NCBI RefSeq assembly: GCF_021023135.1
Contig: NZ_PGFV01000004.1
Span: 186,001-250,000, forward strand
Length of the DNA stretch: 64,000 nucleotides
Source of the DNA: Brevibacterium sp. CCUG 69071
GTDB lineage: Bacteria; Actinomycetota; Actinomycetes; Actinomycetales; Brevibacteriaceae
Direction: 5' to 3'
The notes under the pieces were generated by a model. The model worked only from the letters and a program-made list of their open reading frames with translations. It was not told the DNA's origin and ran no database searches. The translations under genes and the position numbers were made by a program. Positions 1 through 64,000 of the stretch are shown piece after piece (within the stretch, counting starts at the first letter, position 1; each line of letters opens with the position of its first letter).

Positions 1-1467
1 GAGATCCTGGCGATCACGGCAGGACTGGCCCCCTTCGAGGGATCGGGCACCTCGGCGGGAAAAGCACGAGCCGGTGACGAGGCGGGCCGCGACCCGAGTG
101 CGGCCGCGGCTGCCTCGGCGGGACTCTCGTCACCGGCAGCTGCGGGTTCATCGTCGGGGTCCGGCGCTGATTCCTCGTCGGGGTTCGGCACTGAATCCTC
201 GGCCGGGTCCGGCTCATCTGCGGCCGCCTCGCTCCTGTCGCGGGCGGGCAGCGAGGGTTGGTTCTGGCTGCTGAGCATCTTCGTCGCCGTGGCGCTCGTG
301 GCCATCTCCTGGCCGGTCACCGCCGTGGCCTATGGAGTCTGGACAGTGACGGCGATGCTCATCGCGATCGGGCAGAGCGCAGCCCTGGTGCTGGCGGTGC
401 GCATGCCTGCGGCCGCGATCGTCCTCGGCGTGATGTCCTCGGCGGTCGGCATCTATGCCACCTCCGATTCGACCGGGCTGGTCTGGCCGTGGGCGACGAC
501 GTCGATCCTCGCGCTGCTGTTCCTCCATCTCATCGTCGGGCTGCGCCACAGCTGGCTCCATCTCGTCATCCTGTGGGCGGCGAGCGCAGCCCTCGGTGTG
601 CTCAGCCTCATCGCTCCGCACGCCGGAGAGCTCTCCGGGGCTCTGGCCAATGTCATCACGACCGTTTCGCTGGCCGCGGGGATCTCGGCGGTCGCGGTCG
701 TCGGCAATCTGTGGATCCGCAGCCGCGCCCGCTTGGAGTCCGAACGCAGACTCAGCGCCGAAGAGCTGGCCAAACGACAGGAGCTCGAGGAGCGCAACCG
801 GATCGCCCAGGAACTCCACGATGTCGTCGCGCACAGCATGTCCGTCATCAGCGTGCAGGCCACGACCGCGCGCTACCGTCTGCCCGATCTCGACGGACGC
901 AGCCTCGAGGAGTTCGACTCGATCGCCGGTTCGGCCAGACAGGCGCTGACCGAGATGCGGGGCCTGCTGGCGATCCTGCGGGGCGGCCGCGATGCGGATC
1001 TGGCACCGCAGCCCGTGCTCGACGACATTCCCGCCCTCGTGGCCTCGACCCGCGGTTCGGGCGCCGAGGTGGAGCTCGAGTTCGCGGCGGAGTCCGCCGG
1101 AATCTCCGCGACGGTCGGCCTCACGGCGTTCCGCGTCGTGCAGGAAGGACTGTCGAATGCACTGCGGCATGCTCCCGGTGCGGCCGTGCAGGTGACGGTC
1201 CGCCCCGTCGACGAGCAGCTGTGGGTCGCCGTCGTCAACGGGGCCGCGAGCAACGGCGCCCACGGCGGCGGGCGGGAGACCGCCGGGCACGGGGGCGGGC
1301 CGGACCCCCTCGGCGGGGATCGGACGGGCACTCGCCACCTCGGCGGCGGATTCGGTCTCAAAGGTATGCGCGAACGCGTCGAAGCCCTCGACGGCACCCT
1401 CCGGGTCGGGCCGACTCCCGAGGGTGGCTTCGAAGTCGTCGCGACCCTGCCCACCACGACTCCCTGA
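1..1467 (+). CDS. NarL-type sensor histidine kinase, 5'-truncated by window
   Basis: The reading frame is open from base 1, so the N-terminus lies outside the window. What is visible is a Ser/Gly-rich low-complexity stretch, then about five membrane segments (from roughly base 255 to 720), then a HisKA_3 dimerisation domain with the phospho-acceptor motif ELHDVVAHSMSV and an HATPase_c domain (N-box VVQEGLSNALRHAPG, G-box GGFGLKGMRERVEAL). This is the DesK/NarL class that phosphorylates a LuxR-type response regulator. A Gly-rich insert lies between the N- and G-boxes. No cognate regulator follows, so it is probably upstream of the window. The membrane sensor region gives no clue to the stimulus. 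Confidence 0.9.
   Translation, partial: EILAITAGLAPFEGSGTSAGKARAGDEAGRDPSAAAAASAGLSSPAAAGSSSGSGADSSSGFGTESSAGSGSSAAASLLSRAGSEGWFWLLSIFVAVALVAISWPVTAVAYGVWTVTAMLIAIGQSAALVLAVRMPAAAIVLGVMSSAVGIYATSDSTGLVWPWATTSILALLFLHLIVGLRHSWLHLVILWAASAALGVLSLIAPHAGELSGALANVITTVSLAAGISAVAVVGNLWIRSRARLESERRLSAEELAKRQELEERNRIAQELHDVVAHSMSVISVQATTARYRLPDLDGRSLEEFDSIAGSARQALTEMRGLLAILRGGRDADLAPQPVLDDIPALVASTRGSGAEVELEFAAESAGISATVGLTAFRVVQEGLSNALRHAPGAAVQVTVRPVDEQLWVAVVNGAASNGAHGGGRETAGHGGGPDPLGGDRTGTRHLGGGFGLKGMRERVEALDGTLRVGPTPEGGFEVVATLPTTTP
151..222 (+). repeat. 24-bp tandem repeat, three copies, inside the kinase gene
   Basis: Three in-frame 24-bp units (151-174, 175-198, 199-222) encode imperfect repeats of the type SSGSGADS, SSGFGTES and SAGSGSSA. 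They form a flexible linker before the first membrane segment visible in the window. Copy number of such repeats often varies between strains. Confidence 0.7.
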
Positions 1468-1677
1468 GGTCGGGGAGTTCTGCGGGCGCCGTCTCGATCG
1501 TTCGAAATCGTGCAGAAGTTCCTCATACGCACTCTTGAGTGAGAAACCGCTGTTCCGCGTCCGCGGTTGCCTATGCTCGTGGTGAGGTCAGCGACCCGCA
1601 CAGGCACCACCTGATCGAGAACTGCCGCCACCTGCACGCGAGCAGCCGCCACCCCGAACGAGACGAAGGAGTCACCC

Positions 1678-3126
1678 GTGTTCCAGACACCCCAGCCCTG
1701 GATTCCCGGCGAGAGCCGCAAGCGCATCGAGACCATCGCGAACACCCACCTCGGCGGGGGCGGCAGCGCCGACTCAGGTGCGAGAGCCGGTGCCGATTCG
1801 GACGCGACCACCGCGGCGATGTCGCAGGTCACGGCCACGCTCGAGTCCCTCATCGCCGATTCCGACCGCCTTCACGACGAGACGGCCTTCAACCTCAATC
1901 CCGCCTCGAACGTGCTCAATCCGCGGGCGGCCGCGCTCCTGGCCAGTGGCTCGGGATCACGGACCTCGCTCGGCTATGCGGGGGCGAAATACGAGATGGG
2001 CCTCGAGCACATCGAACAGGTCGAAGTCATCACCGCCGAACTCGCGGCCCGCCTGTTCAATGCCGAATTCGCCGAGGTGCGCGTCCCGTCCGGAGCGATG
2101 GCGAACCTCTACGCGTTCATGGCCACCTGCCGTCCGGGCGAGACCATCATCGCCTCCCCGACGACGATCGGCGGGCACGTCACCCACCATGCCGAAGGAG
2201 CCGCCGGACTCTACGGACTCACAACCGTCGACGCCCCGGTCGACCCGCACACCTTCAGCTATGACCTCGACGCTCTGGCCCGCCTGGCGCGGGAGGTCAG
2301 ACCCTCGCTGATCACCATGGGCGGCTCGCTCAACCTGTTCGCCCACCCCGTTGCGCAGGTCCGTGAGATCGCCGACGAGGTCGGCGCCCGCCTCCTCTTC
2401 GACGCCGCCCACGTGTGCGGCATGATCGCCGGTCGGCAATGGGCCAACCCTCTCGACGAGGGCGCCCACATGATGTCGATGAGCACCTATAAAAGCCTCG
2501 GCGGACCCTCTCACGGGCTGCTGCTGAGCAACGATGCGGACCTGTCGCAGCGCATCGACGCCATCGCGTTTCCCGGCATGACCGCGAACTTCGATGCCTC
2601 CGCCGTGGCCGCCCTCGGGGTGACACTGGCCGATTGGATCGCCTGCGGGACCGACTACGCGACCGAGATGCGGGCGAGCGCATCCGCCCTGGCCGCGGAG
2701 CTCTCGGCACGCGGCGTCGCCCCCTTCGAATGTACTGCCGGCTTCACCGATTCGCACCAGTTCGGGCTGCTGGCCGCCCCGTTCGGCGGCGGCACCCGGG
2801 GCGCCCGGATCCTCGAGTCCGCCGGGTTCCTCACCTCGGGCATCGGCCTGCCCGTTCCCGAGGTTCCCGGAGACCAGAACGGCATCCGGGTGGGCACCCC
2901 GGAGATCGTCCGCCGCGGCATGAGCCGAAACGATATGCCGCGGCTGGCCGAGCTCATGACCCGTGCGCTCGAGATCGCTCGGGTTCCCGAGTGGCAGACT
3001 CCCGGCGGTGCTTCCCGGGATGATGGGGCCCGGCCCTCCACCCCCGCCGAGGCGGCTCTGCGTGAGATCGCCGCCGAGGCGGCCGCGTGGCGGAAGGACT
3101 TCACCGCGGTGAGGTTCACCGTCTGA
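1678..3126 (+). CDS. Serine hydroxymethyltransferase-family PLP enzyme (SHMT-like paralogue)
   Basis: A 482-residue fold-type I PLP enzyme. The GTG start is preceded by AAGGAG at a good distance. SHMT-like landmarks are present: VPSGAMANLYAF in the cofactor-phosphate region, FDAAHVCGMIAG carrying the Asp that pairs with the pyridine nitrogen, and the Schiff-base lysine in STYKSLGGP. In true GlyA the last motif is TTTTHKTLRGP, so the residue before Lys is Tyr instead of His and Arg is replaced by Gly. The protein is about 50 residues longer than normal GlyA, with a spacer near residues 25-45 and an extra C-terminal helix region. It may therefore be a paralogue acting on a different beta-hydroxy or alpha-substituted amino acid rather than the housekeeping enzyme. 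It stands alone and ends 3 bp from the convergent next gene. Confidence 0.75.
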   Translation: MFQTPQPWIPGESRKRIETIANTHLGGGGSADSGARAGADSDATTAAMSQVTATLESLIADSDRLHDETAFNLNPASNVLNPRAAALLASGSGSRTSLGYAGAKYEMGLEHIEQVEVITAELAARLFNAEFAEVRVPSGAMANLYAFMATCRPGETIIASPTTIGGHVTHHAEGAAGLYGLTTVDAPVDPHTFSYDLDALARLAREVRPSLITMGGSLNLFAHPVAQVREIADEVGARLLFDAAHVCGMIAGRQWANPLDEGAHMMSMSTYKSLGGPSHGLLLSNDADLSQRIDAIAFPGMTANFDASAVAALGVTLADWIACGTDYATEMRASASALAAELSARGVAPFECTAGFTDSHQFGLLAAPFGGGTRGARILESAGFLTSGIGLPVPEVPGDQNGIRVGTPEIVRRGMSRNDMPRLAELMTRALEIARVPEWQTPGGASRDDGARPSTPAEAALREIAAEAAAWRKDFTAVRFTV

Positions 3127-3129
3127 CGC

Positions 3130-3513
3130 TCATTCTCTGAACCCCTTGGGCAGGCGGGTGTCGACGAAGCCCGCGGCGAAGGCACCGATGATGAGAAGGA
3201 CCAGCATGGCGATCATGCCCGCGAACTCCCTGAGCACGGGGGCGGTGAACCCGAAGATCTCGGGCCAGATGGCGTAGACCGCCACACAGCACAGGCCGAG
3301 CAGTCCGAAGATGTTGAGCGTGAACCTGCCCGGGGAGCGCTTCCGCTCTCCGCTGTAGCCGGCGGCCTTCTCCTCAGGTGTGCCGAATTCGGACTCGGGG
3401 CTCGTGCCCGCAGCCGTCGTCGTCTCCCTCACCTCGGTGAGGACGGCGAGTACCTGGTCCTCTTCGCAGCCGCGCCGGCGCAGATTCTGGGCGAGATCCT
3501 GGTAGTAGCTCAT
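3130..3513 (-). CDS. Small HAAS/DUF1700-like membrane protein
   Basis: A 127-residue protein. The N-terminal 50 residues (YYQDLAQNLRRRGCEEDQ through FGTPEEKAAGY) resemble the three-helix HAAS domain that in other bacteria acts with PadR regulators or sensor proteins. Two membrane helices follow (FGLLGLCCVAVYAIW and MIAMLVLLIIGAFAAGF). Its start codon overlaps the stop of the CPBP protease gene by 4 bp (ATGA), so the two are translationally coupled and probably work together in the membrane. The HAAS assignment rests on pattern similarity only; the function is unknown. Confidence 0.6.
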   Translation of the reverse strand: MSYYQDLAQNLRRRGCEEDQVLAVLTEVRETTTAAGTSPESEFGTPEEKAAGYSGERKRSPGRFTLNIFGLLGLCCVAVYAIWPEIFGFTAPVLREFAGMIAMLVLLIIGAFAAGFVDTRLPKGFRE

Positions 3514-4601
3514 GCTCGCGTCGCCTCCGCATCGATCGCGGGGGCGGCGTCCCCGCGGGGACGCGGCGTTTCGGGCTCTCCGCGACCACCTCGGCGCCGG
3601 GCATCGAGGATGACGATCCCGGCGAAGACGATCGGGGCGGCGATCGACATGATGACCTCAACCGTCGGGGCACTCGTCGCGTTGAGGTCAGCCCCGGAGA
3701 GCACGCCGAGGACGAAGGCGAAGAGGTTGTTGACCACATGGAACGCGATCCCGGCCTCCAGCCCGCCGGTGATGATGGTCAGCGTGCCGACGATGACGGC
3801 GAAGATCCCGACATCGATGAGCCCGGGCAGATCGTAGACGTGGCCGAAGACGAAGAGCGGCACGGGGATGAGGACCGCCCAGGCCGGATGGCGCAGCCAA
3901 CTGCCGATGACGTTCATCGCCAGTCCGCGGAAGGCGACCTCCTCGGCCGCGGCTTGGAACGGGACGAGGAGAAGCAGCGCGATGAGCATGCCGACGACGT
4001 GTCCGTTCCACACGACTCCCGAGGTCAGGCCGCTCATCGTCCCGTCGGTGAAGAGGACCATGATGACCGCGCAGACCACCCACACGGGCATGCTGAACAG
4101 GAGATATCGGCCGAGTCGACCCCACCTGATGCCGCGCCCGATCGAGATCATCGAGGAGAACCACCGCCGGTAGACACAGAGAGTCGCGAACTCCACCGCC
4201 GGCCACATGAGGATGACATTGACCAGGCCGAACACGACACCAGCGACGGAGTTGAAGTCGAAGAACCTGTCCGCCACGGCATCGAACTCCGCGCCGTCGA
4301 CGGTGACGAGCGCCCAGATGAAGAAGCAGGCGAATTGGACGAACACCGCCACCCCGTAGAACACCGCGGCCAGGACCACCGTGAGGATCGGGCTGAACCA
4401 CCGGTGGTTCGGCTGCGAGGCGAACTGGCGATGATAGGCGGGGGCCAATCGCCGAGGTGGCCCGGCGTGGGCATCCCGCCCGCCGTGGGCGGGCGGCTGC
4501 TGAGCCGGGTGCTGCTCGGTCGGATGCTGTTGGTTCGAGTGGGACTGTTCTGAGTTGTGCTGTTCTGAGTGATGCTGCTCGGAGTGGTGCTGAATTGACA
4601 T
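3510..4601 (-). CDS. CPBP-family intramembrane metalloprotease with His/Gln-rich N-terminus
   Basis: About 363 residues with eight or so membrane helices. The three CPBP (CAAX-protease/Abi) motifs are all visible: the EExxxR box in QAAAEEVAFRGLAMN, the FxxxH box in PLFVFGHVYD, and HxxxN in IAFHVVNNLFAF. These coordinate the catalytic metal in the membrane. The first 35 residues are built from repeated S-E-Q-H-H-type units, an unusual cytosolic tail that could bind metal. The start at 4601 follows GGTGGAGG very closely; in-frame starts at 4622 and 4637 are possible and add up to 12 residues. The gene is coupled to the downstream HAAS-like gene through an ATGA overlap. Family members process peptides or protect against self-made bacteriocins; the substrate here is unknown. 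Confidence 0.85.
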   Translation of the reverse strand: MSIQHHSEQHHSEQHNSEQSHSNQQHPTEQHPAQQPPAHGGRDAHAGPPRRLAPAYHRQFASQPNHRWFSPILTVVLAAVFYGVAVFVQFACFFIWALVTVDGAEFDAVADRFFDFNSVAGVVFGLVNVILMWPAVEFATLCVYRRWFSSMISIGRGIRWGRLGRYLLFSMPVWVVCAVIMVLFTDGTMSGLTSGVVWNGHVVGMLIALLLLVPFQAAAEEVAFRGLAMNVIGSWLRHPAWAVLIPVPLFVFGHVYDLPGLIDVGIFAVIVGTLTIITGGLEAGIAFHVVNNLFAFVLGVLSGADLNATSAPTVEVIMSIAAPIVFAGIVILDARRRGGRGEPETPRPRGDAAPAIDAEATRA

Positions 4602-4753
4602 GCCTCCACCCTTTCGCGGCATCGCCGCGCCGACCATCGGTCGACGGCATGGTCCTTGTCATCCATCCGGGTGAAAGGCCTCGTCTGGGAGATTGCCGGA
4701 TTTCACCCTTTCGGACGACAGCGCCGCCGTCGCAGCCCGGGTAGTGTCGAAGT

Positions 4754-6124
4754 GTGACAACTCGCCCCAGCCGCCGCCCCCTCATGCATGCCCTGCTCTG
4801 GACAGGCATCTCCGCCCTCATCGGCGTGCTCGTGCTCATCATCGTCGTCGGGACCGAATGGCCGCAGGCCGAGAGCGCCGGTGCCGAAGCCGGTGCACTC
4901 AGCGCCGAACTCTTCCTCCACATCGGCTTCGGCCTCATCGCCCTCGCCTGCCTTCCGATCGTCCTGATCTGCGACGGCCGCAGGGTCCCGCGCAGACAGC
5001 TGCGGCCGAAGGTCCTCGCGGCCGAGAAGCTGCGCGAGTTCCTCACTGCCAGCGGCCACGGCGGGGAGGATTTCCTCGCCGCGGACGGTTCCGTCGAAGC
5101 CCTGCAGCGCCGACCCGGCGGCTGGGTTCCGGTCACCGTGGGGATCGCCGGGATCCTCATCGGCACCGTCAGCATCCTCGGCGCCTTCGCGGCCTCCCTC
5201 ATCCTCATCTCGCTCTCGGCCCGGCGCAGCTGGTCCCTCGACTTCGTGTGCCTCGCCGCCGCCGTGGCCGCCCAGTCGACGACCTACATCCTCACTCCCC
5301 ATGCCGTCGGCGCCTTCGAACTCCCGCTCTTCCTCGTCAACGGCACCGTGTTCGCCGTGCTCGTCGTCATCGGCGTCATCCGCGGTGCCCGCGAGCAGGG
5401 CTTCATCGACTCCGCCGCCCAGACCCTGCTGCGCGAACGTTCCCGCCAGGACCGCGCCATCGCAGAGGTGCGCCGCGGCATCGCCCGCGACATGCACGAT
5501 TCGCTCTCCCACCACCTCTCCGTCATCGCCATGTACTCCGGTGCTCTGTCCGTCCGCCAGGACCTCGACCCGGAGGAGGTGCGGGAGAACGCACGCCTCA
5601 TCGCCCACAGCGCGCGCCGTTCTGGCATCGAACTCCGCGAGGTCCTCACCATGCTCCGCAGCGACGATCAGGGCACCGTCATCGATCCCGACATCGACCG
5701 CCTCGTCGCCCAGCGTGGGGACACCGTCGAGCTGCGCTACTTCGACCCGATCAGCGCCGAGGTGCTCCACCGCTGCGGGGCACTCGAGCGGACCACGATC
5801 TACCGCTTCGTCCAGGAGGCGATCACGAACGCGGTCAAGCACGCCCCTGGCCAGAAGGTGAGCATCCGCCTGGCCTTCGACGAGGAGGCGAGCGCCATCG
5901 AATTGATGGCGAGCAACCCGCATACGGGACTCGCCCCGGCCTTCCGCGCCGGGGCGCAGCAGCTCGTGACCGGATCCGGCTTGGGCCTGCTCGGGCTGCG
6001 GGAGAGAATGGAGGCCATGGGCGGGGACCTGACGGTGACGACGACACCCGAGTTCACCCTGCGGGCCCGCATCCCCATCGATGCCTCCGTACTGATTACC
6101 GACGAGAACGAGGTATCACCATGA
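4754..6124 (+). CDS. NarL-type sensor histidine kinase
   Basis: A 456-residue kinase with a GTG start. Two N-terminal membrane helices (residues about 10-30 and 50-75), a soluble stretch of about 40 residues and four further helices (about 130-215) precede a HisKA_3 domain with the phosphorylation motif RGIARDMHDSLSHHLSV. The HATPase_c domain has N-box RFVQEAITNAVKHAPG and G-box GSGLGLLGLRERMEAMGG. The stop codon overlaps the ATG of the response regulator by 4 bp (ATGA), so the pair is a coupled two-component operon. It diverges from the CPBP protease gene across about 150 bp, which makes that gene a reasonable candidate target. The stimulus cannot be read from the sequence. Confidence 0.92.
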   Translation: MTTRPSRRPLMHALLWTGISALIGVLVLIIVVGTEWPQAESAGAEAGALSAELFLHIGFGLIALACLPIVLICDGRRVPRRQLRPKVLAAEKLREFLTASGHGGEDFLAADGSVEALQRRPGGWVPVTVGIAGILIGTVSILGAFAASLILISLSARRSWSLDFVCLAAAVAAQSTTYILTPHAVGAFELPLFLVNGTVFAVLVVIGVIRGAREQGFIDSAAQTLLRERSRQDRAIAEVRRGIARDMHDSLSHHLSVIAMYSGALSVRQDLDPEEVRENARLIAHSARRSGIELREVLTMLRSDDQGTVIDPDIDRLVAQRGDTVELRYFDPISAEVLHRCGALERTTIYRFVQEAITNAVKHAPGQKVSIRLAFDEEASAIELMASNPHTGLAPAFRAGAQQLVTGSGLGLLGLRERMEAMGGDLTVTTTPEFTLRARIPIDASVLITDENEVSP

Positions 6125-6798
6125 CGATTCGAGTCATCATCGCCGACGACGAGTCGCTCATGCGCTCGGGCCTGCGCCTCCTCCTCGGCGCCGCCGAGGA
6201 CATCGAGATCGTTGCCGAGGCGGTCAACGGCTCCGAGGCGATCGACCTCGCCCACGAGCTGGCCCCAGATCTCATCCTCATGGACATCCGCATGCCCGTC
6301 ATGGACGGTCTCGAGGCGACGCAGACGCTCATGGACCGCCCCGATCACCCGCAGGTGCTCGTCCTCACTGCCTTCGGCACCGACGAATTCGTCGATCGGG
6401 CCCTGCGCTCGGGTGCGGCCGGGTACATTCTCAAGGACACTCCGCCCGATGAGCTCATCAACGCCGTCCGGGCCGCTGCAGGCGGGACCCGCACCCTCTC
6501 CCCGAGCGCGGTGGAGTCCCTGCTGGGACGGGGCACCGCCTCGGCGTTGGGGTCTGCGGAGGCGGGAGCGGAGTCCGGGACCAGGTCCGACCCGAACGCA
6601 CCCGACCCGCTGGACGCGCTGACCTCACGGGAACGCGAGATCGCCGAGGCGGTCGCGCAGGGGATGACGAATGCGCAGGTGGCCCGCGCGCTGTTCGTCT
6701 CCACGGCGACCGTGAAGACGCATCTGGCGCGCATCTTCTTCAAGCTCGGCGTGAATACGCGGGTGCAGCTGGCGCTGCTCGTCAACGAACGGCGCTGA
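6121..6798 (+). CDS. NarL/FixJ-family response regulator
   Basis: A 225-residue regulator. The receiver domain has the acidic pair at Asp9-Asp10, the phospho-acceptor Asp55 in LILMDIRMPVMDG, the switch Thr in VLTAFG and the conserved Lys in GYILKD. A Ser/Gly/Ala-rich linker of about 40 residues leads to a C-terminal LuxR helix-turn-helix (LTSREREIAEAVAQGMTNAQ). It is coupled to the upstream kinase gene by an ATGA overlap and is almost certainly its partner. The last codons overlap the first unit of a 29-bp tandem repeat. Confidence 0.95.
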   Translation: MTIRVIIADDESLMRSGLRLLLGAAEDIEIVAEAVNGSEAIDLAHELAPDLILMDIRMPVMDGLEATQTLMDRPDHPQVLVLTAFGTDEFVDRALRSGAAGYILKDTPPDELINAVRAAAGGTRTLSPSAVESLLGRGTASALGSAEAGAESGTRSDPNAPDPLDALTSREREIAEAVAQGMTNAQVARALFVSTATVKTHLARIFFKLGVNTRVQLALLVNERR

Positions 6799-6861
6799 GC
6801 CCCGAGCCATCGGGCTCAACGTGCTGAGCTGCGGGCCATCGGGCTCAACGCGCTGAGCTGC
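6794..6861. repeat. 29-bp tandem repeat overlapping a stop codon
   Basis: GCTGAGC recurs at 6794, 6823 and 6852, exactly 29 bp apart, with the intervening sequence conserved (CATCGGGCTCAACG in the two full units). Each full unit contains a short hairpin, GAGCC/GGCTC or the like. The first unit contains the response-regulator stop codon. It lies between convergent genes and could act as a weak transcription barrier. Confidence 0.6.
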
Positions 6862-6874
6862 CGGCTTCAGCCGA

Positions 6875-7636
6875 TCATTTCGGGGCCATGCGGATCGCAC
6901 CGTCGAGGCGGATCGTCTCCCCGTTGAGCATCGGATTGGCCACGATCGATTCGACGAGCTGTGCGTACTCGGCCGGTTTGCCCAGCCGTGCCGGGTGGGG
7001 CACGGACTTGCCCAGCGACTCCTGCGCCTCGGCGGGCAGGCCTGCCATCATCGGGGTCTCGAAGATGCCCGGGGCGATGGTCACGACGCGGATGAGGGAG
7101 GCCGCGAGCTCACGCGCCATCGGCAGGGTCACCGCGGCCACGGCGCCCTTGGACGCCGAATAGGCGATCTGCCCGATCTGGCCGTCGAAGGCGGCCACCG
7201 AGGCGGTGTTGATGATGACTCCGCGTTCCTCGCCCAGCGCCTCCTGGTTCTGCATCGCCGCTGCGGCGAGGCGGCAGACGTTGACGGTGCCGACGATGTT
7301 GATGTTCAGCACCTTGGTGAAGGCCTCGAGCGGGAGCGGGCCCTTGCGGGACACGAGCTTGCCGGGAGTGGCCACGCCCGCACAGTTGACGACGAGGCGC
7401 AGGGCGCCGAGGCCGGTGGCGGTGTCGACGGCGGCCTGCACCTGCTCCTCGTTCGTGACGTCGGCGGTCACGAAGTGGGCGGCTTCGCCCAGTTCCGCGG
7501 CCACCTGCTGGCCCACCTCGGCGTTGAGGTCGACCATGACGACCTGGGCTCCGGCGGCCAGGAGCCGTTCGGTGGTGGCGCGGCCGAGTCCGGAGGCGCC
7601 GCCGGTGACGAGGGCGACCGAGTTGCTGAGATCCAT
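6875..7636 (-). CDS. SDR dehydrogenase, type-II 3-hydroxyacyl-CoA dehydrogenase-like
   Basis: A 253-residue classical short-chain dehydrogenase. The NAD-binding TGGASGLGRA motif is at residues about 11-20, with Asp in VVMVDLN suggesting NAD preference. VNCAGVATPGKLV and the catalytic Ser...YSASK (NTASVAAFDGQIGQIAYSASKG) follow. The NTASVAAFDGQ...PMARELA pattern matches the HSD10/type-II 3-hydroxyacyl-CoA dehydrogenase group that acts in beta-oxidation and isoleucine breakdown. The start at 7636 has GAAGGA upstream; an in-frame start at 7654 is less likely. A 12-bp perfect palindrome lies just upstream of the start. Confidence 0.88.
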   Translation of the reverse strand: MDLSNSVALVTGGASGLGRATTERLLAAGAQVVMVDLNAEVGQQVAAELGEAAHFVTADVTNEEQVQAAVDTATGLGALRLVVNCAGVATPGKLVSRKGPLPLEAFTKVLNINIVGTVNVCRLAAAAMQNQEALGEERGVIINTASVAAFDGQIGQIAYSASKGAVAAVTLPMARELAASLIRVVTIAPGIFETPMMAGLPAEAQESLGKSVPHPARLGKPAEYAQLVESIVANPMLNGETIRLDGAIRMAPK

Positions 7637-7650
7637 GAGAGTCCTTCGCA

Positions 7651-7668
7651 TCACTTAAGTGAACGTTC
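7651..7668. promoter_or_regulatory. Palindromes upstream of the SDR gene, candidate operator
   Basis: TCACTTAAGTGA (7651-7662) is a perfect palindrome and overlaps a second perfect palindrome GAACGTTC (7661-7668). Together they sit 15-32 bp upstream of the SDR start codon, where a repressor would block transcription. GAACGTTC-type sites are typical of TetR-family regulators of fatty-acid genes; this is inference. Confidence 0.4.
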
Positions 7669-7730
7669 TGTTGATTCGACTCTAGCTGAACCCTGTGGGG
7701 CAGGTCACCTGAGGCCGGCGCTGGAGTTAG

Positions 7731-7780
7731 TCGGGCTGGGGCTGGTCGTGTTGGGGTTGGTCGTGCTGGGGTTGGTCTCT
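7731..7780. repeat. 15-bp tandem repeat, three copies
   Basis: Units TCGKGYTGGGGYTGG at 7731-7745, 7746-7760 and 7761-7775, with the start of a fourth. The strand is G/T-biased and could form unusual structures. It lies in the 338-bp gene-free stretch 7637-7974, which otherwise holds the SDR promoter side, short GTGGGTTCAG-type repeats (about 7920-7975) and a terminator hairpin. Confidence 0.6.
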
Positions 7781-7871
7781 GGGTGCGGGGCCGGCAATGG
7801 ATGACGTGCTCCGATCCGCGCACATTCCTCTGTGCGCATTCCGGAGCAGAGTGAGCGGATTCAGGTATGGC

Positions 7872-7906
7872 GAAGCCCGCCGATCGTGACGACTGGCGGG
7901 CTTCGA
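7872..7906 (-). terminator. Terminator hairpin after the FMN reductase gene
   Basis: CGAAGCCCGCC (7872-7882) pairs perfectly with GGCGGGCTTCG (7896-7906) around a 13-nt loop, about 70 bp beyond the FMN reductase stop. There is no strong U-tract, as is common in actinobacteria. Confidence 0.6.
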
Positions 7907-7974
7907 GCGCATCAGGCGGGCTGTGGGTTCAGCGGTACCTGCGGATTCAGTTGGCGCCTGTGGGTTCAGTGGGC

Positions 7975-8553
7975 TCAGGCGGCCTGTTCGTCGGCGGCGC
8001 CTTCGCGTACGGACTTCAGGGCCTCTCCCCAGCTCACGAGGTCATCGACCATCGAGGCGAAGGGCGCGGCCGAGACCTCGGTCGGAGCGAACTGACCTTC
8101 GGCGACATCGGTGAAGATCGAGAACGACGCCTGATCGCGGACGACAGCGAGCTTGTAGTTGGCGAGGATGTGGCGGAGGTGCTCGGCGGCACGCACGCCC
8201 TTGTCGGCACCATAGTTGATGATGCCGGCGACCTTGTGGTTGAACTCGGTGGCGACGAAGTCCAGCGCGTTCTTCAGCGAGCCGGAGATCGAGTGGTTGT
8301 ACTCGGGGGTGACGAAGATGAAGGCATCGAACTCATCGAGCTTCGCACCCCAGGCCTTGGTGTGGTCGTTGGCGTACATCTTGGCGCCGGCGGGAACGAC
8401 CTCGTCGAGCAGGGGCAGGTTGAAGTCGCCGAAATCGACGACCTCGGCGCGGACGTCATCGCGACCGGCCAGCTGGTCCTTGGCCCAGGCGACGATCTGC
8501 GGGTTGAGCGCCTGCGGGCGCGAGGTTCCGGGAATGATGGCGATGTTGAGCAT
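7975..8553 (-). CDS. NADPH-dependent FMN reductase family protein
   Basis: A 192-residue flavodoxin-fold protein. The N-terminal IAIIPGTSRPQALNP carries the FMN-phosphate loop (GTSRP), and the diagnostic family motif FVTPEYNHSISGSLKNALD is intact. Members reduce FMN, quinones or azo compounds with NAD(P)H. The start at 8553 has GAGGAT upstream and gives the usual family length; an upstream in-frame start at 8598 would add 15 residues without a ribosome-binding site. It diverges from the TetR gene at 8797, which may control it. Confidence 0.88.
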   Translation of the reverse strand: MLNIAIIPGTSRPQALNPQIVAWAKDQLAGRDDVRAEVVDFGDFNLPLLDEVVPAGAKMYANDHTKAWGAKLDEFDAFIFVTPEYNHSISGSLKNALDFVATEFNHKVAGIINYGADKGVRAAEHLRHILANYKLAVVRDQASFSIFTDVAEGQFAPTEVSAAPFASMVDDLVSWGEALKSVREGAADEQAA

Positions 8554-8796
8554 AACGATCCTCAAAGTCGGTGTCAGTATGGTTCGGGCACGAACCACTC
8601 AGAGCAAACCTGATTGAAGGGTCAATCATTCCGATTCCACGACGTGATGCCGCTCACAGGCCGGGCAGCATGCCGCCTGCAAGCACGCCTCTCGCCTTTT
8701 CTCGGCGTTTCCGACTCCCGCGCGGGCGCGGTCATGTAAGGTCGTTGGGCAAGTGAAAGACTGTTCGATAGACGACTGCCAAGGAGTTCGGTCACC

Positions 8797-9459
8797 GTGC
8801 GTTCAACCAACGGCCGCAACAACATCCTCCGCTCGGCCCGGGACACCTTCGCCAGCAAGGGCTTCGACGGCGCCTCGATCCGCGATATCGCGCAGGCCGC
8901 CGGGCTCAGCCTCTCGGCACTCTACTACTACTTCCCGTCCAAGCAGGAAGCTCTCTACGAGCTCGTCCACACCGCGTACATGTGGTACATCGACCACAGC
9001 CGCGCCGTCATCGCCGATGTCGCCGATGACCCCACGGAGCAGCTCGTGGTCGCTGTGCGCTATCTCGCCCGTTACCGGATGGAGAACGTGTCCGTCTCCA
9101 CGGTGCTGCTGCGCGACACGGAACGGCTGACCGGCGACAACGCCGTGCGGGTCAAAGACGTCCAGCGCGAGGCTCGGGACATCATGGGCGAGATCGTCCA
9201 GTCGGGCATCGACTCCGGTGCCTTCACAGTCACCAGTGCGCAGCTGGCGACCCGCGCGATCCACTCCATCTGCAATTCGCTCTCGCTCTGGTACCGTCCC
9301 ACGGGCGATCTGACCCCGGATGACATCGAGCGCGACTTCACGCAGTACTCGCTGCGCATCCTCGGCATCGACCCAACCAAGACGGAGCTCGACCGCCTGC
9401 TGGACCTGCCCGTCAACCAGGCCGGAATGCTCGACTTCATCTCCGACACCAAAGCCTGA
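8797..9459 (+). CDS. TetR-family transcriptional regulator
   Basis: A 220-residue regulator with a GTG start and AAGGAG upstream. The N-terminal helix-turn-helix is clear (NNILRSARDTFASKGFDGAS, then IRDIAQAAGLSLSALYYYF and the PSKQEALYELV tail). The C-terminal ligand domain contains FTQYSLRILG and resembles TetR_C domains of lipid-catabolism repressors. It is divergent from the FMN reductase gene across about 240 bp. The SDR gene, with a palindrome at its start, is nearby. The ligand is unknown. Confidence 0.9.
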   Translation: MRSTNGRNNILRSARDTFASKGFDGASIRDIAQAAGLSLSALYYYFPSKQEALYELVHTAYMWYIDHSRAVIADVADDPTEQLVVAVRYLARYRMENVSVSTVLLRDTERLTGDNAVRVKDVQREARDIMGEIVQSGIDSGAFTVTSAQLATRAIHSICNSLSLWYRPTGDLTPDDIERDFTQYSLRILGIDPTKTELDRLLDLPVNQAGMLDFISDTKA

Positions 9460-9507
9460 GCCCCAGCCCCCGTCAGGTAGTTCTGGGGCGGCGTGGTCCG
9501 CGCAGAC

Positions 9508-11268
9508 TCAGCCGGCGGTGGGGCGGAGAGTCCGGGCGAGTTCGCGGCGTTTGGCCTGCTCGGCTGGATCGGGCACCGGCAGCGAGGCGATGAGCCGCTT
9601 CGTGTAGTCGTTGCTCGGCGCACCGAGCACCTTCTCCCCCGTTCCCTCCTCGAGCAGCTCACCGTGGAAGAGCACGCCGATGCGGTCGGAGAGCATATCG
9701 ACCACAGCGAGGTCGTGGCTGATGAACAGGGCCGCGAAGTCGAAGCGGTTCTGCAGCTCGACGAACAGCTCGAGCACCTTCGCCTGCACGGAGACATCGA
9801 GCGCCGAGGTCGGCTCATCGGCGATGAGCAGCTCCGGATCGAGCGCCAGACCCCGCGCCAGCGAAGCTCTCTGCCGCTGCCCGCCCGAGAGCTCGTGCGG
9901 GTACCGCGAGGCATAGGCCCCGGGCAGCTGCACCGAGTCGAGGAGTTCGAGCACCCGCTTCGACCGATCCGCCGAACTGAGATCGCGCTTGTGGATCGCG
10001 AAGGGCTCCGCGATGCACTCCCCGATCGTCAGGTGCGGGTTGAACGAGGCGGCCGGGTCCTGGAAGACGAACCCGATCCGCCGCCGGATCTTGCCGAAGC
10101 TGCGCTCCTTGAACCCGACCATCTCATGGCCGAGCACCGTGAGGCTGCCGCCGCTGGCCCTGGTCAGACCCGCGATCGCACGCCCGATCGTGGTCTTCCC
10201 GGACCCGGACTCACCGACCAGGCCGTAGACCTCGCCGGCCCGAATGTCGAAGCTGACCTTCTTCACGGCGTGGAAGTCCGGTCGCCCGATCCCACCCGGG
10301 TAGACGATGTCGAGATCCCTGGCGACGACGATCGGATCCCGCTCAGCCCGGTCGGCATCGCCAGCCCGGCCCGCGACGCCCGCGCGGTCCGCAACTGCGC
10401 CGGCCTCCCCCGCCGAGGCCGCCTTCCGGCTGCCGGCGACGGTCGAGCCCAGCCGGGGCACGGCCGCGAGCAGGTCACGGGTGTACTGCTCTTTCGGTTC
10501 GCTGAAGAGCTGCTCGACAGGCGAGACCTCGATGAGGTCCCCGCGGTACATCACGGCCACCCGGTCGGCGAGGTCGGCGACGACGCCCATGTTGTGGGTG
10601 ATGAGCACGATCGCCGTGCCCGTCTCGTCGCGCAGCTCACGGAGCAGGTCGAGGATCTCGGCCTGGACGGTGACGTCGAGGGCCGTGGTCGGCTCATCGG
10701 CGACGATGAGCTCGGCACCGAGCGCGAGCGCCATGGCGATGACGATGCGCTGCTTCTGACCGCCGGAGAACTGGTGCGGATAGTAGTCGTAGCGGCTTTC
10801 GGCATCGGGGATCCCGACCTGCCGCATGGCCGCAACGACCTTGGCCTTGAGTTCGGCCTTGCTCGCCCGCCTGTGGTGGGCGCGCAGGCCCTCGGCGATC
10901 TGCCAGCCCACCGTGTAGACGGGGTTGAGCGCCGTCGAAGGCTCCTGGAAGACCATCGAGACATCGGATCCGCGCATCTTCCGCAGCTGATCGGCCGAGA
11001 CGCTGAGCACGTCCTTGCCGGAGACGATGACCGCACCGGAACGCTGCGCGGTCTCCGGCAGCAGACCGAGGATAGACCGCGCGGTCACGGTCTTGCCCGA
11101 GCCCGATTCGCCGACGATCGCGAGCACCTCGCCGGGGGTGACCGAGAGGGACACGTCCTTGACCGCGTGGACGTCGCCGCCGTCGGTGGAGAAGGTGACG
11201 TCGAGTCCGTCGATGTCGAGGATGCTGCCGGCCGCCGAGGCGGTGGTGTGCTGTGTCTTCCTGCTCAT
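9508..11268 (-). CDS. Dipeptide/oligopeptide ABC importer ATPase, fused DppD-DppF type
   Basis: A 586-residue protein with two complete ABC ATPase domains in one chain. The first has Walker A GESGSGKT at residues 53-60, signature SGGQKQR and Walker B LIVADEPTTALDVT. The second, from about residue 310, has GESGSGKTT, LSGGQRQR and LLIADEPTSALDVS. Each ends with the oligopeptide-binding-ATPase C-terminal segment. The linker near residues 275-305 is Ala/Gly/Asp-rich. The start at 11268 follows GGAGG and overlaps the permease stop by 4 bp (ATGA). It is the last gene of a four-gene importer operon and energises the two permeases. Confidence 0.95.
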   Translation of the reverse strand: MSRKTQHTTASAAGSILDIDGLDVTFSTDGGDVHAVKDVSLSVTPGEVLAIVGESGSGKTVTARSILGLLPETAQRSGAVIVSGKDVLSVSADQLRKMRGSDVSMVFQEPSTALNPVYTVGWQIAEGLRAHHRRASKAELKAKVVAAMRQVGIPDAESRYDYYPHQFSGGQKQRIVIAMALALGAELIVADEPTTALDVTVQAEILDLLRELRDETGTAIVLITHNMGVVADLADRVAVMYRGDLIEVSPVEQLFSEPKEQYTRDLLAAVPRLGSTVAGSRKAASAGEAGAVADRAGVAGRAGDADRAERDPIVVARDLDIVYPGGIGRPDFHAVKKVSFDIRAGEVYGLVGESGSGKTTIGRAIAGLTRASGGSLTVLGHEMVGFKERSFGKIRRRIGFVFQDPAASFNPHLTIGECIAEPFAIHKRDLSSADRSKRVLELLDSVQLPGAYASRYPHELSGGQRQRASLARGLALDPELLIADEPTSALDVSVQAKVLELFVELQNRFDFAALFISHDLAVVDMLSDRIGVLFHGELLEEGTGEKVLGAPSNDYTKRLIASLPVPDPAEQAKRRELARTLRPTAG

Positions 11269-12359
11269 GCCGTGGCCTCCGCCTTCGTCGCAGTCTTCGC
11301 TCCGGCGCCGCCGGACTTCGTCTTCGCCTTCCGGCGCACCCGCAGACGCGGGTCGTTGAGGTCGTTCATCGACTCGCCGACCAGGGTGATGCCGAGCACC
11401 GTGAGCACGATGGCCAGGCCCGGGAACACCGAGGTCCACCACACGCCGCTGGTCACATCCGGCAGCGCCTTGTTGAGGTCATAACCCCATTCCGACGCCG
11501 AGGTGGGTTCGATTCCGAAGCCCAGGAACCCGAGCCCGGCCAAGGTCAGAATCGCCTCGGAGGAGTTGAGTGTGAAGATCAGCGGCAGGGTCCTCGTGGC
11601 GTTGCGGAAGATGTGCTTCGAGATGATCCGCGTCTTCGAAGCGCCGAGCACGATCGCCGATTCGACGAAGGGCTCGGCTTTGAGCCGCAGGGTCTCCGCG
11701 CGGACGACGCGGAAGTACTGCGGAATGAAGACCACGGTGATCGAGAAGGCCGCGGCGGCGATGCCGCCCCAGGCGCTCGACTGCCCGCCGGAGATCGCGA
11801 TCGACATGACGAGCGCGAGCAGCAGGGTCGGGAAAGCGTAGACCGCATCGGCGATGACGACGAGGATCCGGTCGAGCCAACCGCCGAGGTAGCCCGAGAT
11901 GAGTCCGAGGATGACTCCGGCGAAGATCGACATGATCACGGCCACGATGATCACGGCCACCGCGGTCTGCGCGCCCCAGACCACGCGGGAGAAGACGTCG
12001 TACCCGCCGACGGTCGTGCCCCAGATGTGGGAGCCGCCGGGTGGGAGCTTCGAGCCGAAGTTGCCCTCGGCCGTGCCCAGCTGGTTGTAGCCGTAGGGGG
12101 CGATGAGCGGGGCGAAGATCGCGCAGATGAGGACGATGCCGCAGAGCACGAGCCCGGTGATGAGCATGCCGCGCTGCAGTCCCACGGACTGGCGCAGGTG
12201 CGAGACGATCGGCAGGCGGGAGAACCAGGACTTCTTGGCCTTCTCATCGAAGGCGATGGCGGGGACACCGGAACCGGGGGCCGCCTCGGCGACGTTCTCG
12301 TTCTCAGCAGTCGAGGCTGCGATGTCCGGTGTGGACGGTGTGTTGTCGTCGGTGGGCAT
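11265..12359 (-). CDS. Dipeptide/oligopeptide ABC importer permease, DppC type
   Basis: A 364-residue membrane protein. A hydrophilic N-terminal tail of about 60 residues, Asp/Ala-rich, precedes the OppC N-terminal domain and a BPD_transp_1 domain with five or six helices. The ATPase-contacting EAA loop reads EPFVESAIVLGASKTRIISK. Its start overlaps the upstream permease stop by one base (TGATG) and its stop overlaps the ATPase start (ATGA), so synthesis of the three proteins is coupled. Confidence 0.93.
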   Translation of the reverse strand: MPTDDNTPSTPDIAASTAENENVAEAAPGSGVPAIAFDEKAKKSWFSRLPIVSHLRQSVGLQRGMLITGLVLCGIVLICAIFAPLIAPYGYNQLGTAEGNFGSKLPPGGSHIWGTTVGGYDVFSRVVWGAQTAVAVIIVAVIMSIFAGVILGLISGYLGGWLDRILVVIADAVYAFPTLLLALVMSIAISGGQSSAWGGIAAAAFSITVVFIPQYFRVVRAETLRLKAEPFVESAIVLGASKTRIISKHIFRNATRTLPLIFTLNSSEAILTLAGLGFLGFGIEPTSASEWGYDLNKALPDVTSGVWWTSVFPGLAIVLTVLGITLVGESMNDLNDPRLRVRRKAKTKSGGAGAKTATKAEATA

Positions 12360-13450
12360 CAGTACCTCACTCGGGGGTCGATGAAGGCGGCGATGACGTC
12401 GACGAGGAAGTTCGTGAACGCCACGATGACGGCGAGGAAGACGACGATTCCCTGGACGGCGACGAAGTCACGGGCGGTGAGGTATTCGGCGAGTTTGAAG
12501 CCGAGCCCCTTCCATTCGAACGTCGTCTCCGTGAGCACGGCACCGGCGAGCATGAGCGCGATCTGCATCCCCATCACCGTGATGATCGGGATCAGCGCGG
12601 GACGGTAGGCGTGCTTGGTGACCAGCCGGTATTCCGATATTCCGCGCGAACGCCCGGAGTCGATGTACTGCTGGCCGAGCGTGCCGATGAGATTCGTGCG
12701 CACGAGGCGGAGGAAGACTCCCGCCGTGAGCACTCCGAGGGCGATCGCCGGCAGCACCGCGTGGGCGAGCACATCACCGAGGACCTCGAAATTGCCGATC
12801 CGGATCGCGTCGATGATGTAGAACCGGGTCGGCGCGACCACTCCGGACATGATGTATTCGGTCTGGGTGGTGCCGCGTCCGGCAACCGGCAGGATCGGCA
12901 GGAAGACGCCGAAGATGAGCTTGAGGATCATGCCCGCGAAGAACACCGGGGTCGCATAGCCGAGGATCGCGAGGATGCGCAGGGCGGCATCCGGGGCCTT
13001 GTCACGGTGGTAGGCGGCGAGCATGCCCAGCGGAATGCCGAGGATGAAGGCGACGATGAGGGCGTAGAAGACAAGCTCGATGGTCGCGGTTCCGTAGCTG
13101 AGCAGGATGGAGGTGACCGGCTGCCCGTCGGAGACGGCCGTGCCGAAATCACCCTTGAGCAGGTTGCCCATGTATTCGAAGTACTGGATGAGGATCGGTC
13201 GGTCGTAGCCGGCGGCGTGGATGCGCTCGGCCAGCTGGCTCTGGGTCAGACGTCCACCCAGGGCGGCGGTGATCGGGTCACCGGTGATCCGCATGAGGAA
13301 GAAGACGAGTGTGGTGAGAATGAAGATGGTGGGAATGATGAGGAGGAACCGGATGAGGACGTAGCGTCCCAGTCCGCCTCCCGAGGGCTTCTTCACCGCG
13401 ACCGAGGTCTCGGCGGCTTCTGCCCCTGGTTCGCTGATATCTGCAGTCAT
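12359..13450 (-). CDS. Dipeptide/oligopeptide ABC importer permease, DppB type
   Basis: A 363-residue permease. After about 25 cytosolic residues the first helix reads RFLLIIPTIFILTTLVFFL and the typical DppB MRITGDP motif follows. The EAA loop, YIDSGRSRGISEYRLVTKHA, is visible before the last helices. AAGGAA sits just upstream of the ATG. It is separated from the upstream binding-protein gene by 136 bp containing a strong hairpin and is coupled to the downstream permease by TGATG. Confidence 0.93.
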   Translation of the reverse strand: MTADISEPGAEAAETSVAVKKPSGGGLGRYVLIRFLLIIPTIFILTTLVFFLMRITGDPITAALGGRLTQSQLAERIHAAGYDRPILIQYFEYMGNLLKGDFGTAVSDGQPVTSILLSYGTATIELVFYALIVAFILGIPLGMLAAYHRDKAPDAALRILAILGYATPVFFAGMILKLIFGVFLPILPVAGRGTTQTEYIMSGVVAPTRFYIIDAIRIGNFEVLGDVLAHAVLPAIALGVLTAGVFLRLVRTNLIGTLGQQYIDSGRSRGISEYRLVTKHAYRPALIPIITVMGMQIALMLAGAVLTETTFEWKGLGFKLAEYLTARDFVAVQGIVVFLAVIVAFTNFLVDVIAAFIDPRVRY

Positions 13451-13521
13451 GTGTTCCTTCGGTGGTTCTCGTTCAATTCCGCGCGCCGAGGTGGTCCGCC
13501 GTTGCGTGCGAACGCACCACG

Positions 13522-13555
13522 AGGTGCAGGTGGCCCTCGGGGCTCACCTGCACCT
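13522..13555 (-). terminator. Hairpin between binding-protein and permease genes
   Basis: AGGTGCAGGTG (13522-13532) and CACCTGCACCT (13545-13555) form an 11-bp perfect stem with a 12-nt loop, 32 bp beyond the binding-protein stop. Such structures commonly protect or partly terminate the binding-protein transcript so that this subunit is made in excess over the permeases. Confidence 0.65.
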
Positions 13556-13586
13556 CATGTCGACGATCAGACGCCGTGTGGTGCTC

Positions 13587-15218
13587 TCACTTGCTCAGCA
13601 GCGCCAGACGGAACTGGAACGCGGGGTCGAGGGTGTCATCGACGCCCTTGACATCCTTGCCGGACACGGCGATCTGATTGCCCTGCAGCAGCGGCAGGGT
13701 CGGCAGCTCTTCGGAGAGCTGACCCTGGATCTTCTTCAGCGCCTCGGCTCGTTCGCCCTCGTCGGCGATGGAGGACTGAGCGTTGAGCTCCTTGTTCATC
13801 GTCTCGTCGCGGTAGTGGTTGGCGAGGAACGACGGAGTCTCATCGGTGTCGTAGAAGAACGGCACCAGGTAGTTGTCGGCATCCGAGTAGTCCGGGAACC
13901 AACCCAGCTGATACATCGGGTAGACGTCATCGGTGCGGTCCTTGCTGTACTGCACCCATTCGGTCGACTGGAGGTTGACCTTGAACAGTCCAGTCTTGTC
14001 CAGCTGATCCTTGACCAGGGCGTACTCGTCGCCCGAGGAGGGACCGTAGTGGTCGGGGTTGTACTGCAGGTTGAGTTCGACCGGGGTCTCGACGCCGGCA
14101 TCTTCGAGGGCCTTCTTGGCCTTGTCGACATCGGCACCGCCCTGCCCGTCGCCGTAGGCGGACTTGAGCGGCTCGTCGGCACCCGGCAGTCCGTCGGGCA
14201 CGTGCGAGTACAGCGGGGTGAAGGTGTCCTTGTAGACCTGCGAGGCGATCGCCTGACGATCGACCGAGTCCGCCATGGCCTGACGCACGGCGAGCGCCTT
14301 CTTCTCATCGGCATCGTCGGTCTTCGCGCCGAAGGGCATCGTGTCCATGTTGTAGACGATGTAGCGGATCTCTCCGCCGGGGCCTTTGTGGACCGTGAGG
14401 TCGTCGTTGCCGCCGAGATCTTCGATGTCGGTGGCCGAGAGCGAACGCCAGGCCACGTCGATCGTGCCCTCTTGGACGTCGAGCTTCATGTTGTTCGCGT
14501 CCGAGTAGTACTTCATCTGCACCGTGTCGGTCTTCGCCGGCTCCAGGTAGCCCTGGTAGTCCGGGTTGGCCTTGTAGGTGAGCAGTTCGTTGAACTTGAA
14601 GCCGTCGATCGTGTAGGGACCTGCAAAGGCCTTGCCGTCGACGATGTCCTGGTCATCGGTGACCTCGTCGGGTGAGAACACGTCCTCATCGACGATCGGG
14701 CCGGCCGCACTGGCGAGGACTCCGGGCCAGGTCTGGTCGTTCTTGCGCTTGAGGTTGAAGATCACCGTCTGATCATCGGGGGTCTCCACCGATTCGAGCC
14801 CGCCGAGGAGGGACGACGGTCCGTTGGGATCCTGGATCTTCAGCTGCCGGTCGAAGGTGAACTTCACGTCCGAGGAGGTGAGGTCGTTTCCGTTCGCGTA
14901 CTTCAGGCCCTCTTTGAGCTTGACCTCGTATTTGGTCGGCTCCGAGAAGTCGGCCGATTCCGCGATGGAGGGATTGAGCTCCGCCGTGCCCGGTTTGTAC
15001 GCCAGGATGTATGGGTAGACCTGCTGCTCGACGAGCGAGCTTCCGTTGTCGTAGGCCGCGGCCGGGTCGAGTGCGACCACCTTGTCCGTGGTGCCCACGG
15101 TCAGGGAACCACCGCCCTCTTCGCCGTTCTCGCCTGTGGTCGAGGTCGAGCATGCCGAGAGAAGCAACGCGCCGGCGGCGGCGATTGCCACGGCCTTTGC
15201 ACCAGTTCGACGTTTCAT
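13587..15218 (-). CDS. Peptide ABC importer substrate-binding lipoprotein (SBP family 5)
   Basis: A 543-residue extracytoplasmic binding protein. The start at 15218 has AGGA upstream and gives a clear lipoprotein signal: MKRRTGAKAVAIAAAGALLL then the lipobox LLSAC, so Cys is lipidated. The mature protein starts with a Ser/Thr/Gly/Glu linker and has the DppA/OppA-type fold, including YEVKLKEGLKYANGNDLTSS, the usual family-5 signature region. It is the first gene of the importer operon and delivers oligopeptides or similar solutes to the permeases. It diverges from the AGCS symporter gene across a 292-bp region. Confidence 0.93.
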   Translation of the reverse strand: MKRRTGAKAVAIAAAGALLLSACSTSTTGENGEEGGGSLTVGTTDKVVALDPAAAYDNGSSLVEQQVYPYILAYKPGTAELNPSIAESADFSEPTKYEVKLKEGLKYANGNDLTSSDVKFTFDRQLKIQDPNGPSSLLGGLESVETPDDQTVIFNLKRKNDQTWPGVLASAAGPIVDEDVFSPDEVTDDQDIVDGKAFAGPYTIDGFKFNELLTYKANPDYQGYLEPAKTDTVQMKYYSDANNMKLDVQEGTIDVAWRSLSATDIEDLGGNDDLTVHKGPGGEIRYIVYNMDTMPFGAKTDDADEKKALAVRQAMADSVDRQAIASQVYKDTFTPLYSHVPDGLPGADEPLKSAYGDGQGGADVDKAKKALEDAGVETPVELNLQYNPDHYGPSSGDEYALVKDQLDKTGLFKVNLQSTEWVQYSKDRTDDVYPMYQLGWFPDYSDADNYLVPFFYDTDETPSFLANHYRDETMNKELNAQSSIADEGERAEALKKIQGQLSEELPTLPLLQGNQIAVSGKDVKGVDDTLDPAFQFRLALLSK

Positions 15219-15510
15219 TGTGTTCCTGTCTTCCATTAGTGCTCTCCGTGTCGTCTTTGCCCGGAGAGATCCGCACCACATCATACGGATTCTGTCCCAA
15301 ATAGTGAACTGCACCATATGATCCACTTCACTTCGCAACCGCATCGCAACACGAAACGACGGCGATCGCGCTCGATTTGCGTCACAGATCACAATCGGTT
15401 TGACTTATGAGGTCAATCACAGAGAAATGCCAAGCATCTCTCGGATTTCAGAAGCTTCGCACCGCACGCTGACCCGCAGGAGTCGGGTCGCACCGAACGA
15501 TTGGAGAATC

Positions 15511-17049
15511 GTGGCCGCATTCATCGACTGGCTCAATGGGGTGGTCTGGTCGTCCGCTCTCGTCTACCTGTGCCTCGGTGCAGGCGTCTATTTCACGATC
15601 CGCTCTCGGGCCGTGCAGATCCGTCAGGTCAAGGCGATCTTCATGCAGATGTTCACGGGCAAGAGCTCGAATGAGGGCGTCTCCTCGTTCCAGGCGCTGG
15701 CCATCTCCCTGGCCGGACGCGTCGGCGTGGGCAACATCGCCGGTGTCGCCACGGCCATCGGCTTCGGCGGACCGGGTGCCGTCGTGTGGATGTGGATCTC
15801 GGCCCTGCTGGGAGCCTCGACCTCCTACGTCGAATCGACTCTCGGTCAGGTGTTCAAGGAGCACGACCCCCGCACAGGCGAATACCGCGGCGGTCCGGCC
15901 TTCTACATCGAGAAGGCCTACCGACACACGAAGGCCAGGGGGCTGTTCAAGGTCTACGGCATGGTCTTCGCCGCCGTCACCGTCATCGCCATGAGCTTCA
16001 TGCTTCCGGGCATCCAGGCCAATGCGATCTCCGGGGCCGTCGAGAACGCGTGGAATCTGCCGACGTGGGTCACCGCAATCGCCCTGGTCATCATCATGGG
16101 CTTCATCGTCATCGGCGGCATCAAGCGCATCGCCCACTTCGCCTCGCTGGCCGTGCCGTTCATGGCCGTCATCTACATCATCGCGGCCATCGCCGTCACC
16201 GTCCTCAATGCCGATCAGATCATCCCGGTCTTCGAGCTCGTGTTCAAGTCCGCCTTCGGCGTCGACGCCGGACAGGACGCTGCTTTCGGCGGCATCATCG
16301 GCATGGCGGTCCAGTGGGGAGTCCAGCGCGGCATCTACTCCAACGAGGCCGGTCAGGGGACCGGACCGCATGCCGCGTCGGCCGCGGAAGTCTCACACCC
16401 GACCAAGCAGGGACTCGTGCAGGCCGGTTCCGTCTACATCGACACTCTGTTCGTGTGCTCGGCGACCGCGTTCATGATCCTTTCGACAGGCATGTACAGA
16501 GTCTTCGATGCCGATGGCGAGACGATCATCGGCACCGGTCGCGGGCAGATGGCCGAGGCCATCGCGGCCACGCCGGGCGAGAAGTGGCCGCAGGCGGGCC
16601 TCGACTCGATGCTCTCCGGATTCGGCGGTTCGTTCATCGCGATCTCGATCTTCCTGTTCGCGCTGACGACGATGGTTGCCTACTACTACATGGCCGAGAC
16701 GAACCTCGTCTACCTGCTGGGCAAGATCAGGAACACCATGGTGCTGGCCGTGGCGAAGCGGCTCCTGCAGCTCGTCATCGTCATCGCCGTGGCCGTCGGT
16801 GCGATGTCGACCGCCGGCAGCGCCTGGGCGCTCGGTGATATCGGCGTCGGTCTCATGGCCTGGCTGAACATCATCGCGATCCTCATCCTGCAGCAGCCGG
16901 CGTTCAAGCTCCTGCGTGACTTCGAACGTCAGGTCAAGCACGGCCTCGATCCGGTGTTCGAACCCGAGAAGCTCGGCATCCGCAATGCCGACTTCTGGGA
17001 TCAGCGGGTCGCACGGCTCAAGGCCGGCGAGGCGGTGCCGGAGGGCTGA
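15511..17049 (+). CDS. Sodium:alanine/glycine symporter (AGCS family)
   Basis: A 512-residue membrane protein with about eleven helices. Family motifs are intact: GRVGVGNIAGVATAIGFGGP in the substrate/Na+ site and YSNEAGQGTGPHAASAAEV. It imports alanine or glycine with Na+. The GTG start at 15511 has GGAG at the right distance and matches the usual N-terminus (IDWLNGVVWSSALVYLCLG); an upstream in-frame start at 15400 would add 37 charged residues and has no ribosome-binding site. It ends in a C-terminal cytosolic tail. A strong two-sided hairpin separates it from the convergent aldolase gene. Confidence 0.93.
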   Translation: MAAFIDWLNGVVWSSALVYLCLGAGVYFTIRSRAVQIRQVKAIFMQMFTGKSSNEGVSSFQALAISLAGRVGVGNIAGVATAIGFGGPGAVVWMWISALLGASTSYVESTLGQVFKEHDPRTGEYRGGPAFYIEKAYRHTKARGLFKVYGMVFAAVTVIAMSFMLPGIQANAISGAVENAWNLPTWVTAIALVIIMGFIVIGGIKRIAHFASLAVPFMAVIYIIAAIAVTVLNADQIIPVFELVFKSAFGVDAGQDAAFGGIIGMAVQWGVQRGIYSNEAGQGTGPHAASAAEVSHPTKQGLVQAGSVYIDTLFVCSATAFMILSTGMYRVFDADGETIIGTGRGQMAEAIAATPGEKWPQAGLDSMLSGFGGSFIAISIFLFALTTMVAYYYMAETNLVYLLGKIRNTMVLAVAKRLLQLVIVIAVAVGAMSTAGSAWALGDIGVGLMAWLNIIAILILQQPAFKLLRDFERQVKHGLDPVFEPEKLGIRNADFWDQRVARLKAGEAVPEG

Positions 17050-17062
17050 GGCTCAGCCGCAG

Positions 17063-17116
17063 GTGAATGGACTGCGAGGCCCGGGACAATGGCGTCCCGG
17101 GCCTCGTGCCATTCAC
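17063..17116. terminator. Bidirectional terminator between symporter and aldolase genes
   Basis: CGAGGCCCGGGAC (17075-17087) pairs with GTCCCGGGCCTCG (17094-17106) over 13 bp with a 6-nt loop. It is extended by outer arms GTGAATGG (17063-17070) and CCATTCAC (17109-17116). It serves both convergent genes. Confidence 0.85.
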
Positions 17117-17148
17117 AGACCTTGGTGGTCAGAGACCTGGGTGGTACT

Positions 17149-18171
<1,023 letters not shown>

Positions 18172-18472
18172 ACATGCTCCTTTGTCGGTCTGGATGGTGC
18201 ACTGTCAGTTGCTCCCAGGTTACTCGGTCAGCCGGGGAGTCAGAAGCAGGCATCGAGGTATACACCGAACTCTCATCCGGACTGTGTCTGCCGTGTCGGG
18301 ATTCCACGGCCAGACGACACGAACCGTGCGCCTCGCGCCATCAGCTGGGTGAATGCCAGGGGCGACCCGGAGCGTCAACTCCGAGTCGCCCATGAACTGT
18401 CTTCGAGCGCGGTCTGCGCCACGGACACGCCGCGTACTCAGCTCCGTCACCGTCGCGCGATGACGGGACTCG
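18172..18472. other. Gene-free stretch upstream of aldolase, contains BCCT terminator
   Basis: This 301-bp stretch separates the BCCT stop (18473) from the aldolase start. It holds a hairpin at 18360-18391 (GGGCGAC.CGGAG paired with CTCCG.GTCGCCC, loop CGTCAA), about 80 bp past the BCCT stop. The aldolase promoter must lie between that and 18190. I see no further gene. Confidence 0.6.
18360..18391 (-). terminator. Terminator hairpin after the BCCT transporter gene
   Basis: A 12-bp stem with one mismatch: GGGCGACCCGGAG opposite CTCCGAGTCGCCC with a 6-nt loop. It is positioned to end the BCCT transcript before the aldolase promoter. Confidence 0.65.
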
Positions 18473-20347
18473 TCAGCTCTGCCCGCCTCTGTCGGCCTTG
18501 GGCTGTCGTCCCAGCAGACCCTTGGTCCGCGACAGGCGGTAGTCGATGCGAGCATCGACCTTATCGCCGAGGTACTCATCGAAGTCATCGGCGATGTGCT
18601 CGCCGACCTCGTGGTAGCGCTGACCCGTTTCGATCTCTCTTGTCCGAGCAGCTTCGATCTGAAATGCCCGTACGGTCGAGACCGCGATGAGGATCAGAAT
18701 GATGCTGAACGGCAGGGCTGTGGCCAGAGAAGCCGCCTGCAGCGCACCAAGCCCACCTGCCAGCAGCAGCCCGATCGCCAGTGCGCCTTCGAGGCCTGCC
18801 CATAGGACGCGCGACCACACGGGTGGGTTTGGGTGTCCGCCTGAGGCGAGCATGTCGACGACCAGCGAACCGGAGTCCGATGAGGTGATGAAGAAGATAG
18901 CGACCAGTATGATGGCCACAGCGGACAGAATGCCGCCCATCGGCAAAGAGCTGAGGACGTCGAAGAGCGCCTTCTCCGCAACGACTCCGTCTTCCGGGTC
19001 GACGAGGCCGCCGGCGCCGAAGAGCTGCTGGTAGATGCCGGTGCCGCCGAGTGCGGCGAACCAGATGAATCCGACGACGGTCGGCACGAGCAGGACACCG
19101 GCGATGAATTCGCGCACTGTCCGGCCCCGCGAGATGCGGGCGATGAACACACCAACGAACGGCGCCCAGGAGATCCACCAGCCCCAGTAGAAGATCGTCC
19201 ACGACGAACCCCAGGTGGCACCGTCGTCACCGGTGTAGGCACCGACGTCGAAGGTCATGTTGAAGAAGTTCGCGAGATAGACGCCGAGGGACTCGATGAG
19301 GTTCTGGAACAGAAACAGGGTGGGCCCGAGCAGCAGAACGGCGACGAGCAGCAACCCTGCCATCGACAGGTTGATGTTCGAGAGCCACTTGATGCCTGCG
19401 CCGACGCCGGAGACGACCGAGAGGGTGGCCAGGAATGTTATGACGACGATGAGGATCACAAGGAACAAATTGTCATATTCGCCGACGAGTCCGATCTCCT
19501 TGAGCCCAGACGAGATCTGCTGGACACCCAGCCCCAGTGAGGTCGCGATGCCGAAGACCGTGCCGAAGATGGCGAGGATGTCGATGATATCGCCCATCCA
19601 TCCCTTGACGCGGTGTCCGAGAAGCGGCTCCAGCGCCCACCGGATGGAGACGGGACGTCCACGACGGTGAATCGCATAGGCCAAGGCCAGACCGATCACA
19701 GCATAGATCGCCCAGGGATGCAGGCCCCAGTGGATGAAGGTCTGGGCCATTGAGAGTCTGGCGATCTCCGCTTCGTCTCCCGACCAGCCCGGCTTCGGGT
19801 CAACGGTGGCGTAGGACAGAGGCTCCCCGACGCCGTAGAAGACCAAGCCGATGCCCATGCCTGCGGCGAAGAGCATGGCGAACCAGGAGAAGACGCCGAA
19901 TTCGGGCTTCTCCCCATCACGGCCGAGCGTGATCTTTCCGAACTTCGAGAATCCGAGCACGATCGAGAAGATGACGAATCCGCCGATGACGAGCATGTAA
20001 TACCAACCGAGGTCGGCGACGATCCAGTCATTGATGCTCGTGAGCACCTTACTGGTGCCGGCAGGCAGGAAGATCGCCAACAGAGCGACGGCCAGAATGG
20101 TGATCAGGGCAGGCCAGAACACGGCCGGGGCGACCATGCCCTTACCGATTCGTACCCCTTGCGCACGGAGCTTCGCAGTGATCGCCTCGTCACTGTCGTC
20201 TTCGGTGATCGAGACTTCTGCCGGCAGGTGCAGTCTGATCGGTTCGGGTTCTTCGATCAGCAGATGCGGATGGTCGATGTCGTTCTTCGGCGTCGGGACG
20301 GTTGGCTTTCCCGCCCCGACGCTCTCCTGCTCGTCGGAGTTATCCAT
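18473..20347 (-). CDS. BCCT-family betaine/choline/carnitine transporter
   Basis: A 624-residue transporter with twelve helices. Diagnostic motifs are GMGIGLVFYGVGEPLSYA (the Gly-rich substrate/Na+ helix of BetP), FIHWGLHPWAIYA (aromatic box) and the family signature WISWAPFVGVFIARISRG. It imports compatible solutes such as glycine betaine, driven by Na+ or H+. N-terminal (about 75 residues, acidic) and C-terminal (about 70 residues, charged) cytosolic tails resemble the regulatory tails of osmosensing BCCT proteins. The start at 20347 follows AAGGG; an in-frame start at 20413 lacks a ribosome-binding site. It diverges from the MFS gene. Confidence 0.95.
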   Translation of the reverse strand: MDNSDEQESVGAGKPTVPTPKNDIDHPHLLIEEPEPIRLHLPAEVSITEDDSDEAITAKLRAQGVRIGKGMVAPAVFWPALITILAVALLAIFLPAGTSKVLTSINDWIVADLGWYYMLVIGGFVIFSIVLGFSKFGKITLGRDGEKPEFGVFSWFAMLFAAGMGIGLVFYGVGEPLSYATVDPKPGWSGDEAEIARLSMAQTFIHWGLHPWAIYAVIGLALAYAIHRRGRPVSIRWALEPLLGHRVKGWMGDIIDILAIFGTVFGIATSLGLGVQQISSGLKEIGLVGEYDNLFLVILIVVITFLATLSVVSGVGAGIKWLSNINLSMAGLLLVAVLLLGPTLFLFQNLIESLGVYLANFFNMTFDVGAYTGDDGATWGSSWTIFYWGWWISWAPFVGVFIARISRGRTVREFIAGVLLVPTVVGFIWFAALGGTGIYQQLFGAGGLVDPEDGVVAEKALFDVLSSLPMGGILSAVAIILVAIFFITSSDSGSLVVDMLASGGHPNPPVWSRVLWAGLEGALAIGLLLAGGLGALQAASLATALPFSIILILIAVSTVRAFQIEAARTREIETGQRYHEVGEHIADDFDEYLGDKVDARIDYRLSRTKGLLGRQPKADRGGQS

Positions 20348-20576
20348 GAGGCCCTTCGGATTAAGTGGATGCGAACGTCTCCCCACTTTGCCCCAATACG
20401 CATCCGCTATCAAGCCGTTTCCCAGGAAACATGCGGCAAGTCACCATAGTTCCGGCTTCTCACAGGCTGCGCAAGAACCGTCGCACCTACACTGCGAGGT
20501 CGTGCCGATGGTGACCGGTTGTTCCGGAATTGTCGCGTCGCCACGTCCGGGAAAGAATTGTCAGTACAGTTCAACC

Positions 20577-21887
20577 ATGGAGACGTATGAGAGCACTCGG
20601 CTGGGTTCCCGCTCCAAGATCCTCAGCTGGGCGCTCTGGGACTGGGGATCGGCATCGTTCAACGCCGTCATCATCACCTTCGTCTTCGCCCCGTACCTGA
20701 CGAAGGCGGTTGCCTCGTCCGAGGAGTCCGGGTCCTCGGCGCTGGGGTGGTCGACGGCAGCGGCCGGACTCGTCATCGCCCTCGTCGCTCCCGCCGCCGG
20801 CACCCGCGCCGATGCTGGTGGGCGGCACCGGCTCTGGCTCGGCGTCCACACCTCCATCGTCGTGCTCACCATCTTCGGGCTCTTCTTCGTCCGTGACTCC
20901 CCCGAGTACCTGTGGCTCGGCCTGCTCCTCATCGCCGTCGGCAGCGTCTTCTTCGAATTCGCCGAGGTGTCCTACAACGGCATCATGGTCCGCATCACGA
21001 ATCCGGACAATGTCGGAAAGGTCTCCGGGTTCGGCTGGGGCGTGGGCTACGCCGGAGGGCTCGTGCTCCTCGTCATCCTTCTCGTCCTCGTCATCCAGCC
21101 CGAGGTCGGCCTCTTCGGGGCCTCCGACGAAGGCGGCCTGCGCTTCCGCATCGTCGCGGTGCTCTCGGCCGTCTGGTTCGCCCTCTTCGCCGTTCCCGTC
21201 CTCATCACGGCGCCCGCCGCCAAGATCAAGGGCACCTCGGCGGGCCATCCGGTGAAGGCCTTCCTGTCAGACTATGCGGCCCTCATCCGTCGTCTCGTGC
21301 GGATGTGGAGGGAAGAGCACCAGACCCTGCGGTTCTTCATCGCCTCGGCCGTCTTCCGCGACGGCCTTGCCGCGATCTTCGCCTTCGCCGGGGTGTTGGC
21401 GGCCGGCAGTTACGGATTCTCCGCCTCGCAGATCATCGTCCTCGGGGTCGCCGCGAACGTCGCTGCGGGAGCCGGGGCGATGATCGCGGGCCTCTTCGAC
21501 GACCGGTTCGGTCCGAAGCCGGTGATCATCGCGGGGCTGATCATCATCATCCTCGGCGGCCTGCCGATCCTCTTCAGCGCCGATCCCGTGGTGTTCTGGG
21601 TCTGCGCACTGCTGCTGAGCTTCTGCGTCGGTCCGGTGCAGGCTTCGAGCCGGTCCTTCCTCGCTCGCATCACTCCGCCCGAACGTGCGGGCGAGAACTT
21701 CGGCCTATATGCGACGACCGGCCGGGCCGTGAGCTTCCTTGGTCCGGCGATGTTCGCCTTGGCCATCACGATCTTCGGCTTCCAGCGGGCGGGCACGCTT
21801 GGCATCCTCATCGTCCTCGCCCTCGGACTGATCCTCATCATTCCCGTCCGCTCTGCCGCCCCGGCCCGCGCGGTGCAGGGTCGCTGA
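20577..21887 (+). CDS. UMF1-type major facilitator superfamily transporter
   Basis: A 436-residue protein with twelve predicted helices. The N-terminal ILSWALWDWGSASFNAVI is the hallmark of the UMF1 (Atg22-like) MFS family, whose bacterial substrates are unknown. YNGIMVRITNPDNVGKVSGFGWGVGY is another conserved family block and RSFLARITPPERAGENFGLY matches the second-half loop. The ATG at 20577 begins directly at the family N-terminus; the ribosome-binding site is weak. A hairpin terminator follows. Confidence 0.88.
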   Translation: METYESTRLGSRSKILSWALWDWGSASFNAVIITFVFAPYLTKAVASSEESGSSALGWSTAAAGLVIALVAPAAGTRADAGGRHRLWLGVHTSIVVLTIFGLFFVRDSPEYLWLGLLLIAVGSVFFEFAEVSYNGIMVRITNPDNVGKVSGFGWGVGYAGGLVLLVILLVLVIQPEVGLFGASDEGGLRFRIVAVLSAVWFALFAVPVLITAPAAKIKGTSAGHPVKAFLSDYAALIRRLVRMWREEHQTLRFFIASAVFRDGLAAIFAFAGVLAAGSYGFSASQIIVLGVAANVAAGAGAMIAGLFDDRFGPKPVIIAGLIIIILGGLPILFSADPVVFWVCALLLSFCVGPVQASSRSFLARITPPERAGENFGLYATTGRAVSFLGPAMFALAITIFGFQRAGTLGILIVLALGLILIIPVRSAAPARAVQGR

Positions 21888-21907
21888 TCCTGCCTCGAGA
21901 CGCAGTC

Positions 21908-21955
21908 GGAGCGTCAAGACCGCTGTGCGTGCGTGCACTCGGGTCTCGACGCTCC
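21908..21955. terminator. Bidirectional terminator between MFS and SRPBCC genes
   Basis: GGAGCGTCAAGACC (21908-21921) pairs with GGTCTCGACGCTCC (21942-21955), 13 of 14 positions, around a 20-nt loop. It lies between convergent genes. Confidence 0.75.
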
Positions 21956-21981
21956 GCCTGTGTGTCGACGACTGACGGGCC

Positions 21982-22470
21982 TCAGCCTCGGGCGAGCAGC
22001 TCGTCGACCTGGTTGATCGCTCCCGTCGAGCCTTCGATGACGCCCATCTCGAGGACGGTTTTGAGACCGTCCGCGGACTCGAAGATCGACTCGTAGGTGG
22101 CCCGCGTCCCAGTCTCGGTCGGGGCGAAGGTGTAGATGCAGGTGCTGCCGGGCATCGACTCGACGACCTGGAAGTTCTCATCGGCGAAGTAGTCGCGGAA
22201 CTCGAGTCGTCGCGGCCGATCGGCGGAGACGACCTCCCACAGACCGCAGTACTTCTCTCCCTCCGGGCTGGTCATGAAGTAGGTGACCCTGCCGCCGGGG
22301 TCGAGGCTGTGGTCGACGACCGTGGCCGGATAGGTCGGCGGCCCCCAGATTGTCTCGAGCTGACGCGGGTCGGCGTAGACGTCCCACACCCTCTCGGGGT
22401 CCGCCGCGAATTCCGCGACGATGGTCAGGGTCAGTGTGGCTTCGTCATGGAAGGTCTCTGTGACTGGCAT
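21982..22470 (-). CDS. SRPBCC/AHSA1-domain protein
   Basis: A 162-residue protein of the Bet v1-like SRPBCC fold. It starts with a strand followed by FAADPERVWDVYADPRQLETIWGPPTYPAT, the typical AHSA1 opening, and has the glycine-rich LDPGGRVTYFMTSPEG turn. It follows the ArsR gene by 9 bp. ArsR-SRPBCC pairs are common in actinobacteria, where the fold binds a hydrophobic ligand; the ligand here is unknown. Confidence 0.85.
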   Translation of the reverse strand: MPVTETFHDEATLTLTIVAEFAADPERVWDVYADPRQLETIWGPPTYPATVVDHSLDPGGRVTYFMTSPEGEKYCGLWEVVSADRPRRLEFRDYFADENFQVVESMPGSTCIYTFAPTETGTRATYESIFESADGLKTVLEMGVIEGSTGAINQVDELLARG

Positions 22471-22479
22471 AGCTGCTCC

Positions 22480-22851
22480 TCATCGGTTGTCGTCGGCCGC
22501 TTCGCTGCGACCGAGCGTGGTGGGGCCCTCTCCGGCCAGCAATGCGTCGATCCTCCGGACCCTGGATCTCCAGAGTCCCTCGAGTTCGTCGAGCATGTCT
22601 CGCACGGAGCGGATGGAACTCACTTCGGCATGGGCCCTCTGCTCTCGACCGACCCGCTGCTTCGAAATCAGACCGGCGCGCTCGAGCACGGCGACGTGCT
22701 TCTGCACTGCGGCGAAGCTCATCTCGTATTCGGCGGCCAGCTCGGACACGGAAAGCGCTTCGACGAGCACCCGACGCACGATATCGCGCCGGGTTCGATC
22801 GGCCAATGCCTGGAACACCGCATCCGCCTGATCATCGAGAAGTACCTTCAC
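22480..22851 (-). CDS. ArsR-family winged-helix repressor
   Basis: A 123-residue regulator with a GTG start. The winged-helix domain covers residues 5-85: VFQALADRTRRDIVRRVL, then VSELAAEYEMSFAAVQKHV as the recognition helix-turn-helix, and a wing ending in SKQRVGREQ. There are no metal-binding cysteines, so it probably does not sense metals. It forms an operon with the SRPBCC gene and diverges from the TetR-exporter operon over 147 bp that contain the tandem palindromes. Confidence 0.88.
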   Translation of the reverse strand: MKVLLDDQADAVFQALADRTRRDIVRRVLVEALSVSELAAEYEMSFAAVQKHVAVLERAGLISKQRVGREQRAHAEVSSIRSVRDMLDELEGLWRSRVRRIDALLAGEGPTTLGRSEAADDNR

Positions 22852-22973
22852 GCCATCATCCTACAACCATCCGGTTGCATGTCAATGGGTGTGCAATGGC
22901 GGGGCGGGGATTCGGGTGCGCGGTGAAGCGCCGCCGATTTGCGAAGTTTCCGATCGCAGGCATTGACGCCATC

Positions 22974-23009
22974 ATTAAACGCGCGTTTAATATTAAACAT
23001 GCGTTCAAC
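22974..23009. promoter_or_regulatory. Two abutting 18-bp palindromic operators at the TetR start
   Basis: ATTAAACGCGCGTTTAAT (22974-22991) is a perfect 18-bp palindrome. It is followed immediately, with no gap, by a degenerate copy ATTAAACATGCGTTCAAC (22992-23009) matching at 14 of 18 positions. The second copy contains the proposed ATG (22999) of the TetR gene. The arrangement fits a pair of TetR dimers bound in tandem over the promoter and start, giving autorepression and control of the exporter. Confidence 0.75.
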
Positions 23010-23694
23010 CACTTCCGACTCCACCTCACGCCGTTCCCCCAACTCCTCCCCCGAGACGGCGCAGAAGATCCTGTCCGCAGCGGTCGGTGAGTTCGCCGAG
23101 CACGGGTTCACGAAGACGACGGTGCGGGGCATCGCCTCGGCGGCGGGAGTCTCCCCCGGTCTCGTCATCCACCACTTCGGTTCGAAGGAGGCCCTGCGCA
23201 CTGCATGTGACGATCACGTCTTCGAGACCATCACGGAGTCGAAGGCGCAGAACGCCGGCTACGCCACGATGGCCGTGCAGATGATGTTCGACGACCCCGA
23301 GATGAGCACGGCCGTGGACTACCTCGTGAAGTCCCTGCTCGAGCCCAGCGAGCACGGACAGCGCTACTTCGATCACTATGTCGACCTCGTCGAGGGCTAT
23401 ATCGTCGACGGCTTCGCCGGCTACACCTTCCGGCAGAGTGAGGACACCCGCGGACAGGCTGCGACGATCGCGGTCATGGCCTTGGCGCCTTCGATTCTCG
23501 ATCACCGTCTCCGCAGCAACCTCGGCACCGCCGATGTCAGCGCCACGATGACCCGCCTCGCTCCGCATCTGCTCGATCTCTACCTGCATGGCGCGCTCGC
23601 TTCGGTACCAGAGCAGACCGCCGATTCCGACAGTGAGTCAGAGACCGAATCCGACCCTGAATCCACGACCGCAGCAGGAGCTGAGGAACCATGA
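22999..23694 (+). CDS. TetR-family regulator of the adjacent ABC exporter
   Basis: A 231-residue regulator. The N-terminal HTH ([20 protein letters not shown], then [21 protein letters not shown] and [11 protein letters not shown]) is typical of TetR. The C-terminus ends in a Ser/Glu/Asp-rich tail. The start at 22999 is chosen because the HTH follows at the usual distance; an upstream TTG at 22939 is unlikely. No ribosome-binding site precedes the ATG, so the mRNA may be leaderless. Its stop overlaps the ATPase start by 4 bp (ATGA), so regulator and exporter form one operon. Confidence 0.9.
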
Positions 23695-24683
23695 CCACAC
23701 TGCCCAGAACCGATGCCGCGAAGGTCGCGGAGGGCGCCGACACCGCGCACACCTCGACGTCGAGCGGCCCCCGTTCGACCGCCTCGGCGATCTCCATGCG
23801 CCAGGTCGGCAAGTCCTATGGGAAGGTCCGCGCTCTCGACGGCCTCGACCTCGAGGTCGCCCGCGGGGAGGTCCACGGCTTCCTCGGCCCCAACGGGGCG
23901 GGCAAGTCGACGACGATCCGGATCCTGCTGGGAATCCTGCGCCACGATGCGGGACGCATACGCCTCCTCGGCGAGGATCCCTGGGCCCGCGCCGTCGCCC
24001 TGCATCGGCGTCTGGCCTATGTGCCCGGCGATGTGGAGCTGTGGCCGGGACTGACCGGTGGCGAGGCGATCGACCTGTTCGCGAGGCTGCGCGGCGGGGT
24101 CGACACGGCCAAGCGGGACGAACTGCTCGAGCGCTTCGACCTCGACCCGCGGAAGAAGGGGCGCACCTATTCGAAGGGCAACCGGCAGAAGGTGGCGCTG
24201 ATCTCGGCGCTGGCCTCCGATATCGAACTGCTCCTCCTCGACGAGCCGACGGCAGGCCTCGATCCGCTCATGGAGGCCGTGTTCCAGGAGTGCATCCGCG
24301 AAGCCAAGGCGGCCGGTCGCACGGTGCTGCTCTCCAGCCACATCCTCGCCCAGGTCGAGGCTCTGGCGGACCGGGTTTCGATCATCCGGGCCGGGCGCAT
24401 CGTCGAGTCCGGGACGCTCTCGGAGCTGCGGCATCTGTCGCGGACGACGATCACCGTGCAGATCGACCGGGACATTCCGGCGCTGACGACGATGCCCGGG
24501 GTCCACGATCTCGTGCGGGAGGGGCCGCAGCTGCACTTCAGCGCCGAGACCGCGCAGCTTCCTTCGATCATACGGGCGCTCGGCGAGAATGACATCGAGT
24601 CGCTGACCGCCACTCCCCCGACGCTCGAGCAGATCCTGCTGCGCCACTACGGCAGCCGCCCTGAGACCGAGGCGTGGTCATGA
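23691..24683 (+). CDS. ABC exporter ATP-binding protein
   Basis: A 330-residue ATPase. After a 30-residue Thr/Ser/Ala-rich leader it has Walker [11 protein letters not shown] (about residue 70), a signature in the form YSKGNRQKV, Walker [13 protein letters not shown] and the H-loop SSHIL. A C-terminal domain of about 90 residues follows, as in DrrA-type exporters. It is coupled by ATGA overlaps to both the TetR gene and the permease gene. It powers efflux, probably of a hydrophobic antibiotic or other toxic compound that the TetR protein senses. Confidence 0.93.
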
Positions 24684-26470
24684 ATCTCCTGGCTCGAGCC
24701 GACGGCCCGCACTCCGGACGCAGCGCCCGGCAGGCGCCTGCCCGGCTGCCCGGGCACCACGGCAAGCACGAACGCGAACCCCGGGGCCGCCTCGGCGCGG
24801 GGAGTCTGACGGGGCTGGACACGATGCTGCGATTCATGCTGCGTCGGGATCGCCTGTGGCTGCCGCTGTGGGTGCTCGGTCTGAGCGCTCTCACGGCCTA
24901 TTTCGCGAACGCGATCGCCGTGGTGATGGACTCCGAATCACTGCAGGCGATGACGGTCTTCGCGAAGAATCCCGTCATGGCGCTCATCACAGGGCCGGGG
25001 TACGGGATGGACCAAGTGACGATTCCGCGCTTCATCGTCGGCATGTACGGGGTCTTCCTCATGCTCGGCGCCGCACTGATGTCGATTCTCACGGTGTCGC
25101 GGCACACTCGCGCGGAGGAGCAGTCCGGGCGGGCCGAGCTCGTCCGCGCGAACGTCACCGGGCGGCATACCCAGCTCATCGCCGCGCTCATCCTGAGCGT
25201 GTTCATGAATGCCATGGTCAGCGGGTTCATGGCGGTGGCCTTCCAGCTGTCCGAGGCCGACCCGGAGCCGCTGTCCTCGACGCTGCTGTTCACGATCGGG
25301 ATCGGGGTTCTCGGCTGTGTGTTCGCCGCCGTGACCGCGGTGACCGTGCAGCTCAGCGCCTTCTCCAGGGCGGCCTCGGGAATGGCCGGGGCGGTGCTGG
25401 CGATCAGCTTCGTCGTCCGCGGAGTCGGCGATATGTCGGCCGTGGCGGGCGGGGGCTCCGGGGGATCTGGGGGCTCCGAGGGTTCGGGAAGCTCCGTGGG
25501 CTCCGGGGTTGGGGATCTCGATTGGCTGTCGTGGCTGTCGCCGCTGGGCTGGGCGCAGCAGACGGCACCATTCACCCTCGACCGCTGGTGGCCGCTGCTG
25601 TTCCCGGTCGGGCTCTTCGTCCTCCTCGCCGGTCTCGCGCTCACGCTGCAGACGAGGCGGGACCTCGGCGCCGGGATCATGGCCGAGCGTCTCGGTCGTG
25701 CCCATGCCTCGCCGCTCCTGACCGGCCCGCTCGGTCTCGCGTTCCGACTGCAGCGTTCGGGACTGCTGTGGTGGTCACTGGGTCTGTTCGTGATGGGCGG
25801 GATCTTCGGTTCGTTCACCGGCGCCATGGACGAGGGTGCGGCCGGGATGCCCGAGGAGATTCTCGCTCTCATGGGCGGGAGGTCGGGCATCGTCGACGGC
25901 TACCTCGGATACATGGCGCTCTATTTCGCGATCATCGTGGCCGTCTATGCGATCATCGCGGCCGGCGGCCTGCGCGCGGAGGAACAGAGCTTCCACACCG
26001 AGCCGGTGCTCGCCGCCGCGGTCTCGCGGCCGGGGTGGCTGGGTTCGTGGGCTGCTGTCACACTGCTCGGTTCGGCCTGGCTGATGTTCTTGGCCGGTCT
26101 CGGCGAGGGGCTGGGAGCGGCTTCGTCGATGGGTGACTGGGGGCCGCTCGGCCCGACCGTGCTCGGACATCTCGCGCAGACCGCCTCTGTGTGGGCCCTG
26201 CTCGGCTTCGCCTACCTGCTGTACGGATTCGTCCCGCGGCTGATGGGGCTGAGTTGGATCGTCTTCGCCGGTTCGGCCGTGCTCGCGCTGTTCGGGCAGA
26301 TGCTGCAGCTCGACGAGGCGGTCCTCGACCTCTCGATCTTCTCCCATGTCGGCCAATACCCTGCCCAGGACCTGTCCGCCGAGGCGGTGCTGTGGTTCAT
26401 CGCCGCCGGAGTCGTGTTCGTCGGGCTGGGGATGGCCGGGTTCCGGAGGCGGGATCTCAGTACGGCGTAA
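24680..26470 (+). CDS. ABC-2 exporter permease, polyketide-antibiotic exporter type
   Basis: A 596-residue membrane protein with about twelve helices in two halves. [20 protein letters not shown] and, in the second half, [22 protein letters not shown] are the repeated cytosolic motifs of the large TnrB-like permease group annotated as polyketide-antibiotic exporters. Between the halves is a low-complexity Gly/Ser segment (bases about 25446-25510), an extracytoplasmic linker. The ATG at 24680 overlaps the ATPase stop (ATGA); an in-frame GTG at 24674 is an alternative. It forms the membrane channel for the preceding ATPase. Confidence 0.88.
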
Positions 26471-26521
26471 GGGAGGGGTGGGGCGCGTACCTCCGCAACC
26501 GCCGAGCCCGACGCTGCGCCG

Positions 26522-28840
26522 CTAGGCGAGGTAGCCGAACGACTTGGCGCGGCTGAGCACTTCCGCGCGGTTCGACACTCCGAACTTTCGGTAGAGAGCA
26601 GAGAGTCGGTTCTTCACAGTGCCGGTGACCTGGTGGAGTTCAATGGCGATCTCGGCGACGGTCAGTCCACGCGCCAAGAAGTCGATGAGCTGAACCTCCC
26701 CCGCGCTGAGCTGGGGCATCGACGCGATGTCCACGGAGACCGGGCCGATCGTGCGCAACCGGGTGGTGAGTTCCGCGGGCGTTGCGAAGGTCTCGGAGAA
26801 TTCCGCCGCGGCTTCCGCCCACACGGGCGAGTCGGCGGTGAGATCGACGAGCAGCCTGCGGTCGACCAGGGGCAGGAGCGCGAGCGGAAGCAGCGAACTC
26901 ACCCAGGAAGAGAGGCTCACTGCCATGGTGAAATCACTCCTCGCCGCGACTTCGTCGCCTTTGCGCAGCTTGGCGGCTGCTCTGATGGCAGCGAGCTCTG
27001 CGCGGCTACGCGGGCTGAGTGAGCGGTGGTAGAACCAGGTGTCGGCGCACGAGATCGCTTCGTCATTTCGTCCGGCGACGAGTTTCGAGCGAACATCGAG
27101 GACGATGCGGGCATCACAAGCAGGGGACAGCCGTTCACGATCGATCTCGGCCCACCGCAGCTGTCCGAGAGCGATGAAGACTGTGCTGCGACCGAGTGCG
27201 AGCAGATCCTTCTCCGCTTCGGACAGGGCACCGGAGTCTCGGAATCGTTCCGCGTCGTCGTTGACGAAGAGCAGACTGGATTCTGCCTCTGCGGACAGGA
27301 TGGCAGAGATACGGGCTATGAGAGGCAGATAGACCCAGAGAGTCCTCATCTCAGGATAGGCAGAGAGTGCAGCGAGTTCAGAATCTGCGCGCATGAGATC
27401 GAGTCGGTCGAGGGCCCGCAGAGCCGAAGCGATGCGCATCGGCGGAGTGACAAGCTCATCGATGATGACTTCAGGCTGCGGTTCCGAATGCTCAGCACCC
27501 GAGCCCGCTTCGGAACCTGCACGCTCGATCCTCGACGGCGCACCAGACTCCGCGAGGTGCGTGTCGGCCCGTTCGTGGTCACCGCTGACCGCCGCGACGA
27601 GGGCAGTCCAGGCGATGGTCGAAGGCAGGAGGAAGTCACCGTCGACGTGCCCGGATCGGGCAGGGCCCTCGATCTCATTGAGTAGGGACAGAGCGCGCCG
27701 AGGTTCAGCCGAGTGGTGGAAAGCGATCGCGGTGAGAAGTCTGACGATGGACCGTGCACGGGCGCTGCGAGTCTTCGCAGCCGCACGTAAACCGATCTCG
27801 GCAGCCTCGCTATGACTTCCGGCATCGGCCAGTCCGATCATCGTGCGGATCGTCCCGATGACGTCGATCGGTCGGTCTGCTGCTCGCGAACCCACAAGCT
27901 CGGCCACCGTCGGGCCGTCGGCCGGTCCCCGAATGGAAAGTTGGTCCATGTCCTCACGGATTCCCGGCAGCCGTGGCCTCAGCATCCCCGGGCCGGTGTA
28001 TCTCAGCACAGCAGCCCGAATCAGGTCAGGGGCCGCGTCGGCAGTGTCAGCGATGATGCTATCGGCGAGTGTCGCGAAGAAATCAAGGCCCGGCGAGGCC
28101 GCGCGGACCTTCGGTGGCAGGAAACGAAAGGCGCTGCAGGCAGTTCTGGGGGTCAGCAGGAACATCGGTGTGCCGACTGCTTCGGACACCCGAAGCAGAT
28201 GAGACCAGTGTCCGCCGTGTCGAGCGAGGAGCAGCACATCACTGAGCAGTTCGGCTTCGACGGACCCGGGCGATTCCATATGCTCGACGAGCACCTCGAG
28301 AAGCGAGGCGACCATTGGGCCGGCTCCGGTTCTGACGTCAAAATCGTGGCGCAGCTTAGCCGCGATGAGAGTAGGGACTTTCAGCAGCGTCCCGCGCACT
28401 CCATCGTCGACACGGGTGACGATTCCACTGCCCTGAAGCCTGTCGATCACTCCCTCCGGGTCGTGGAAACCGGTACCGCCGAGGAGGTCGTCGGCTATTG
28501 CTGTCAGCGCCCGCAGCGCGGTCGTCTCGGACACAGCGCTGAGCTGAGCGAGCACTGCCGCCGCAGTCTTGTCGCCGGGACCGAGTGCCAGGAATAGAGG
28601 TGGGCACATCTCCGCCACCCATTCGGCAAAGGTCTCGGATTCAGGGATCACTGCAACACCGGCCGCTGTCGCAGCGCGGAGTACGGACGCTGCGAACCGT
28701 CCACGGCCGGCACATTCCACCCAGAGTCGACGACCGAGATCGGTGCCGACCGGGCCGGCGCCTGCGGACGCGAGCTCGACGATGAAGTCGTCCAGACTGC
28801 GGCGAGGATCGCGCGTCTCACCCCCAGCGATCGAGCTCAT
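26522..28840 (-). CDS. Large LuxR-family regulator without an ATPase domain
   Basis: A 772-residue protein. The C-terminal 60 residues form a LuxR helix-turn-helix (SAGEVQLIDFLARGLTVAEI, then AIELHQVTGTVKNRLSALYRK). The rest is alpha-helical and Ala/Leu/Arg-rich, consistent with TPR-like repeats; I see no Walker A motif. The organisation looks like a LAL regulator that lacks its N-terminal AAA domain. The start at 28840 follows GAAGGATGGGGG; in-frame starts further upstream would add up to 52 residues. It lies convergent to the drug exporter and divergent from the FemAB-like gene, either of which could be a target. Confidence 0.75.
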   Translation of the reverse strand: MSSIAGGETRDPRRSLDDFIVELASAGAGPVGTDLGRRLWVECAGRGRFAASVLRAATAAGVAVIPESETFAEWVAEMCPPLFLALGPGDKTAAAVLAQLSAVSETTALRALTAIADDLLGGTGFHDPEGVIDRLQGSGIVTRVDDGVRGTLLKVPTLIAAKLRHDFDVRTGAGPMVASLLEVLVEHMESPGSVEAELLSDVLLLARHGGHWSHLLRVSEAVGTPMFLLTPRTACSAFRFLPPKVRAASPGLDFFATLADSIIADTADAAPDLIRAAVLRYTGPGMLRPRLPGIREDMDQLSIRGPADGPTVAELVGSRAADRPIDVIGTIRTMIGLADAGSHSEAAEIGLRAAAKTRSARARSIVRLLTAIAFHHSAEPRRALSLLNEIEGPARSGHVDGDFLLPSTIAWTALVAAVSGDHERADTHLAESGAPSRIERAGSEAGSGAEHSEPQPEVIIDELVTPPMRIASALRALDRLDLMRADSELAALSAYPEMRTLWVYLPLIARISAILSAEAESSLLFVNDDAERFRDSGALSEAEKDLLALGRSTVFIALGQLRWAEIDRERLSPACDARIVLDVRSKLVAGRNDEAISCADTWFYHRSLSPRSRAELAAIRAAAKLRKGDEVAARSDFTMAVSLSSWVSSLLPLALLPLVDRRLLVDLTADSPVWAEAAAEFSETFATPAELTTRLRTIGPVSVDIASMPQLSAGEVQLIDFLARGLTVAEIAIELHQVTGTVKNRLSALYRKFGVSNRAEVLSRAKSFGYLA

Positions 28841-29105
28841 GGTCCCCCATCCTTCACCTCGGCGGATCACACCCGCGTCACGCTCGTCGACGTACACGTG
28901 AGCTCCCCTCTTACGTCCGGCTGTCATCATTCGGACAACCAGCACGCAGCTTGCTGATCTGTCCGGACTCCCAATGTGCCTGTCATCCGTCGGCACTTGT
29001 CGACCAACCGGAACGATATGCGGTCATCCGCCATTGGAGTGCGGATGCACGAAAGCTGCATCGCGATCTAGGGTTGCCCCCTCCGTACCTCCCTACTCTG
29101 AATCC

Positions 29106-30311
29106 ATGCATACTGTTGAAAGCCTTGAAAACGCCGAGTACCAGCGGTTCCTCGAAGATTTTGAGACCGCAAGCTACCAGCAGACTCCGCAATGGGGAAA
29201 CGCCCGCAGCCAGATCTGGAATTATGAGGTATTGGGTATCCGAGACAGTACCGGAGCACTGGTCGCTGCAACGCTCGTCAAGTACAAGAATCTGCCTGGG
29301 ACTCGGCTGCGATTTGCATATATTCCGCAAGGCCCACTTATCGACTGGACCGCCCCAGACGCGCTTCCGCAATTGCAGGCCCTGGCTTCTCATCTGCGCG
29401 CGAAGAACATCTTCGCCCTCAGGATTGCTCCGCCGTTGACACTGCGAAGCTGGCATGCCGATACTGTGAAAAAAGGACTCGCGGATCCCGACGTTGCACG
29501 ATTCGACGATCTCACCCCTGACGAAACCAATCCTGTCGGAGGTGACATCGCGCGGCAATTGGCACGACTCGGTTGGAAGGAAGTCCGCGGCAACAAGGAA
29601 GCTGAAGCCAGCCAGCCCAGATTCAATTTCCATCTTTCGCTGGAAGGCGGCTCAGAACTGGCCGTCTCGTCACGAATGTCGAAGACTTGGCGAAAGAATA
29701 TCCGCAAGGCTGAGCGCGCGGGAGTGCAAGTCCACGCCGGCGAATTGGCGGATCTCGATGAAGTACTCAAAATATGCGCGGAAACAGCCGACCGCAACCA
29801 TTTCAGTGCAAAACCTCGAAGCTACATGGAGTCAGTTTTGACAACGTTGACTATTGACTTCCCTGGTCGAATCTCTTTTGACATCGTCAGACACAATGGC
29901 GAGGTACTCGCTGCTGAGGCCACAGCGCAGATCGGCCGAAGGGTACAGGGCATAGTCGCCGCAACAAGCACATTCAGGCCCGAGGTGAGACCGTCAAATG
30001 CCCTCTACTGGGAACTTATTCGACGTGCCGTCGCTAACGGAGTCGAAGTCTTCGATATCGGCGGGGTCCAAAATACCTTGGACCCCGATGTTCCGTCTGC
30101 CGGCCTGGTTCACTTCAAAGCCGGCATGGGGGCCGATGCGCACGAATACATCGGCGTCTGGGATCTGCCGCTGCGGCCGCGAATCTACACCGCATTCTCT
30201 TCCCTGCTGGCGCTACGCGACCTGGCCCAAACGGATGCCACGCAAAGGGTGCGTGACCTCGTTGCCCGCCTCGGCGAAGATTCGCGCCGAAGCGTAAAAG
30301 CTGACATCTGA
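29106..30311 (+). CDS. FemABX-type aminoacyltransferase
   Basis: A 401-residue protein with the double GNAT-like fold of FemABX enzymes, which transfer an amino acid from aminoacyl-tRNA to a peptide or lipid-linked acceptor. Visible features are YQQTPQWGNARSQI near the N-terminus, LRFAYIPQGPLIDW, the basic helix SRMSKTWRKNIRKAERAGV, and the C-terminal acyl-acceptor region RPSNALYWELIRRAVANGVE. The ATG at 29106 has no obvious ribosome-binding site. The gene is noticeably richer in A/T than the flanks. It ends 119 bp from a convergent ATP-grasp gene. Close relatives build peptidoglycan cross-bridges, but if this organism has directly cross-linked peptidoglycan the acceptor would be something else. 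Confidence 0.82.
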   Translation: MHTVESLENAEYQRFLEDFETASYQQTPQWGNARSQIWNYEVLGIRDSTGALVAATLVKYKNLPGTRLRFAYIPQGPLIDWTAPDALPQLQALASHLRAKNIFALRIAPPLTLRSWHADTVKKGLADPDVARFDDLTPDETNPVGGDIARQLARLGWKEVRGNKEAEASQPRFNFHLSLEGGSELAVSSRMSKTWRKNIRKAERAGVQVHAGELADLDEVLKICAETADRNHFSAKPRSYMESVLTTLTIDFPGRISFDIVRHNGEVLAAEATAQIGRRVQGIVAATSTFRPEVRPSNALYWELIRRAVANGVEVFDIGGVQNTLDPDVPSAGLVHFKAGMGADAHEYIGVWDLPLRPRIYTAFSSLLALRDLAQTDATQRVRDLVARLGEDSRRSVKADI

Positions 30312-30430
30312 AAGTGACTTCATCTCAACATCACCGGTGTCACGCCTGCTTCCCATTCGTCAACCCTTGTGCAGCTGACTTTGTGGGATTTCGCCGATAG
30401 TTGGAGCGCTCGTTCCCCACGCACAAGCGC

Positions 30431-31471
30431 TCAGATCTGACCCGTGGTGCGGATACTCTCATATTTTGCGGAGACGACTCCAAAGCCGTATCGGCACCAC
30501 TCTTCACCGATGTCAATGCCAAAGGCCCTCGCAAGATAGTAGAGAGGCACATCTGCACCAGCAAGGTGGACGAATGGATATCCACCGCCGAAACGAGGGT
30601 TGATGTCGATCACGGAAGCCTCACCGAAGTCGTCAACAAACACGTCTACGTCGATGAGCCCTGTCAGATCTGACGCCCCGGCAATCAGCTCAGAGATTCG
30701 GGCGAAGGGCGCGGGGTCGACGGTCGCGGCCTTATCCGTCTCTCCAGCCCTCATGCGGACTTTGCGGCGCGCCAGCACGCCGCTGAGCATTCCGCCGTCC
30801 GTGAGGTTCCCGATGATGTCGACACCGTATTCAGTTCCCGGGAGCTTTGGCTGCACCACAACATCATCCCGGGAACCCGGATGCCCACCTGCCGCCGGGG
30901 CTGAAAGCGCGGCTTCTGTCACTGCCTGGCGGACTTGATCCGCTGAGACCAACCTCAAGCCCGAAGACCCACTGCCGAATCTGTGTTTGACGACGAGCTC
31001 GTCGGCCTGAGCGCTCAGCCCATCAATTCCTTGGTCATCCGCGCCGCTGACGGTCGCCGGTGTCGGAACCTCGATGGCGGCGAGCATTTTCGCCATCTGC
31101 AGCTTGTCTGCGCAGCCGGCCTGCCATGCTGCCGATACTCCCGGCACCAGGACACCACTCTCCCGAAGAGAGTTCGCAAGTCCACTATTCACATGGACAT
31201 GCATGAGCTCGTAATCATTCGCCGAAACGAAGATCTTGGCGTCGAATTCGGCAACCAGACTCATCAGCTCTGGACCGTAGTCTGGATCATCGTATTTCGG
31301 CAGACACCGGCCGACGTCGCCGTAGGAAGCGGAGGAGCTTGTCGGATCGTTTTCGGCAATGATCACTCGCCCGTCGATTCCAAGAGCTTCGAAAGCCTCC
31401 TGAAACCAGTCAATGAGATACAGGCGCCTCCCGGCTGAGCTGATGATGATCGCCTCTGGCTTCGCTGTCAC
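30431..31471 (-). CDS. CPS-like ATP-grasp ligase, copy 1
   Basis: A 346-residue ATP-grasp protein of the carbamoyl-phosphate-synthase-like group often found in polysaccharide clusters. The N-terminal pre-ATP-grasp domain begins EAIIISSAGRRLYLIDWF. The nucleotide-binding part has LVVKHRFGSGSSGL and the metal/phosphate site is VIDINPRFGGGYPFVHLAGA. Such enzymes join a carboxylate to an amine with ATP. The GTG start at 31471 follows AGGAGG. A second copy lies at 33157-34215 with the same landmark motifs (KHRFGSGS, LPGTE, ARRK, IDINPRFGGGYPF). The gene diverges from the PLP-enzyme gene. Confidence 0.82.
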   Translation of the reverse strand: MTAKPEAIIISSAGRRLYLIDWFQEAFEALGIDGRVIIAENDPTSSSASYGDVGRCLPKYDDPDYGPELMSLVAEFDAKIFVSANDYELMHVHVNSGLANSLRESGVLVPGVSAAWQAGCADKLQMAKMLAAIEVPTPATVSGADDQGIDGLSAQADELVVKHRFGSGSSGLRLVSADQVRQAVTEAALSAPAAGGHPGSRDDVVVQPKLPGTEYGVDIIGNLTDGGMLSGVLARRKVRMRAGETDKAATVDPAPFARISELIAGASDLTGLIDVDVFVDDFGEASVIDINPRFGGGYPFVHLAGADVPLYYLARAFGIDIGEEWCRYGFGVVSAKYESIRTTGQI

Positions 31472-31862
31472 ACTGTCCTCCTCGCACTGGTCTGAGTCTC
31501 CCCGGTTGGAACGTGGGAGCTGCAGTCGGCACCCCCTTCGGTCGACACGGACCGCAGTCAGCTTCCGCTTCAATCGCGAACGAGACCACACGAGTCGGCA
31601 CGCTCACCGATCACATCAATCGAATTCTGTACGGATAAGATTCGCCCAGACCGAATTCATCAACTACAAGATCTATACATCAGGACGCAGAAAGTATCTG
31701 CGAAACTGAGATTCAGATCTGCCTGAGTTAGCTTGATTCTATTTCTATCATCGGACAGCCCGGCTGCAGCATGCGGTTCTCCGCAATAATCTGTGGAACG
31801 CCCCCGCTTTCCAGTTGCTGTACGTAGACTGCTTGAATACACGACCTGAAATATAGAAGAGA
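31472..31862. other. A/T-rich divergent promoter region
   Basis: This 391-bp gene-free stretch lies between the divergent ATP-grasp and PLP-enzyme genes. It is rich in A/T for the window, especially 31610-31760, and should hold both promoters. Short direct repeats of the type CAGATCTG and CTGAGATTCAG occur near 31700-31730. I see no further gene. Confidence 0.5.
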
Positions 31863-33119
31863 GTGATTGAAGTGGCGCGGCATGGGACCCGGCAGCAGGA
31901 GCCCCGAACGCCGGCTTATGTCCTGGACTCTTCAACCCTCGAAGAATTCATCAATAGGTTTCGTCAAGCACTTTTGAATCATTGGCCGAATTCAGTACTG
32001 TCATACTCTTTCAAAACGAATGCACTGCCTTGGCTTCTGTCTTTCTTGAATACGCAAGGCGTCTGGGCAGAGGTGGTATCGGACGCCGAGTACGAACTTG
32101 CGCTGTCCTTGGGATACCGCCCAGAACGCATCGTATTCAACGGACCGGTCAAGAGTCGGCAGCGATTGCGCCAAGCGCTCGCCCAGGGGTCAGTCGTCAA
32201 CCTGGATTCAAAGCGAGAGGTCAGCTGGGCCGCCGAGCTTGCAGAGGAGCAGCCCGAGCTGGCGCTTTCAGTGGGTTTGCGTGTCAATTGGAATCTCGAA
32301 GAGAGATGTCCCGGGGAGAGCACTACGTCGGGGCAGCACAGTCGTTTCGGGTTCAATTCGGAGAACGGTGAACTCGGCGCAGCGATGTCCACACTGATGT
32401 CTGCGGGGGTGCGGGTGGCCGGTCTCCATATGCATCGGAATTCGCTCACGCAGAGTTTAGGAGTGTATAAGGCGTCGGCAGAACTCGCCGCCGAGCTCAT
32501 CTCCGAGTTCGACCTCGACCTCGATTGGATTGATATCGGCGGCGGGTTCTTCGGCAGTCCTGCCGGAACTCCGACGTTCGACCAATATGTGTCGACGATT
32601 CGCAGAGGGCTCGAGGGAACGGTCGACATCAATCGAACTCAATTGATCGTCGAGCCTGGCGGTTCGCTGATTGCAGTACCTGTGGAATTCCATTCACAGG
32701 TAGTCGACGTCAAAAACGTCGGAGATCACCGGTACGTTGTCACTGATGCCAGTCGTACCAATATCGATCCCCTCTTTCGGAGGCAGAGGGGGTTCGAGGT
32801 GCGAATAGACGCCACTTCTGAGGAATCGATTCCCGAACAGGTGATCTGTGGCTTCACCTGTATGGAGGACGATCGTCTGACGGTCTTGAAAGACGCACCG
32901 CAGTTGTCGGAAGGTGACCGGATCGTCTTCTACCGAGTTGGCGCCTACACGATGTCCTACCAGTCTTCCTTCATCGAATTCCCTCCAGCTGTCTTCGTCC
33001 GGAACGACGATTCGCTGAAATTGGTGAGACGGAGGGGCTCAGTGGACGATTATCTGAGCGGACACTCGTGGCTCGATGCCACGACATCGGTATCCGCCTC
33101 GGTCGCAGCTGGTTCATGA
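31863..33119 (+). CDS. PLP decarboxylase, ornithine/DAP/arginine decarboxylase-2 fold
   Basis: A 418-residue fold-type III PLP enzyme. The Schiff-base lysine is in VLSYSFKTNALPWLL; HSRFGFN, VAGLHMHRNS and LDWIDIGGGFFG are the barrel motifs for substrate and PLP-phosphate binding. The C-terminal domain has CGFTCMEDD, equivalent to the catalytic Cys-Glu/Asp loop, and VGAYTMSYQSSF, with the conserved GAY tyrosine. In meso-DAP and ornithine decarboxylases the EPGR motif arginine contacts substrate or PLP phosphate; here it reads EPGGSL, so substrate preference is probably different. It is flanked on each side by a paralogous ATP-grasp gene in the opposite orientation. The GTG at 31863 is taken as start; a second GTG at 31872 is possible. 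Confidence 0.82.
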   Translation: MIEVARHGTRQQEPRTPAYVLDSSTLEEFINRFRQALLNHWPNSVLSYSFKTNALPWLLSFLNTQGVWAEVVSDAEYELALSLGYRPERIVFNGPVKSRQRLRQALAQGSVVNLDSKREVSWAAELAEEQPELALSVGLRVNWNLEERCPGESTTSGQHSRFGFNSENGELGAAMSTLMSAGVRVAGLHMHRNSLTQSLGVYKASAELAAELISEFDLDLDWIDIGGGFFGSPAGTPTFDQYVSTIRRGLEGTVDINRTQLIVEPGGSLIAVPVEFHSQVVDVKNVGDHRYVVTDASRTNIDPLFRRQRGFEVRIDATSEESIPEQVICGFTCMEDDRLTVLKDAPQLSEGDRIVFYRVGAYTMSYQSSFIEFPPAVFVRNDDSLKLVRRRGSVDDYLSGHSWLDATTSVSASVAAGS

Positions 33120-33156
33120 CTGAACCTCAGGCAGTGCCCTGATACTCCTCGACGGC

Positions 33157-34215
33157 TCATGTCAGCCGTTCGCCGGCGCTGTCCCGGAGAACGGAGAATT
33201 CCTCTCTTCTCGCCGTTGTCACCCCGACTTCATAGTCCAACAGCGATGGAGCGTCGGCCAGTCCTGCCAATTCACGGACTATATAGGCGGGAACATCCGC
33301 TCCCGCGAGATGGCAGAACGGGTACCCCCCACCGAATCGCGGATTGATATCGATGATCTGCGGTAAGCCTTCGGTGTCTTCTTTGAAGTCGACATCGATC
33401 GGCCCCACCGGCTTGAGGAGGTCTCCGAGTTCGACCAGTGCCTGGGCGAACCCATTCGCCGCGACTGTTGTGGCGACATCGGTATCTCCGCCTCTCATCC
33501 GGTCTTTGCGCCGTGCAAGTGCTCCATTCAAACGGCCGGTTCCGTCAAGGGAGAACACTCCATCGACTCCGAACTCTGTTCCAGGCAATAGGTTTTGGAT
33601 GATGACGGCGTCCTCGCCGCAAATTGTCGTTCTTCCGCCTGCGTCTCGTGCCGTTTTCGCCGATTCGATGACCATTTCCTGCAGAGTCTCGCCAGTGGCA
33701 ATGCGAAGACCGTCTGATCCGCTTCCGAAACGATGTTTGACGATGAATCCGCCTCCCGAGTTCGCCGCCTGCGCCATGTCAGTCTCACTGCCGAGCCAGG
33801 TTGCGGGGGAAGGAAGTCCTCGATCACGCAGCCTCGCAGCCATCAGGTGTTTGTCGAGGACGAGTTTCTGCGCATCGGCGTCGAGTGCTGCGACTGTGCA
33901 GCCGCTCTTGCGCAGCTCTTCTGCCAGGCCACCGGACAACACCTGAAGCTCGTAGTCATTGAGTGAGACAAATAGGTCTGGCGATTCTCTCCGAACCCAA
34001 CTCAATACCTCATTGCGATATTCTGGCGAATTGTATGCGGGCATCACCACACCACGGTCTGCCATCGACAGAGTCGGGGCTGAATCTCGATATTCGAACG
34101 CTATGACTTCGCCGTGGATTCCCTCAGATCGCAAGGCCGTCGTGAACCACTCCACATAATGTGCTCGGTGCGCGGCAGAGGCAATGACAACCTTCAGCCC
34201 GTTCGAGTTCTTCAT
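33157..34215 (-). CDS. CPS-like ATP-grasp ligase, copy 2
   Basis: A 352-residue paralogue of the ATP-grasp protein at 30431-31471. Shared landmarks are VVIASAAHRAHYVEWF at the N-terminus, FIVKHRFGSGSDGLRI, LLPGTEFGVD, LARRKDRMRGGDTD and IIDINPRFGGGYPFCHLAGADVP. The spacing of these blocks is the same in both proteins, so they probably arose by duplication. The ATG at 34215 is preceded by GGAGGA. It is on the same strand as the polymerase gene 155 bp upstream, so it is probably at the distal end of the exopolysaccharide operon. It likely ligates an amine or amino acid to a carboxylate; the substrate is unknown. Confidence 0.82.
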   Translation of the reverse strand: MKNSNGLKVVIASAAHRAHYVEWFTTALRSEGIHGEVIAFEYRDSAPTLSMADRGVVMPAYNSPEYRNEVLSWVRRESPDLFVSLNDYELQVLSGGLAEELRKSGCTVAALDADAQKLVLDKHLMAARLRDRGLPSPATWLGSETDMAQAANSGGGFIVKHRFGSGSDGLRIATGETLQEMVIESAKTARDAGGRTTICGEDAVIIQNLLPGTEFGVDGVFSLDGTGRLNGALARRKDRMRGGDTDVATTVAANGFAQALVELGDLLKPVGPIDVDFKEDTEGLPQIIDINPRFGGGYPFCHLAGADVPAYIVRELAGLADAPSLLDYEVGVTTARREEFSVLRDSAGERLT

Positions 34216-34369
34216 CCGCGATCCTCCCTCGAGCGCATTTCCACATTCACGCCGACCGCTCGGACTACTGTACCGAAACAGGCAGTACTGGCTGGGCACG
34301 AAGGCCGTATCAAGTGTCGACGCATGTACACATTGCTCTTTTCAGCGAAGCTCGGGCCGAGATCGACAA

Positions 34370-36046
34370 TCATCGCGGTACCGAGACGGTTGAGAATTTC
34401 ACATATCGGGCCGCTCGACGGCGTCGGCGGCCGAAGGAATCGGCGGATGCGGATGTATGACGTCGAGGGTTTCGTTCTGCCCGATGCTGCTCGGCAGACT
34501 CGGCATTGTCCTCAGGTGTCGTCAGTGAGCGGTGGTTCCAGACTTCCCGGCGAGCGCCCCAAGTCTCTGTCTCCGATGGTGCTTCAGCCCTGCGAGGTCG
34601 AACCTTCTGTACGGATGACACTTCACTGTCAGCAAGTCGCTTCTGCTCCCCCTGCTGGAAGGAGACGAATTGAGGAATGATTCGCCGCGGAACGTAGAAA
34701 GTGACCAGCCAGAGGACGGCAAGTGCTGCAATTCGTGCGTACATTCGCACTATCCATGTGTGGAAGCCGGACCAGACAATGTCACCGACTCCACCCAATA
34801 GGGCGGCGAAGAACACCAGGAGCAGAAGGTCGCGTGGCCCCTGAGCCGAATGTCGGTAGCTGCGGATCGTCCATGAGTCGATGCGATCGAGCATCACGGC
34901 GAGAAGCGGGACCCCGATCACCAGACCCAGCGCTCCGAAATTCCACCAGAGATCGCCATAGACGGTTGCTACCGTGGAGAACCCGGATCCGTACAGCTGC
35001 GGGTCAGTCAGAGCAGCGAGCTGATAGCCGATAGCGTCGGGCATCCAGTCCGGTGCAAGCCCTTCGGGCAGAGCTGCCCGCAATGGTGACAGAAGCGATG
35101 CTCCGAGAGTCGGGAGGCCTCCGAGGTCGAAGTCGCGTATCAGAGACCCGAAGTTGCCGATGCCGACGAACATGGACGAGAGGCCAGTCTCGTTTCCGTG
35201 CTCGCCGCTCAACGAGGTTTCGTATTCCCTGCGCCATACACCTAGCACCGCAAGAATAATCGGGGCGACGAAGACTCCGATGACCTTCAGCCATTGACGG
35301 CCGTACCGGAGGAAGAAGATGTAGACAGCAGCCAGAATGAGCGCAATGGCCCGCAGCCGTCCGGTCCCCGAGATGATGGCGGTCGGATACACCAGAAGTG
35401 CACCTGCAATGGTCACGATATTCCAGGGGTTCTTCAGACCGCGCGGGCTGAGCAGAATCGCAATGCAGATGAGCAGGATTGCCGATGACCCGAATCCGTC
35501 CGACAGCACGCCTAGCCGATCTCCCAGAAGAACTGTGGCCGTGAGGGTGACGACTCCGGCGCCGAGGGCCCACCGTACGCAGCGGATCGGCAGCACCACC
35601 TCATCCGGACGCCCTGTTGTATCGGATCTCAGGCAGAGCATTCCGATCCCGATCTGCGTAAGCGTACTGCAGAATAGGGCCGTATTGAGGGAGGCCTCAG
35701 GGTGGGGGCCGACGATGAAAGACGGATCTGGGATGACGAGCAATCCGCTTATTCCGACGATTGCTGCACTCGATGCCATGAACAGTCCCGGCATAGTGAT
35801 CCGATCACGACCGAGTATCACGAAAAGCGTCATGCCGTGGGCAAACGAAATTGCGGCGAAGACCCCGCTTGAATACGCGACTGCGTCGACGTCCGTAGAG
35901 AACCATATGCGAGCAGTGACGACGATCAGCGCACATGCTGCGGTCAGTGATGCCACGGATATCGGAGAATGAGTGGAGTCTGGGAAGGCACCTGTCCGAG
36001 ACCCGGACGGGTTCTGCTGGGGTCGGACAGATGGTGGCACAGTCAT
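34370..36046 (-). CDS. Wzy-like oligosaccharide repeat-unit polymerase
   Basis: A 558-residue membrane protein with about twelve helices (residues 30-450) and a large extracytoplasmic loop around residues 280-350 (FVGIGNFGSLIRDFDLGG, then LYGSGFSTVATVYGDLWWNF). This layout is that of O-antigen/capsule polymerases, which join lipid-linked repeat units outside the membrane. The C-terminal 110 residues form a basic, hydrophilic tail. The assignment rests on topology and location in the operon rather than on sharp sequence motifs. Confidence 0.7.
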   Translation of the reverse strand: MTVPPSVRPQQNPSGSRTGAFPDSTHSPISVASLTAACALIVVTARIWFSTDVDAVAYSSGVFAAISFAHGMTLFVILGRDRITMPGLFMASSAAIVGISGLLVIPDPSFIVGPHPEASLNTALFCSTLTQIGIGMLCLRSDTTGRPDEVVLPIRCVRWALGAGVVTLTATVLLGDRLGVLSDGFGSSAILLICIAILLSPRGLKNPWNIVTIAGALLVYPTAIISGTGRLRAIALILAAVYIFFLRYGRQWLKVIGVFVAPIILAVLGVWRREYETSLSGEHGNETGLSSMFVGIGNFGSLIRDFDLGGLPTLGASLLSPLRAALPEGLAPDWMPDAIGYQLAALTDPQLYGSGFSTVATVYGDLWWNFGALGLVIGVPLLAVMLDRIDSWTIRSYRHSAQGPRDLLLLVFFAALLGGVGDIVWSGFHTWIVRMYARIAALAVLWLVTFYVPRRIIPQFVSFQQGEQKRLADSEVSSVQKVRPRRAEAPSETETWGARREVWNHRSLTTPEDNAESAEQHRAERNPRRHTSASADSFGRRRRRAARYVKFSTVSVPR

Positions 36047-36151
36047 TCACCTTCTGCGGGGCTGACCGAAATCACGATCGCGCGGAGAACCGGACTTTTG
36101 AACTTCCTCGGCGATTCACCACATTGTGCGGTTCTGTCCCTTTTCAAGTGG

Positions 36152-37708
36152 TTAGTCATTGCTGATCGCCCATGCCCCGGGGAACACAGATTTACGACGC
36201 AGGTCTGGACGGAGAGAGCTGTCAGAAGCTGATAAGAGGTTCTCACGGTCGGAAACTGGACGAGCCGCCGTCTGCCGGACCGCGAGCTGCTTCGAATAGA
36301 TGGTCTCCGGCTCAGCGCTGTTCGCCAAAGTGCCGGGATCTTTCCGAGTCGAACGCGCGGCATAGCTGCTGCCGTAGCTCTGCGAATATGTTGTGCCTGT
36401 GGTCCGGGGCGCCCCATTGAGCACGATTCCGAGAAGGCGGGCCTGCACGAGTTGGATCTTTCGCAGCGCCTGAGTGATCTGCGTTCGACGTACAATCCCG
36501 TTGCGCGCGACAAAGACGGTTCCAGACACTCGAGTGGCCATCGCTATTGCGTCCGTCGCAGCAAGCACTGGCGCAGTGTCCAAGACAACGGCGTCGTACT
36601 GCTTAGTGGCTTCTTCGAGGAATACCGTCATCTGCTCGCTGTCCAGCAGTTCAGCCGGGTTCGGGGGTATTGGCCCGCTCGCGAGAACGGCGAGATTGGC
36701 GAGCTCCATATGTTGGACGACGTCTTTCAGCTCGGTATCCCCGATCAGCACTGTCGACAAGCCTGCGCCCCCTTCTATTCCGAGATACCGATGCACCGAG
36801 GGATCGCGTAGGTCAGCATCGACAAGAAGGACGCGGTCCCCGCCGCGGGCGAGGGCGGAAGCGAGGTTGATCGAGGTCACCGATTTTCCTTCGCCTTTCA
36901 CCGAAGACGTGACGAGCAGCGATCGATTCCTGCCTCGCGGCTCGAGGAAGCGGAGATTCGACCGCAGCTCCCGGTATGGTTCAGCCTGAACGTTCTGTGA
37001 CCCATGCTCTGAAACGAAGACGTGGTTCTCTCCTGCAGTTATCAGCGGGACCGTCCCGATCACCGCAGCGTCGGTGAGCTGCTCAATGTCATCTGCTTTG
37101 CGCACCTTGTTGTCCAACCGATCTCTGAGCACGGCGGCCAGCATCCCCGCAAGTATTGCGGCGATCAGACCGAGCACGAAGTTCTGTGTGAGGTTCGGCG
37201 AGGACGGCACTCCTGGCGCCGAGGCCGGAGTAACGACCGTCAGTTGAACTGTCGCCTTTCCGCTGGTGGTTTCGAGATCTGCGACCTGTTCTTGCAGGCT
37301 TTCAGCCACCGCATTCGCAAGTTTCGCCGACGCTTCGGAACCACCCGCTCTGGCGGTGATCGAGATGAGAAGAGTGTCTTCGGGGACATCTGCTGAGACC
37401 CTGTCAGCGAGCTGTCCGGCGTCGGTATCCAAGTCGAGGGATCTGATGGCGGGATCAAGCACAATAGGAGTAGTGACGAGATCCGCATAGGTGTCGATCT
37501 GCTGCCGGGCATAATCAGCCGCGGCCGAACGGTCGGTGACGGAATTTCCGGGATCGGTACGGACGAAGACGTTTGCGGACGACTCGTACACGGGGGTCTG
37601 CAGCGCCGTGACTCCAGCAACTGCAGCTATCACGACGAAGACGGTCGACAATGCGAAGACCCACCGTTCGCGGAGGATCGTCAAATAGTGCTGAACAATC
37701 ATGATCAC
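36152..37708 (-). CDS. Wzz/BY-kinase fusion: chain-length regulator and tyrosine autokinase
   Basis: A 518-residue fusion. A membrane helix (residues about 15-37) leads into an extracytoplasmic Wzz domain; a second helix is at about 178-198 (FVLGLIAAILAGMLAAVL). The cytosolic BY-kinase follows with Walker A SSVKGEGKSVTSINLA, Walker A' VLLVDADLRDPSVHRYLG and Walker B AVVLDTAPVLAATDA. The Tyr cluster is modest (TTYSQSYGSSYAARS). The protein controls polymer length and export through autophosphorylation cycles reversed by the phosphatase encoded at 41025-41639. The GTG at 37708 is used as start; ATG at 37702 is an alternative. Confidence 0.9.
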   Translation of the reverse strand: MIMIVQHYLTILRERWVFALSTVFVVIAAVAGVTALQTPVYESSANVFVRTDPGNSVTDRSAAADYARQQIDTYADLVTTPIVLDPAIRSLDLDTDAGQLADRVSADVPEDTLLISITARAGGSEASAKLANAVAESLQEQVADLETTSGKATVQLTVVTPASAPGVPSSPNLTQNFVLGLIAAILAGMLAAVLRDRLDNKVRKADDIEQLTDAAVIGTVPLITAGENHVFVSEHGSQNVQAEPYRELRSNLRFLEPRGRNRSLLVTSSVKGEGKSVTSINLASALARGGDRVLLVDADLRDPSVHRYLGIEGGAGLSTVLIGDTELKDVVQHMELANLAVLASGPIPPNPAELLDSEQMTVFLEEATKQYDAVVLDTAPVLAATDAIAMATRVSGTVFVARNGIVRRTQITQALRKIQLVQARLLGIVLNGAPRTTGTTYSQSYGSSYAARSTRKDPGTLANSAEPETIYSKQLAVRQTAARPVSDRENLLSASDSSLRPDLRRKSVFPGAWAISND

Positions 37709-37810
37709 TCACTTCCTGCGCGGCAGTGTTTGGTTGACTGAGAGGTGCGAAAAAGGAGTGCTCGGCACTGCCCATATGGTTGGATATGTCCACCCAGTGA
37801 GCATCCACGA

Positions 37811-38989
37811 TCAGTGCGCATCGAGGACCACCCCGCCGAGTCGCTCGTACGTCACTGACCGGTCGAAATGATCTTCGGCCATTCGTCTGGATCCCCGGCC
37901 GCGTTCTGCCAGTCGACGGTCATTGGCCATCTTCTTGAGGGCCTCTGCAAATGCGGCCGGAGTCGATTCGCAATTGATACCCGCTCCATACTCGGTGAGA
38001 AGATCTTGGTACTCGGCACACTGTTGAGAGTTGACTACAGGTAGTCCTGCGGCTGCATAATCGCAGACTTTGTTGATGATGCTGGCCGCCGAGTTCGCAA
38101 CAATGGGATTGATGGCGATATCGCAGCCCCTCAGACGGGAGACCATCTCCGGGTATTCGAGCTTGCCGTAGAACACCACGCCCTCGTCCAGATCCCCTGC
38201 TTCTCTACGCCAACGATCTTCGAAGGGACCCGTACCCATCACGTGCAGGCGCATGCGGATGCCTTCCTTTCTCAGTTCGCGAAGAGCCCCGAACACCGCA
38301 GGCAAGTCGTAACTGTGTCCCAGAGTTCCGATATATGCGAGTTCTGCGATTCCTGCTCGTGGAGGCCGCAGAGCCGGATAGGTGTCGAATCGCTTCAAAT
38401 CCGACCCGAGGTACACGGTGGAGACAGGCAAACCGTCCCTGCGTGCCGAACTCACTCGTTCCGAATATGTTTCGGAGACGGTTACCACCGCATTCGCAGC
38501 TCGGTAGATCGACTCGGCACGCCTTCGCAAGGGGATCAGAGCCTGGCGCACCATCCAGCGTGGTCGCAATACCATTTCAAAGGCCTCTGGCCATAGGTCC
38601 TGCACATCGAGGATGAATCTCACATCGTTCTTGTCCGCGAATTCGGCTGCGGCATGCGCCACTTCGAGAGATGGCATAGAACAGTAGATGACGTCCGGAA
38701 CCTTCCGCTGCCGCAGGTATTCAGCAAGGTTCCGGCCAAGGGCTCGATGGCTGCGCAAACGCCCGGCAGAGACGTTGCTCCGATACGGCGGTTCATGCAG
38801 ATAGGTGGTCGAGTACAACGGATTCCGTTCCACCGAAAAGTCGCGTTGTGTCTTGAACGCGTGTTGGAACGAAGACGTAACCAGCTCGACGTCTGCACCG
38901 CGCCGAACAAGAATACTCGCCAAACTGTCGAAGCGATCGTTCGGCTGTCTTCCGCCGCCTGTGTAATGGGCGATCATCAATACGTCCAT
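37811..38989 (-). CDS. GT4-family glycosyltransferase
   Basis: A 392-residue GT-B retaining glycosyltransferase. The N-terminal domain starts MDVLMIAHYTGGGRQPNDRF and contains RFILDVQDLWPEAFEMV; the donor-binding domain begins AELAYIGTLGHSYDLPAVF and has NKVCDYAAAGLPVVNSQ, the region that binds the nucleotide sugar. It follows the flippase gene by 4 bp. It adds a sugar to the lipid-linked repeat unit and is the only non-initiating glycosyltransferase recognised in the cluster. Confidence 0.9.
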   Translation of the reverse strand: MDVLMIAHYTGGGRQPNDRFDSLASILVRRGADVELVTSSFQHAFKTQRDFSVERNPLYSTTYLHEPPYRSNVSAGRLRSHRALGRNLAEYLRQRKVPDVIYCSMPSLEVAHAAAEFADKNDVRFILDVQDLWPEAFEMVLRPRWMVRQALIPLRRRAESIYRAANAVVTVSETYSERVSSARRDGLPVSTVYLGSDLKRFDTYPALRPPRAGIAELAYIGTLGHSYDLPAVFGALRELRKEGIRMRLHVMGTGPFEDRWRREAGDLDEGVVFYGKLEYPEMVSRLRGCDIAINPIVANSAASIINKVCDYAAAGLPVVNSQQCAEYQDLLTEYGAGINCESTPAAFAEALKKMANDRRLAERGRGSRRMAEDHFDRSVTYERLGGVVLDAH

Positions 38990-38993
38990 GACT

Positions 38994-40355
38994 TCACTTC
39001 CTCGTCCGGTCCGGATATCGGTCTACGGGCTCGACGACAGCTCTTGCAGGCACTGCTGCCGTCGGTGCGATGTCTGACAAGTCCACACCGCCATCGGCTT
39101 CGGCAGCACTCGGCCCATCTGCATGCGGCTGCTTTGCTTTGTGCCTGATCACCCGTGCGAGCGTGAAGACACCGGCAGCGGCGCAGACGGCATATCCGAT
39201 GATCGACCCGTAGGCTGCGCCGAACATGCCGTAGTGCGGAATCAGAGTGATGTAAGCGATGAGCGAAGCCACGGTGCCGATGATTTCGACGATTGACACC
39301 GTTCCCGGGGAATCCGCAGCGATGAGGAGGCCCTGTTGGACGCGCGTCACTCCGAAGATGACGGCGGAAACCGCCAGTGGGATGATGGCGGCCGCCGCAG
39401 GCCTATATGAGTCAGGCAGAACAAAGACGATCATGGCGTATGCTGCGACTGCAAGTACCGTGGCAGAAGCCACCAGCAACAGAACACTTCGGGCGATTAT
39501 TCGAACCACCGGGAAAGAATGGGAAGAAAAGCCTTGAGACCAATTCCGCAATGAAGCGTCAACCCACTGCTGCACCGGCCAGGTAGCCATCTCGAGAACA
39601 GTGGCAACAGTGACATACAGGCCGAGTGCCGCCGAACCGCTCAAGATCGGCAGAAGCAGACGATCGGATCGGAGCATAGCTGAATTGCTGAACTCAGATG
39701 GGAGCAGCACCCAGCCGCGCCGGCGCAGTCCTCGCTTCTCTGAGCGGGTGGGCTCCAGGTGCTTCGCGGGGCGGGGTGCGACAAACAGGAGGACCAATGT
39801 CGGTACCGCGGAAACCGCATAGGCCCACATCCACACCACCGGGTCATTCGCACCGATCAGCACCAGCATTACCGCCCCCACGACGATGATCAGCTGAGTG
39901 GCGATCGCATTGACGGCAAACCATTTCCACTCACGACTGCAGACATAGGCGACGCGCAGAGCATGCACCAATGAATTGAGCGCAACATAGGCGGCAATCG
40001 CGATCACCCCCATCCACATCCATCTCGTACTGAACGGTGACAGTGCGGCGGCGATGAACGCGATGGGCAGAACGCAAAGAGTGCCGGGGGCCACCATGCG
40101 GGCAAAGACACGATATTCGGTGCCGAATCCTCCAGAACGCGAAGCGATGAAGGGCCGTTCAAGTCCCATGACCGCGAATACGGAAATGAAGTAGGCCAAT
40201 TGCAGTGCAAAAGCCAGATCTCCGCGCCCCGCTGGGGTCAACACGACAGCGGCCAGCAGATTGACTGCGACTGCGCCACCCGCTGCCAAGATCTGGGCCG
40301 CCACCAATACTGCGGCGGCAAATTTCGTGCCCCTCCGCCCTTCACTGATCGACAT
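38994..40355 (-). CDS. Wzx-like polysaccharide flippase
   Basis: A 453-residue membrane protein with about twelve to fourteen helices, in the MOP (polysaccharide transport) superfamily layout. The N-terminal AAVLVAAQILAAGGAVAVNL and GRGDLAFALQLAYFISVFAVMGLERP are typical of Wzx openings, and residues about 275-310 hold RSDRLLLPILSGSAALGLYV, a common family motif. It would move the undecaprenyl-linked repeat unit across the membrane. The start at 40355 overlaps the sugar transferase stop by 14 bp; GTG at 40358 is an alternative. Confidence 0.8.
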   Translation of the reverse strand: MSISEGRRGTKFAAAVLVAAQILAAGGAVAVNLLAAVVLTPAGRGDLAFALQLAYFISVFAVMGLERPFIASRSGGFGTEYRVFARMVAPGTLCVLPIAFIAAALSPFSTRWMWMGVIAIAAYVALNSLVHALRVAYVCSREWKWFAVNAIATQLIIVVGAVMLVLIGANDPVVWMWAYAVSAVPTLVLLFVAPRPAKHLEPTRSEKRGLRRRGWVLLPSEFSNSAMLRSDRLLLPILSGSAALGLYVTVATVLEMATWPVQQWVDASLRNWSQGFSSHSFPVVRIIARSVLLLVASATVLAVAAYAMIVFVLPDSYRPAAAAIIPLAVSAVIFGVTRVQQGLLIAADSPGTVSIVEIIGTVASLIAYITLIPHYGMFGAAYGSIIGYAVCAAAGVFTLARVIRHKAKQPHADGPSAAEADGGVDLSDIAPTAAVPARAVVEPVDRYPDRTRK

Positions 40356-41028
40356 CACTGGAGTTCTCCCATCCAGTGAACACCGGCATGGTGTCGTGGC
40401 CGTGTTTGCTGATTCCTCGCCGACCGACGACTGTGTGCACCGTCTGCAGAAGGATGGAGAAGTCGAGTCGCGGACATCTGCCGTCGACGTATTCCACGTC
40501 GATGCGGAAACGGTCTGCCCACTCAAGATCGTTGCGGCCCTTGACCTGTGCCAACCCGGTGATACCAGGACGAACCTCATGCCGTCGAGCCTGCTCAAGC
40601 GTGTAGAGATCAAGATATTCGACAATCAATGGTCGCGGACCGACAAAGCTCATATCACCGCACATAACGTTCCACAGTGAAGGGAGCTCGTCGAGGCTCG
40701 AAGCTCGTAGGAACCGGCCGAGTCGCGTCAGGCGCTGCCCGTCAGTCACACGCTCTCCGTCGGGCTCCACCATGGTCCGGAACTTCAGAATGTCGAAGAC
40801 CTTTCCACCCAGCCCTGGCCGAGGCTGCCGGAAAAGCACCGGTCGACCGTGCACAGCCAGGACGACAAAGGCTACTCCGGCGATCACAGGTGACGCCAAG
40901 ATGAGTCCGACGACGCTGAAGAAGATATCGGCAGTGCGTTTCACATCGTCATAAGAGGTCCGTCCGTCCGATGTGTGCACACGTCGCGTATTCATTGCCA
41001 CCGGCGGTCGTTTGCCTTTCAACATCAT
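40342..41028 (-). CDS. Initiating undecaprenyl-phosphate sugar phosphotransferase (bacterial sugar transferase)
   Basis: A 228-residue short-form initiating enzyme. One membrane segment (ADIFFSVVGLILASPVIAGVAF) precedes the catalytic domain with FDILKFRTMVEPDGE, RLGRFLRASSLDELPSLWNV (catalytic Asp-Glu) and GDMSFVGPRPL, then RPGITGLAQVKGRND. It transfers a sugar phosphate, perhaps a diamino or amino sugar made by the two genes upstream, to the lipid carrier and starts each repeat unit. Its start overlaps the phosphatase stop by 4 bp (ATGA). Confidence 0.93.
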   Translation of the reverse strand: MMLKGKRPPVAMNTRRVHTSDGRTSYDDVKRTADIFFSVVGLILASPVIAGVAFVVLAVHGRPVLFRQPRPGLGGKVFDILKFRTMVEPDGERVTDGQRLTRLGRFLRASSLDELPSLWNVMCGDMSFVGPRPLIVEYLDLYTLEQARRHEVRPGITGLAQVKGRNDLEWADRFRIDVEYVDGRCPRLDFSILLQTVHTVVGRRGISKHGHDTMPVFTGWENSSDVDQ

Positions 41029-41639
41029 TCCCCCTCGCCGAGGTTCAGCGCTCTTTGAAACAGAACCGATACCCCTTCGACGGCGGGGGCGAGCTGGAGG
41101 GCCGAAAGTGCATAGATATCCCGAGAACAGCCGTACGGGTCCACGACATCGTCGTGCGCCGGAAGCTTGAGATTTCGCCTCCGACTCCGACGCCGACCAG
41201 CAGCTTCGACTGCAGCACGCAGGCGGGTTGCTCGGTCGGCAGTAGAAAGTGCACCTTCAAACACAAGGTCCTCATCTCGGGTAACTGCCGCGAGACTCGA
41301 AAGCTCTCGTATTGTGAAGGTTCTGCGAACGATTCGAGGGTTGAGCTCGACGACCTCACGCCTTTGATCGCGTGTCATTGTGAGCACGAGATCAGCAGCG
41401 CCGAGCAGATCTTCGTCCACTTGCCGAGAATGTCCGGCCCGACCTTCGATGACCCCCATGAAGCCGGCGATCTCCCACACTTCTTCCGGTGTCCGGTGGC
41501 CCAGGGCTGCACGAGTGCCGGCAGAATGAACGCGAATCTCGCAGATGTCGGCGAATCGCTGAGCAAGCACGAGCTCCGCCAGGGGTGACCGGCAGAGATT
41601 GCCTGTACACACCATGAGAACAGTGAATTCTTCCGACAT
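41025..41639 (-). CDS. Low-molecular-weight protein tyrosine phosphatase
   Basis: A 204-residue phosphatase. The P-loop CTGNLCRS gives nucleophile Cys11 and phosphate-binding Arg17; the general acid is in DVVDPYG near residue 180. It is expected to dephosphorylate the BY-kinase encoded downstream, resetting polymer export. The protein is 40-50 residues longer than typical, with an Arg-rich insert (RRRSRRRNLKLP) before the DP loop. The start at 41639 is TGATG-coupled to a possible 22-codon reading frame just upstream. Confidence 0.88.
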   Translation of the reverse strand: MSEEFTVLMVCTGNLCRSPLAELVLAQRFADICEIRVHSAGTRAALGHRTPEEVWEIAGFMGVIEGRAGHSRQVDEDLLGAADLVLTMTRDQRREVVELNPRIVRRTFTIRELSSLAAVTRDEDLVFEGALSTADRATRLRAAVEAAGRRRSRRRNLKLPAHDDVVDPYGCSRDIYALSALQLAPAVEGVSVLFQRALNLGEGE

Positions 41640-41707
41640 CAGCTCTTGACCGTTCGCCTGCAACTTACATTCTCGACCGCGGACTCAACCCGATCAGTGC
41701 TCTCCAT
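41639..41707 (-). CDS. Possible 22-residue leader peptide upstream of the phosphatase
   Basis: An ATG at 41707 preceded by GGAAGG at a suitable distance opens a frame reading MESTDRVESAVENVSC..., 22 residues, whose TGA overlaps the phosphatase ATG (TGATG). The phosphatase itself lacks a strong ribosome-binding site, so translation of this short frame could couple to it. It may be chance; no similarity to a known leader is recognised. Confidence 0.4.
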   Translation of the reverse strand: MESTDRVESAVENVSCRRTVKS

Positions 41708-41997
41708 GTCTGTGCCTTCCTAGACTGTGGAATTCGTGCGGCTGTTCTCAGCCAAAGGACGCGATTCCCATTCGGCAGCTCACAGAACGACACTGCGGCG
41801 CCCGCCAGGTGACCGAAGTCCGGAAGCGAGCTGGGTCTTACGCTAGCTTCGAAGACTTTCGCTCGACTCATTCCGGCCTTTGCCCTGCGGAGGTCCGCAG
41901 AGGGAGTGCGGATATCCACTCTCGCTATGCCGCCTCCCTGGGAAGGCCTTGAGCTGCTGCCCCAGCAGTTCGACTCTCATTGCCGTCATCGCTGGGC
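41708..41997. other. Gap inside the exopolysaccharide operon
   Basis: This 290-bp stretch separates the aminotransferase stop from the short leader frame, in an operon otherwise packed with overlaps. It contains a hairpin CTGCTGGGGCAGCAG about 25 bp past the aminotransferase stop and another short one near 41890 (CTGCGG/CCGCAG). It could hold an internal promoter or terminator. An 84-codon open frame at 41665-41919 on the minus strand resembles no known protein. Confidence 0.5.
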
Positions 41998-43200
41998 TCA
42001 ACATCCTCGCGGGCCGAGGAACACAGCGATAGTCGCGATGACCCGCTCGACATCTGCATCGCTCATCGTCGATCCGCTCGGGAGATTGAGTCCGGAGGCG
42101 AAGATGCCTTGGGAGACTCCACCCCCGTACATCTGAGTTCCTGCGAAGACCGGCTGCAGATGCATCGGCTTCCACAGCGGCCGCGTCTCAATATCGTGCT
42201 CGGCCAACCATGCAGCGAGCTCGCCAGCATTGAATCCCGCACGACTGTCATCGACGAGGATCGCCGACAGCCAGGCATTGTCGCAGTGTTCGCTTTCATC
42301 ACCGAAGAGGGTGACCCCGTCTGTCACCGCGGCGATCGAGTCGCGATAACGGCGGCGGATCTCCCGACGCCGTTCGACCAGACCATCGAGTCGCGCCAGC
42401 TGCGCCCGCCCGAGTGCAGCAAGCAAATTGCTCAGACGGTAGTTGAAGCCGATCTCTCTGTGTTCATAATGTGCCACCGGATCTCTGGCCTGAGTCGACA
42501 GATACCTGGCGTACTCAGCCAAATTCTCATCATCCGTGAGCAGAGCTCCTCCACCCGAGGTGGTCATGATCTTGTTCCCGTTGAAGGACACCACCGCACC
42601 CTCGCCGAGGCTGCCGCAGGCTTGGTCGCGATAGCGAGATCCCAGCGATTCCGCGGCATCGACAAGTACCGGAACTTCGAATTCGGCAGCGATCGGAAGA
42701 ATCCGATCATAGTCCGCAGGCCGACCCAACAGGTCGACAGGGACGATTGCCGCAGGCCTCGTTCCGCTCACGATCGAGTCTTTCAGTGCCCGATGGAGCT
42801 GAATCGGATCCATGTTCCCGTCGTCGACACAGTCGACGAACACCGGTTCGGCCCCGCAGTAGGTGATGGCATTCGCCGTCGCTGCGAACGTCATTGTCGA
42901 AGTGATCACCCGGTCTCCCGGTTTCACGCCGAGGCCCAGCAGACCGAGATGCAGAGCGGCCGTACCCGAAGAAAGTCCGACCGCGTATGCGACTCCGACC
43001 TTTTCTGCCAGTTCCTTCTCAAAGGCTTCGAGGTCGGGGCCGACGGGAGCGATCCATCCGCTTCGGAAAGCACGGAGCAGGTATTCTTCCTCGAGATCTC
43101 CGACGTCTGGTCCCGACAGCAGAATTCTCCTCGTAGTCGGGATGATCTGAGTCGTAGCTGCCACCTGAAGCTTCGTCGGCGACGCGTCCGAAATCGTCAT
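41998..43200 (-). CDS. DegT/DnrJ/EryC1/StrS-family sugar aminotransferase
   Basis: A 400-residue PLP aminotransferase. The Schiff-base lysine is Lys210 in VVSFNGNKIMTTSGGG, and cofactor-binding features include GLSSGTAALHLGL, VPVDLLGRPADYD and VLVDAAESLGSRY. It resembles PglE-type enzymes that turn the UDP-4-keto-6-deoxy sugar made by the upstream dehydratase into a 4-amino sugar. The ATG overlaps the dehydratase stop by 4 bp (ATGA), which supports a shared substrate. No acetyltransferase that would finish a bacillosamine-type sugar is present nearby. Confidence 0.92.
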   Translation of the reverse strand: MTISDASPTKLQVAATTQIIPTTRRILLSGPDVGDLEEEYLLRAFRSGWIAPVGPDLEAFEKELAEKVGVAYAVGLSSGTAALHLGLLGLGVKPGDRVITSTMTFAATANAITYCGAEPVFVDCVDDGNMDPIQLHRALKDSIVSGTRPAAIVPVDLLGRPADYDRILPIAAEFEVPVLVDAAESLGSRYRDQACGSLGEGAVVSFNGNKIMTTSGGGALLTDDENLAEYARYLSTQARDPVAHYEHREIGFNYRLSNLLAALGRAQLARLDGLVERRREIRRRYRDSIAAVTDGVTLFGDESEHCDNAWLSAILVDDSRAGFNAGELAAWLAEHDIETRPLWKPMHLQPVFAGTQMYGGGVSQGIFASGLNLPSGSTMSDADVERVIATIAVFLGPRGC

Positions 43201-45143
43201 GGCCGAACCTCGTCCGCAACCAGTCGGACAGGCGCCGGCAGAGTAGCGGATCCGCCGACGGGTTCTCGGCGACCTGTTTGCTGGTCGGCTCCGGCTTGAG
43301 GACGGCAGCTCCGATCGCAGAAGTCGTCGATGACGCTCCGCTCGGCCATGACGATCGGCAGATCGGCAGGAGCGAGCTCCGGCGCCTCAACGCGGCTGAT
43401 CTTGTCGTGGATGCGAATGACGGTGCCCTCATAGTCGCCGAATAGCTCCTCGTCGAGCTTCTCGCCCTCACGTAGCCCTGTATAGACGATCTCGGTATTC
43501 TGATTCGACATCGCAACAAGACTCCGCGCGATGTCGACGATTCGCACCGGCTCTCCCATGTCGAGAACCATGACGTAGCCGCCTTCGCCGATCGTGGCCG
43601 CCTGCAGCACGAGCTGGCAAGCTTCCGGGATCGTCATGAAGAATCGTCGGACGTCCGGGTCGGTGACTGTGATCGGGCCGCCCTGTCGGATCTGTTCCTG
43701 GAACGACAGGAGCACCGATCCACGTGAACCCAGAACATTGCCGAAGCGAACCGAGAGGTAGGTGCCGGGCGACTTCGCCGCGAATCCGCTGACGAGCCTT
43801 TCGGCGATCCGCTTGCTCCGGCCGAGTTCGCTCGTCGGCGCGGCGGCTTTGTCCGTCGAGATGTTGACAAAGGTTTCGACTCCGACCGCGCGTGCGGCTT
43901 CGAGAACATTGAGGGTGCCGTGGACATTCGTCTTCCACGCCTCCTCGGGGAACCGCTGCAGCATCGGCAGATGTTTGAGCGCCGCCGCGTGGAAGACGAT
44001 CTGCGGCTTCGCTTCGGCGAAGATATGGTCGAGGGCGCTTCTGTCGCGGATATCGGCGAGCACCGTGTTCGGCGACATGAGCAGCGCCGAACCGTAGAGC
44101 GTGAGTTCGACTCCATGCAGAGCCGTCTCATCCCGATCGAGCATGACGAGGCATTCAGGGTGGAGAGCGAAGAGCTGTCGGCAGAGCTCGCTGCCGATCG
44201 AACCCCCTGCACCGGTGACGAGCACTCGTTTGCCGGCTACCTTCTCGGCGATCTCTGCCAGATCGGTGTGCACCGGCGCCCGGCCGATGAGGTCCTCGAC
44301 CTTGATATCGCGAATATCGCCGATCTCGACCTTTCGATTGACCATCTCCGCCAGTGGCGGGATCGTCCTCAGCCATTTTCCTGTCGGTTGCAGACGATCA
44401 CGACAGGTCTGGAGGAAATCGGCTTCGGAGTCGGCGATCGCGACGATGACGCCGGAGACATTGAGCCATCCGGCCACCTCGGCGATGTCCTCACTCGTCC
44501 CACGAACACGGACCCCGTGGATACTCAGGTGACGTTTGTGCGGGTCGTCGTCGATGAGCCCGACGGGAAGATATGCGCCATCGGAATCAGAGAGCATCTG
44601 CCGAATGAGGGACTCGGCTGCGGCACCTGCGCCGACGACGAGCACTCGTTCACCCCGCAGAGGACGCGTAGCGAGCTGATGGGACCATCGGATGAGGTAG
44701 CGGCTGCCGGTCATGAAAATGACTGCGGAGAACACAGCGAGCAGAACGAACGGGGAATCACCCAAGGTGACAGCCATCAAAGCGCACGCGATGATCAGGG
44801 CGATGATCGCGATGCCGCCGTATTCGGCGAAGCTGCCGTAGTGGTAGCGGCTGCGGTAGAGACCGATGAGCAGACCGAGGAGGATCTGCAGGACCACTGC
44901 CGCCGTCAGCGCAGATCCCAGCTCGATCCCGCTGACGGCACCAGTCCCCATAACGGCCGAGGAAAGCAGGCCTGCAACGGCCCATGCAGCAACGTCGAAG
45001 GCCACCTGGATTCTGGTCTTGCCCCTCCAGATCTTCATCGTCATCCGCGCCGACCAAGTCGTCCCGGAAGCCGCCAGGTCCAGCGGGGCTGAACTCACAG
45101 TACCTGTAGGGGTGAATGGATTCGGCTGTTCTGACATGGTCAT
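43197..45143 (-). CDS. CapD/PglF-type membrane nucleotide-sugar 4,6-dehydratase
   Basis: A 648-residue protein. Four N-terminal helices (residues about 35-140) are followed by a CoA-binding-like Rossmann domain (VLVVGAGAAAESLIRQ) and then the catalytic SDR domain with NAD motif VTGAGGSIGSELCRQL and catalytic region TDKAAAPTSELGRSKR. This architecture is that of long-form UDP-GlcNAc 4,6-dehydratases. The start at 45143 has GGGGAGA upstream and an ATG two codons downstream as an alternative. It is the first gene of the operon and provides the activated keto-sugar for the DegT aminotransferase. Confidence 0.93.
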   Translation of the reverse strand: MTMSEQPNPFTPTGTVSSAPLDLAASGTTWSARMTMKIWRGKTRIQVAFDVAAWAVAGLLSSAVMGTGAVSGIELGSALTAAVVLQILLGLLIGLYRSRYHYGSFAEYGGIAIIALIIACALMAVTLGDSPFVLLAVFSAVIFMTGSRYLIRWSHQLATRPLRGERVLVVGAGAAAESLIRQMLSDSDGAYLPVGLIDDDPHKRHLSIHGVRVRGTSEDIAEVAGWLNVSGVIVAIADSEADFLQTCRDRLQPTGKWLRTIPPLAEMVNRKVEIGDIRDIKVEDLIGRAPVHTDLAEIAEKVAGKRVLVTGAGGSIGSELCRQLFALHPECLVMLDRDETALHGVELTLYGSALLMSPNTVLADIRDRSALDHIFAEAKPQIVFHAAALKHLPMLQRFPEEAWKTNVHGTLNVLEAARAVGVETFVNISTDKAAAPTSELGRSKRIAERLVSGFAAKSPGTYLSVRFGNVLGSRGSVLLSFQEQIRQGGPITVTDPDVRRFFMTIPEACQLVLQAATIGEGGYVMVLDMGEPVRIVDIARSLVAMSNQNTEIVYTGLREGEKLDEELFGDYEGTVIRIHDKISRVEAPELAPADLPIVMAERSVIDDFCDRSCRPQAGADQQTGRREPVGGSATLPAPVRLVADEVRP

Positions 45144-45400
45144 CGTGGTCTCTCCCCTGCTCGGCTGTTCCGGCTCGATCATTGCGGCTGCCGGGCATCG
45201 TCCGTGTCTGTCGTCGATGCAGCGATTCCGCCTTCGGAACGCGTCGCCTTCACGCTATGAGGAGTCTTCGACCGTTCAGCCGGTTGCGGCAGAGAGACTG
45301 CGGTCATCCGCCGCGGCAGTGCGGAGTGCCGCGGCGAACCTCGGGCGGAGTAGGCACGACGATAGCCACCGATGTCTCGGAGGTACCGCGTGCGCCCGGA

Positions 45401-48085
45401 TCAGACGGCGGCGAGGCGGGGGTTGCCGGCCAGACGAGAGACGAGTTCCGTCCGCGAACCGACGTCGAGCTTGCGATAGACGGCGGTGAGGCGGAGTTCG
45501 ACAGTGCGCAGCGAGACGAAGACACGTTCGGCGATCTCTCGATTCTTCAGTCCCGCACGGACCAGTTCGACGACCTTGAGCTCCTCATCGCTGAGTTCGC
45601 CCAGTCGGGGCAGATCGGTCAGTGTCGTCGCGGGCTCGGGACTGTCGCTGCGCTCGGCGAGGAATCGTTCGGCAAGTCGTTCGGCGCCGACTTCACGCAA
45701 CAGGGCAGCCGCAGCGAGCTCCTGTTCGTGAGCCTTCCGTCCGGAACCGTTGTCGGCGAGGCGAGCCGCGTATGCCGCATGCGTGCGCGCCTTCTCGTAG
45801 ACAAACTCGAGCGAGTTCGCTCGACGCAGAGCGCGCCCGAACAGCTCGTCACAGGTTGATCCGGCGGACAACAGGGCCTCACACCTGCCCACGATCTGTT
45901 CGGCCCAGCGGGAAGGGGAGCGCTCCGCACGCTTGCGCAGCTGGCTGAGCAGAAGCGTCGCGTGTTCCCGGCGGCCCAGGGACACCAGCGCTTCGATGAG
46001 GTCTCCCTCAAACCGGCGCACTGTGGGATTGACCTCGGCACCGGAGAGCTCTTCGCAGCGGTGCAGATGTCTGACGGCCTCGGCCGGGCAGCCGACGTGC
46101 AGAAGGTACCGCCCCTGGACGGCGTTGAGTTCGGCGAGCAGTCGACGGTTACCGGTCGCTGAGGCGAGTCTCGCCGTCTCCTCTTCTACCGGTTCGGCAT
46201 CGCCGGCGCGCCCGGTCATGAGCAGCTGCCAGCAACGTAGAACGAGCAGACGGTCCTGCCGGATGGCTGCAGAGCCGCGGCGCACACCGGCGTCTGCATC
46301 GGCACTGATCCGCGCGATGAGATCGAGCGCCTGTCCGATCCGCCCCTGCCGGATCTCCATTTCGGCTTGCAGACAGTCAGCTTGCCGTCGCCAGATCGTC
46401 GCCGGCCCATGGACCTCGCGCAGCTGGTCGAGCACCGCCGCAGCGAGCTCGTGGTGTTCGGTGAGCATCAGCCCGGAGGCGACGGCGAGCACGAAGCGCG
46501 GTTCCAAATCGCTCTGGCCCTTCTGCACTTCGGTGAATCCGGCGAGCGCGGATGCGTCGACTCCGCGGTGACTGTCGAGTTGAATCCGCACTGCTGCCGA
46601 CAGCTGACGTTCTCCCTGCCCCAGGCGTGCATCCGCCGCTTCGGCGAGCTGGACGAGATCCTGTGCCTGGTCGTACTCGCCACGCTCGCAGTGGCCGAGA
46701 GCCAGATTCAGCTGCAGCCGGGCCACTTCGGCAGGTGCCTCTTCTGTCTCCCGCCTGCTCCAGCGGCTGAGCAGCGGCGATGGCAGCACCTGCGTACTCA
46801 GGAACGCGATCCGAGTGTCAAGCGTTCGGGTCCGGACGACCACACCGGCATGCATCGACTGCGAGGTCATCCGGGCATAGCGAGTCGCGAAGACGAACTC
46901 TCCGCGAGCTGTCAACGATTCGGCGATGTCGAGCAGAGGTTCGTGCAGCCCGTCGAGATCGGCGCAGACCCGAATCGCACGCTCGGCGAATTCGACACCG
47001 CCGGAGACGAACCCGCGCCGAATCAGTCCTGCAGCGTGCGCGGCCAGCCGGACCGGAGTCTCCTCGCCGGGGTCGACGAAAGAGGTGTGCCAGGCCTCGA
47101 GCTGCGGCCATATTCCGGCGCAATCGCGTGCCAGTCGCGTATGCAGCGTTCGTCTCTCGCGGGAATCCATCGACTGCTGTGCCGAGGCGCGGACGAGGCC
47201 ATGCGGGATGCACAGGAACGCACCTCGGCGTTCGATCGCACCACGGGATTCCAGCTCGTCCACGGATTCCCAGAATCCCGGCATGCGATCGGCCAGTGGG
47301 CGAACCGGGGTCAGCGGAGCCAACGACAGGGACCTGAGGATAGCTTCGGATTCGTCTCCCAGTTCTCCGACGAGCTCTGTGACCATGCCGCGGCTGGCCG
47401 GTCCGACTCGGACCGGCAGCGACAGCGCGATCTCTCCCCGCATCTCGCTCGGCGCCATCTCCTCGATGATGTGGCGCAGCGCGGACGGCCGACCGGCGGC
47501 AGCTCGAGCGGCGACAAGGGCCGCTTCCTCGGAGATCGCCGTGTGCCCGTGCCGGGAGGCGGCCAGTTCCCGCGCGAGCTCGGTGAGCTCGACGATGCTC
47601 AGATCCTGCATCGCGATCTCCCGCAGCGCGGCCAACGGGCTTCCGTCGGGCAGCGATCGAGCGGTGATGACGGTGCTCAGTCGGACGGATCGCCGACGAC
47701 GGAGGATCTGACCGATCACTCTCTGCGACGCAGGGTCCAGTTCGTCTGCGTTGGGGATGAGGAGGAGAGTGTTGTCCCCGACCGGCGCCGAGTGGAATGC
47801 CGCGGCGGCTCGGGGCCCGATGTCGGTTCTCGGATCCTCAGTGATCGAGGCGCCGTCATCGAGGGCGCCGAGGGCCGTGAGCAGGCCGTCGACGCCGGAG
47901 TAGGCGGTGTCTGCGTCGAGCGGACTGGAGGCGACTCTGATGACCGTTCCCTCCCATCCCGACTCGAGGGCGCGCAGCAGCGATCGTCGACCGGACCCGA
48001 GGCCGCCGGTGAGTGCCACGGCTCGGTGAGTCGCGAGCTGGGAGCGGAGATCAGCGAGTTCTCTGCGGCGGATCACCGGGAGCAT
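45401..48085 (-). CDS. LAL-type LuxR regulator with degenerate Walker A
   Basis: An 894-residue regulator. The N-terminal AAA-like domain has the P-loop ALTGGLGSGRRSLLRAL, in which the usual GxGKT/S lysine is Arg, and a Walker B-like LLLIPNADELD. The long middle is helical and TPR-like. The C-terminal LuxR HTH reads LSDEELKVVELVRAGLKNRE, then IAERVFVSLRTVELRLTAVY. LAL regulators are ATP-dependent activators; loss of the lysine suggests weak or no ATP hydrolysis. The start at 48085 has AAGGG upstream; in-frame starts upstream add up to 46 residues. It is the third and most downstream of three tandem LAL genes and ends about 260 bp from the exopolysaccharide operon. Confidence 0.85.
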   Translation of the reverse strand: MLPVIRRRELADLRSQLATHRAVALTGGLGSGRRSLLRALESGWEGTVIRVASSPLDADTAYSGVDGLLTALGALDDGASITEDPRTDIGPRAAAAFHSAPVGDNTLLLIPNADELDPASQRVIGQILRRRRSVRLSTVITARSLPDGSPLAALREIAMQDLSIVELTELARELAASRHGHTAISEEAALVAARAAAGRPSALRHIIEEMAPSEMRGEIALSLPVRVGPASRGMVTELVGELGDESEAILRSLSLAPLTPVRPLADRMPGFWESVDELESRGAIERRGAFLCIPHGLVRASAQQSMDSRERRTLHTRLARDCAGIWPQLEAWHTSFVDPGEETPVRLAAHAAGLIRRGFVSGGVEFAERAIRVCADLDGLHEPLLDIAESLTARGEFVFATRYARMTSQSMHAGVVVRTRTLDTRIAFLSTQVLPSPLLSRWSRRETEEAPAEVARLQLNLALGHCERGEYDQAQDLVQLAEAADARLGQGERQLSAAVRIQLDSHRGVDASALAGFTEVQKGQSDLEPRFVLAVASGLMLTEHHELAAAVLDQLREVHGPATIWRRQADCLQAEMEIRQGRIGQALDLIARISADADAGVRRGSAAIRQDRLLVLRCWQLLMTGRAGDAEPVEEETARLASATGNRRLLAELNAVQGRYLLHVGCPAEAVRHLHRCEELSGAEVNPTVRRFEGDLIEALVSLGRREHATLLLSQLRKRAERSPSRWAEQIVGRCEALLSAGSTCDELFGRALRRANSLEFVYEKARTHAAYAARLADNGSGRKAHEQELAAAALLREVGAERLAERFLAERSDSPEPATTLTDLPRLGELSDEELKVVELVRAGLKNREIAERVFVSLRTVELRLTAVYRKLDVGSRTELVSRLAGNPRLAAV

Positions 48086-48401
48086 CGGCCGATCCCTTCT
48101 GCTCGGGCGTCCTCTGTCGATAGGAAGGGGGAGGTGCACGGGGAGTGGAACGAAGCGACAAGCCGGTACGGCCGGAGATTGATGTCCATACCCCGATCTT
48201 CGTCGGCCCCGGGTGTGCCGCACTAGGTGGACGATACGGGAGTCCGGATCCGGTCACTACTCAGTCACCGCCGGGTAACTGCGGGAGTCTCTCGTTGAAT
48301 ACTCACCCGTGCCCGCAGTCCCGCAGTTGCGGCTACTCGCACCCGCAACACGTGTCTGGATGAAGGCACGAGTGCTCGGTCGCGTCAGCGTTGCGCTGAT
48401 C
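48086..48401. other. Intergenic region between two LAL regulator genes
   Basis: This 316-bp stretch contains a spaced inverted repeat, AACTGCGGGA (48277-48286) and TCCCGCAGTT (48319-48328), which may end the transcript of the upstream regulators. The promoter for the downstream LAL gene should lie between 48090 and 48270. No further gene seen. Confidence 0.45.
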
Positions 48402-50987
48402 CTACGCGCGCAGCCGCCCTTCGGTATCCCGCATGGCTTTGGCACCCTGCATCGCCTCGGCGACCTGTTCGCGGCGGGTGACTCCGAGCTTGCGGAACAG
48501 TCGGTAGGTGTGGCCTTCGACAGTGCGCACGCGCACTCCCAGCTCATGGGCGATCTCTGCGTTCGTCAGACCGCTGATGATGAGAGTGCTGATCTGTCGT
48601 TCACGGGTGGTGAGTTCGACGCCTTCCACACTCGGGTCCCGGCTCACCGCCCCCTGTGCCCGGTAGCGTGCGGACAGACCGGTACATCTCCCGGCAAGAT
48701 CGGGCATCGAAGGTCCGTATGCATCGGCGATCGCCAGCAGTGCGGTGCTGTCCCTGTCCAGTAATGCCGCGCCGAGGCGGCCGACGAGTTCGAATTCTCG
48801 GCCGGTTCCCTGTGTCGCCGCAGCACACAGGGCCTCAGGATCGATTTCGTCGAAGTGACGGAAGAGCAGCAACCGGATCAGCACCACGATCGCGGCGGCG
48901 CCGTCGGCTTCGGCTTCCTCGAGCATCGTCCGCAGTTCCCCTGCATACCGGGGATCAGAGGTCCGAATCCCTCGTGCGGCAGTGCGCAGCACGAGAGCTC
49001 TGCGATAGTCGTGGTAGAGACCGGTCAGCGGGAGTTCATCGAATCGGGCGTGGAGATCGTCGGCTTCCTCCGCAGACCCGACGCGCACCACCGCGTACTC
49101 GGCTTCGGCCAAGGCGATGGCCAGCTGTGCCGACTGGTTCCAGTAGTCGAGTCCTTCGATGGCGGCGTGCAGAGCCTGCATCGCCTCGCGCAGATCACCT
49201 TCGAGCAGATGGACCTGGGCCCAGAGGAGGTCGATCGGTCCCGACCGTGCCGCGAGGAATGCGATGTCATGGGTAGGCAGGCAGGTCAGCAGTGCCTTCG
49301 CCTCGGCGATGCGTCCCAGCTGGAGCAGCGCTCTGACCCTGAGCACGGTCAGATGCAGGACTCCCGAGCTCTCCGTTCGGTACTCAGCTCGGACGGTCTC
49401 GAGCAGGGCCAATGCCTCGAGGGTGAGTCCCGAGTCGAGCATGTCCGTGGCGTGAAGGAGCGTATCGAGGAGGTGGACCGTGGTCGGCAGGGCCTTGACC
49501 TGCGAGAGATCCCCGAGGATGCGTCTGTCGATCCTGCGCCCGTCGATCATCGCCGCCGAGACTTCGTCGATGAGCTCAAGGCCGAACTCGGCTCCTGCCC
49601 CGGAGTTCGGGTGCGCGTCTCCCTTCTCTGCCAGCCGTTCGAGTGCCGTGCGGAAGTCCGCAAGAGTCAGCGCCGGGGACGAGTATCCGAAGTCACGGTT
49701 CATCCATATCACCAGAGAATCGATGACGAGCTGGGCACAGCAGGCAGTCCGCACGCTGTGGGCGAGGATGTCGAGTCCGAGCGGGATCTTGTTGCAGCCG
49801 CAGTAGAGTCGGGCGATCTCGAAGAGGTCATGGGGCTCCATCGTCTCCAGCGGTACCTCCGCCAGCAGTCTCATCGCCCGGTGCCAGTCCCCGAAGCCGG
49901 TCGCCGTCCGCGACGCTTCGATCAGACGGCCCACATCGACCCCGATTCCGCAGAGCATGCCCCATTCCGCCCTGATCACCCGTGCCCAGTCCGAGGGGGA
50001 GTCGCCGCAGGCGGCGATGAATTCGTACCATTCCCGGCTCCGCCCCACCGGGGTGGTGTAGCGGATCGTGTCCGAAGCGTGGTTCTCCACGGCCGCATAC
50101 CGGCGCTTCCGTCCCGTCTCGATCTGCAGCTCGCCGGTCACGACCAGCGCGTCCGCTGCCTCCCCCAGCCCCGCCTCGAGCAGGGTGTCGAGTTGCACCT
50201 CACCGGCGAGGACGACCAGTTCGAGTACCTCCCTTTCCTTCGCCGAATAGTCGAACACCTCGATCCTCGTGTAGTCGCGAGCACGTTCGTCGTAGTCGAT
50301 GTCGAGCCCGTCGAGAAGCCAGACTCCCCTGCGCCGGAGGAAGCGTTGACGGCGCGAAGTGTATTCGAGCAGTTCGATGGCCTTTCCGGGATTCCGCCCG
50401 GAGTGGAAGTCGACGATGTCGACGACACCTTGTGAGACGATTCCGCCCAGAGCGTGCTCGATCATGGTCCGGTAGTCGTTCCGGGGAAGGACATCAAGGA
50501 CGAGGTGATCGAGAATGCGGTCTTCGACGAGGATCGAGAACGGCAGCCGACCGCCCTTGGCGCTGGTTCGGGAGAGGACAACGAGTCTGATCGAACCCGC
50601 ACTGGCCAGCTCAGCAAGCACGCCTTGGGAACGCGCGTCGATGAGATGGGCGTCGTCGGCGAAGACGACCCGTGGTTTCCTCGATGAGGTGAGCGTGCTG
50701 ACGATGCGGGCAAGGAGCGTATCGGGGTCGTCAGCGAGGTCGACGAGAAGGCCGAAGACGCCGAATTCGACGCTCTGATGGATCCGATCTCCGCGAATCC
50801 AGAGCGCGTCATCCGCACGTTCCCGAAAAACCGTTGTCGCCAGGAGGGTCTTGCCGACGCCGATCTCGCCTTCGATGAGGATGCCCGAACTCTCCGACCG
50901 GTGCAGAGAGTCGCGGATCAATTCGAGCTCGGTCTCCCGTCCGAAGATCCGCGGCACGGCCGATGCCTCGTTCAATTGGATCGCCAC
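48402..50987 (-). CDS. LAL-type LuxR regulator with AAA ATPase domain
   Basis: An 861-residue regulator. The P-loop is intact (GILIEGEIGVGKTLLATTVF) with Walker B VVFADDAHLID; the central region is helical. The C-terminal LuxR HTH is LTTRERQISTLIISGLTNAE, then IAHELGVRVRTVEGHTYRLF. The start is uncertain: GTG at 50987 overlaps the upstream gene by 16 bp, and ATG at 51059 would add 24 residues. It is probably co-transcribed with the LAL gene upstream. The target is not known; nearby exopolysaccharide and acyl-CoA dehydrogenase genes are candidates. Confidence 0.85.
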   Translation of the reverse strand: MAIQLNEASAVPRIFGRETELELIRDSLHRSESSGILIEGEIGVGKTLLATTVFRERADDALWIRGDRIHQSVEFGVFGLLVDLADDPDTLLARIVSTLTSSRKPRVVFADDAHLIDARSQGVLAELASAGSIRLVVLSRTSAKGGRLPFSILVEDRILDHLVLDVLPRNDYRTMIEHALGGIVSQGVVDIVDFHSGRNPGKAIELLEYTSRRQRFLRRRGVWLLDGLDIDYDERARDYTRIEVFDYSAKEREVLELVVLAGEVQLDTLLEAGLGEAADALVVTGELQIETGRKRRYAAVENHASDTIRYTTPVGRSREWYEFIAACGDSPSDWARVIRAEWGMLCGIGVDVGRLIEASRTATGFGDWHRAMRLLAEVPLETMEPHDLFEIARLYCGCNKIPLGLDILAHSVRTACCAQLVIDSLVIWMNRDFGYSSPALTLADFRTALERLAEKGDAHPNSGAGAEFGLELIDEVSAAMIDGRRIDRRILGDLSQVKALPTTVHLLDTLLHATDMLDSGLTLEALALLETVRAEYRTESSGVLHLTVLRVRALLQLGRIAEAKALLTCLPTHDIAFLAARSGPIDLLWAQVHLLEGDLREAMQALHAAIEGLDYWNQSAQLAIALAEAEYAVVRVGSAEEADDLHARFDELPLTGLYHDYRRALVLRTAARGIRTSDPRYAGELRTMLEEAEADGAAAIVVLIRLLLFRHFDEIDPEALCAAATQGTGREFELVGRLGAALLDRDSTALLAIADAYGPSMPDLAGRCTGLSARYRAQGAVSRDPSVEGVELTTRERQISTLIISGLTNAEIAHELGVRVRTVEGHTYRLFRKLGVTRREQVAEAMQGAKAMRDTEGRLRA

Positions 50988-53542
50988 GCCGTCACCACTT
51001 CTCGCAGCTCCTGTCTGTTGCCGACGTGGAGGCGCCGGTAGATGCGGCCGAGATGCCATTCGACTGTCCGCTTCGACAGGTGCAGCTCTGCTCCGAGCTG
51101 CGCGCTCGAACGGCTGTCGATGATCCCGTCGACGAGTGCAATCTCGAGTTCGCTCAGCGTGTCCTGGACACGGGTGCTGTCTCCGTTGAAGTCGATCACT
51201 CGTTGGCTGCGGCCATAGAGGAGCCGCGCTTCTTTGGCCGCGGTCGCGTTGCCTTCAGCGATCGCCCGGTCACGCGCTGCGGAAGCCAGTTGGGAGCAGA
51301 GCACGGTGGCGCCGAATGCCTGTGCCTCACGTGCCGCGGTGACGAGCGTCTCGAGGGTGTCGCCGTCGAATGCCTCGGCCGCAGATCTGAGAAGCCGGCC
51401 GAGGGAGCCTTCGACCTGCGCGGCGGCAGAAGGAAGCGCGGAGATGGACTGCGGGTGGCCGAGCCTGGCTGCCTCGAGCCAGGCCAGTGCGGTGAGTGTG
51501 TGCGCTCCGCGCTCCTCCACTGCGGCCCCGAGCTCGTACAGTTCGGCGGCGGCGACCGCGGGCGAGGTGTGCGCGAGTGCCTGGAGGTCGAACAGTCTGG
51601 CCTCGAACGAGGCCCACCAGGAATGCTGGCTGGCGTCTGTCGGCTCCATCCCGGCGATCGAGACGATGTCGGAAGCACGTTCGGCCAAGACGGCGGCCAG
51701 GCTCTGCGCCGATCGGGCGACGCCCGAGAGGTCGACGGCATCCGCGGTGTCGTCCATGAGACGCAGTTCTCCGAGGGCTCTGAGCGCATCGGCAATGCGC
51801 CCAGTCCGGAGGTCGACGAGTGCCGTCGTCAGCTGGGTCAGGCGTCTGCTCGAGGTCAGGCCGATGAGTGCAGTCTTCGCTCGGGACCAGGATCCCGCGA
51901 TGTAATAGGCCGCGAAGAACTGTGGGACCGCATCTTCACGTTCGAACGCCCCCGGACCAGGCAGCTCGAACATCAGCCGCGCCTGTTCGATGTAGCCCAA
52001 GCCGACGTCGATTCGGCCCGCCATCACCTCGGCGACCCCGAGGAATGTGCATGCCCGCAGCCGATGCCGCGCCGAACACTCGTGGTTCCGATAGACGGTC
52101 TCTGCGAGGGCACAGGCTGCGGAGAGTCTGCCGCCTTTGAGCTCGAACCGGGCCCGGGTGGCATCGAGACGACCGAGGTCGGACGGCAGAGAGAGTCGAT
52201 CGCGCGCCCAGTCCAGTCGGAGACACTCCGGGTGTCGCGGATCGGTCAGCCGCACCTCCATCGATGCCAGACGGGACAGATATTCGTCTCCGGCCGACTC
52301 CGGATCCGCACATACCTTCGCGATGAGCGGATCGATCAGCTCCCTCGCCTCCCGCAGTCGCCCGACTCCCCATTCGCAGCGAGCGAGTTCGAGGTCGAGC
52401 GCGTCTCCTCGGTACCCGCTCGTCCGGATGATCTCAGCGGCAGCGAGGTAACGTCCCTGCGCGTTCGCCCATGCCGCCGCGGCAAGGATCTGCTCGGGTG
52501 CGGGCACCCGCCCCACGGCGAGGGACCAGCTGGTGTGACCGAACAGCGACCGGTCTCTCAGTCCCGAAGGATCGATCCGGGAGTCGAAGCGGGAGAGAAG
52601 TTCGAGGCTGCGTGAGGGCGGAATCGCAGTGCGAACGTTCTCCGCGGTGACGGGCTCGCGCATGCTCACCTCGGCTCCTCGTCCCTTGGAGATCGATACG
52701 AGGCCGATCTCGGCCAGGGAGTCGAGGGTTGCCGCATCGGTGAGTCGGACGAGGATGTCGTAGGGCACAGACTCGGTCAGCGAAATCGTCTCGACGAGTT
52801 TCCGGCTGCGGTCATCCGCTCGAGCGATTGCGCTCTCGGCGCTGCTCGTCCGGCGATGGCCATAAAGCAGCCGCTCAAGCAGACGGGGGTTGCCGTGCGC
52901 GAGCCCGCAGAGTTCTGAGACCGAACGCGTCTCGGATTCCATGAGACCGATGCTCGTGATCATCGAGGTGGCGGCTTCCTCGTCGATGCCGTCCAGATCG
53001 ACCCTGACCACATGTCCTGCTATCCACAGGCTGACGATGAGGTCGATCGGCGGCCGGGCGGATTCGGCTGCGATGAGGAGGCGGATCCGGCGCGCATCGG
53101 CCAGCTGGGCGAGGACGGCCAGAGAGTGGTCGTCAACGAGGTCGGCGTTGTCAACGACGACGAGTGCTTCTGCCCCGGTGGCACGGCGGGAGAAGAGTTC
53201 GCCGAGGACTGACAACGACCGACCTGGCGCGATGTCGGTGCCGATCCCCGCTTGGGAGAGGATGATCTCGAAGATCCCGAGATTCCTCGTGCGAGCCCCC
53301 TCGGAACCACGCAGTCGGGTGACCGACAGGCTCGGGTCGAGGCGCGAGAGCGCTGCGTTGGCGACCGTCGTCTTCCCGACACCGGCCGGACCGACGATGA
53401 GCACTCCGCAGCATTCGTCACCGGAGAGTGATTCGACGACCACGGCGAGTTCGGACGCGTATCCGAACATGCGACGAGACGGCGGCGTCTGCGTTGTCCG
53501 AGTACCCTGATCTGCCACGACGCTCAATTTTCCATTCTCCAC
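50972..53542 (-). CDS. LAL-type LuxR regulator with AAA ATPase domain
   Basis: An 856-residue regulator with a GTG start. The P-loop is GVLIVGPAGVGKTTVANAAL near residue 50 and Walker B is LVVVDNADLVDD. Long helical repeats lead to a C-terminal LuxR HTH (LSELEIALVDGIIDSRSSAQ, then LGAELHLSKRTVEWHLGRIY). The second helix includes TVEWHLGRIYRRLHV, typical of LuxR recognition helices. No convincing ribosome-binding site precedes the start. It overlaps the next LAL gene, so both are likely on one transcript from the A/T-rich region upstream. Confidence 0.85.
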   Translation of the reverse strand: MENGKLSVVADQGTRTTQTPPSRRMFGYASELAVVVESLSGDECCGVLIVGPAGVGKTTVANAALSRLDPSLSVTRLRGSEGARTRNLGIFEIILSQAGIGTDIAPGRSLSVLGELFSRRATGAEALVVVDNADLVDDHSLAVLAQLADARRIRLLIAAESARPPIDLIVSLWIAGHVVRVDLDGIDEEAATSMITSIGLMESETRSVSELCGLAHGNPRLLERLLYGHRRTSSAESAIARADDRSRKLVETISLTESVPYDILVRLTDAATLDSLAEIGLVSISKGRGAEVSMREPVTAENVRTAIPPSRSLELLSRFDSRIDPSGLRDRSLFGHTSWSLAVGRVPAPEQILAAAAWANAQGRYLAAAEIIRTSGYRGDALDLELARCEWGVGRLREARELIDPLIAKVCADPESAGDEYLSRLASMEVRLTDPRHPECLRLDWARDRLSLPSDLGRLDATRARFELKGGRLSAACALAETVYRNHECSARHRLRACTFLGVAEVMAGRIDVGLGYIEQARLMFELPGPGAFEREDAVPQFFAAYYIAGSWSRAKTALIGLTSSRRLTQLTTALVDLRTGRIADALRALGELRLMDDTADAVDLSGVARSAQSLAAVLAERASDIVSIAGMEPTDASQHSWWASFEARLFDLQALAHTSPAVAAAELYELGAAVEERGAHTLTALAWLEAARLGHPQSISALPSAAAQVEGSLGRLLRSAAEAFDGDTLETLVTAAREAQAFGATVLCSQLASAARDRAIAEGNATAAKEARLLYGRSQRVIDFNGDSTRVQDTLSELEIALVDGIIDSRSSAQLGAELHLSKRTVEWHLGRIYRRLHVGNRQELREVVTAWRSN

Positions 53543-53844
53543 GGAGTGGGTGCGGCCGAGTGGCGGAAGCGCACCGTCGCGGGGATCGACGAGGCTGCGG
53601 TTCCGAGGTCGGGTTCATCCGATCATAGGCCTTATTTCGTAATACCATTTGCGGTAGATGTAGTAATACATTTTTGAAACAACGTTAGGCAATTGTGATG
53701 CGCGGGAGGGCGAACACGCCACCCCGCACACCCCCTCCCGGAGGCCTCCCCACGCGCCCGATCCTCCTCGACACCCACTTGTGAGCCCGGACACCGCCAC
53801 GTACCATTGAGAAAAAGTTACTGAACGATCTATAAGGAGTTCGC
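53543..53844. promoter_or_regulatory. A/T-rich divergent regulatory region
   Basis: This 302-bp region lies between the divergent LAL and acyl-CoA dehydrogenase genes. An A/T island at 53630-53690 contains two copies of GTAATACATTT-type sequence (53639-53650 and 53663-53675), 24 bp apart. On the minus strand TTGCCT and TATTAC, 18 bp apart, could be a -35/-10 pair for the LAL genes. On the plus strand AAGGAG precedes the dehydrogenase ATG by 6 bp. Confidence 0.45.
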
Positions 53845-55038
53845 ATGGACACCCTACTGAATGCGGAAGAGCGCGAGTTCGCGCAGCAGATGCGTCAGTT
53901 CTATCGCACGGAGATCCCCGAGGAACTCCGCTTCAAGGTCGCCACCGGTCAGGAACTGACCAAGGACGACATGGTCACCTCGCAGCGCATCCTCAATCAG
54001 CACGGCTATGCGGTTCCCAACTGGCCCGTCGAATGGGGCGGTCAGGACTGGACTCCCGTGCAGCGCCACATCTGGCTCGAAGAGATGCAGCTCGCCTGCG
54101 TGCCCCAGCCGCTGCCGTTCAACGTCTCGATGGTCGGTCCGGTCATCGCCACCTTCGGATCACAGGAGATCAAGGAGCGCTTCCTGCCGGCCACGGCCAA
54201 TATCGACATCTGGTGGTCGCAGGGCTTCTCCGAACCCAACGCCGGCTCGGACCTCGCCTCGCTCAAGACCACGGCCGTGCGTGACGGCGACAAATACATC
54301 GTCAACGGTCAGAAGACCTGGACGACCCTGGGACAGTACGGCGACTGGATCTTCAACCTCGTCCGCACCGACTCGACGGTGAAGAAGCAGGCCGGCATCT
54401 CGTTCCTGCTCATCGACATGAAGTCCCCCGGTGTCACGGTCCGCCCGATCCAGCTCATCGACGGCGGCCACGAAGTCAACGAGGTCTTCTTCGACAACGT
54501 CGAGGTCCCCGTCGAGAACCTCGTCGGCGAGGAGAACAAAGGCTGGACCTACGCGAAGTTCCTCCTCGGCAATGAGCGCACCGGCATCGCCCGCATCGGC
54601 TCCTCGAAGGTCAACCTTGCCCGGGCCAAGGCCTATGCGGCAGTCACGAAGACCGCCCGAGGCACCCTGCTCGACGATCCGCTCTTCTCTGCACGCCTGA
54701 CCAGGATCGAAGCCGAACTCACGGCACTCGAGATGACACAGCTGCGGATCCTCTCGACTCAGGCAGCTGGCTCCGACAAACCGGATCCACGTTCTTCGGT
54801 GCTCAAGCTCAAGGGCTCACAGCTGCAGGAGGACATCAGCGAACTCCTCGTCGACGTCCTCGGACCGCAGGGCCTCGACTTCGTGTCCGACCGCGTCCAG
54901 GGTGAGGGTCTGAGCGACCTTCCGCTCGGCGCCGTGGACGCACTCCCTGCCTATTTCAACACCCGCAAGGTCACCATCTACGGCGGTTCGTCCGAGGTGC
55001 AGCGCGGAATCATCTCGAAGGCACTGCTCGGTCTCTGA
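53845..55038 (+). CDS. Acyl-CoA dehydrogenase, large-subunit type
   Basis: A 397-residue flavoprotein of the acyl-CoA dehydrogenase family. The FAD/substrate region has WWSQGFSEPNAGSDLASLKT and NGQKTWTTLGQYGDW, and the C-terminus ends KVTIYGGSSEVQRGIISKAL. The first motif matches the large subunit of two-subunit enzymes such as pimeloyl-CoA and steroid side-chain dehydrogenases. In single-subunit MCAD types the catalytic Glu lies in YEGT; here this reads YGGS, so the base may come from the helix NERTGIARIG. AAGGAG precedes the ATG. It is followed 38 bp later by the small-subunit gene. The oxidised acyl-CoA is unknown. Confidence 0.9.
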   Translation: MDTLLNAEEREFAQQMRQFYRTEIPEELRFKVATGQELTKDDMVTSQRILNQHGYAVPNWPVEWGGQDWTPVQRHIWLEEMQLACVPQPLPFNVSMVGPVIATFGSQEIKERFLPATANIDIWWSQGFSEPNAGSDLASLKTTAVRDGDKYIVNGQKTWTTLGQYGDWIFNLVRTDSTVKKQAGISFLLIDMKSPGVTVRPIQLIDGGHEVNEVFFDNVEVPVENLVGEENKGWTYAKFLLGNERTGIARIGSSKVNLARAKAYAAVTKTARGTLLDDPLFSARLTRIEAELTALEMTQLRILSTQAAGSDKPDPRSSVLKLKGSQLQEDISELLVDVLGPQGLDFVSDRVQGEGLSDLPLGAVDALPAYFNTRKVTIYGGSSEVQRGIISKALLGL

Positions 55039-55076
55039 GGCTCCCCGAACTCAGGACACTCAAGAAGAGGACAACA

Positions 55077-56225
55077 ATGGATCTTGAACTCAACGACATT
55101 CAGCAAGAACTCGCCAGCACACTGAGCAAGTACCTGCGCAGCGAATACGACACCGCCAAGCGCGAGGAGATCCTCCGCAGCGATGAGGGCATCTCCCGCG
55201 AGCACTGGCAGCAGTTCGCGGAAATGGGCCTGGTCGGGCTCGCCGTGCCGGAGAACTACGGAGGCGCCGGAATGACCTTCAACGAGGTGGCCGTCGTCGC
55301 CGAGGCATTCGGCCGCTCCCTCGTACTCGAACCCTTCCTCGCCACCGCGGTGCTCGGAGCGAACGCGATCGTACTCGGCGGCAGTGAGGAGCAGAAGCAG
55401 GAGATCCTGCCCGGAGTCTGCGAAGGCCAGACCTTCCTCGCCCTCGCGGCCTTCGAACCGAACTCCCGCTACGCGCTCGAGTCCCCCGAGACGAGCGCCA
55501 CCAGCGCAGCCGGGGGCTCCGTGACGATCACCGGCGAGAAGAACTCCGTGCTCGGCGGCGACGTCGCCGACCACTTCATCGTCACCGCAGTCGAGAACGG
55601 GGAACTCGGACTGTTCCTCGTCGCCGCCGATGCCACCGGCGTCACCCGGGCCGCGCACCGCCAGGCCGATGGCCTCGGCAGCGCAAGCGTGAAGTTCGAC
55701 AACGCTCCCGCCCAGCGCCTGGGCGGCGGAGATGCCCGTGAAGTCCTCGCCGAGGTGATCGATACCGGCAATGCCGCGATCATCGCCGAGGCGGTCGGAG
55801 CGATGGAGGCCTCACTGACGATGACGGCCGAGTACCTCAAGACCCGCGAGCAGTTCGGTGCCCCGATCGGCGCGAACCAGGCGCTGCAGCACCGCGCGTC
55901 CGACCTCTACGCGGAACTCGAGTACGCCCGAAGCATGGCCCTGTACTCACGTCTGGCTGTGACCTCGGAAGCGGCCGGAGCCGAGAAGGACCGCCACCGC
56001 GATGTCATCGCCTCGAAGATCGTCATCGACCAGTCGGCTCGCAACATCAGCCAGGAGTCGATCCAGATGCACGGCGGCATCGGTATGACCATGGAATATC
56101 CCATCGGCCACTATGCCAAGCGCCTGACCGTCATGACTCGCACCTTCGACGACGCAGATTCGCTGACCGCCGAGCTTGCCGAGATCGGCGGACTCATCGA
56201 ACCCCAGGCCGCCGACCTCAACTGA
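55077..56225 (+). CDS. Acyl-CoA dehydrogenase, small-subunit type
   Basis: A 382-residue acyl-CoA dehydrogenase homologue. GLAVPENYGGAGMTFNEVAVV is the N-terminal family block, the middle domain lacks a typical FAD-site TxPxAGSD motif (reading LAAFEPNSRYALESPET), and the C-terminal part has KTREQFGAPIGANQALQHR and IQMHGGIGMTMEYPIGHYAK. Partner subunits of alpha-beta dehydrogenases show this divergence. With the gene 38 bp upstream it forms a probable heteromeric enzyme for branched, cyclic or dicarboxylic acyl-CoA. Ribosome-binding site AGAGGA precedes the ATG. Two terminator hairpins follow. Confidence 0.9.
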   Translation: MDLELNDIQQELASTLSKYLRSEYDTAKREEILRSDEGISREHWQQFAEMGLVGLAVPENYGGAGMTFNEVAVVAEAFGRSLVLEPFLATAVLGANAIVLGGSEEQKQEILPGVCEGQTFLALAAFEPNSRYALESPETSATSAAGGSVTITGEKNSVLGGDVADHFIVTAVENGELGLFLVAADATGVTRAAHRQADGLGSASVKFDNAPAQRLGGGDAREVLAEVIDTGNAAIIAEAVGAMEASLTMTAEYLKTREQFGAPIGANQALQHRASDLYAELEYARSMALYSRLAVTSEAAGAEKDRHRDVIASKIVIDQSARNISQESIQMHGGIGMTMEYPIGHYAKRLTVMTRTFDDADSLTAELAEIGGLIEPQAADLN

Positions 56226-56312
56226 GGTCGAGTACCGCTGTCGGGGCCTGTCCCCGCCCGGTACACCCGGCCCCGCCCGGAACGCCTCACGAGAGGCGCC
56301 TCACACGGGCAC

Positions 56313-56390
56313 GTGCCCCGGTCCCCTGAAGTGGGAGTGCCGGGGCACAACACCGCCGAGGCGGCACGATCACCATCGTGCCGCCTCGGC
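56313..56390 (+). terminator. Tandem terminator hairpins after the dehydrogenase operon
   Basis: The first hairpin pairs GTGCCCCGG (56313-56321) with CCGGGGCAC (56340-56348). The second is a perfect 16-bp stem, GCCGAGGCGGCACGAT (56355-56370) with ATCGTGCCGCCTCGGC (56375-56390), loop CACC, followed by GCTTT. It is the strongest terminator in the window. Confidence 0.85.
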
Positions 56391-56529
56391 GCTTTCAGAG
56401 CCTCGGTGCCATGGCTGTCTCGGTGATCTCCCTCTGCTAAGACTCCCCCTAGCCTCAACGGATCCGCACAGCCTCCGGGCGGCCTGCAGCCTCCCGCGGC
56501 CCCCTCTCGGCCGCTCGCCACTGCCCTGG

Positions 56530-56706
56530 GTGGACGTTCCGAGCCGCTCACCTGCACTGGGTGTGGACGCCCCGGGCCGCTTGCCTGCCCTAGGTGGACG
56601 ATCCGAGCCGCGCACCTGCCCTAGGTGGACGTTTCGGGCTGATCGAGGGGGTCTAGTGGACCAAATGGGCCGATTCGCCGGAGCAGATTCGGCCCAGATC
56701 GTCCAC
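56530..56706. repeat. Half-site array downstream of the DUF559 gene
   Basis: GTGGAC starts at 56530, 56563, 56594, 56625 and 56656, spaced 33, 31, 31 and 31 bp. Each is followed by a variable 4-6 bases and a GAGCCG/GGGCCGA-like block. The last copy (GTGGACCAAATGGGCCGA, 56656-56673) faces an inverted copy (TCGGCCCAGATCGTCCAC, 56689-56706), forming an imperfect 18-bp-arm palindrome. The same half-site occurs on the other side of the DUF559 gene. The flanking part of this 521-bp gene-free stretch (56226-56746) contains the terminators above. Confidence 0.8.
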
Positions 56707-56746
56707 CCACACGGTCTTCAGCGAGCTTCATTGAGGGCATCTGCGC

Positions 56747-57685
56747 TCATCCCAGACCGAGCTTGCGCCGAATCTTCGCCTCAAGCTGCCGGTAGTCGGT
56801 CATCCGAGTCACCTTCAGAACGGTCCAGCCCGCATCTACCAGTGCTTCATCGCGTTCCGAATCACGAGTCCACTGCTTCGTCGACTCTCTGTGCAGGTCG
56901 CTGTCGTATTCGAGAGCCAGCTTCTCCTCCTCATACCCCAAGTCGGGCTCGATCACTCCCCGAGCCAGATCGGACGCCACCTGCGGGTGCACGGTCGGCT
57001 CGGGCAGTCCTACCCGGAGGGTCCACAACCGCAGACCGGTTTCCTGCGGCGAGTCCACGCCCGGCCGGATCAGTCGAACGGCCTCGAGCAGTGTCTCCCG
57101 ACCTCGCAGACGACGAGGCGCCTGCAGAGCCGCGGTGATGTCATCGATGCTCATCTGCGCCGGCCCGTGCCAATTGCCGACTCCGGCATCGCCGACCATC
57201 ACCAGGTCATCGAGGTTGAGCCTGGCGCCGAGCGTGATGAAGACTTCGGCAGGCATGAGCACCGGCAGGTCGAGCCATTCGGCGCGAGTCAGGTACGGGG
57301 TGCGACGCAGCGATACCCGCGGCATTCGGATCCGCATGTTCCTGTCGTCGGCACACAGGTGCAGATGATCATTGCTCAGCGGCGGAGGCAGTGGCCAGCC
57401 GAAGATGCGCGCGGCCGTGGCTCCGTCGGCGAAGACGTTGGGGAACTTGAGCCGGGCGGCCCGCAGCCGCAGCGAGTCCCAGGTCCATGCATCGCCGGCC
57501 CACTTCGGGGTGCGTAGCGACTCAGTGCTGTTGCGATCCATGCGCACCCCGGGCAGGACTATCGGACATCTCGGCGTATTCAGCATCTGATGCCGAGTGA
57601 TGCCGAACTCGCCTGCCTGACGCGTCCGAAAGAGGCGCGGATAGTCACGCTTCTCCCATTGTCTGCTGTTGAACATACGTGCCAT
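56747..57685 (-). CDS. DUF559-domain protein, Vsr-like nuclease fold
   Basis: A 312-residue protein. The N-terminal two-thirds (MARMFNSRQWEKRDYPRLF... with RHQMLNTPRC) resembles AbiEi-like DNA-binding antitoxin openings. The C-terminal DUF559 domain shows the restriction-endonuclease-like pattern: an early Glu in VDSPQETGLRLW, Pro-Asp in IEPDLGYEEE, and LALEYDSDLHRES with the active-site Glu-Asp pair, then RDEALVDAGWTVLKVT. It may cut or nick DNA; activity is not established for the family. The start at 57685 is chosen over 57754, which would add a dubious 23 residues; ATG at 57676 is another option. It is bracketed by arrays of one 18-bp half-site. Confidence 0.75.
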   Translation of the reverse strand: MARMFNSRQWEKRDYPRLFRTRQAGEFGITRHQMLNTPRCPIVLPGVRMDRNSTESLRTPKWAGDAWTWDSLRLRAARLKFPNVFADGATAARIFGWPLPPPLSNDHLHLCADDRNMRIRMPRVSLRRTPYLTRAEWLDLPVLMPAEVFITLGARLNLDDLVMVGDAGVGNWHGPAQMSIDDITAALQAPRRLRGRETLLEAVRLIRPGVDSPQETGLRLWTLRVGLPEPTVHPQVASDLARGVIEPDLGYEEEKLALEYDSDLHRESTKQWTRDSERDEALVDAGWTVLKVTRMTDYRQLEAKIRRKLGLG

Positions 57686-57792
57686 GCTGTCGCATTTCCA
57701 ACGAGAAAGGGAGAACTGAAAACCGGCCTGTGGACAGAGATTCTTCATCCACAAGAAAAGACGCGCAAGTCACTTCGGATATGCACTGCTCG

Positions 57793-57904
57793 GTGGACGA
57801 AATGGGCCGAAGCGCCCGTCACTGGCGGACGAAAGGGGCCGACTCATCCGCGGCAGATCGGCCCAAAAAGTCCACCCAGGAGCAGATCGGCCTTATTCGC
57901 CCAC
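57793..57904. repeat. Half-site array upstream of the DUF559 gene
   Basis: Two direct copies, GTGGACGAAATGGGCCGA (57793-57810) and GCGGACGAAAGGGGCCGA (57825-57842), are followed by two inverted copies, TCGGCCCAAAAAGTCCAC (57858-57875) and TCGGCCTTATTCGCCCAC (57887-57904). Start-to-start spacings of like copies are 32 and 29 bp. The first copy matches the copy at 56656 at 17 of 18 bases. It lies in the 380-bp gene-free stretch 57686-58065, in front of the DUF559 gene; the rest of the stretch shows nothing recognisable. Confidence 0.8.
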
Positions 57905-58065
57905 CGAAGAGAGCGGACGCAGCGGACTGGCGGAACTTCCGGCAGGAGAGAGGACAGAACGTGCGACCGCGGCGGCAGAATCAGCACGGATCGTCCGCCG
58001 GATCACGCGGGACGCGGTGGGCCGGCCGCTGCAACGTGCGGCAACGGCCGCATGGAACCAGAGTG

Positions 58066-58695
58066 TCAGCCGACGGGCTGGCCGTAGACGTGGCGGCGGA
58101 CCCACGAGTGCATCGTGATCGCTGCAGCCGCCGCTGCGTTCATCGACCTGGTCGAACCGTATTGCGCGATCGACAGCACCGCGGTGCTCGCCTCGTGTGC
58201 CGCCTCGCTCAGTCCCGGGCCTTCCTGGCCGAACAGGAGAAGGCAGCTCTTCGGCAGGTCATAAGTCTCCAGCGGCACGGAATCCGGGAAGTTGTCGATG
58301 CCGATGAGCGGCACATCGTTCTCCGCGCACCACTGCAGCAGGTCGTCGACGCTCGGGTGGTGGATGATGTGCTGGTACTTGTCCGTGACCATCGCGCCGC
58401 GCCGGTTCCACCGACGCCGGCCGACGATGTGCACGGCGGCGGCGTTGAAGGCGTTCGCGGTGCGCACGACGGAGCCGATGTTGAGATCGTGCTGCCAGTT
58501 CTCGACCCCGACGTGGAAGTCATGCCGAGTCGTATCGAGATCGGCCACGATCGCATCGTGCTTCCAGTAGCGGTAGCGATCGACGACGTTGCGCCGATCG
58601 CCCTCGCGCAGCAGCTCGGGATCGAAGTGCTCACCGACAGGCCAGGGGCCGGTCCACGGACCGACCCCCACCTGCGGCTGCGCGCCGTCTGTCAC
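58066..58695 (-). CDS. TrmH/SpoU-family RNA 2'-O-methyltransferase
   Basis: A 209-residue SPOUT methyltransferase. The three knot motifs are intact: NIGSVVRTANAFNAAAVHIV, CLLLFGQEGPGLSEAAHEA and SIAQYGSTRSMNAAAAAAI, with catalytic Arg in the first. It uses S-adenosylmethionine to methylate a ribose in tRNA or rRNA; the target cannot be told from sequence. A GTG start overlaps the upstream permease stop by 4 bp (GTGA), so it is the last gene of the ABC operon. Confidence 0.92.
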   Translation of the reverse strand: MTDGAQPQVGVGPWTGPWPVGEHFDPELLREGDRRNVVDRYRYWKHDAIVADLDTTRHDFHVGVENWQHDLNIGSVVRTANAFNAAAVHIVGRRRWNRRGAMVTDKYQHIIHHPSVDDLLQWCAENDVPLIGIDNFPDSVPLETYDLPKSCLLLFGQEGPGLSEAAHEASTAVLSIAQYGSTRSMNAAAAAAITMHSWVRRHVYGQPVG

Positions 58696-60419
58696 GGCTT
58701 GTCGTCGGAATCGTCCGCCGACTCGTCGTCCTCAGTCGCCGCAGCGTCCTTGGACGCCGCAGCGTCCCTCTTCGGCTTCGCAGTCGACTTCGCCGAGGCG
58801 GCACTCGCGTCATCGTCCTTCGCGGCCTTCACCTCGGTGTCGGTGGCGTCGGTGTCGTCGTCATCCGCGTCGGTGTCCGCGTCCTCAGCATCGGCCGAGT
58901 CGGACTTCTTCGAAGAGACTGAACCGGCGGCGACCTTCTTCGCACGCTTGCTCATCTTCACCTCCTTGCCGGCGCGGCCTCCACCGGTGAGCACCGAGCG
59001 GACGTAGGCCCCTCCGGCCAGCGAGTGGAGGATGAAGGCGAGCACCGCGGCGATCGCGGCGGCGACGAGTCCCTCCCACCATTCGGCCTGACCGGCGAAG
59101 AAGCGACCGGCAATGCCCAGCGGCGAGGTGAACGGCACCCACGACAGGACCTTCGCGACCATGCCCGTGGCACCGACGAACATCGGCGCGAAGAGACCGG
59201 CGACGGTGATCACACCGATGATCGAGAGGAAGGTCGTGCGCGCCTTCGCCCCGACCACGGTCGAGGCCCACACGAGGAGTGCGAAGACCGACCACGCAGT
59301 GAACAGCAGGGCGAGGGCGAACCAACCGAGCCCCGGCAGCATATCGAAGGCCAGCTCGGTCTTGCCCGAGAGCGAGAGTCCCAGCTCCGCGATGACGGCG
59401 GCCACGACGAGGTGGACGACGACGAGCGAGATGGTTCCCGTGATCCTGCCCGACGCCGAGGCACGGGGCGGGATCGTGGCCGCGATGATCTCCGTGATCC
59501 GGTTGCGCTTCTCCAAGCGCAGGTTCTGATACAGCGCGGTGCCGAGAGTGGCGATGACGAGCAGGGAGAAGGCGACCATTCCCCACAGCACCGGCGTCGC
59601 GATGGTGTCCTCGACCGCGGGAGCATTGAGCAGGGTGGCCTTGGTCTCCGGAGCAAGCTTCTCCAACAGCGCCTCGGGCTGCTTGTCCAAGGCGATGATC
59701 GTCGGCTGACCCTGACCACTCGGATCCTGGATGAAGGCGGCGTCGACCTTGCCCTCGCGGACGAGCTTCTCCGCGGATTCGGCATCCTCGGCGTCGGTGA
59801 TCTTCACGCCGAGCTGCTGTTCGTACATCGCGGCCTGCTCGCCCACACCGACCATGGCCATGCTCGGTGTGCCCGAGGCCTTGTCGGAGGCCCCGACCAG
59901 ACCGGCGATGATCGCGGCGAGGATGCCGAGGATGATCACGGCCCCGGTGACGAGGAAGTAGGGACTGCGCAGCGCGGTCGAGCTCTCCCGGTTCGACACC
60001 AGCCACGAGGCCTGGCGCTTGCCGACGTCGACGAACTCCGAGACCAGACCGGTCTCTGGCAGCTCCTCCGGAGCAGGGGTGTCTTCGGCGAGTTCGGCGG
60101 GAACCTCGACGAAACCGAGGTCATCGTCCGAATCCTCGCCCGCAGCCACCTCGGCGCCGGGATCGTTGACGTCCACGGCCGCAGCATCGTCGGCACCGGA
60201 GACGTCATCCGCCGAGGCGGTGCCATCGTCCGCGGCGTCAGCGACGTCGGAATCGACATCGGCGCCGGACTTCGCGTCAACGCCTGACTTCGTATCCTCG
60301 GTGGGCTCGATCTCGTCATCGCTGGGGATGCCGAGATCGTCGATGCCTTCGCCGGCGGTGCCCTTCGACACGACCGGTTCGGGGGTTTCGTCTTCCGAAC
60401 CCTTGTCCTTGCGCGCCAT
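58692..60419 (-). CDS. ABC-2 (NatB-like) permease with acidic N- and C-terminal tails
   Basis: A 575-residue permease. A first membrane helix (FLVTGAVIILGILAAIIAGLVG, residues about 155-175) is followed by an extracytoplasmic domain of about 100 residues and five further helices to about residue 480, as in NatB/YhaP-type ABC-2 proteins. The first 120 residues are Asp/Glu/Ala-rich and the last 90 alternate acidic and Lys-rich blocks; both are predicted disordered. AAGGAGG precedes the ATG, which overlaps the upstream ATPase stop by one base (TAATG). It should partner the ATPase-like protein, whose motifs are degenerate. Confidence 0.85.
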   Translation of the reverse strand: MARKDKGSEDETPEPVVSKGTAGEGIDDLGIPSDDEIEPTEDTKSGVDAKSGADVDSDVADAADDGTASADDVSGADDAAAVDVNDPGAEVAAGEDSDDDLGFVEVPAELAEDTPAPEELPETGLVSEFVDVGKRQASWLVSNRESSTALRSPYFLVTGAVIILGILAAIIAGLVGASDKASGTPSMAMVGVGEQAAMYEQQLGVKITDAEDAESAEKLVREGKVDAAFIQDPSGQGQPTIIALDKQPEALLEKLAPETKATLLNAPAVEDTIATPVLWGMVAFSLLVIATLGTALYQNLRLEKRNRITEIIAATIPPRASASGRITGTISLVVVHLVVAAVIAELGLSLSGKTELAFDMLPGLGWFALALLFTAWSVFALLVWASTVVGAKARTTFLSIIGVITVAGLFAPMFVGATGMVAKVLSWVPFTSPLGIAGRFFAGQAEWWEGLVAAAIAAVLAFILHSLAGGAYVRSVLTGGGRAGKEVKMSKRAKKVAAGSVSSKKSDSADAEDADTDADDDDTDATDTEVKAAKDDDASAASAKSTAKPKRDAAASKDAAATEDDESADDSDDKP

Positions 60420-61300
60420 TACAGGGCCTCCTTATACTGCTCGGCCAGTGTCGGACGGACACTCTCGAAGCTCTTCACACCGTCGAGTGTCGCGACGGTC
60501 GCCGCAGCGGACTTCGCGTCCTCGGCACGGAAGCTGATGACATTGTCCCGGCGATCGACGACGGAGACGTCGCTGACGCCTCGACGGGACTTCAGGGTCT
60601 GGGCGGCCGCCTCGGCGTTGTCGAGTTCGACCCGGTACTTAGCGGCACCGCGCAGCTTCTCGACGCTGCCCGCGGCCGCGACCTTGCCCTGGCTGATGAG
60701 GACGACGTCATCGGCATAGGTCTGCGCCGCCTCCCAATCATCGGTGGCGATGACGACGGGCACGCCCGAGGACGCGTGGGCCCGCAGCAGCGACATCACG
60801 AGCCGTGTCGACTGGGCGTCGAGGCCGGAGAACGCATCGTCGATGACGACGACGTCGGGATCGGCGGCCAGAGTGGCGGCGATGTCGACGCGGGCGATCT
60901 CCGTGCCGGACAGGTTCTTCAGCGGGGCATAGCCGCGATCGGCGAGCTCGAGGTGGGACAGCAGGGTGAGCGCATTGCGCTCGGCCGCGCCGAGGGTGAT
61001 GCCGTGCAGGCGGGCGAGATAGACGATCTGGTCGATCACGCGCATGTTCGGGTACCCGCCGCGCTCGGCGGGCAGATAGCCGAAGTTCTGGCGGTCACCG
61101 AAGTCGAGTTCGAAGTCCTCGAGTTCGATGCTGCCCTCGTCGGCCGAGATCAGACCCATGATGACACGCACCAGCTCGGTCCGGCCCGCCGATCGGGTTC
61201 CGACGATCGCGGTGACCCGTCCTGCCTTCGCGGTGAAACTCACCTCGTCCAGATACGTCCGCTTCCCCTTGCGCAGGGAAATCTCTTTCAGTGTGAGCAC
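60419..61300 (-). CDS. ABC ATPase-like protein with degenerate catalytic motifs
   Basis: A 293-residue NatA-like ABC protein. The fold is preserved (SFTAKAGRVTAIV, FGYLPAERGGYPNMRV, DDVVLISQGKV) but every functional motif deviates: Walker A GTRSAGRTE has Arg for Lys, the signature reads LSGTE instead of LSGGQ, Walker B VVVIDDAFSGLD has Asp-Ala for Glu-Pro, and the H-loop histidine is replaced (VIATDDW). ATP binding might persist but hydrolysis is doubtful. A C-terminal domain of about 75 residues follows. The GTG start has AAGGA upstream. It is the first gene of an operon with the ABC-2 permease and the methyltransferase. Confidence 0.88.
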   Translation of the reverse strand: MLTLKEISLRKGKRTYLDEVSFTAKAGRVTAIVGTRSAGRTELVRVIMGLISADEGSIELEDFELDFGDRQNFGYLPAERGGYPNMRVIDQIVYLARLHGITLGAAERNALTLLSHLELADRGYAPLKNLSGTEIARVDIAATLAADPDVVVIDDAFSGLDAQSTRLVMSLLRAHASSGVPVVIATDDWEAAQTYADDVVLISQGKVAAAGSVEKLRGAAKYRVELDNAEAAAQTLKSRRGVSDVSVVDRRDNVISFRAEDAKSAAATVATLDGVKSFESVRPTLAEQYKEAL

Positions 61301-61493
61301 GCGTCATCCTTATCCGTTACTTGGAGCAATACTGTGGGAGTGTCTCATCTATCGTGTTGAATGGACCAACCTGTTTCAAACCAGCGCCCGGATTTCGACA
61401 GAATTGCCAGTCGAGTCCCAGCTGATGATCGATGGGGCAGATCAGCGCCTCGGAGCACCGGGAATCGGGGCCTCGGCCGCAGGTGGGAGACGG

Positions 61494-62060
61494 TCATTCC
61501 AGCCCGAGGTCGCCCGTGGTCAGGGCGGTGAGGTACGGGATCCCCGTCGCCTCGACCTTCTCCTTCGCACCCGTGTTGCGGTCCATGACCACGGCCACGG
61601 CCACCACCTCGGCGCCGGCCTCCTTGAGCGCCTCGACCGCGGTGAGCACCGAACCACCGGTCGTCGAGGTGTCCTCGACGGCGATGACGCGTCTGCCGCT
61701 GACATCGGGGCCTTCGACCCGGCGGGACATGCCGTGCTTCTTCGCTTCCTTGCGGACGACGAAGGAGTCCAAGGGCCGGTCGCGCAGGACCGAGCGGTGC
61801 ATGACCGCCGTGCCGACGGGGTCGGCCCCCATCGTCAGTCCGCCGACGGCGTCGATCGAATCGAGCAGGCCTTCGGCCTCGAGGAGATCGAGGATCACAT
61901 CGCCGACGAGCGGGGCCGAACGACGGTCGAGAGTGACCCGACGCAGATCCAGATAGTAATCGGCTTCCTTGCCCGATGAGAGGGTCACCTTGCCGCGAAC
62001 CACGGCGAGTTCGTCGATGAGGTCGAGCAGTTGTCGGCGAGTGTCTGCGCTGTCGGTCAT
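61494..62060 (-). CDS. pyrE: Orotate phosphoribosyltransferase
   Basis: A 188-residue enzyme that makes orotidine-5'-phosphate from orotate and PRPP in pyrimidine synthesis. The PRPP-binding motif VIAVEDTSTTGGSVLTAVEA is intact, as are the orotate-side TLSSGKEADYYLDLRR motif and the flexible catalytic loop RKEAKKHGMSRRVEG. The start at 62060 gives the usual length; an in-frame start at 62096 is less likely. It is followed by 193 bp before the ABC-like gene, and other pyrimidine genes are not adjacent. Confidence 0.96.
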   Translation of the reverse strand: MTDSADTRRQLLDLIDELAVVRGKVTLSSGKEADYYLDLRRVTLDRRSAPLVGDVILDLLEAEGLLDSIDAVGGLTMGADPVGTAVMHRSVLRDRPLDSFVVRKEAKKHGMSRRVEGPDVSGRRVIAVEDTSTTGGSVLTAVEALKEAGAEVVAVAVVMDRNTGAKEKVEATGIPYLTALTTGDLGLE

Positions 62061-62130
62061 GGCCCCCAGTCTAAACTGCCGCACCCGCAGAGCCATCCAG
62101 CGGTGTCACAGGGTCAATGGCGAATCGGCT

Positions 62131-62211
62131 GCGTGAGGATTTCGCCCGCGGCTGCAGCCGCGGTGTGTCCGTGCTCACCGAACGACGGCGTGAGGATTCG
62201 CCCGCGGCTGC
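62131..62211. repeat. Direct repeat upstream of pyrE
   Basis: A block starting GCGTGAGGATT and ending CGCCCGCGGCTGC occurs at 62131-62155 and again at 62188-62211, with one base difference in length, 57 bp apart. It lies in the divergent region between pyrE and the GlsB-like gene. Confidence 0.6.
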
Positions 62212-62333
62212 GTCCGTACCAATGTCATAAAGAATGAGAGTCGGACGTCTCGCAGTTCGAGAAACGGCTCTACCATTGGAAACAGAACCGACCGACAAGG
62301 CCGGTTACCGAACACTGAAGGGACGTGAGCACC

Positions 62334-62606
62334 ATGGGTTTCATCGCATATCTGATCCTCGGACTCATCGCCGGAGCCATTGCCAAGGCCATCCTGCCCG
62401 GTAAGCAAGGCGGCGGCTGGATCGCCACACTCATCCTCGGCGTCATCGGCGCGATGGTCGGCGGGTGGATCGGCGGCGCCGTCTTCGGCGCGGAGATGGA
62501 CAAGTTCTTCTCGCTCTCCACCTGGCTGTGCGCCATCGGCGGTTCGCTGATCGTCCTCGTCATCTGGGGACTCATCACCGGTCGATCGAAGAAGACCGCA
62601 GCCTGA
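62334..62606 (+). CDS. GlsB/YeaQ/YmgE-family membrane protein
   Basis: A 90-residue protein of three hydrophobic segments with the family's GLIAGAIAKAILPGKQGGGW opening and glycine-rich helices (LGVIGAMVGGWIGGAVFG). GlsB proteins are transglycosylase-associated membrane proteins linked to envelope stress and often occur with Asp23/Gls24 proteins, as here on the opposite strand. ATG at 62334 gives the typical N-terminus; GTG at 62325 is an alternative. Confidence 0.88.
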   Translation: MGFIAYLILGLIAGAIAKAILPGKQGGGWIATLILGVIGAMVGGWIGGAVFGAEMDKFFSLSTWLCAIGGSLIVLVIWGLITGRSKKTAA

Positions 62607-62620
62607 GCCTCACCGCACAC

Positions 62621-62691
62621 CGAAGCGGCCCCCTCCGAAGTTCGCGTCCTGCCTGACAGCGGGACCGCGAGCCGAGGAGGGGGCCGTTTCG
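62621..62691. terminator. Long hairpin between convergent stress genes
   Basis: A 16-bp arm with one mismatch (62621-62636 and 62676-62691), centred on CGGCCCCCTCC and GGAGGGGGCCG, encloses a 39-nt loop with its own GCGTCC/GGACCGC-like stem. It can end transcripts from both sides. Confidence 0.75.
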
Positions 62692-62769
62692 CGTCGTGGC
62701 AGCTCTTCAGCGGCGTTCGCGATGCAGTGTCCGCGGCCGAGGCGGCTCAGTGTCCGCGACTGGCGTGCC

Positions 62770-63129
62770 TCAGTGTCCGCGGGTGACGACGCGGAGGTCG
62801 ATCTCGAGTTCGCCGAGAGGCTCCTCGGTGCCGGCGACGAGATCGACCTCGATGACGGCGAAGATCTCATCGACGATCTCGGTGACGGGGCGGCTGTCAT
62901 CGAGGTGGGCGTCGACACGCACCCGCACTCCCCCGGCCGTCCGGGAGACATCGACGCCGACCGGCACTCCACCGGATCGTCGCAGCACTCGCGCCGTCGC
63001 GGTGGCGACGATGTAGCGCAGGCTCGGAGCCAGGGCGGTGACTCCGTCGACTCCAGTCACGGAATCGGTCAGACGCTGGGAGATCGCCGTCTCGTCGAAG
63101 TCCCCATCGGCAGTCTGTTCAGTCAACAT
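62770..63129 (-). CDS. Small Asp23/Gls24-like protein
   Basis: A 119-residue protein with alternating strands and helices resembling the Asp23/Gls24 fold (GVDGVTALAPSLRYIVATAT, then VRVRVDAHLDDSRPVTEIVD). It overlaps the upstream Asp23-family gene by 11 bp; the start at 63129 has AGGA upstream. Because the two proteins are encoded side by side they may form a complex. The family assignment is a pattern-based guess. Confidence 0.6.
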   Translation of the reverse strand: MLTEQTADGDFDETAISQRLTDSVTGVDGVTALAPSLRYIVATATARVLRRSGGVPVGVDVSRTAGGVRVRVDAHLDDSRPVTEIVDEIFAVIEVDLVAGTEEPLGELEIDLRVVTRGH

Positions 63130-63616
63130 ACACATCCTCGGCGACGATATCGATGGTGGTCGCTGGGATCCCCAGCTGGGAGACCAGCGCTTCGGCCACT
63201 TTGGTGCGGACCACCTCGGCGGTGGGAGTGAAAGATACGCCCGCACGCATGGCCACAGTCAGGGACACCTCCGCGGCAGAGCCCTGCGGCTCCCCCGCCG
63301 GTGTCACCTCGACGCTGCGGGCACGGATGCCGTCGACCGCGTCGACGGCGTCGCGGACGATCGAGCGCACCGAGGCGTCGGCGATCGCAAAGGGATTCCC
63401 GCGCTCGGTGGTCAGTCGGGTCGCGGGACCGCGGCGGATGTCCTCGCGCACGATCTTCAGGATCCGTTCGCGCACCCCAGCCGTGTCGTCCGGGCCGGGT
63501 TCGAAGCTGTCCATGTACTCATCGATGACGTCGCGCAGATGGGAGTCGGAGTTCCATTCGAGCTCGACCTCCCCGGGATCCGGCAGATCACCGGAACCGT
63601 CGTTTGGGCCGCTCAT
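63119..63616 (-). CDS. Asp23/Gls24-family envelope stress protein
   Basis: A 165-residue protein. The N-terminal acidic stretch (PDPGEVELEWNSDSHLRDVI) precedes an Asp23-like domain with TVAMRAGVSFTPTAEVVRTK and IDIVAEDVYV at the end, as in alkaline-shock proteins where VTV-type strands alternate with helices. The start at 63616 follows GGAAGG at 6 bp and overlaps the sigma-factor stop by 4 bp (ATGA). It is a likely target, and possibly a modulator, of that sigma factor. Confidence 0.7.
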   Translation of the reverse strand: MSGPNDGSGDLPDPGEVELEWNSDSHLRDVIDEYMDSFEPGPDDTAGVRERILKIVREDIRRGPATRLTTERGNPFAIADASVRSIVRDAVDAVDGIRARSVEVTPAGEPQGSAAEVSLTVAMRAGVSFTPTAEVVRTKVAEALVSQLGIPATTIDIVAEDVYVD

Positions 63617-64000
63617 ATCCATCCTTCCATCCCCTCGGCAATGGCGACGCGGGCCCGGTGGATGCGGCCGCGCACGCTGCCCTCGCTGATTCCCAGGGTA
63701 GTGGCCACCTCGGAGTAGCTGAGTCCTTCCAACTGGTGGAGCACCCAGGTTACACGCTGCTCCGACGAAAGCGTCTGGATCACCTGCGAGAAATGCTGCA
63801 GGGCCGTGCGCGCCTCGACGGAGTTCTCCACCGAGGCGGTCCCATCGGCGTGATGGCCCATGTCCGCGGGATCCTGCGCCTCCGCCGGGCGGGCCATCCT
63901 GCGGCGCAGCACGTCCGTGCACCGATTCGAAGCCATCCGGTAGATCCAGGTGCCGAAAGCGGCCGGTTCGGCCAGAGCGGTCAGCGACTTCCACGCCTGC
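63613..64000 (-). CDS. ECF-type sigma factor, 5'-truncated by window
   Basis: The open frame runs off the window end. Sigma region 2 is visible as AWKSLTALAEPAAFGTWIYR then MASNRCTDVLRRR, and region 4 as LSSEQRVTWVLHQLEGLSYS then EVATTLGISEGSVRGRIHRA, the DNA-binding HTH for the -35 element. It directs RNA polymerase to stress promoters. Its stop overlaps the Asp23-like gene, so it and the two Asp23-family genes form one operon. Confidence 0.92.
   Translation of the reverse strand, partial: QAWKSLTALAEPAAFGTWIYRMASNRCTDVLRRRMARPAEAQDPADMGHHADGTASVENSVEARTALQHFSQVIQTLSSEQRVTWVLHQLEGLSYSEVATTLGISEGSVRGRIHRARVAIAEGMEGWI

Follow-up and report, generated by a model that had tools for sequence, protein, structure and literature searches.

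A nuclease gene between two sets of half-sites

The window, i.e., the whole stretch of 64,000 nucleotides of Brevibacterium sp. CCUG 69071 that was analysed (contig NZ_PGFV01000004.1, positions 186,001 to 250,000), carries a nuclease gene on the minus strand at 56750-57754. Counted from a mechanically assigned TTG start, the gene specifies 335 amino acids; its stop codon lies at 56747-56749, and the open reading frame including the stop spans 56747-57754. Translation probably begins at an ATG further in, that of residue 24 or that of residue 27, as most of residues 1-29 have a pLDDT below 50 in the predicted structure. According to Pfam, the neighbouring genes encode a SpoU methylase and an acyl-CoA dehydrogenase, and the same search of the neighbours gave no AbiEii (DUF1814) toxin gene beside the nuclease gene.

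Copies of one half-site are present on both sides of the gene. On the 3' side, direct copies are located at 56530, 56563, 56594, 56625, and 56656 and an inverted one at 56690. The last two form an inner palindrome of about 57 bp (56653-56709, unstranded), while the four further half-sites constitute a tandem array on the plus strand (56521-56641) with a period of 31-33 bp. The half-sites on the 5' side are direct at 57793 and 57825 and inverted at 57859; those at 57825 and 57859 again make up an inner palindrome of about 57 bp (57822-57878, unstranded). The best copy on this side is the outer one (57792-57810, plus strand), and a degenerate inverted outer half-site (57885-57905, minus strand) was read from the sequence. 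Pattern search together with the sequence itself thus recovered the set that a first-pass annotation of this DNA had described, namely at least five direct and one inverted half-sites downstream of the gene and two direct and two inverted ones upstream, at a near-constant spacing of 29-33 bp. The best copies on the two sides, those at 56656 and 57793, are identical at all but 1 of 18 bases, with their starts 1137 bp apart. With up to three mismatches, GTGGACGAAATGGGCCGA gave four matches in the whole window, all around the nuclease gene, where shuffled sequences lead one to expect 0.09. A relaxed pattern with up to two mismatches gave 23 matches in the window versus 10.2 expected; nine of these are half-sites of the two arrays, and the remaining 14 all have two mismatches.

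Some other features of the region were seen along the way. A perfect 17-bp hairpin at 56354-56391, near the stop codon of the dehydrogenase gene, is present in many relatives at the SpoU-dehydrogenase locus and is perhaps the terminator of that gene; the terminator scan of 56200-58100 did not flag it. Two neighbouring long open reading frames on the minus strand (48402-51059 and 50972-53542) overlap by 88 bp and look, by eye, like LuxR-type ATPase regulators.

The window is not the only place in its genome with such sequences. With up to two mismatches, the window half-site occurs at two further places, both without a nuclease gene: it is clustered at C14:162421-162587 and arranged as a palindrome at C14:267384; eight more single matches have three mismatches each, where a reversed-pattern control gave one. 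A paralogue of the window nuclease with 47 % identity and an in-frame stop is located at C19:28237-29235 (L013 6304-7260). It is bracketed on each side by a palindrome unlike the window's own type, so that the rule is one of such a gene between two copies of its own palindrome rather than of one given repeat. This second palindrome family of the genome consists of two flanking and three solo palindromes, all of 61 bp, and one unpaired half-site. A half-site at 57982-57998 of the window (minus strand) resembles it (GCGGACGATCCGTGC) and is perhaps a decayed solo palindrome directly beside the window cassette.

The predicted enzyme

The model of the window protein, a confident one (mean pLDDT 89.4, pTM 0.84), suggests an AbiEi-like region fused to a nuclease domain of the EDxHD/Vsr type. 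Residues 37-230 (57065-57646, minus strand), the presumed reader of the palindrome, matched the AbiEi antitoxin 6y8q in a structure comparison (Z 8.3, 167 residues), and residues 236-335 (56750-57049, minus strand) matched the catalytic domain of I-Bth0305I, 3r3p (Z 8.3, 91 residues aligned, rmsd 3.0); Z values of around 8, as for these two folds, are moderate. Rv2827c (1zel) was found with a Foldseek E value of 7e-4 and a Z of 7.1, and Vsr (1cw0) fitted the nuclease domain with a Z of 7.2. Residues E238, D271, H288, and D298, the presumed active-site candidates, do not vary in either of two family alignments (32 and 66 sequences).

In the first-pass annotation the gene was taken for a DUF559 nuclease-fold gene. 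Gene and strand are as described there. The Pfam score for DUF559 (16 bits) falls below the curated cut-off of 20.6, as does that for MTES_1575 (26.6 bits; gathering cut-off 38.2). At E ≤ 0.01, MTES_1575 matches 30 of 32 family members and DUF559 matches 14. Among the same 32 proteins, AbiEi profiles of PADLOC were found in up to ten, its mREase_II profile in five, and NCBIfam PRK09767.1 in two; the window protein matched none of these. Pfam gave no Y1_Tnp match in the window protein at E ≤ 1, a sequence search of solved structures gave nothing at E ≤ 0.1, and a fusion of AbiEi with a nuclease was not among the structures listed as matches to the model.

The length of the palindromes fits both modules. 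I-Bth0305I is described as forming a dimer on a target of nearly 60 bp (excerpts of PMC3943268). For Rv2827c, the bound sequence consists of 23-bp inverted repeats separated by 13 bp, which gives a span of 59 bp (excerpts of PMC7319586). As far as these excerpts go, published proteins with either module use sites of about 60 bp, as is seen here.

Bracketing across the family

A search of 59 genomes for homologues of the window protein (E ≤ 1e-5) was positive in 49, among them 35 of the 36 other Brevibacterium genomes. From 130 match rows, 111 places were fetched and 109 were counted; a fragment (L122) and a locus with a large repeat in its flanks (L123) were left out, and L013 coincides with L010. 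For each gene, the 5' flank of 500 bp was compared with the 3' flank of equal length, a local score of at least 40 being the threshold. As controls we used 239 open reading frames of at least 200 amino acids, taken from 20 randomly chosen 20-kb stretches of these genomes. The flanks shared sequence at 78 of the 109 homologue genes versus 1 of the 239 control frames, and 31 homologues stayed below the threshold. The sole positive control (L132:18027-19128), with about 140 bp common to both flanks, is itself a nuclease-like gene; judged by reading, its protein appears to have the same kind of nuclease ending as the family, which would make it in effect a blind find.

A matched pair of palindromes, mostly of about 60 bp, was present at 61 of the 109 homologue loci, and inverted repeats with a score of at least 14 occurred in both flanks of 34 of 109 homologues versus 2 of 239 controls. 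Among pairs with a cross score of at least 24, the 5' palindrome sits 0-441 bp from the mechanical start codon. Outside Brevibacterium, flank sharing was seen at 17 of 25 loci (Jiangella, Agromyces, Arthrobacter, Curtobacterium, Microbacterium, and others), some of the stretches being G+C-rich and maybe weak. In the database homologue set, of which 78 of 80 loci were counted (the flanks of L206 and L260 were too short), 37 of 53 Brevibacterium loci passed the threshold; these 53 largely duplicate the genomes counted above. Three plasmid records, from Arthrobacter, and one phage record also carry homologues (E ≤ 1e-5). The bracketing of the nuclease gene by its own palindromes is a family-wide pattern, and the window gene is one case of it.

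Solo palindromes

The palindromes also occur on their own, up to about 20 per genome. The half-site ATTGTTGGGTCGATCCACGG, with up to three mismatches, has 17-42 copies in each of the six genus genomes with the cognate nuclease and zero in 26 of the 31 others; the remaining five contain 33 (G011), 16 (G034), 9 (G001), 6 (G020), and 1 (G025). A protein search in G011, G034, G001, and G020 yielded no close relative of the cognate nuclease of this type, the best matches having 22-48 % identity. For GTCTCCTGCGGGTGGATCC, 23-33 copies were counted in four cognate genomes and 0-15 in the others, for which the control with the reversed pattern reaches 6 at most. The half-site AACGGTTGGTAAGTTCGTC has 11-16 copies in the four genomes whose nuclease flanks carry it; the highest numbers in other genomes, 12 in G028 and 9 in G006, come with a related nuclease, and the rest have 0-3. 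All three types are thus more abundant where a genome has the cognate nuclease (Mann-Whitney 2e-6, 6e-4, and 4e-4 for ATTGTTGGGTCGATCCACGG, GTCTCCTGCGGGTGGATCC, and AACGGTTGGTAAGTTCGTC, respectively, in genomes that are related and not independent). The cut-offs of an accompanying Fisher test were chosen with these counts in view.

The solo palindromes were looked at more closely in G013, where 19 of 20 regions taken from among the matches listed contained one. All 19 are exactly 60 bp long and conserved right to their ends and not beyond. Nine lie between convergent genes, four between minus-strand genes, one between plus-strand genes, and one between divergent genes, whereas two are inside predicted open reading frames and two could not be classified. 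Decay of palindromes in genomes without the nuclease was considered and discarded as a clear rule: the listed half-sites have on average 1.7 mismatches in G034, but those of G001 are not decayed (0.44, versus 0.65-0.66 in two nuclease-bearing genomes).

A genome search for a link between half-site and gene, which the first-pass annotation had proposed, gave a divided answer. Three types are concentrated where the cognate nuclease is, but the window's own half-site stands at two places of its genome without a gene and another type occurs in four genomes without a cognate. In an element of the REP kind, copies that stand alone are to be expected.

Palindrome type and nuclease

Protein identity and palindrome similarity are correlated over 64 loci (Mantel r = 0.65, reached in 0 of 2000 permutations), with palindrome similarity at background level once protein identity drops below 60 %. 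Among pairs without synteny, the rank correlation falls to just 0.13, and the mean palindrome similarity is 0.25 in the 26 pairs with more than 60 % protein identity versus 0.12-0.14 below. The background level below 60 % and the weak non-syntenic correlation indicate that sites change faster than enzymes and that orthologues carry much of the signal. Four protein segments gave rank correlations of 0.18-0.20 with palindrome similarity, and no best-tracking segment could be distinguished. No strong central core common to the palindrome types was present in 26 representatives.

At one locus, the nuclease is syntenic in 11 species and in the genome of the window, among genes that we take, from reading their sequences, to encode TetR, MFS, and FMO proteins. 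A palindrome pair was scored at nine of these TetR-FMO loci. In 139 of 144 non-independent comparisons, similarity was higher between the 5' and 3' palindromes of one locus than between orthologous palindromes. Both flanks of this old locus thus changed in concert. Similarity within loci exceeded that between orthologues in 54 of 60, 32 of 40, 17 of 24, 13 of 40, and 3 of 24 comparisons in the other synteny groups. The last three groups do not show concerted change, because their orthologous palindromes are still alike (means 0.51-0.68); the value of 3 of 24 counts against it.

Filled and solo loci and relocation

The TetR-FMO locus exists in several states. In 12 loci it is filled, with the nuclease in a gap of 1295-1624 bp; both palindromes were scored in nine of these and the 3' one alone in three (L018, L024, and L028). 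Five genomes (G007, G013, G034, G033, and G022) have a gap of 122-188 bp with a single palindrome and no nuclease, G024 has no palindrome, and in G011 the palindrome is interrupted. The gap measures 741 bp in G012 and 709 bp in G019 (L179 and L183), contains no nuclease, and by eye may encode a small membrane protein. Interrupted or half-replaced palindromes were noticed after the TetR gene in G011 (L185) and after the SpoU gene in G034 (L148); the interrupting sequences are possibly insertion elements that target palindromes.

The SpoU-dehydrogenase locus of the window was inspected by eye in 22 other species. The nuclease is absent from this locus in all of them, and a solo palindrome stands there in 16. 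For ten of the 16 (G024, G033, G008, G032, G013, G022, G007, G023, G012, and G019), palindromes of the type in question bracket a nuclease gene at another place of that genome. A nuclease with a related type is present in G006, G027, and G028, and no matching nuclease type was seen by eye for G011, G026, and G036. The locus has no palindrome in G001, G020, G021, and G010, half of one in G034, and is partly N in G005. A third orthologous site carries an ATTGT type in G013, G032, G011, and G007, a GTCTCC type in G024 and G033, and none in G034, G021, and G000. Either in-place replacement or repeated insertion may account for the different types at orthologous sites. A clean empty site at base resolution, from which a target-site duplication like that of an insertion sequence could be read, was not obtained at the loci compared.

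The window nuclease and its relatives in G033 (77 % identity) and G022 (72 %) have no neighbours in common on both sides within about 1.5 kb, and DNA homology among the three cassettes is limited to the stretch between the arrays. An array similar to that on the 3' side of the window gene flanks the G033 nuclease at its different locus. G033 also contains a second, decayed cassette fragment, at a distance of about 15 kb from the intact cassette and 93 % identical to it over 257 bp. The fragment starts at the outermost half-site, runs through array and palindrome into the 3' end of the gene, and is then broken. These sequence comparisons indicate that cassettes relocate.

A nuclease-palindrome cassette and its alternatives

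The bracketing, the scattered solo palindromes of constant length and their association with a cognate nuclease, the concerted change at an old locus, the filled and solo alleles, the relocation, and the fold were all shown here; what we infer from them is binding, cutting, and copying by repair. In the reading that we favour, and which we hold to be somewhat probable, the window region is one cassette of a nuclease-palindrome system that is REP/RAYT-like but built on a homing-type nuclease, which would recognise the palindrome, with cutting and copying putative. With little short of an even chance, this would represent a class of selfish repeat system in Actinobacteria that has gone unrecognised: the nuclease, of homing type and equipped with a DNA reader derived from an antitoxin, would spread a 60-bp palindrome over the chromosome and keep its copies uniform, protein and whole palindrome population changing specificity together.

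The protein would bind its cognate palindrome of about 60 bp as a dimer whose subunits each contact one half-site, and the bound nuclease would cut or nick there. Repair from another palindrome copy would homogenise the palindrome set of the genome, while repair from a palindrome-gene-palindrome donor, with only half-site homology, would copy the cassette into a solo palindrome. In the reverse direction, recombination between the two flanking palindromes would delete the gene and leave a solo palindrome. An enzyme cutting some 20 host sites should harm the host unless it nicks, is conditional, or is tightly autorepressed, and this toxicity is the weak point of the model. Against it stand also the half-sites without a cognate nuclease in G011 (33), G034 (16), G001 (9), and G020 (6), and the presence of the window's own type at just two other clear places. 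The same side of the balance includes the 31 homologues below the flank-sharing threshold, the large share of syntenic orthologues in the protein-palindrome correlation, the weaker synteny groups (above all that with 3 of 24), the lack of a core common to the palindrome types and of a clean empty site, the relatedness of the genomes, and the moderate Z values.

The strongest rival, unlikely in our estimation, sees the palindromes as operators of an AbiEi/Rv2827c-like repressor with a retained nuclease domain; the dispersed copies would be a regulon or decoys, and there would be no enzyme-driven mobility. The AbiEi-like fold of the model and the frequent presence of a 5' palindrome are in line with autoregulation, and AbiEi and Rv2827c are described as binding inverted repeats in their own promoters (excerpts of PMC7319586). 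However, such a repressor accounts for the 5' palindrome and leaves the 3' copy, the scattered copies, and the movement of cassettes unexplained. The range of 0-441 bp between 5' palindrome and mechanical start, the 9 of 19 dispersed G013 copies between convergent genes, the invariant nuclease residues, and the filled and solo alleles with relocation all speak against it.

It is improbable that the protein is a defence or self/non-self nuclease, acting in abortive infection or restriction, with palindromes that mark self or control activation. The PADLOC matches of some family members (AbiEi, mREase_II) would suit such a role, but the window protein has none, no AbiEii partner lies beside its gene, and the dispersed lineage-specific copies would be unexplained. 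Quite improbable, too, is that another enzyme moves the palindromes and the nuclease gene is a passenger, as a palindrome type without its cognate in G011, G034, G001, and G020 could suggest; the three types are concentrated in cognate-nuclease genomes, and Y1_Tnp, the transposase family that the search covered, was found in 0 of 37 genus genomes versus 5 of 14 control genomes, by which mobilisation by a RAYT of this family was also rejected. That the palindromes are bidirectional terminators of the usual kind next to genes, or repeats that arose by chance, is very improbable, and both readings were discarded, the convergent setting of 9 of 19 G013 palindromes being outweighed by the 0.09 matches expected in shuffles, flank sharing in just 1 of 239 control genes, the 0 terminator-like sites in 56200-58100, the lack of any Rfam match in seven loci (which also removed a known RNA element from consideration), and a separate hairpin near the solo palindromes at the SpoU locus in many relatives.

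Comparison with known systems

To our knowledge, the dedicated partners of REP-like palindromes are Y1/HUH transposases. The first-pass annotation had likened the locus to a RAYT transposase with its REP elements, with a different enzyme family. As architecture this comparison holds, on the strength of the bracketing, the dispersed solo copies, their cognate concentration, and the absence of Y1 from 37 genomes; its suggestion of a domesticated mobile unit is not favoured, as the presumed active-site residues are conserved and cassettes relocate. Among the titles and abstract openings listed in searches of open-licence PMC papers, none described such a nuclease paired with its own palindromes.

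As in a REPtron (RAYT/TnpA_REP plus REP), the gene lies between palindromes that are also dispersed, mostly intergenic, and often between convergent genes. Unlike in a REPtron, the enzyme is not of the Y1/HUH type (no Y1_Tnp in the protein or in 37 genomes), the palindromes are of about 60 bp instead of the 20-50 nt given for REP in excerpts of PMC8266576, and a GTAG-type tetranucleotide tag, described in the same excerpts, is absent from the one type profiled, with flanking positions shared by at most 11 of 19 palindromes in G013. The EDxHD homing endonuclease I-Bth0305I resembles the predicted enzyme in the fold of its catalytic domain (3r3p) and in a site of about 60 bp, and the invariant E238, D271, H288, and D298 may correspond to the E, D, H, and D of its active site. 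It differs in that an AbiEi-like reader and many solo sites in the host genome are found here and in that the target is not split by the insertion: complete palindromes stand on both sides, and five gene-free alleles have a solo palindrome. With the AbiEi antitoxin and Rv2827c of the type IV AbiE toxin-antitoxin systems, the protein shares the fold of residues 37-230, and characterised proteins of this kind recognise pairs of 23-bp inverted repeats (spanning 59 bp for Rv2827c in excerpts of PMC7319586), whereas the window gene has no AbiEii toxin beside it, its product has a fused nuclease domain, and the sites are also found 3' of the gene and dispersed.

In conclusion, predicted nuclease genes of Brevibacterium and related actinobacteria often lie between two copies of a palindrome of about 60 letters that is specific to the enzyme lineage and also scattered over the chromosome. 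This pattern suggests a self-spreading repeat system of a kind not recognised so far. If this is true, the spread and uniformity of bacterial palindromic repeats could be put to the test in an independent second system, which would also supply a large natural collection of long recognition sites for nucleases. Compared with REP and RAYT, a non-homologous enzyme appears to own REP-like palindromes here, in many natural enzyme-site pairs of diverging specificity.
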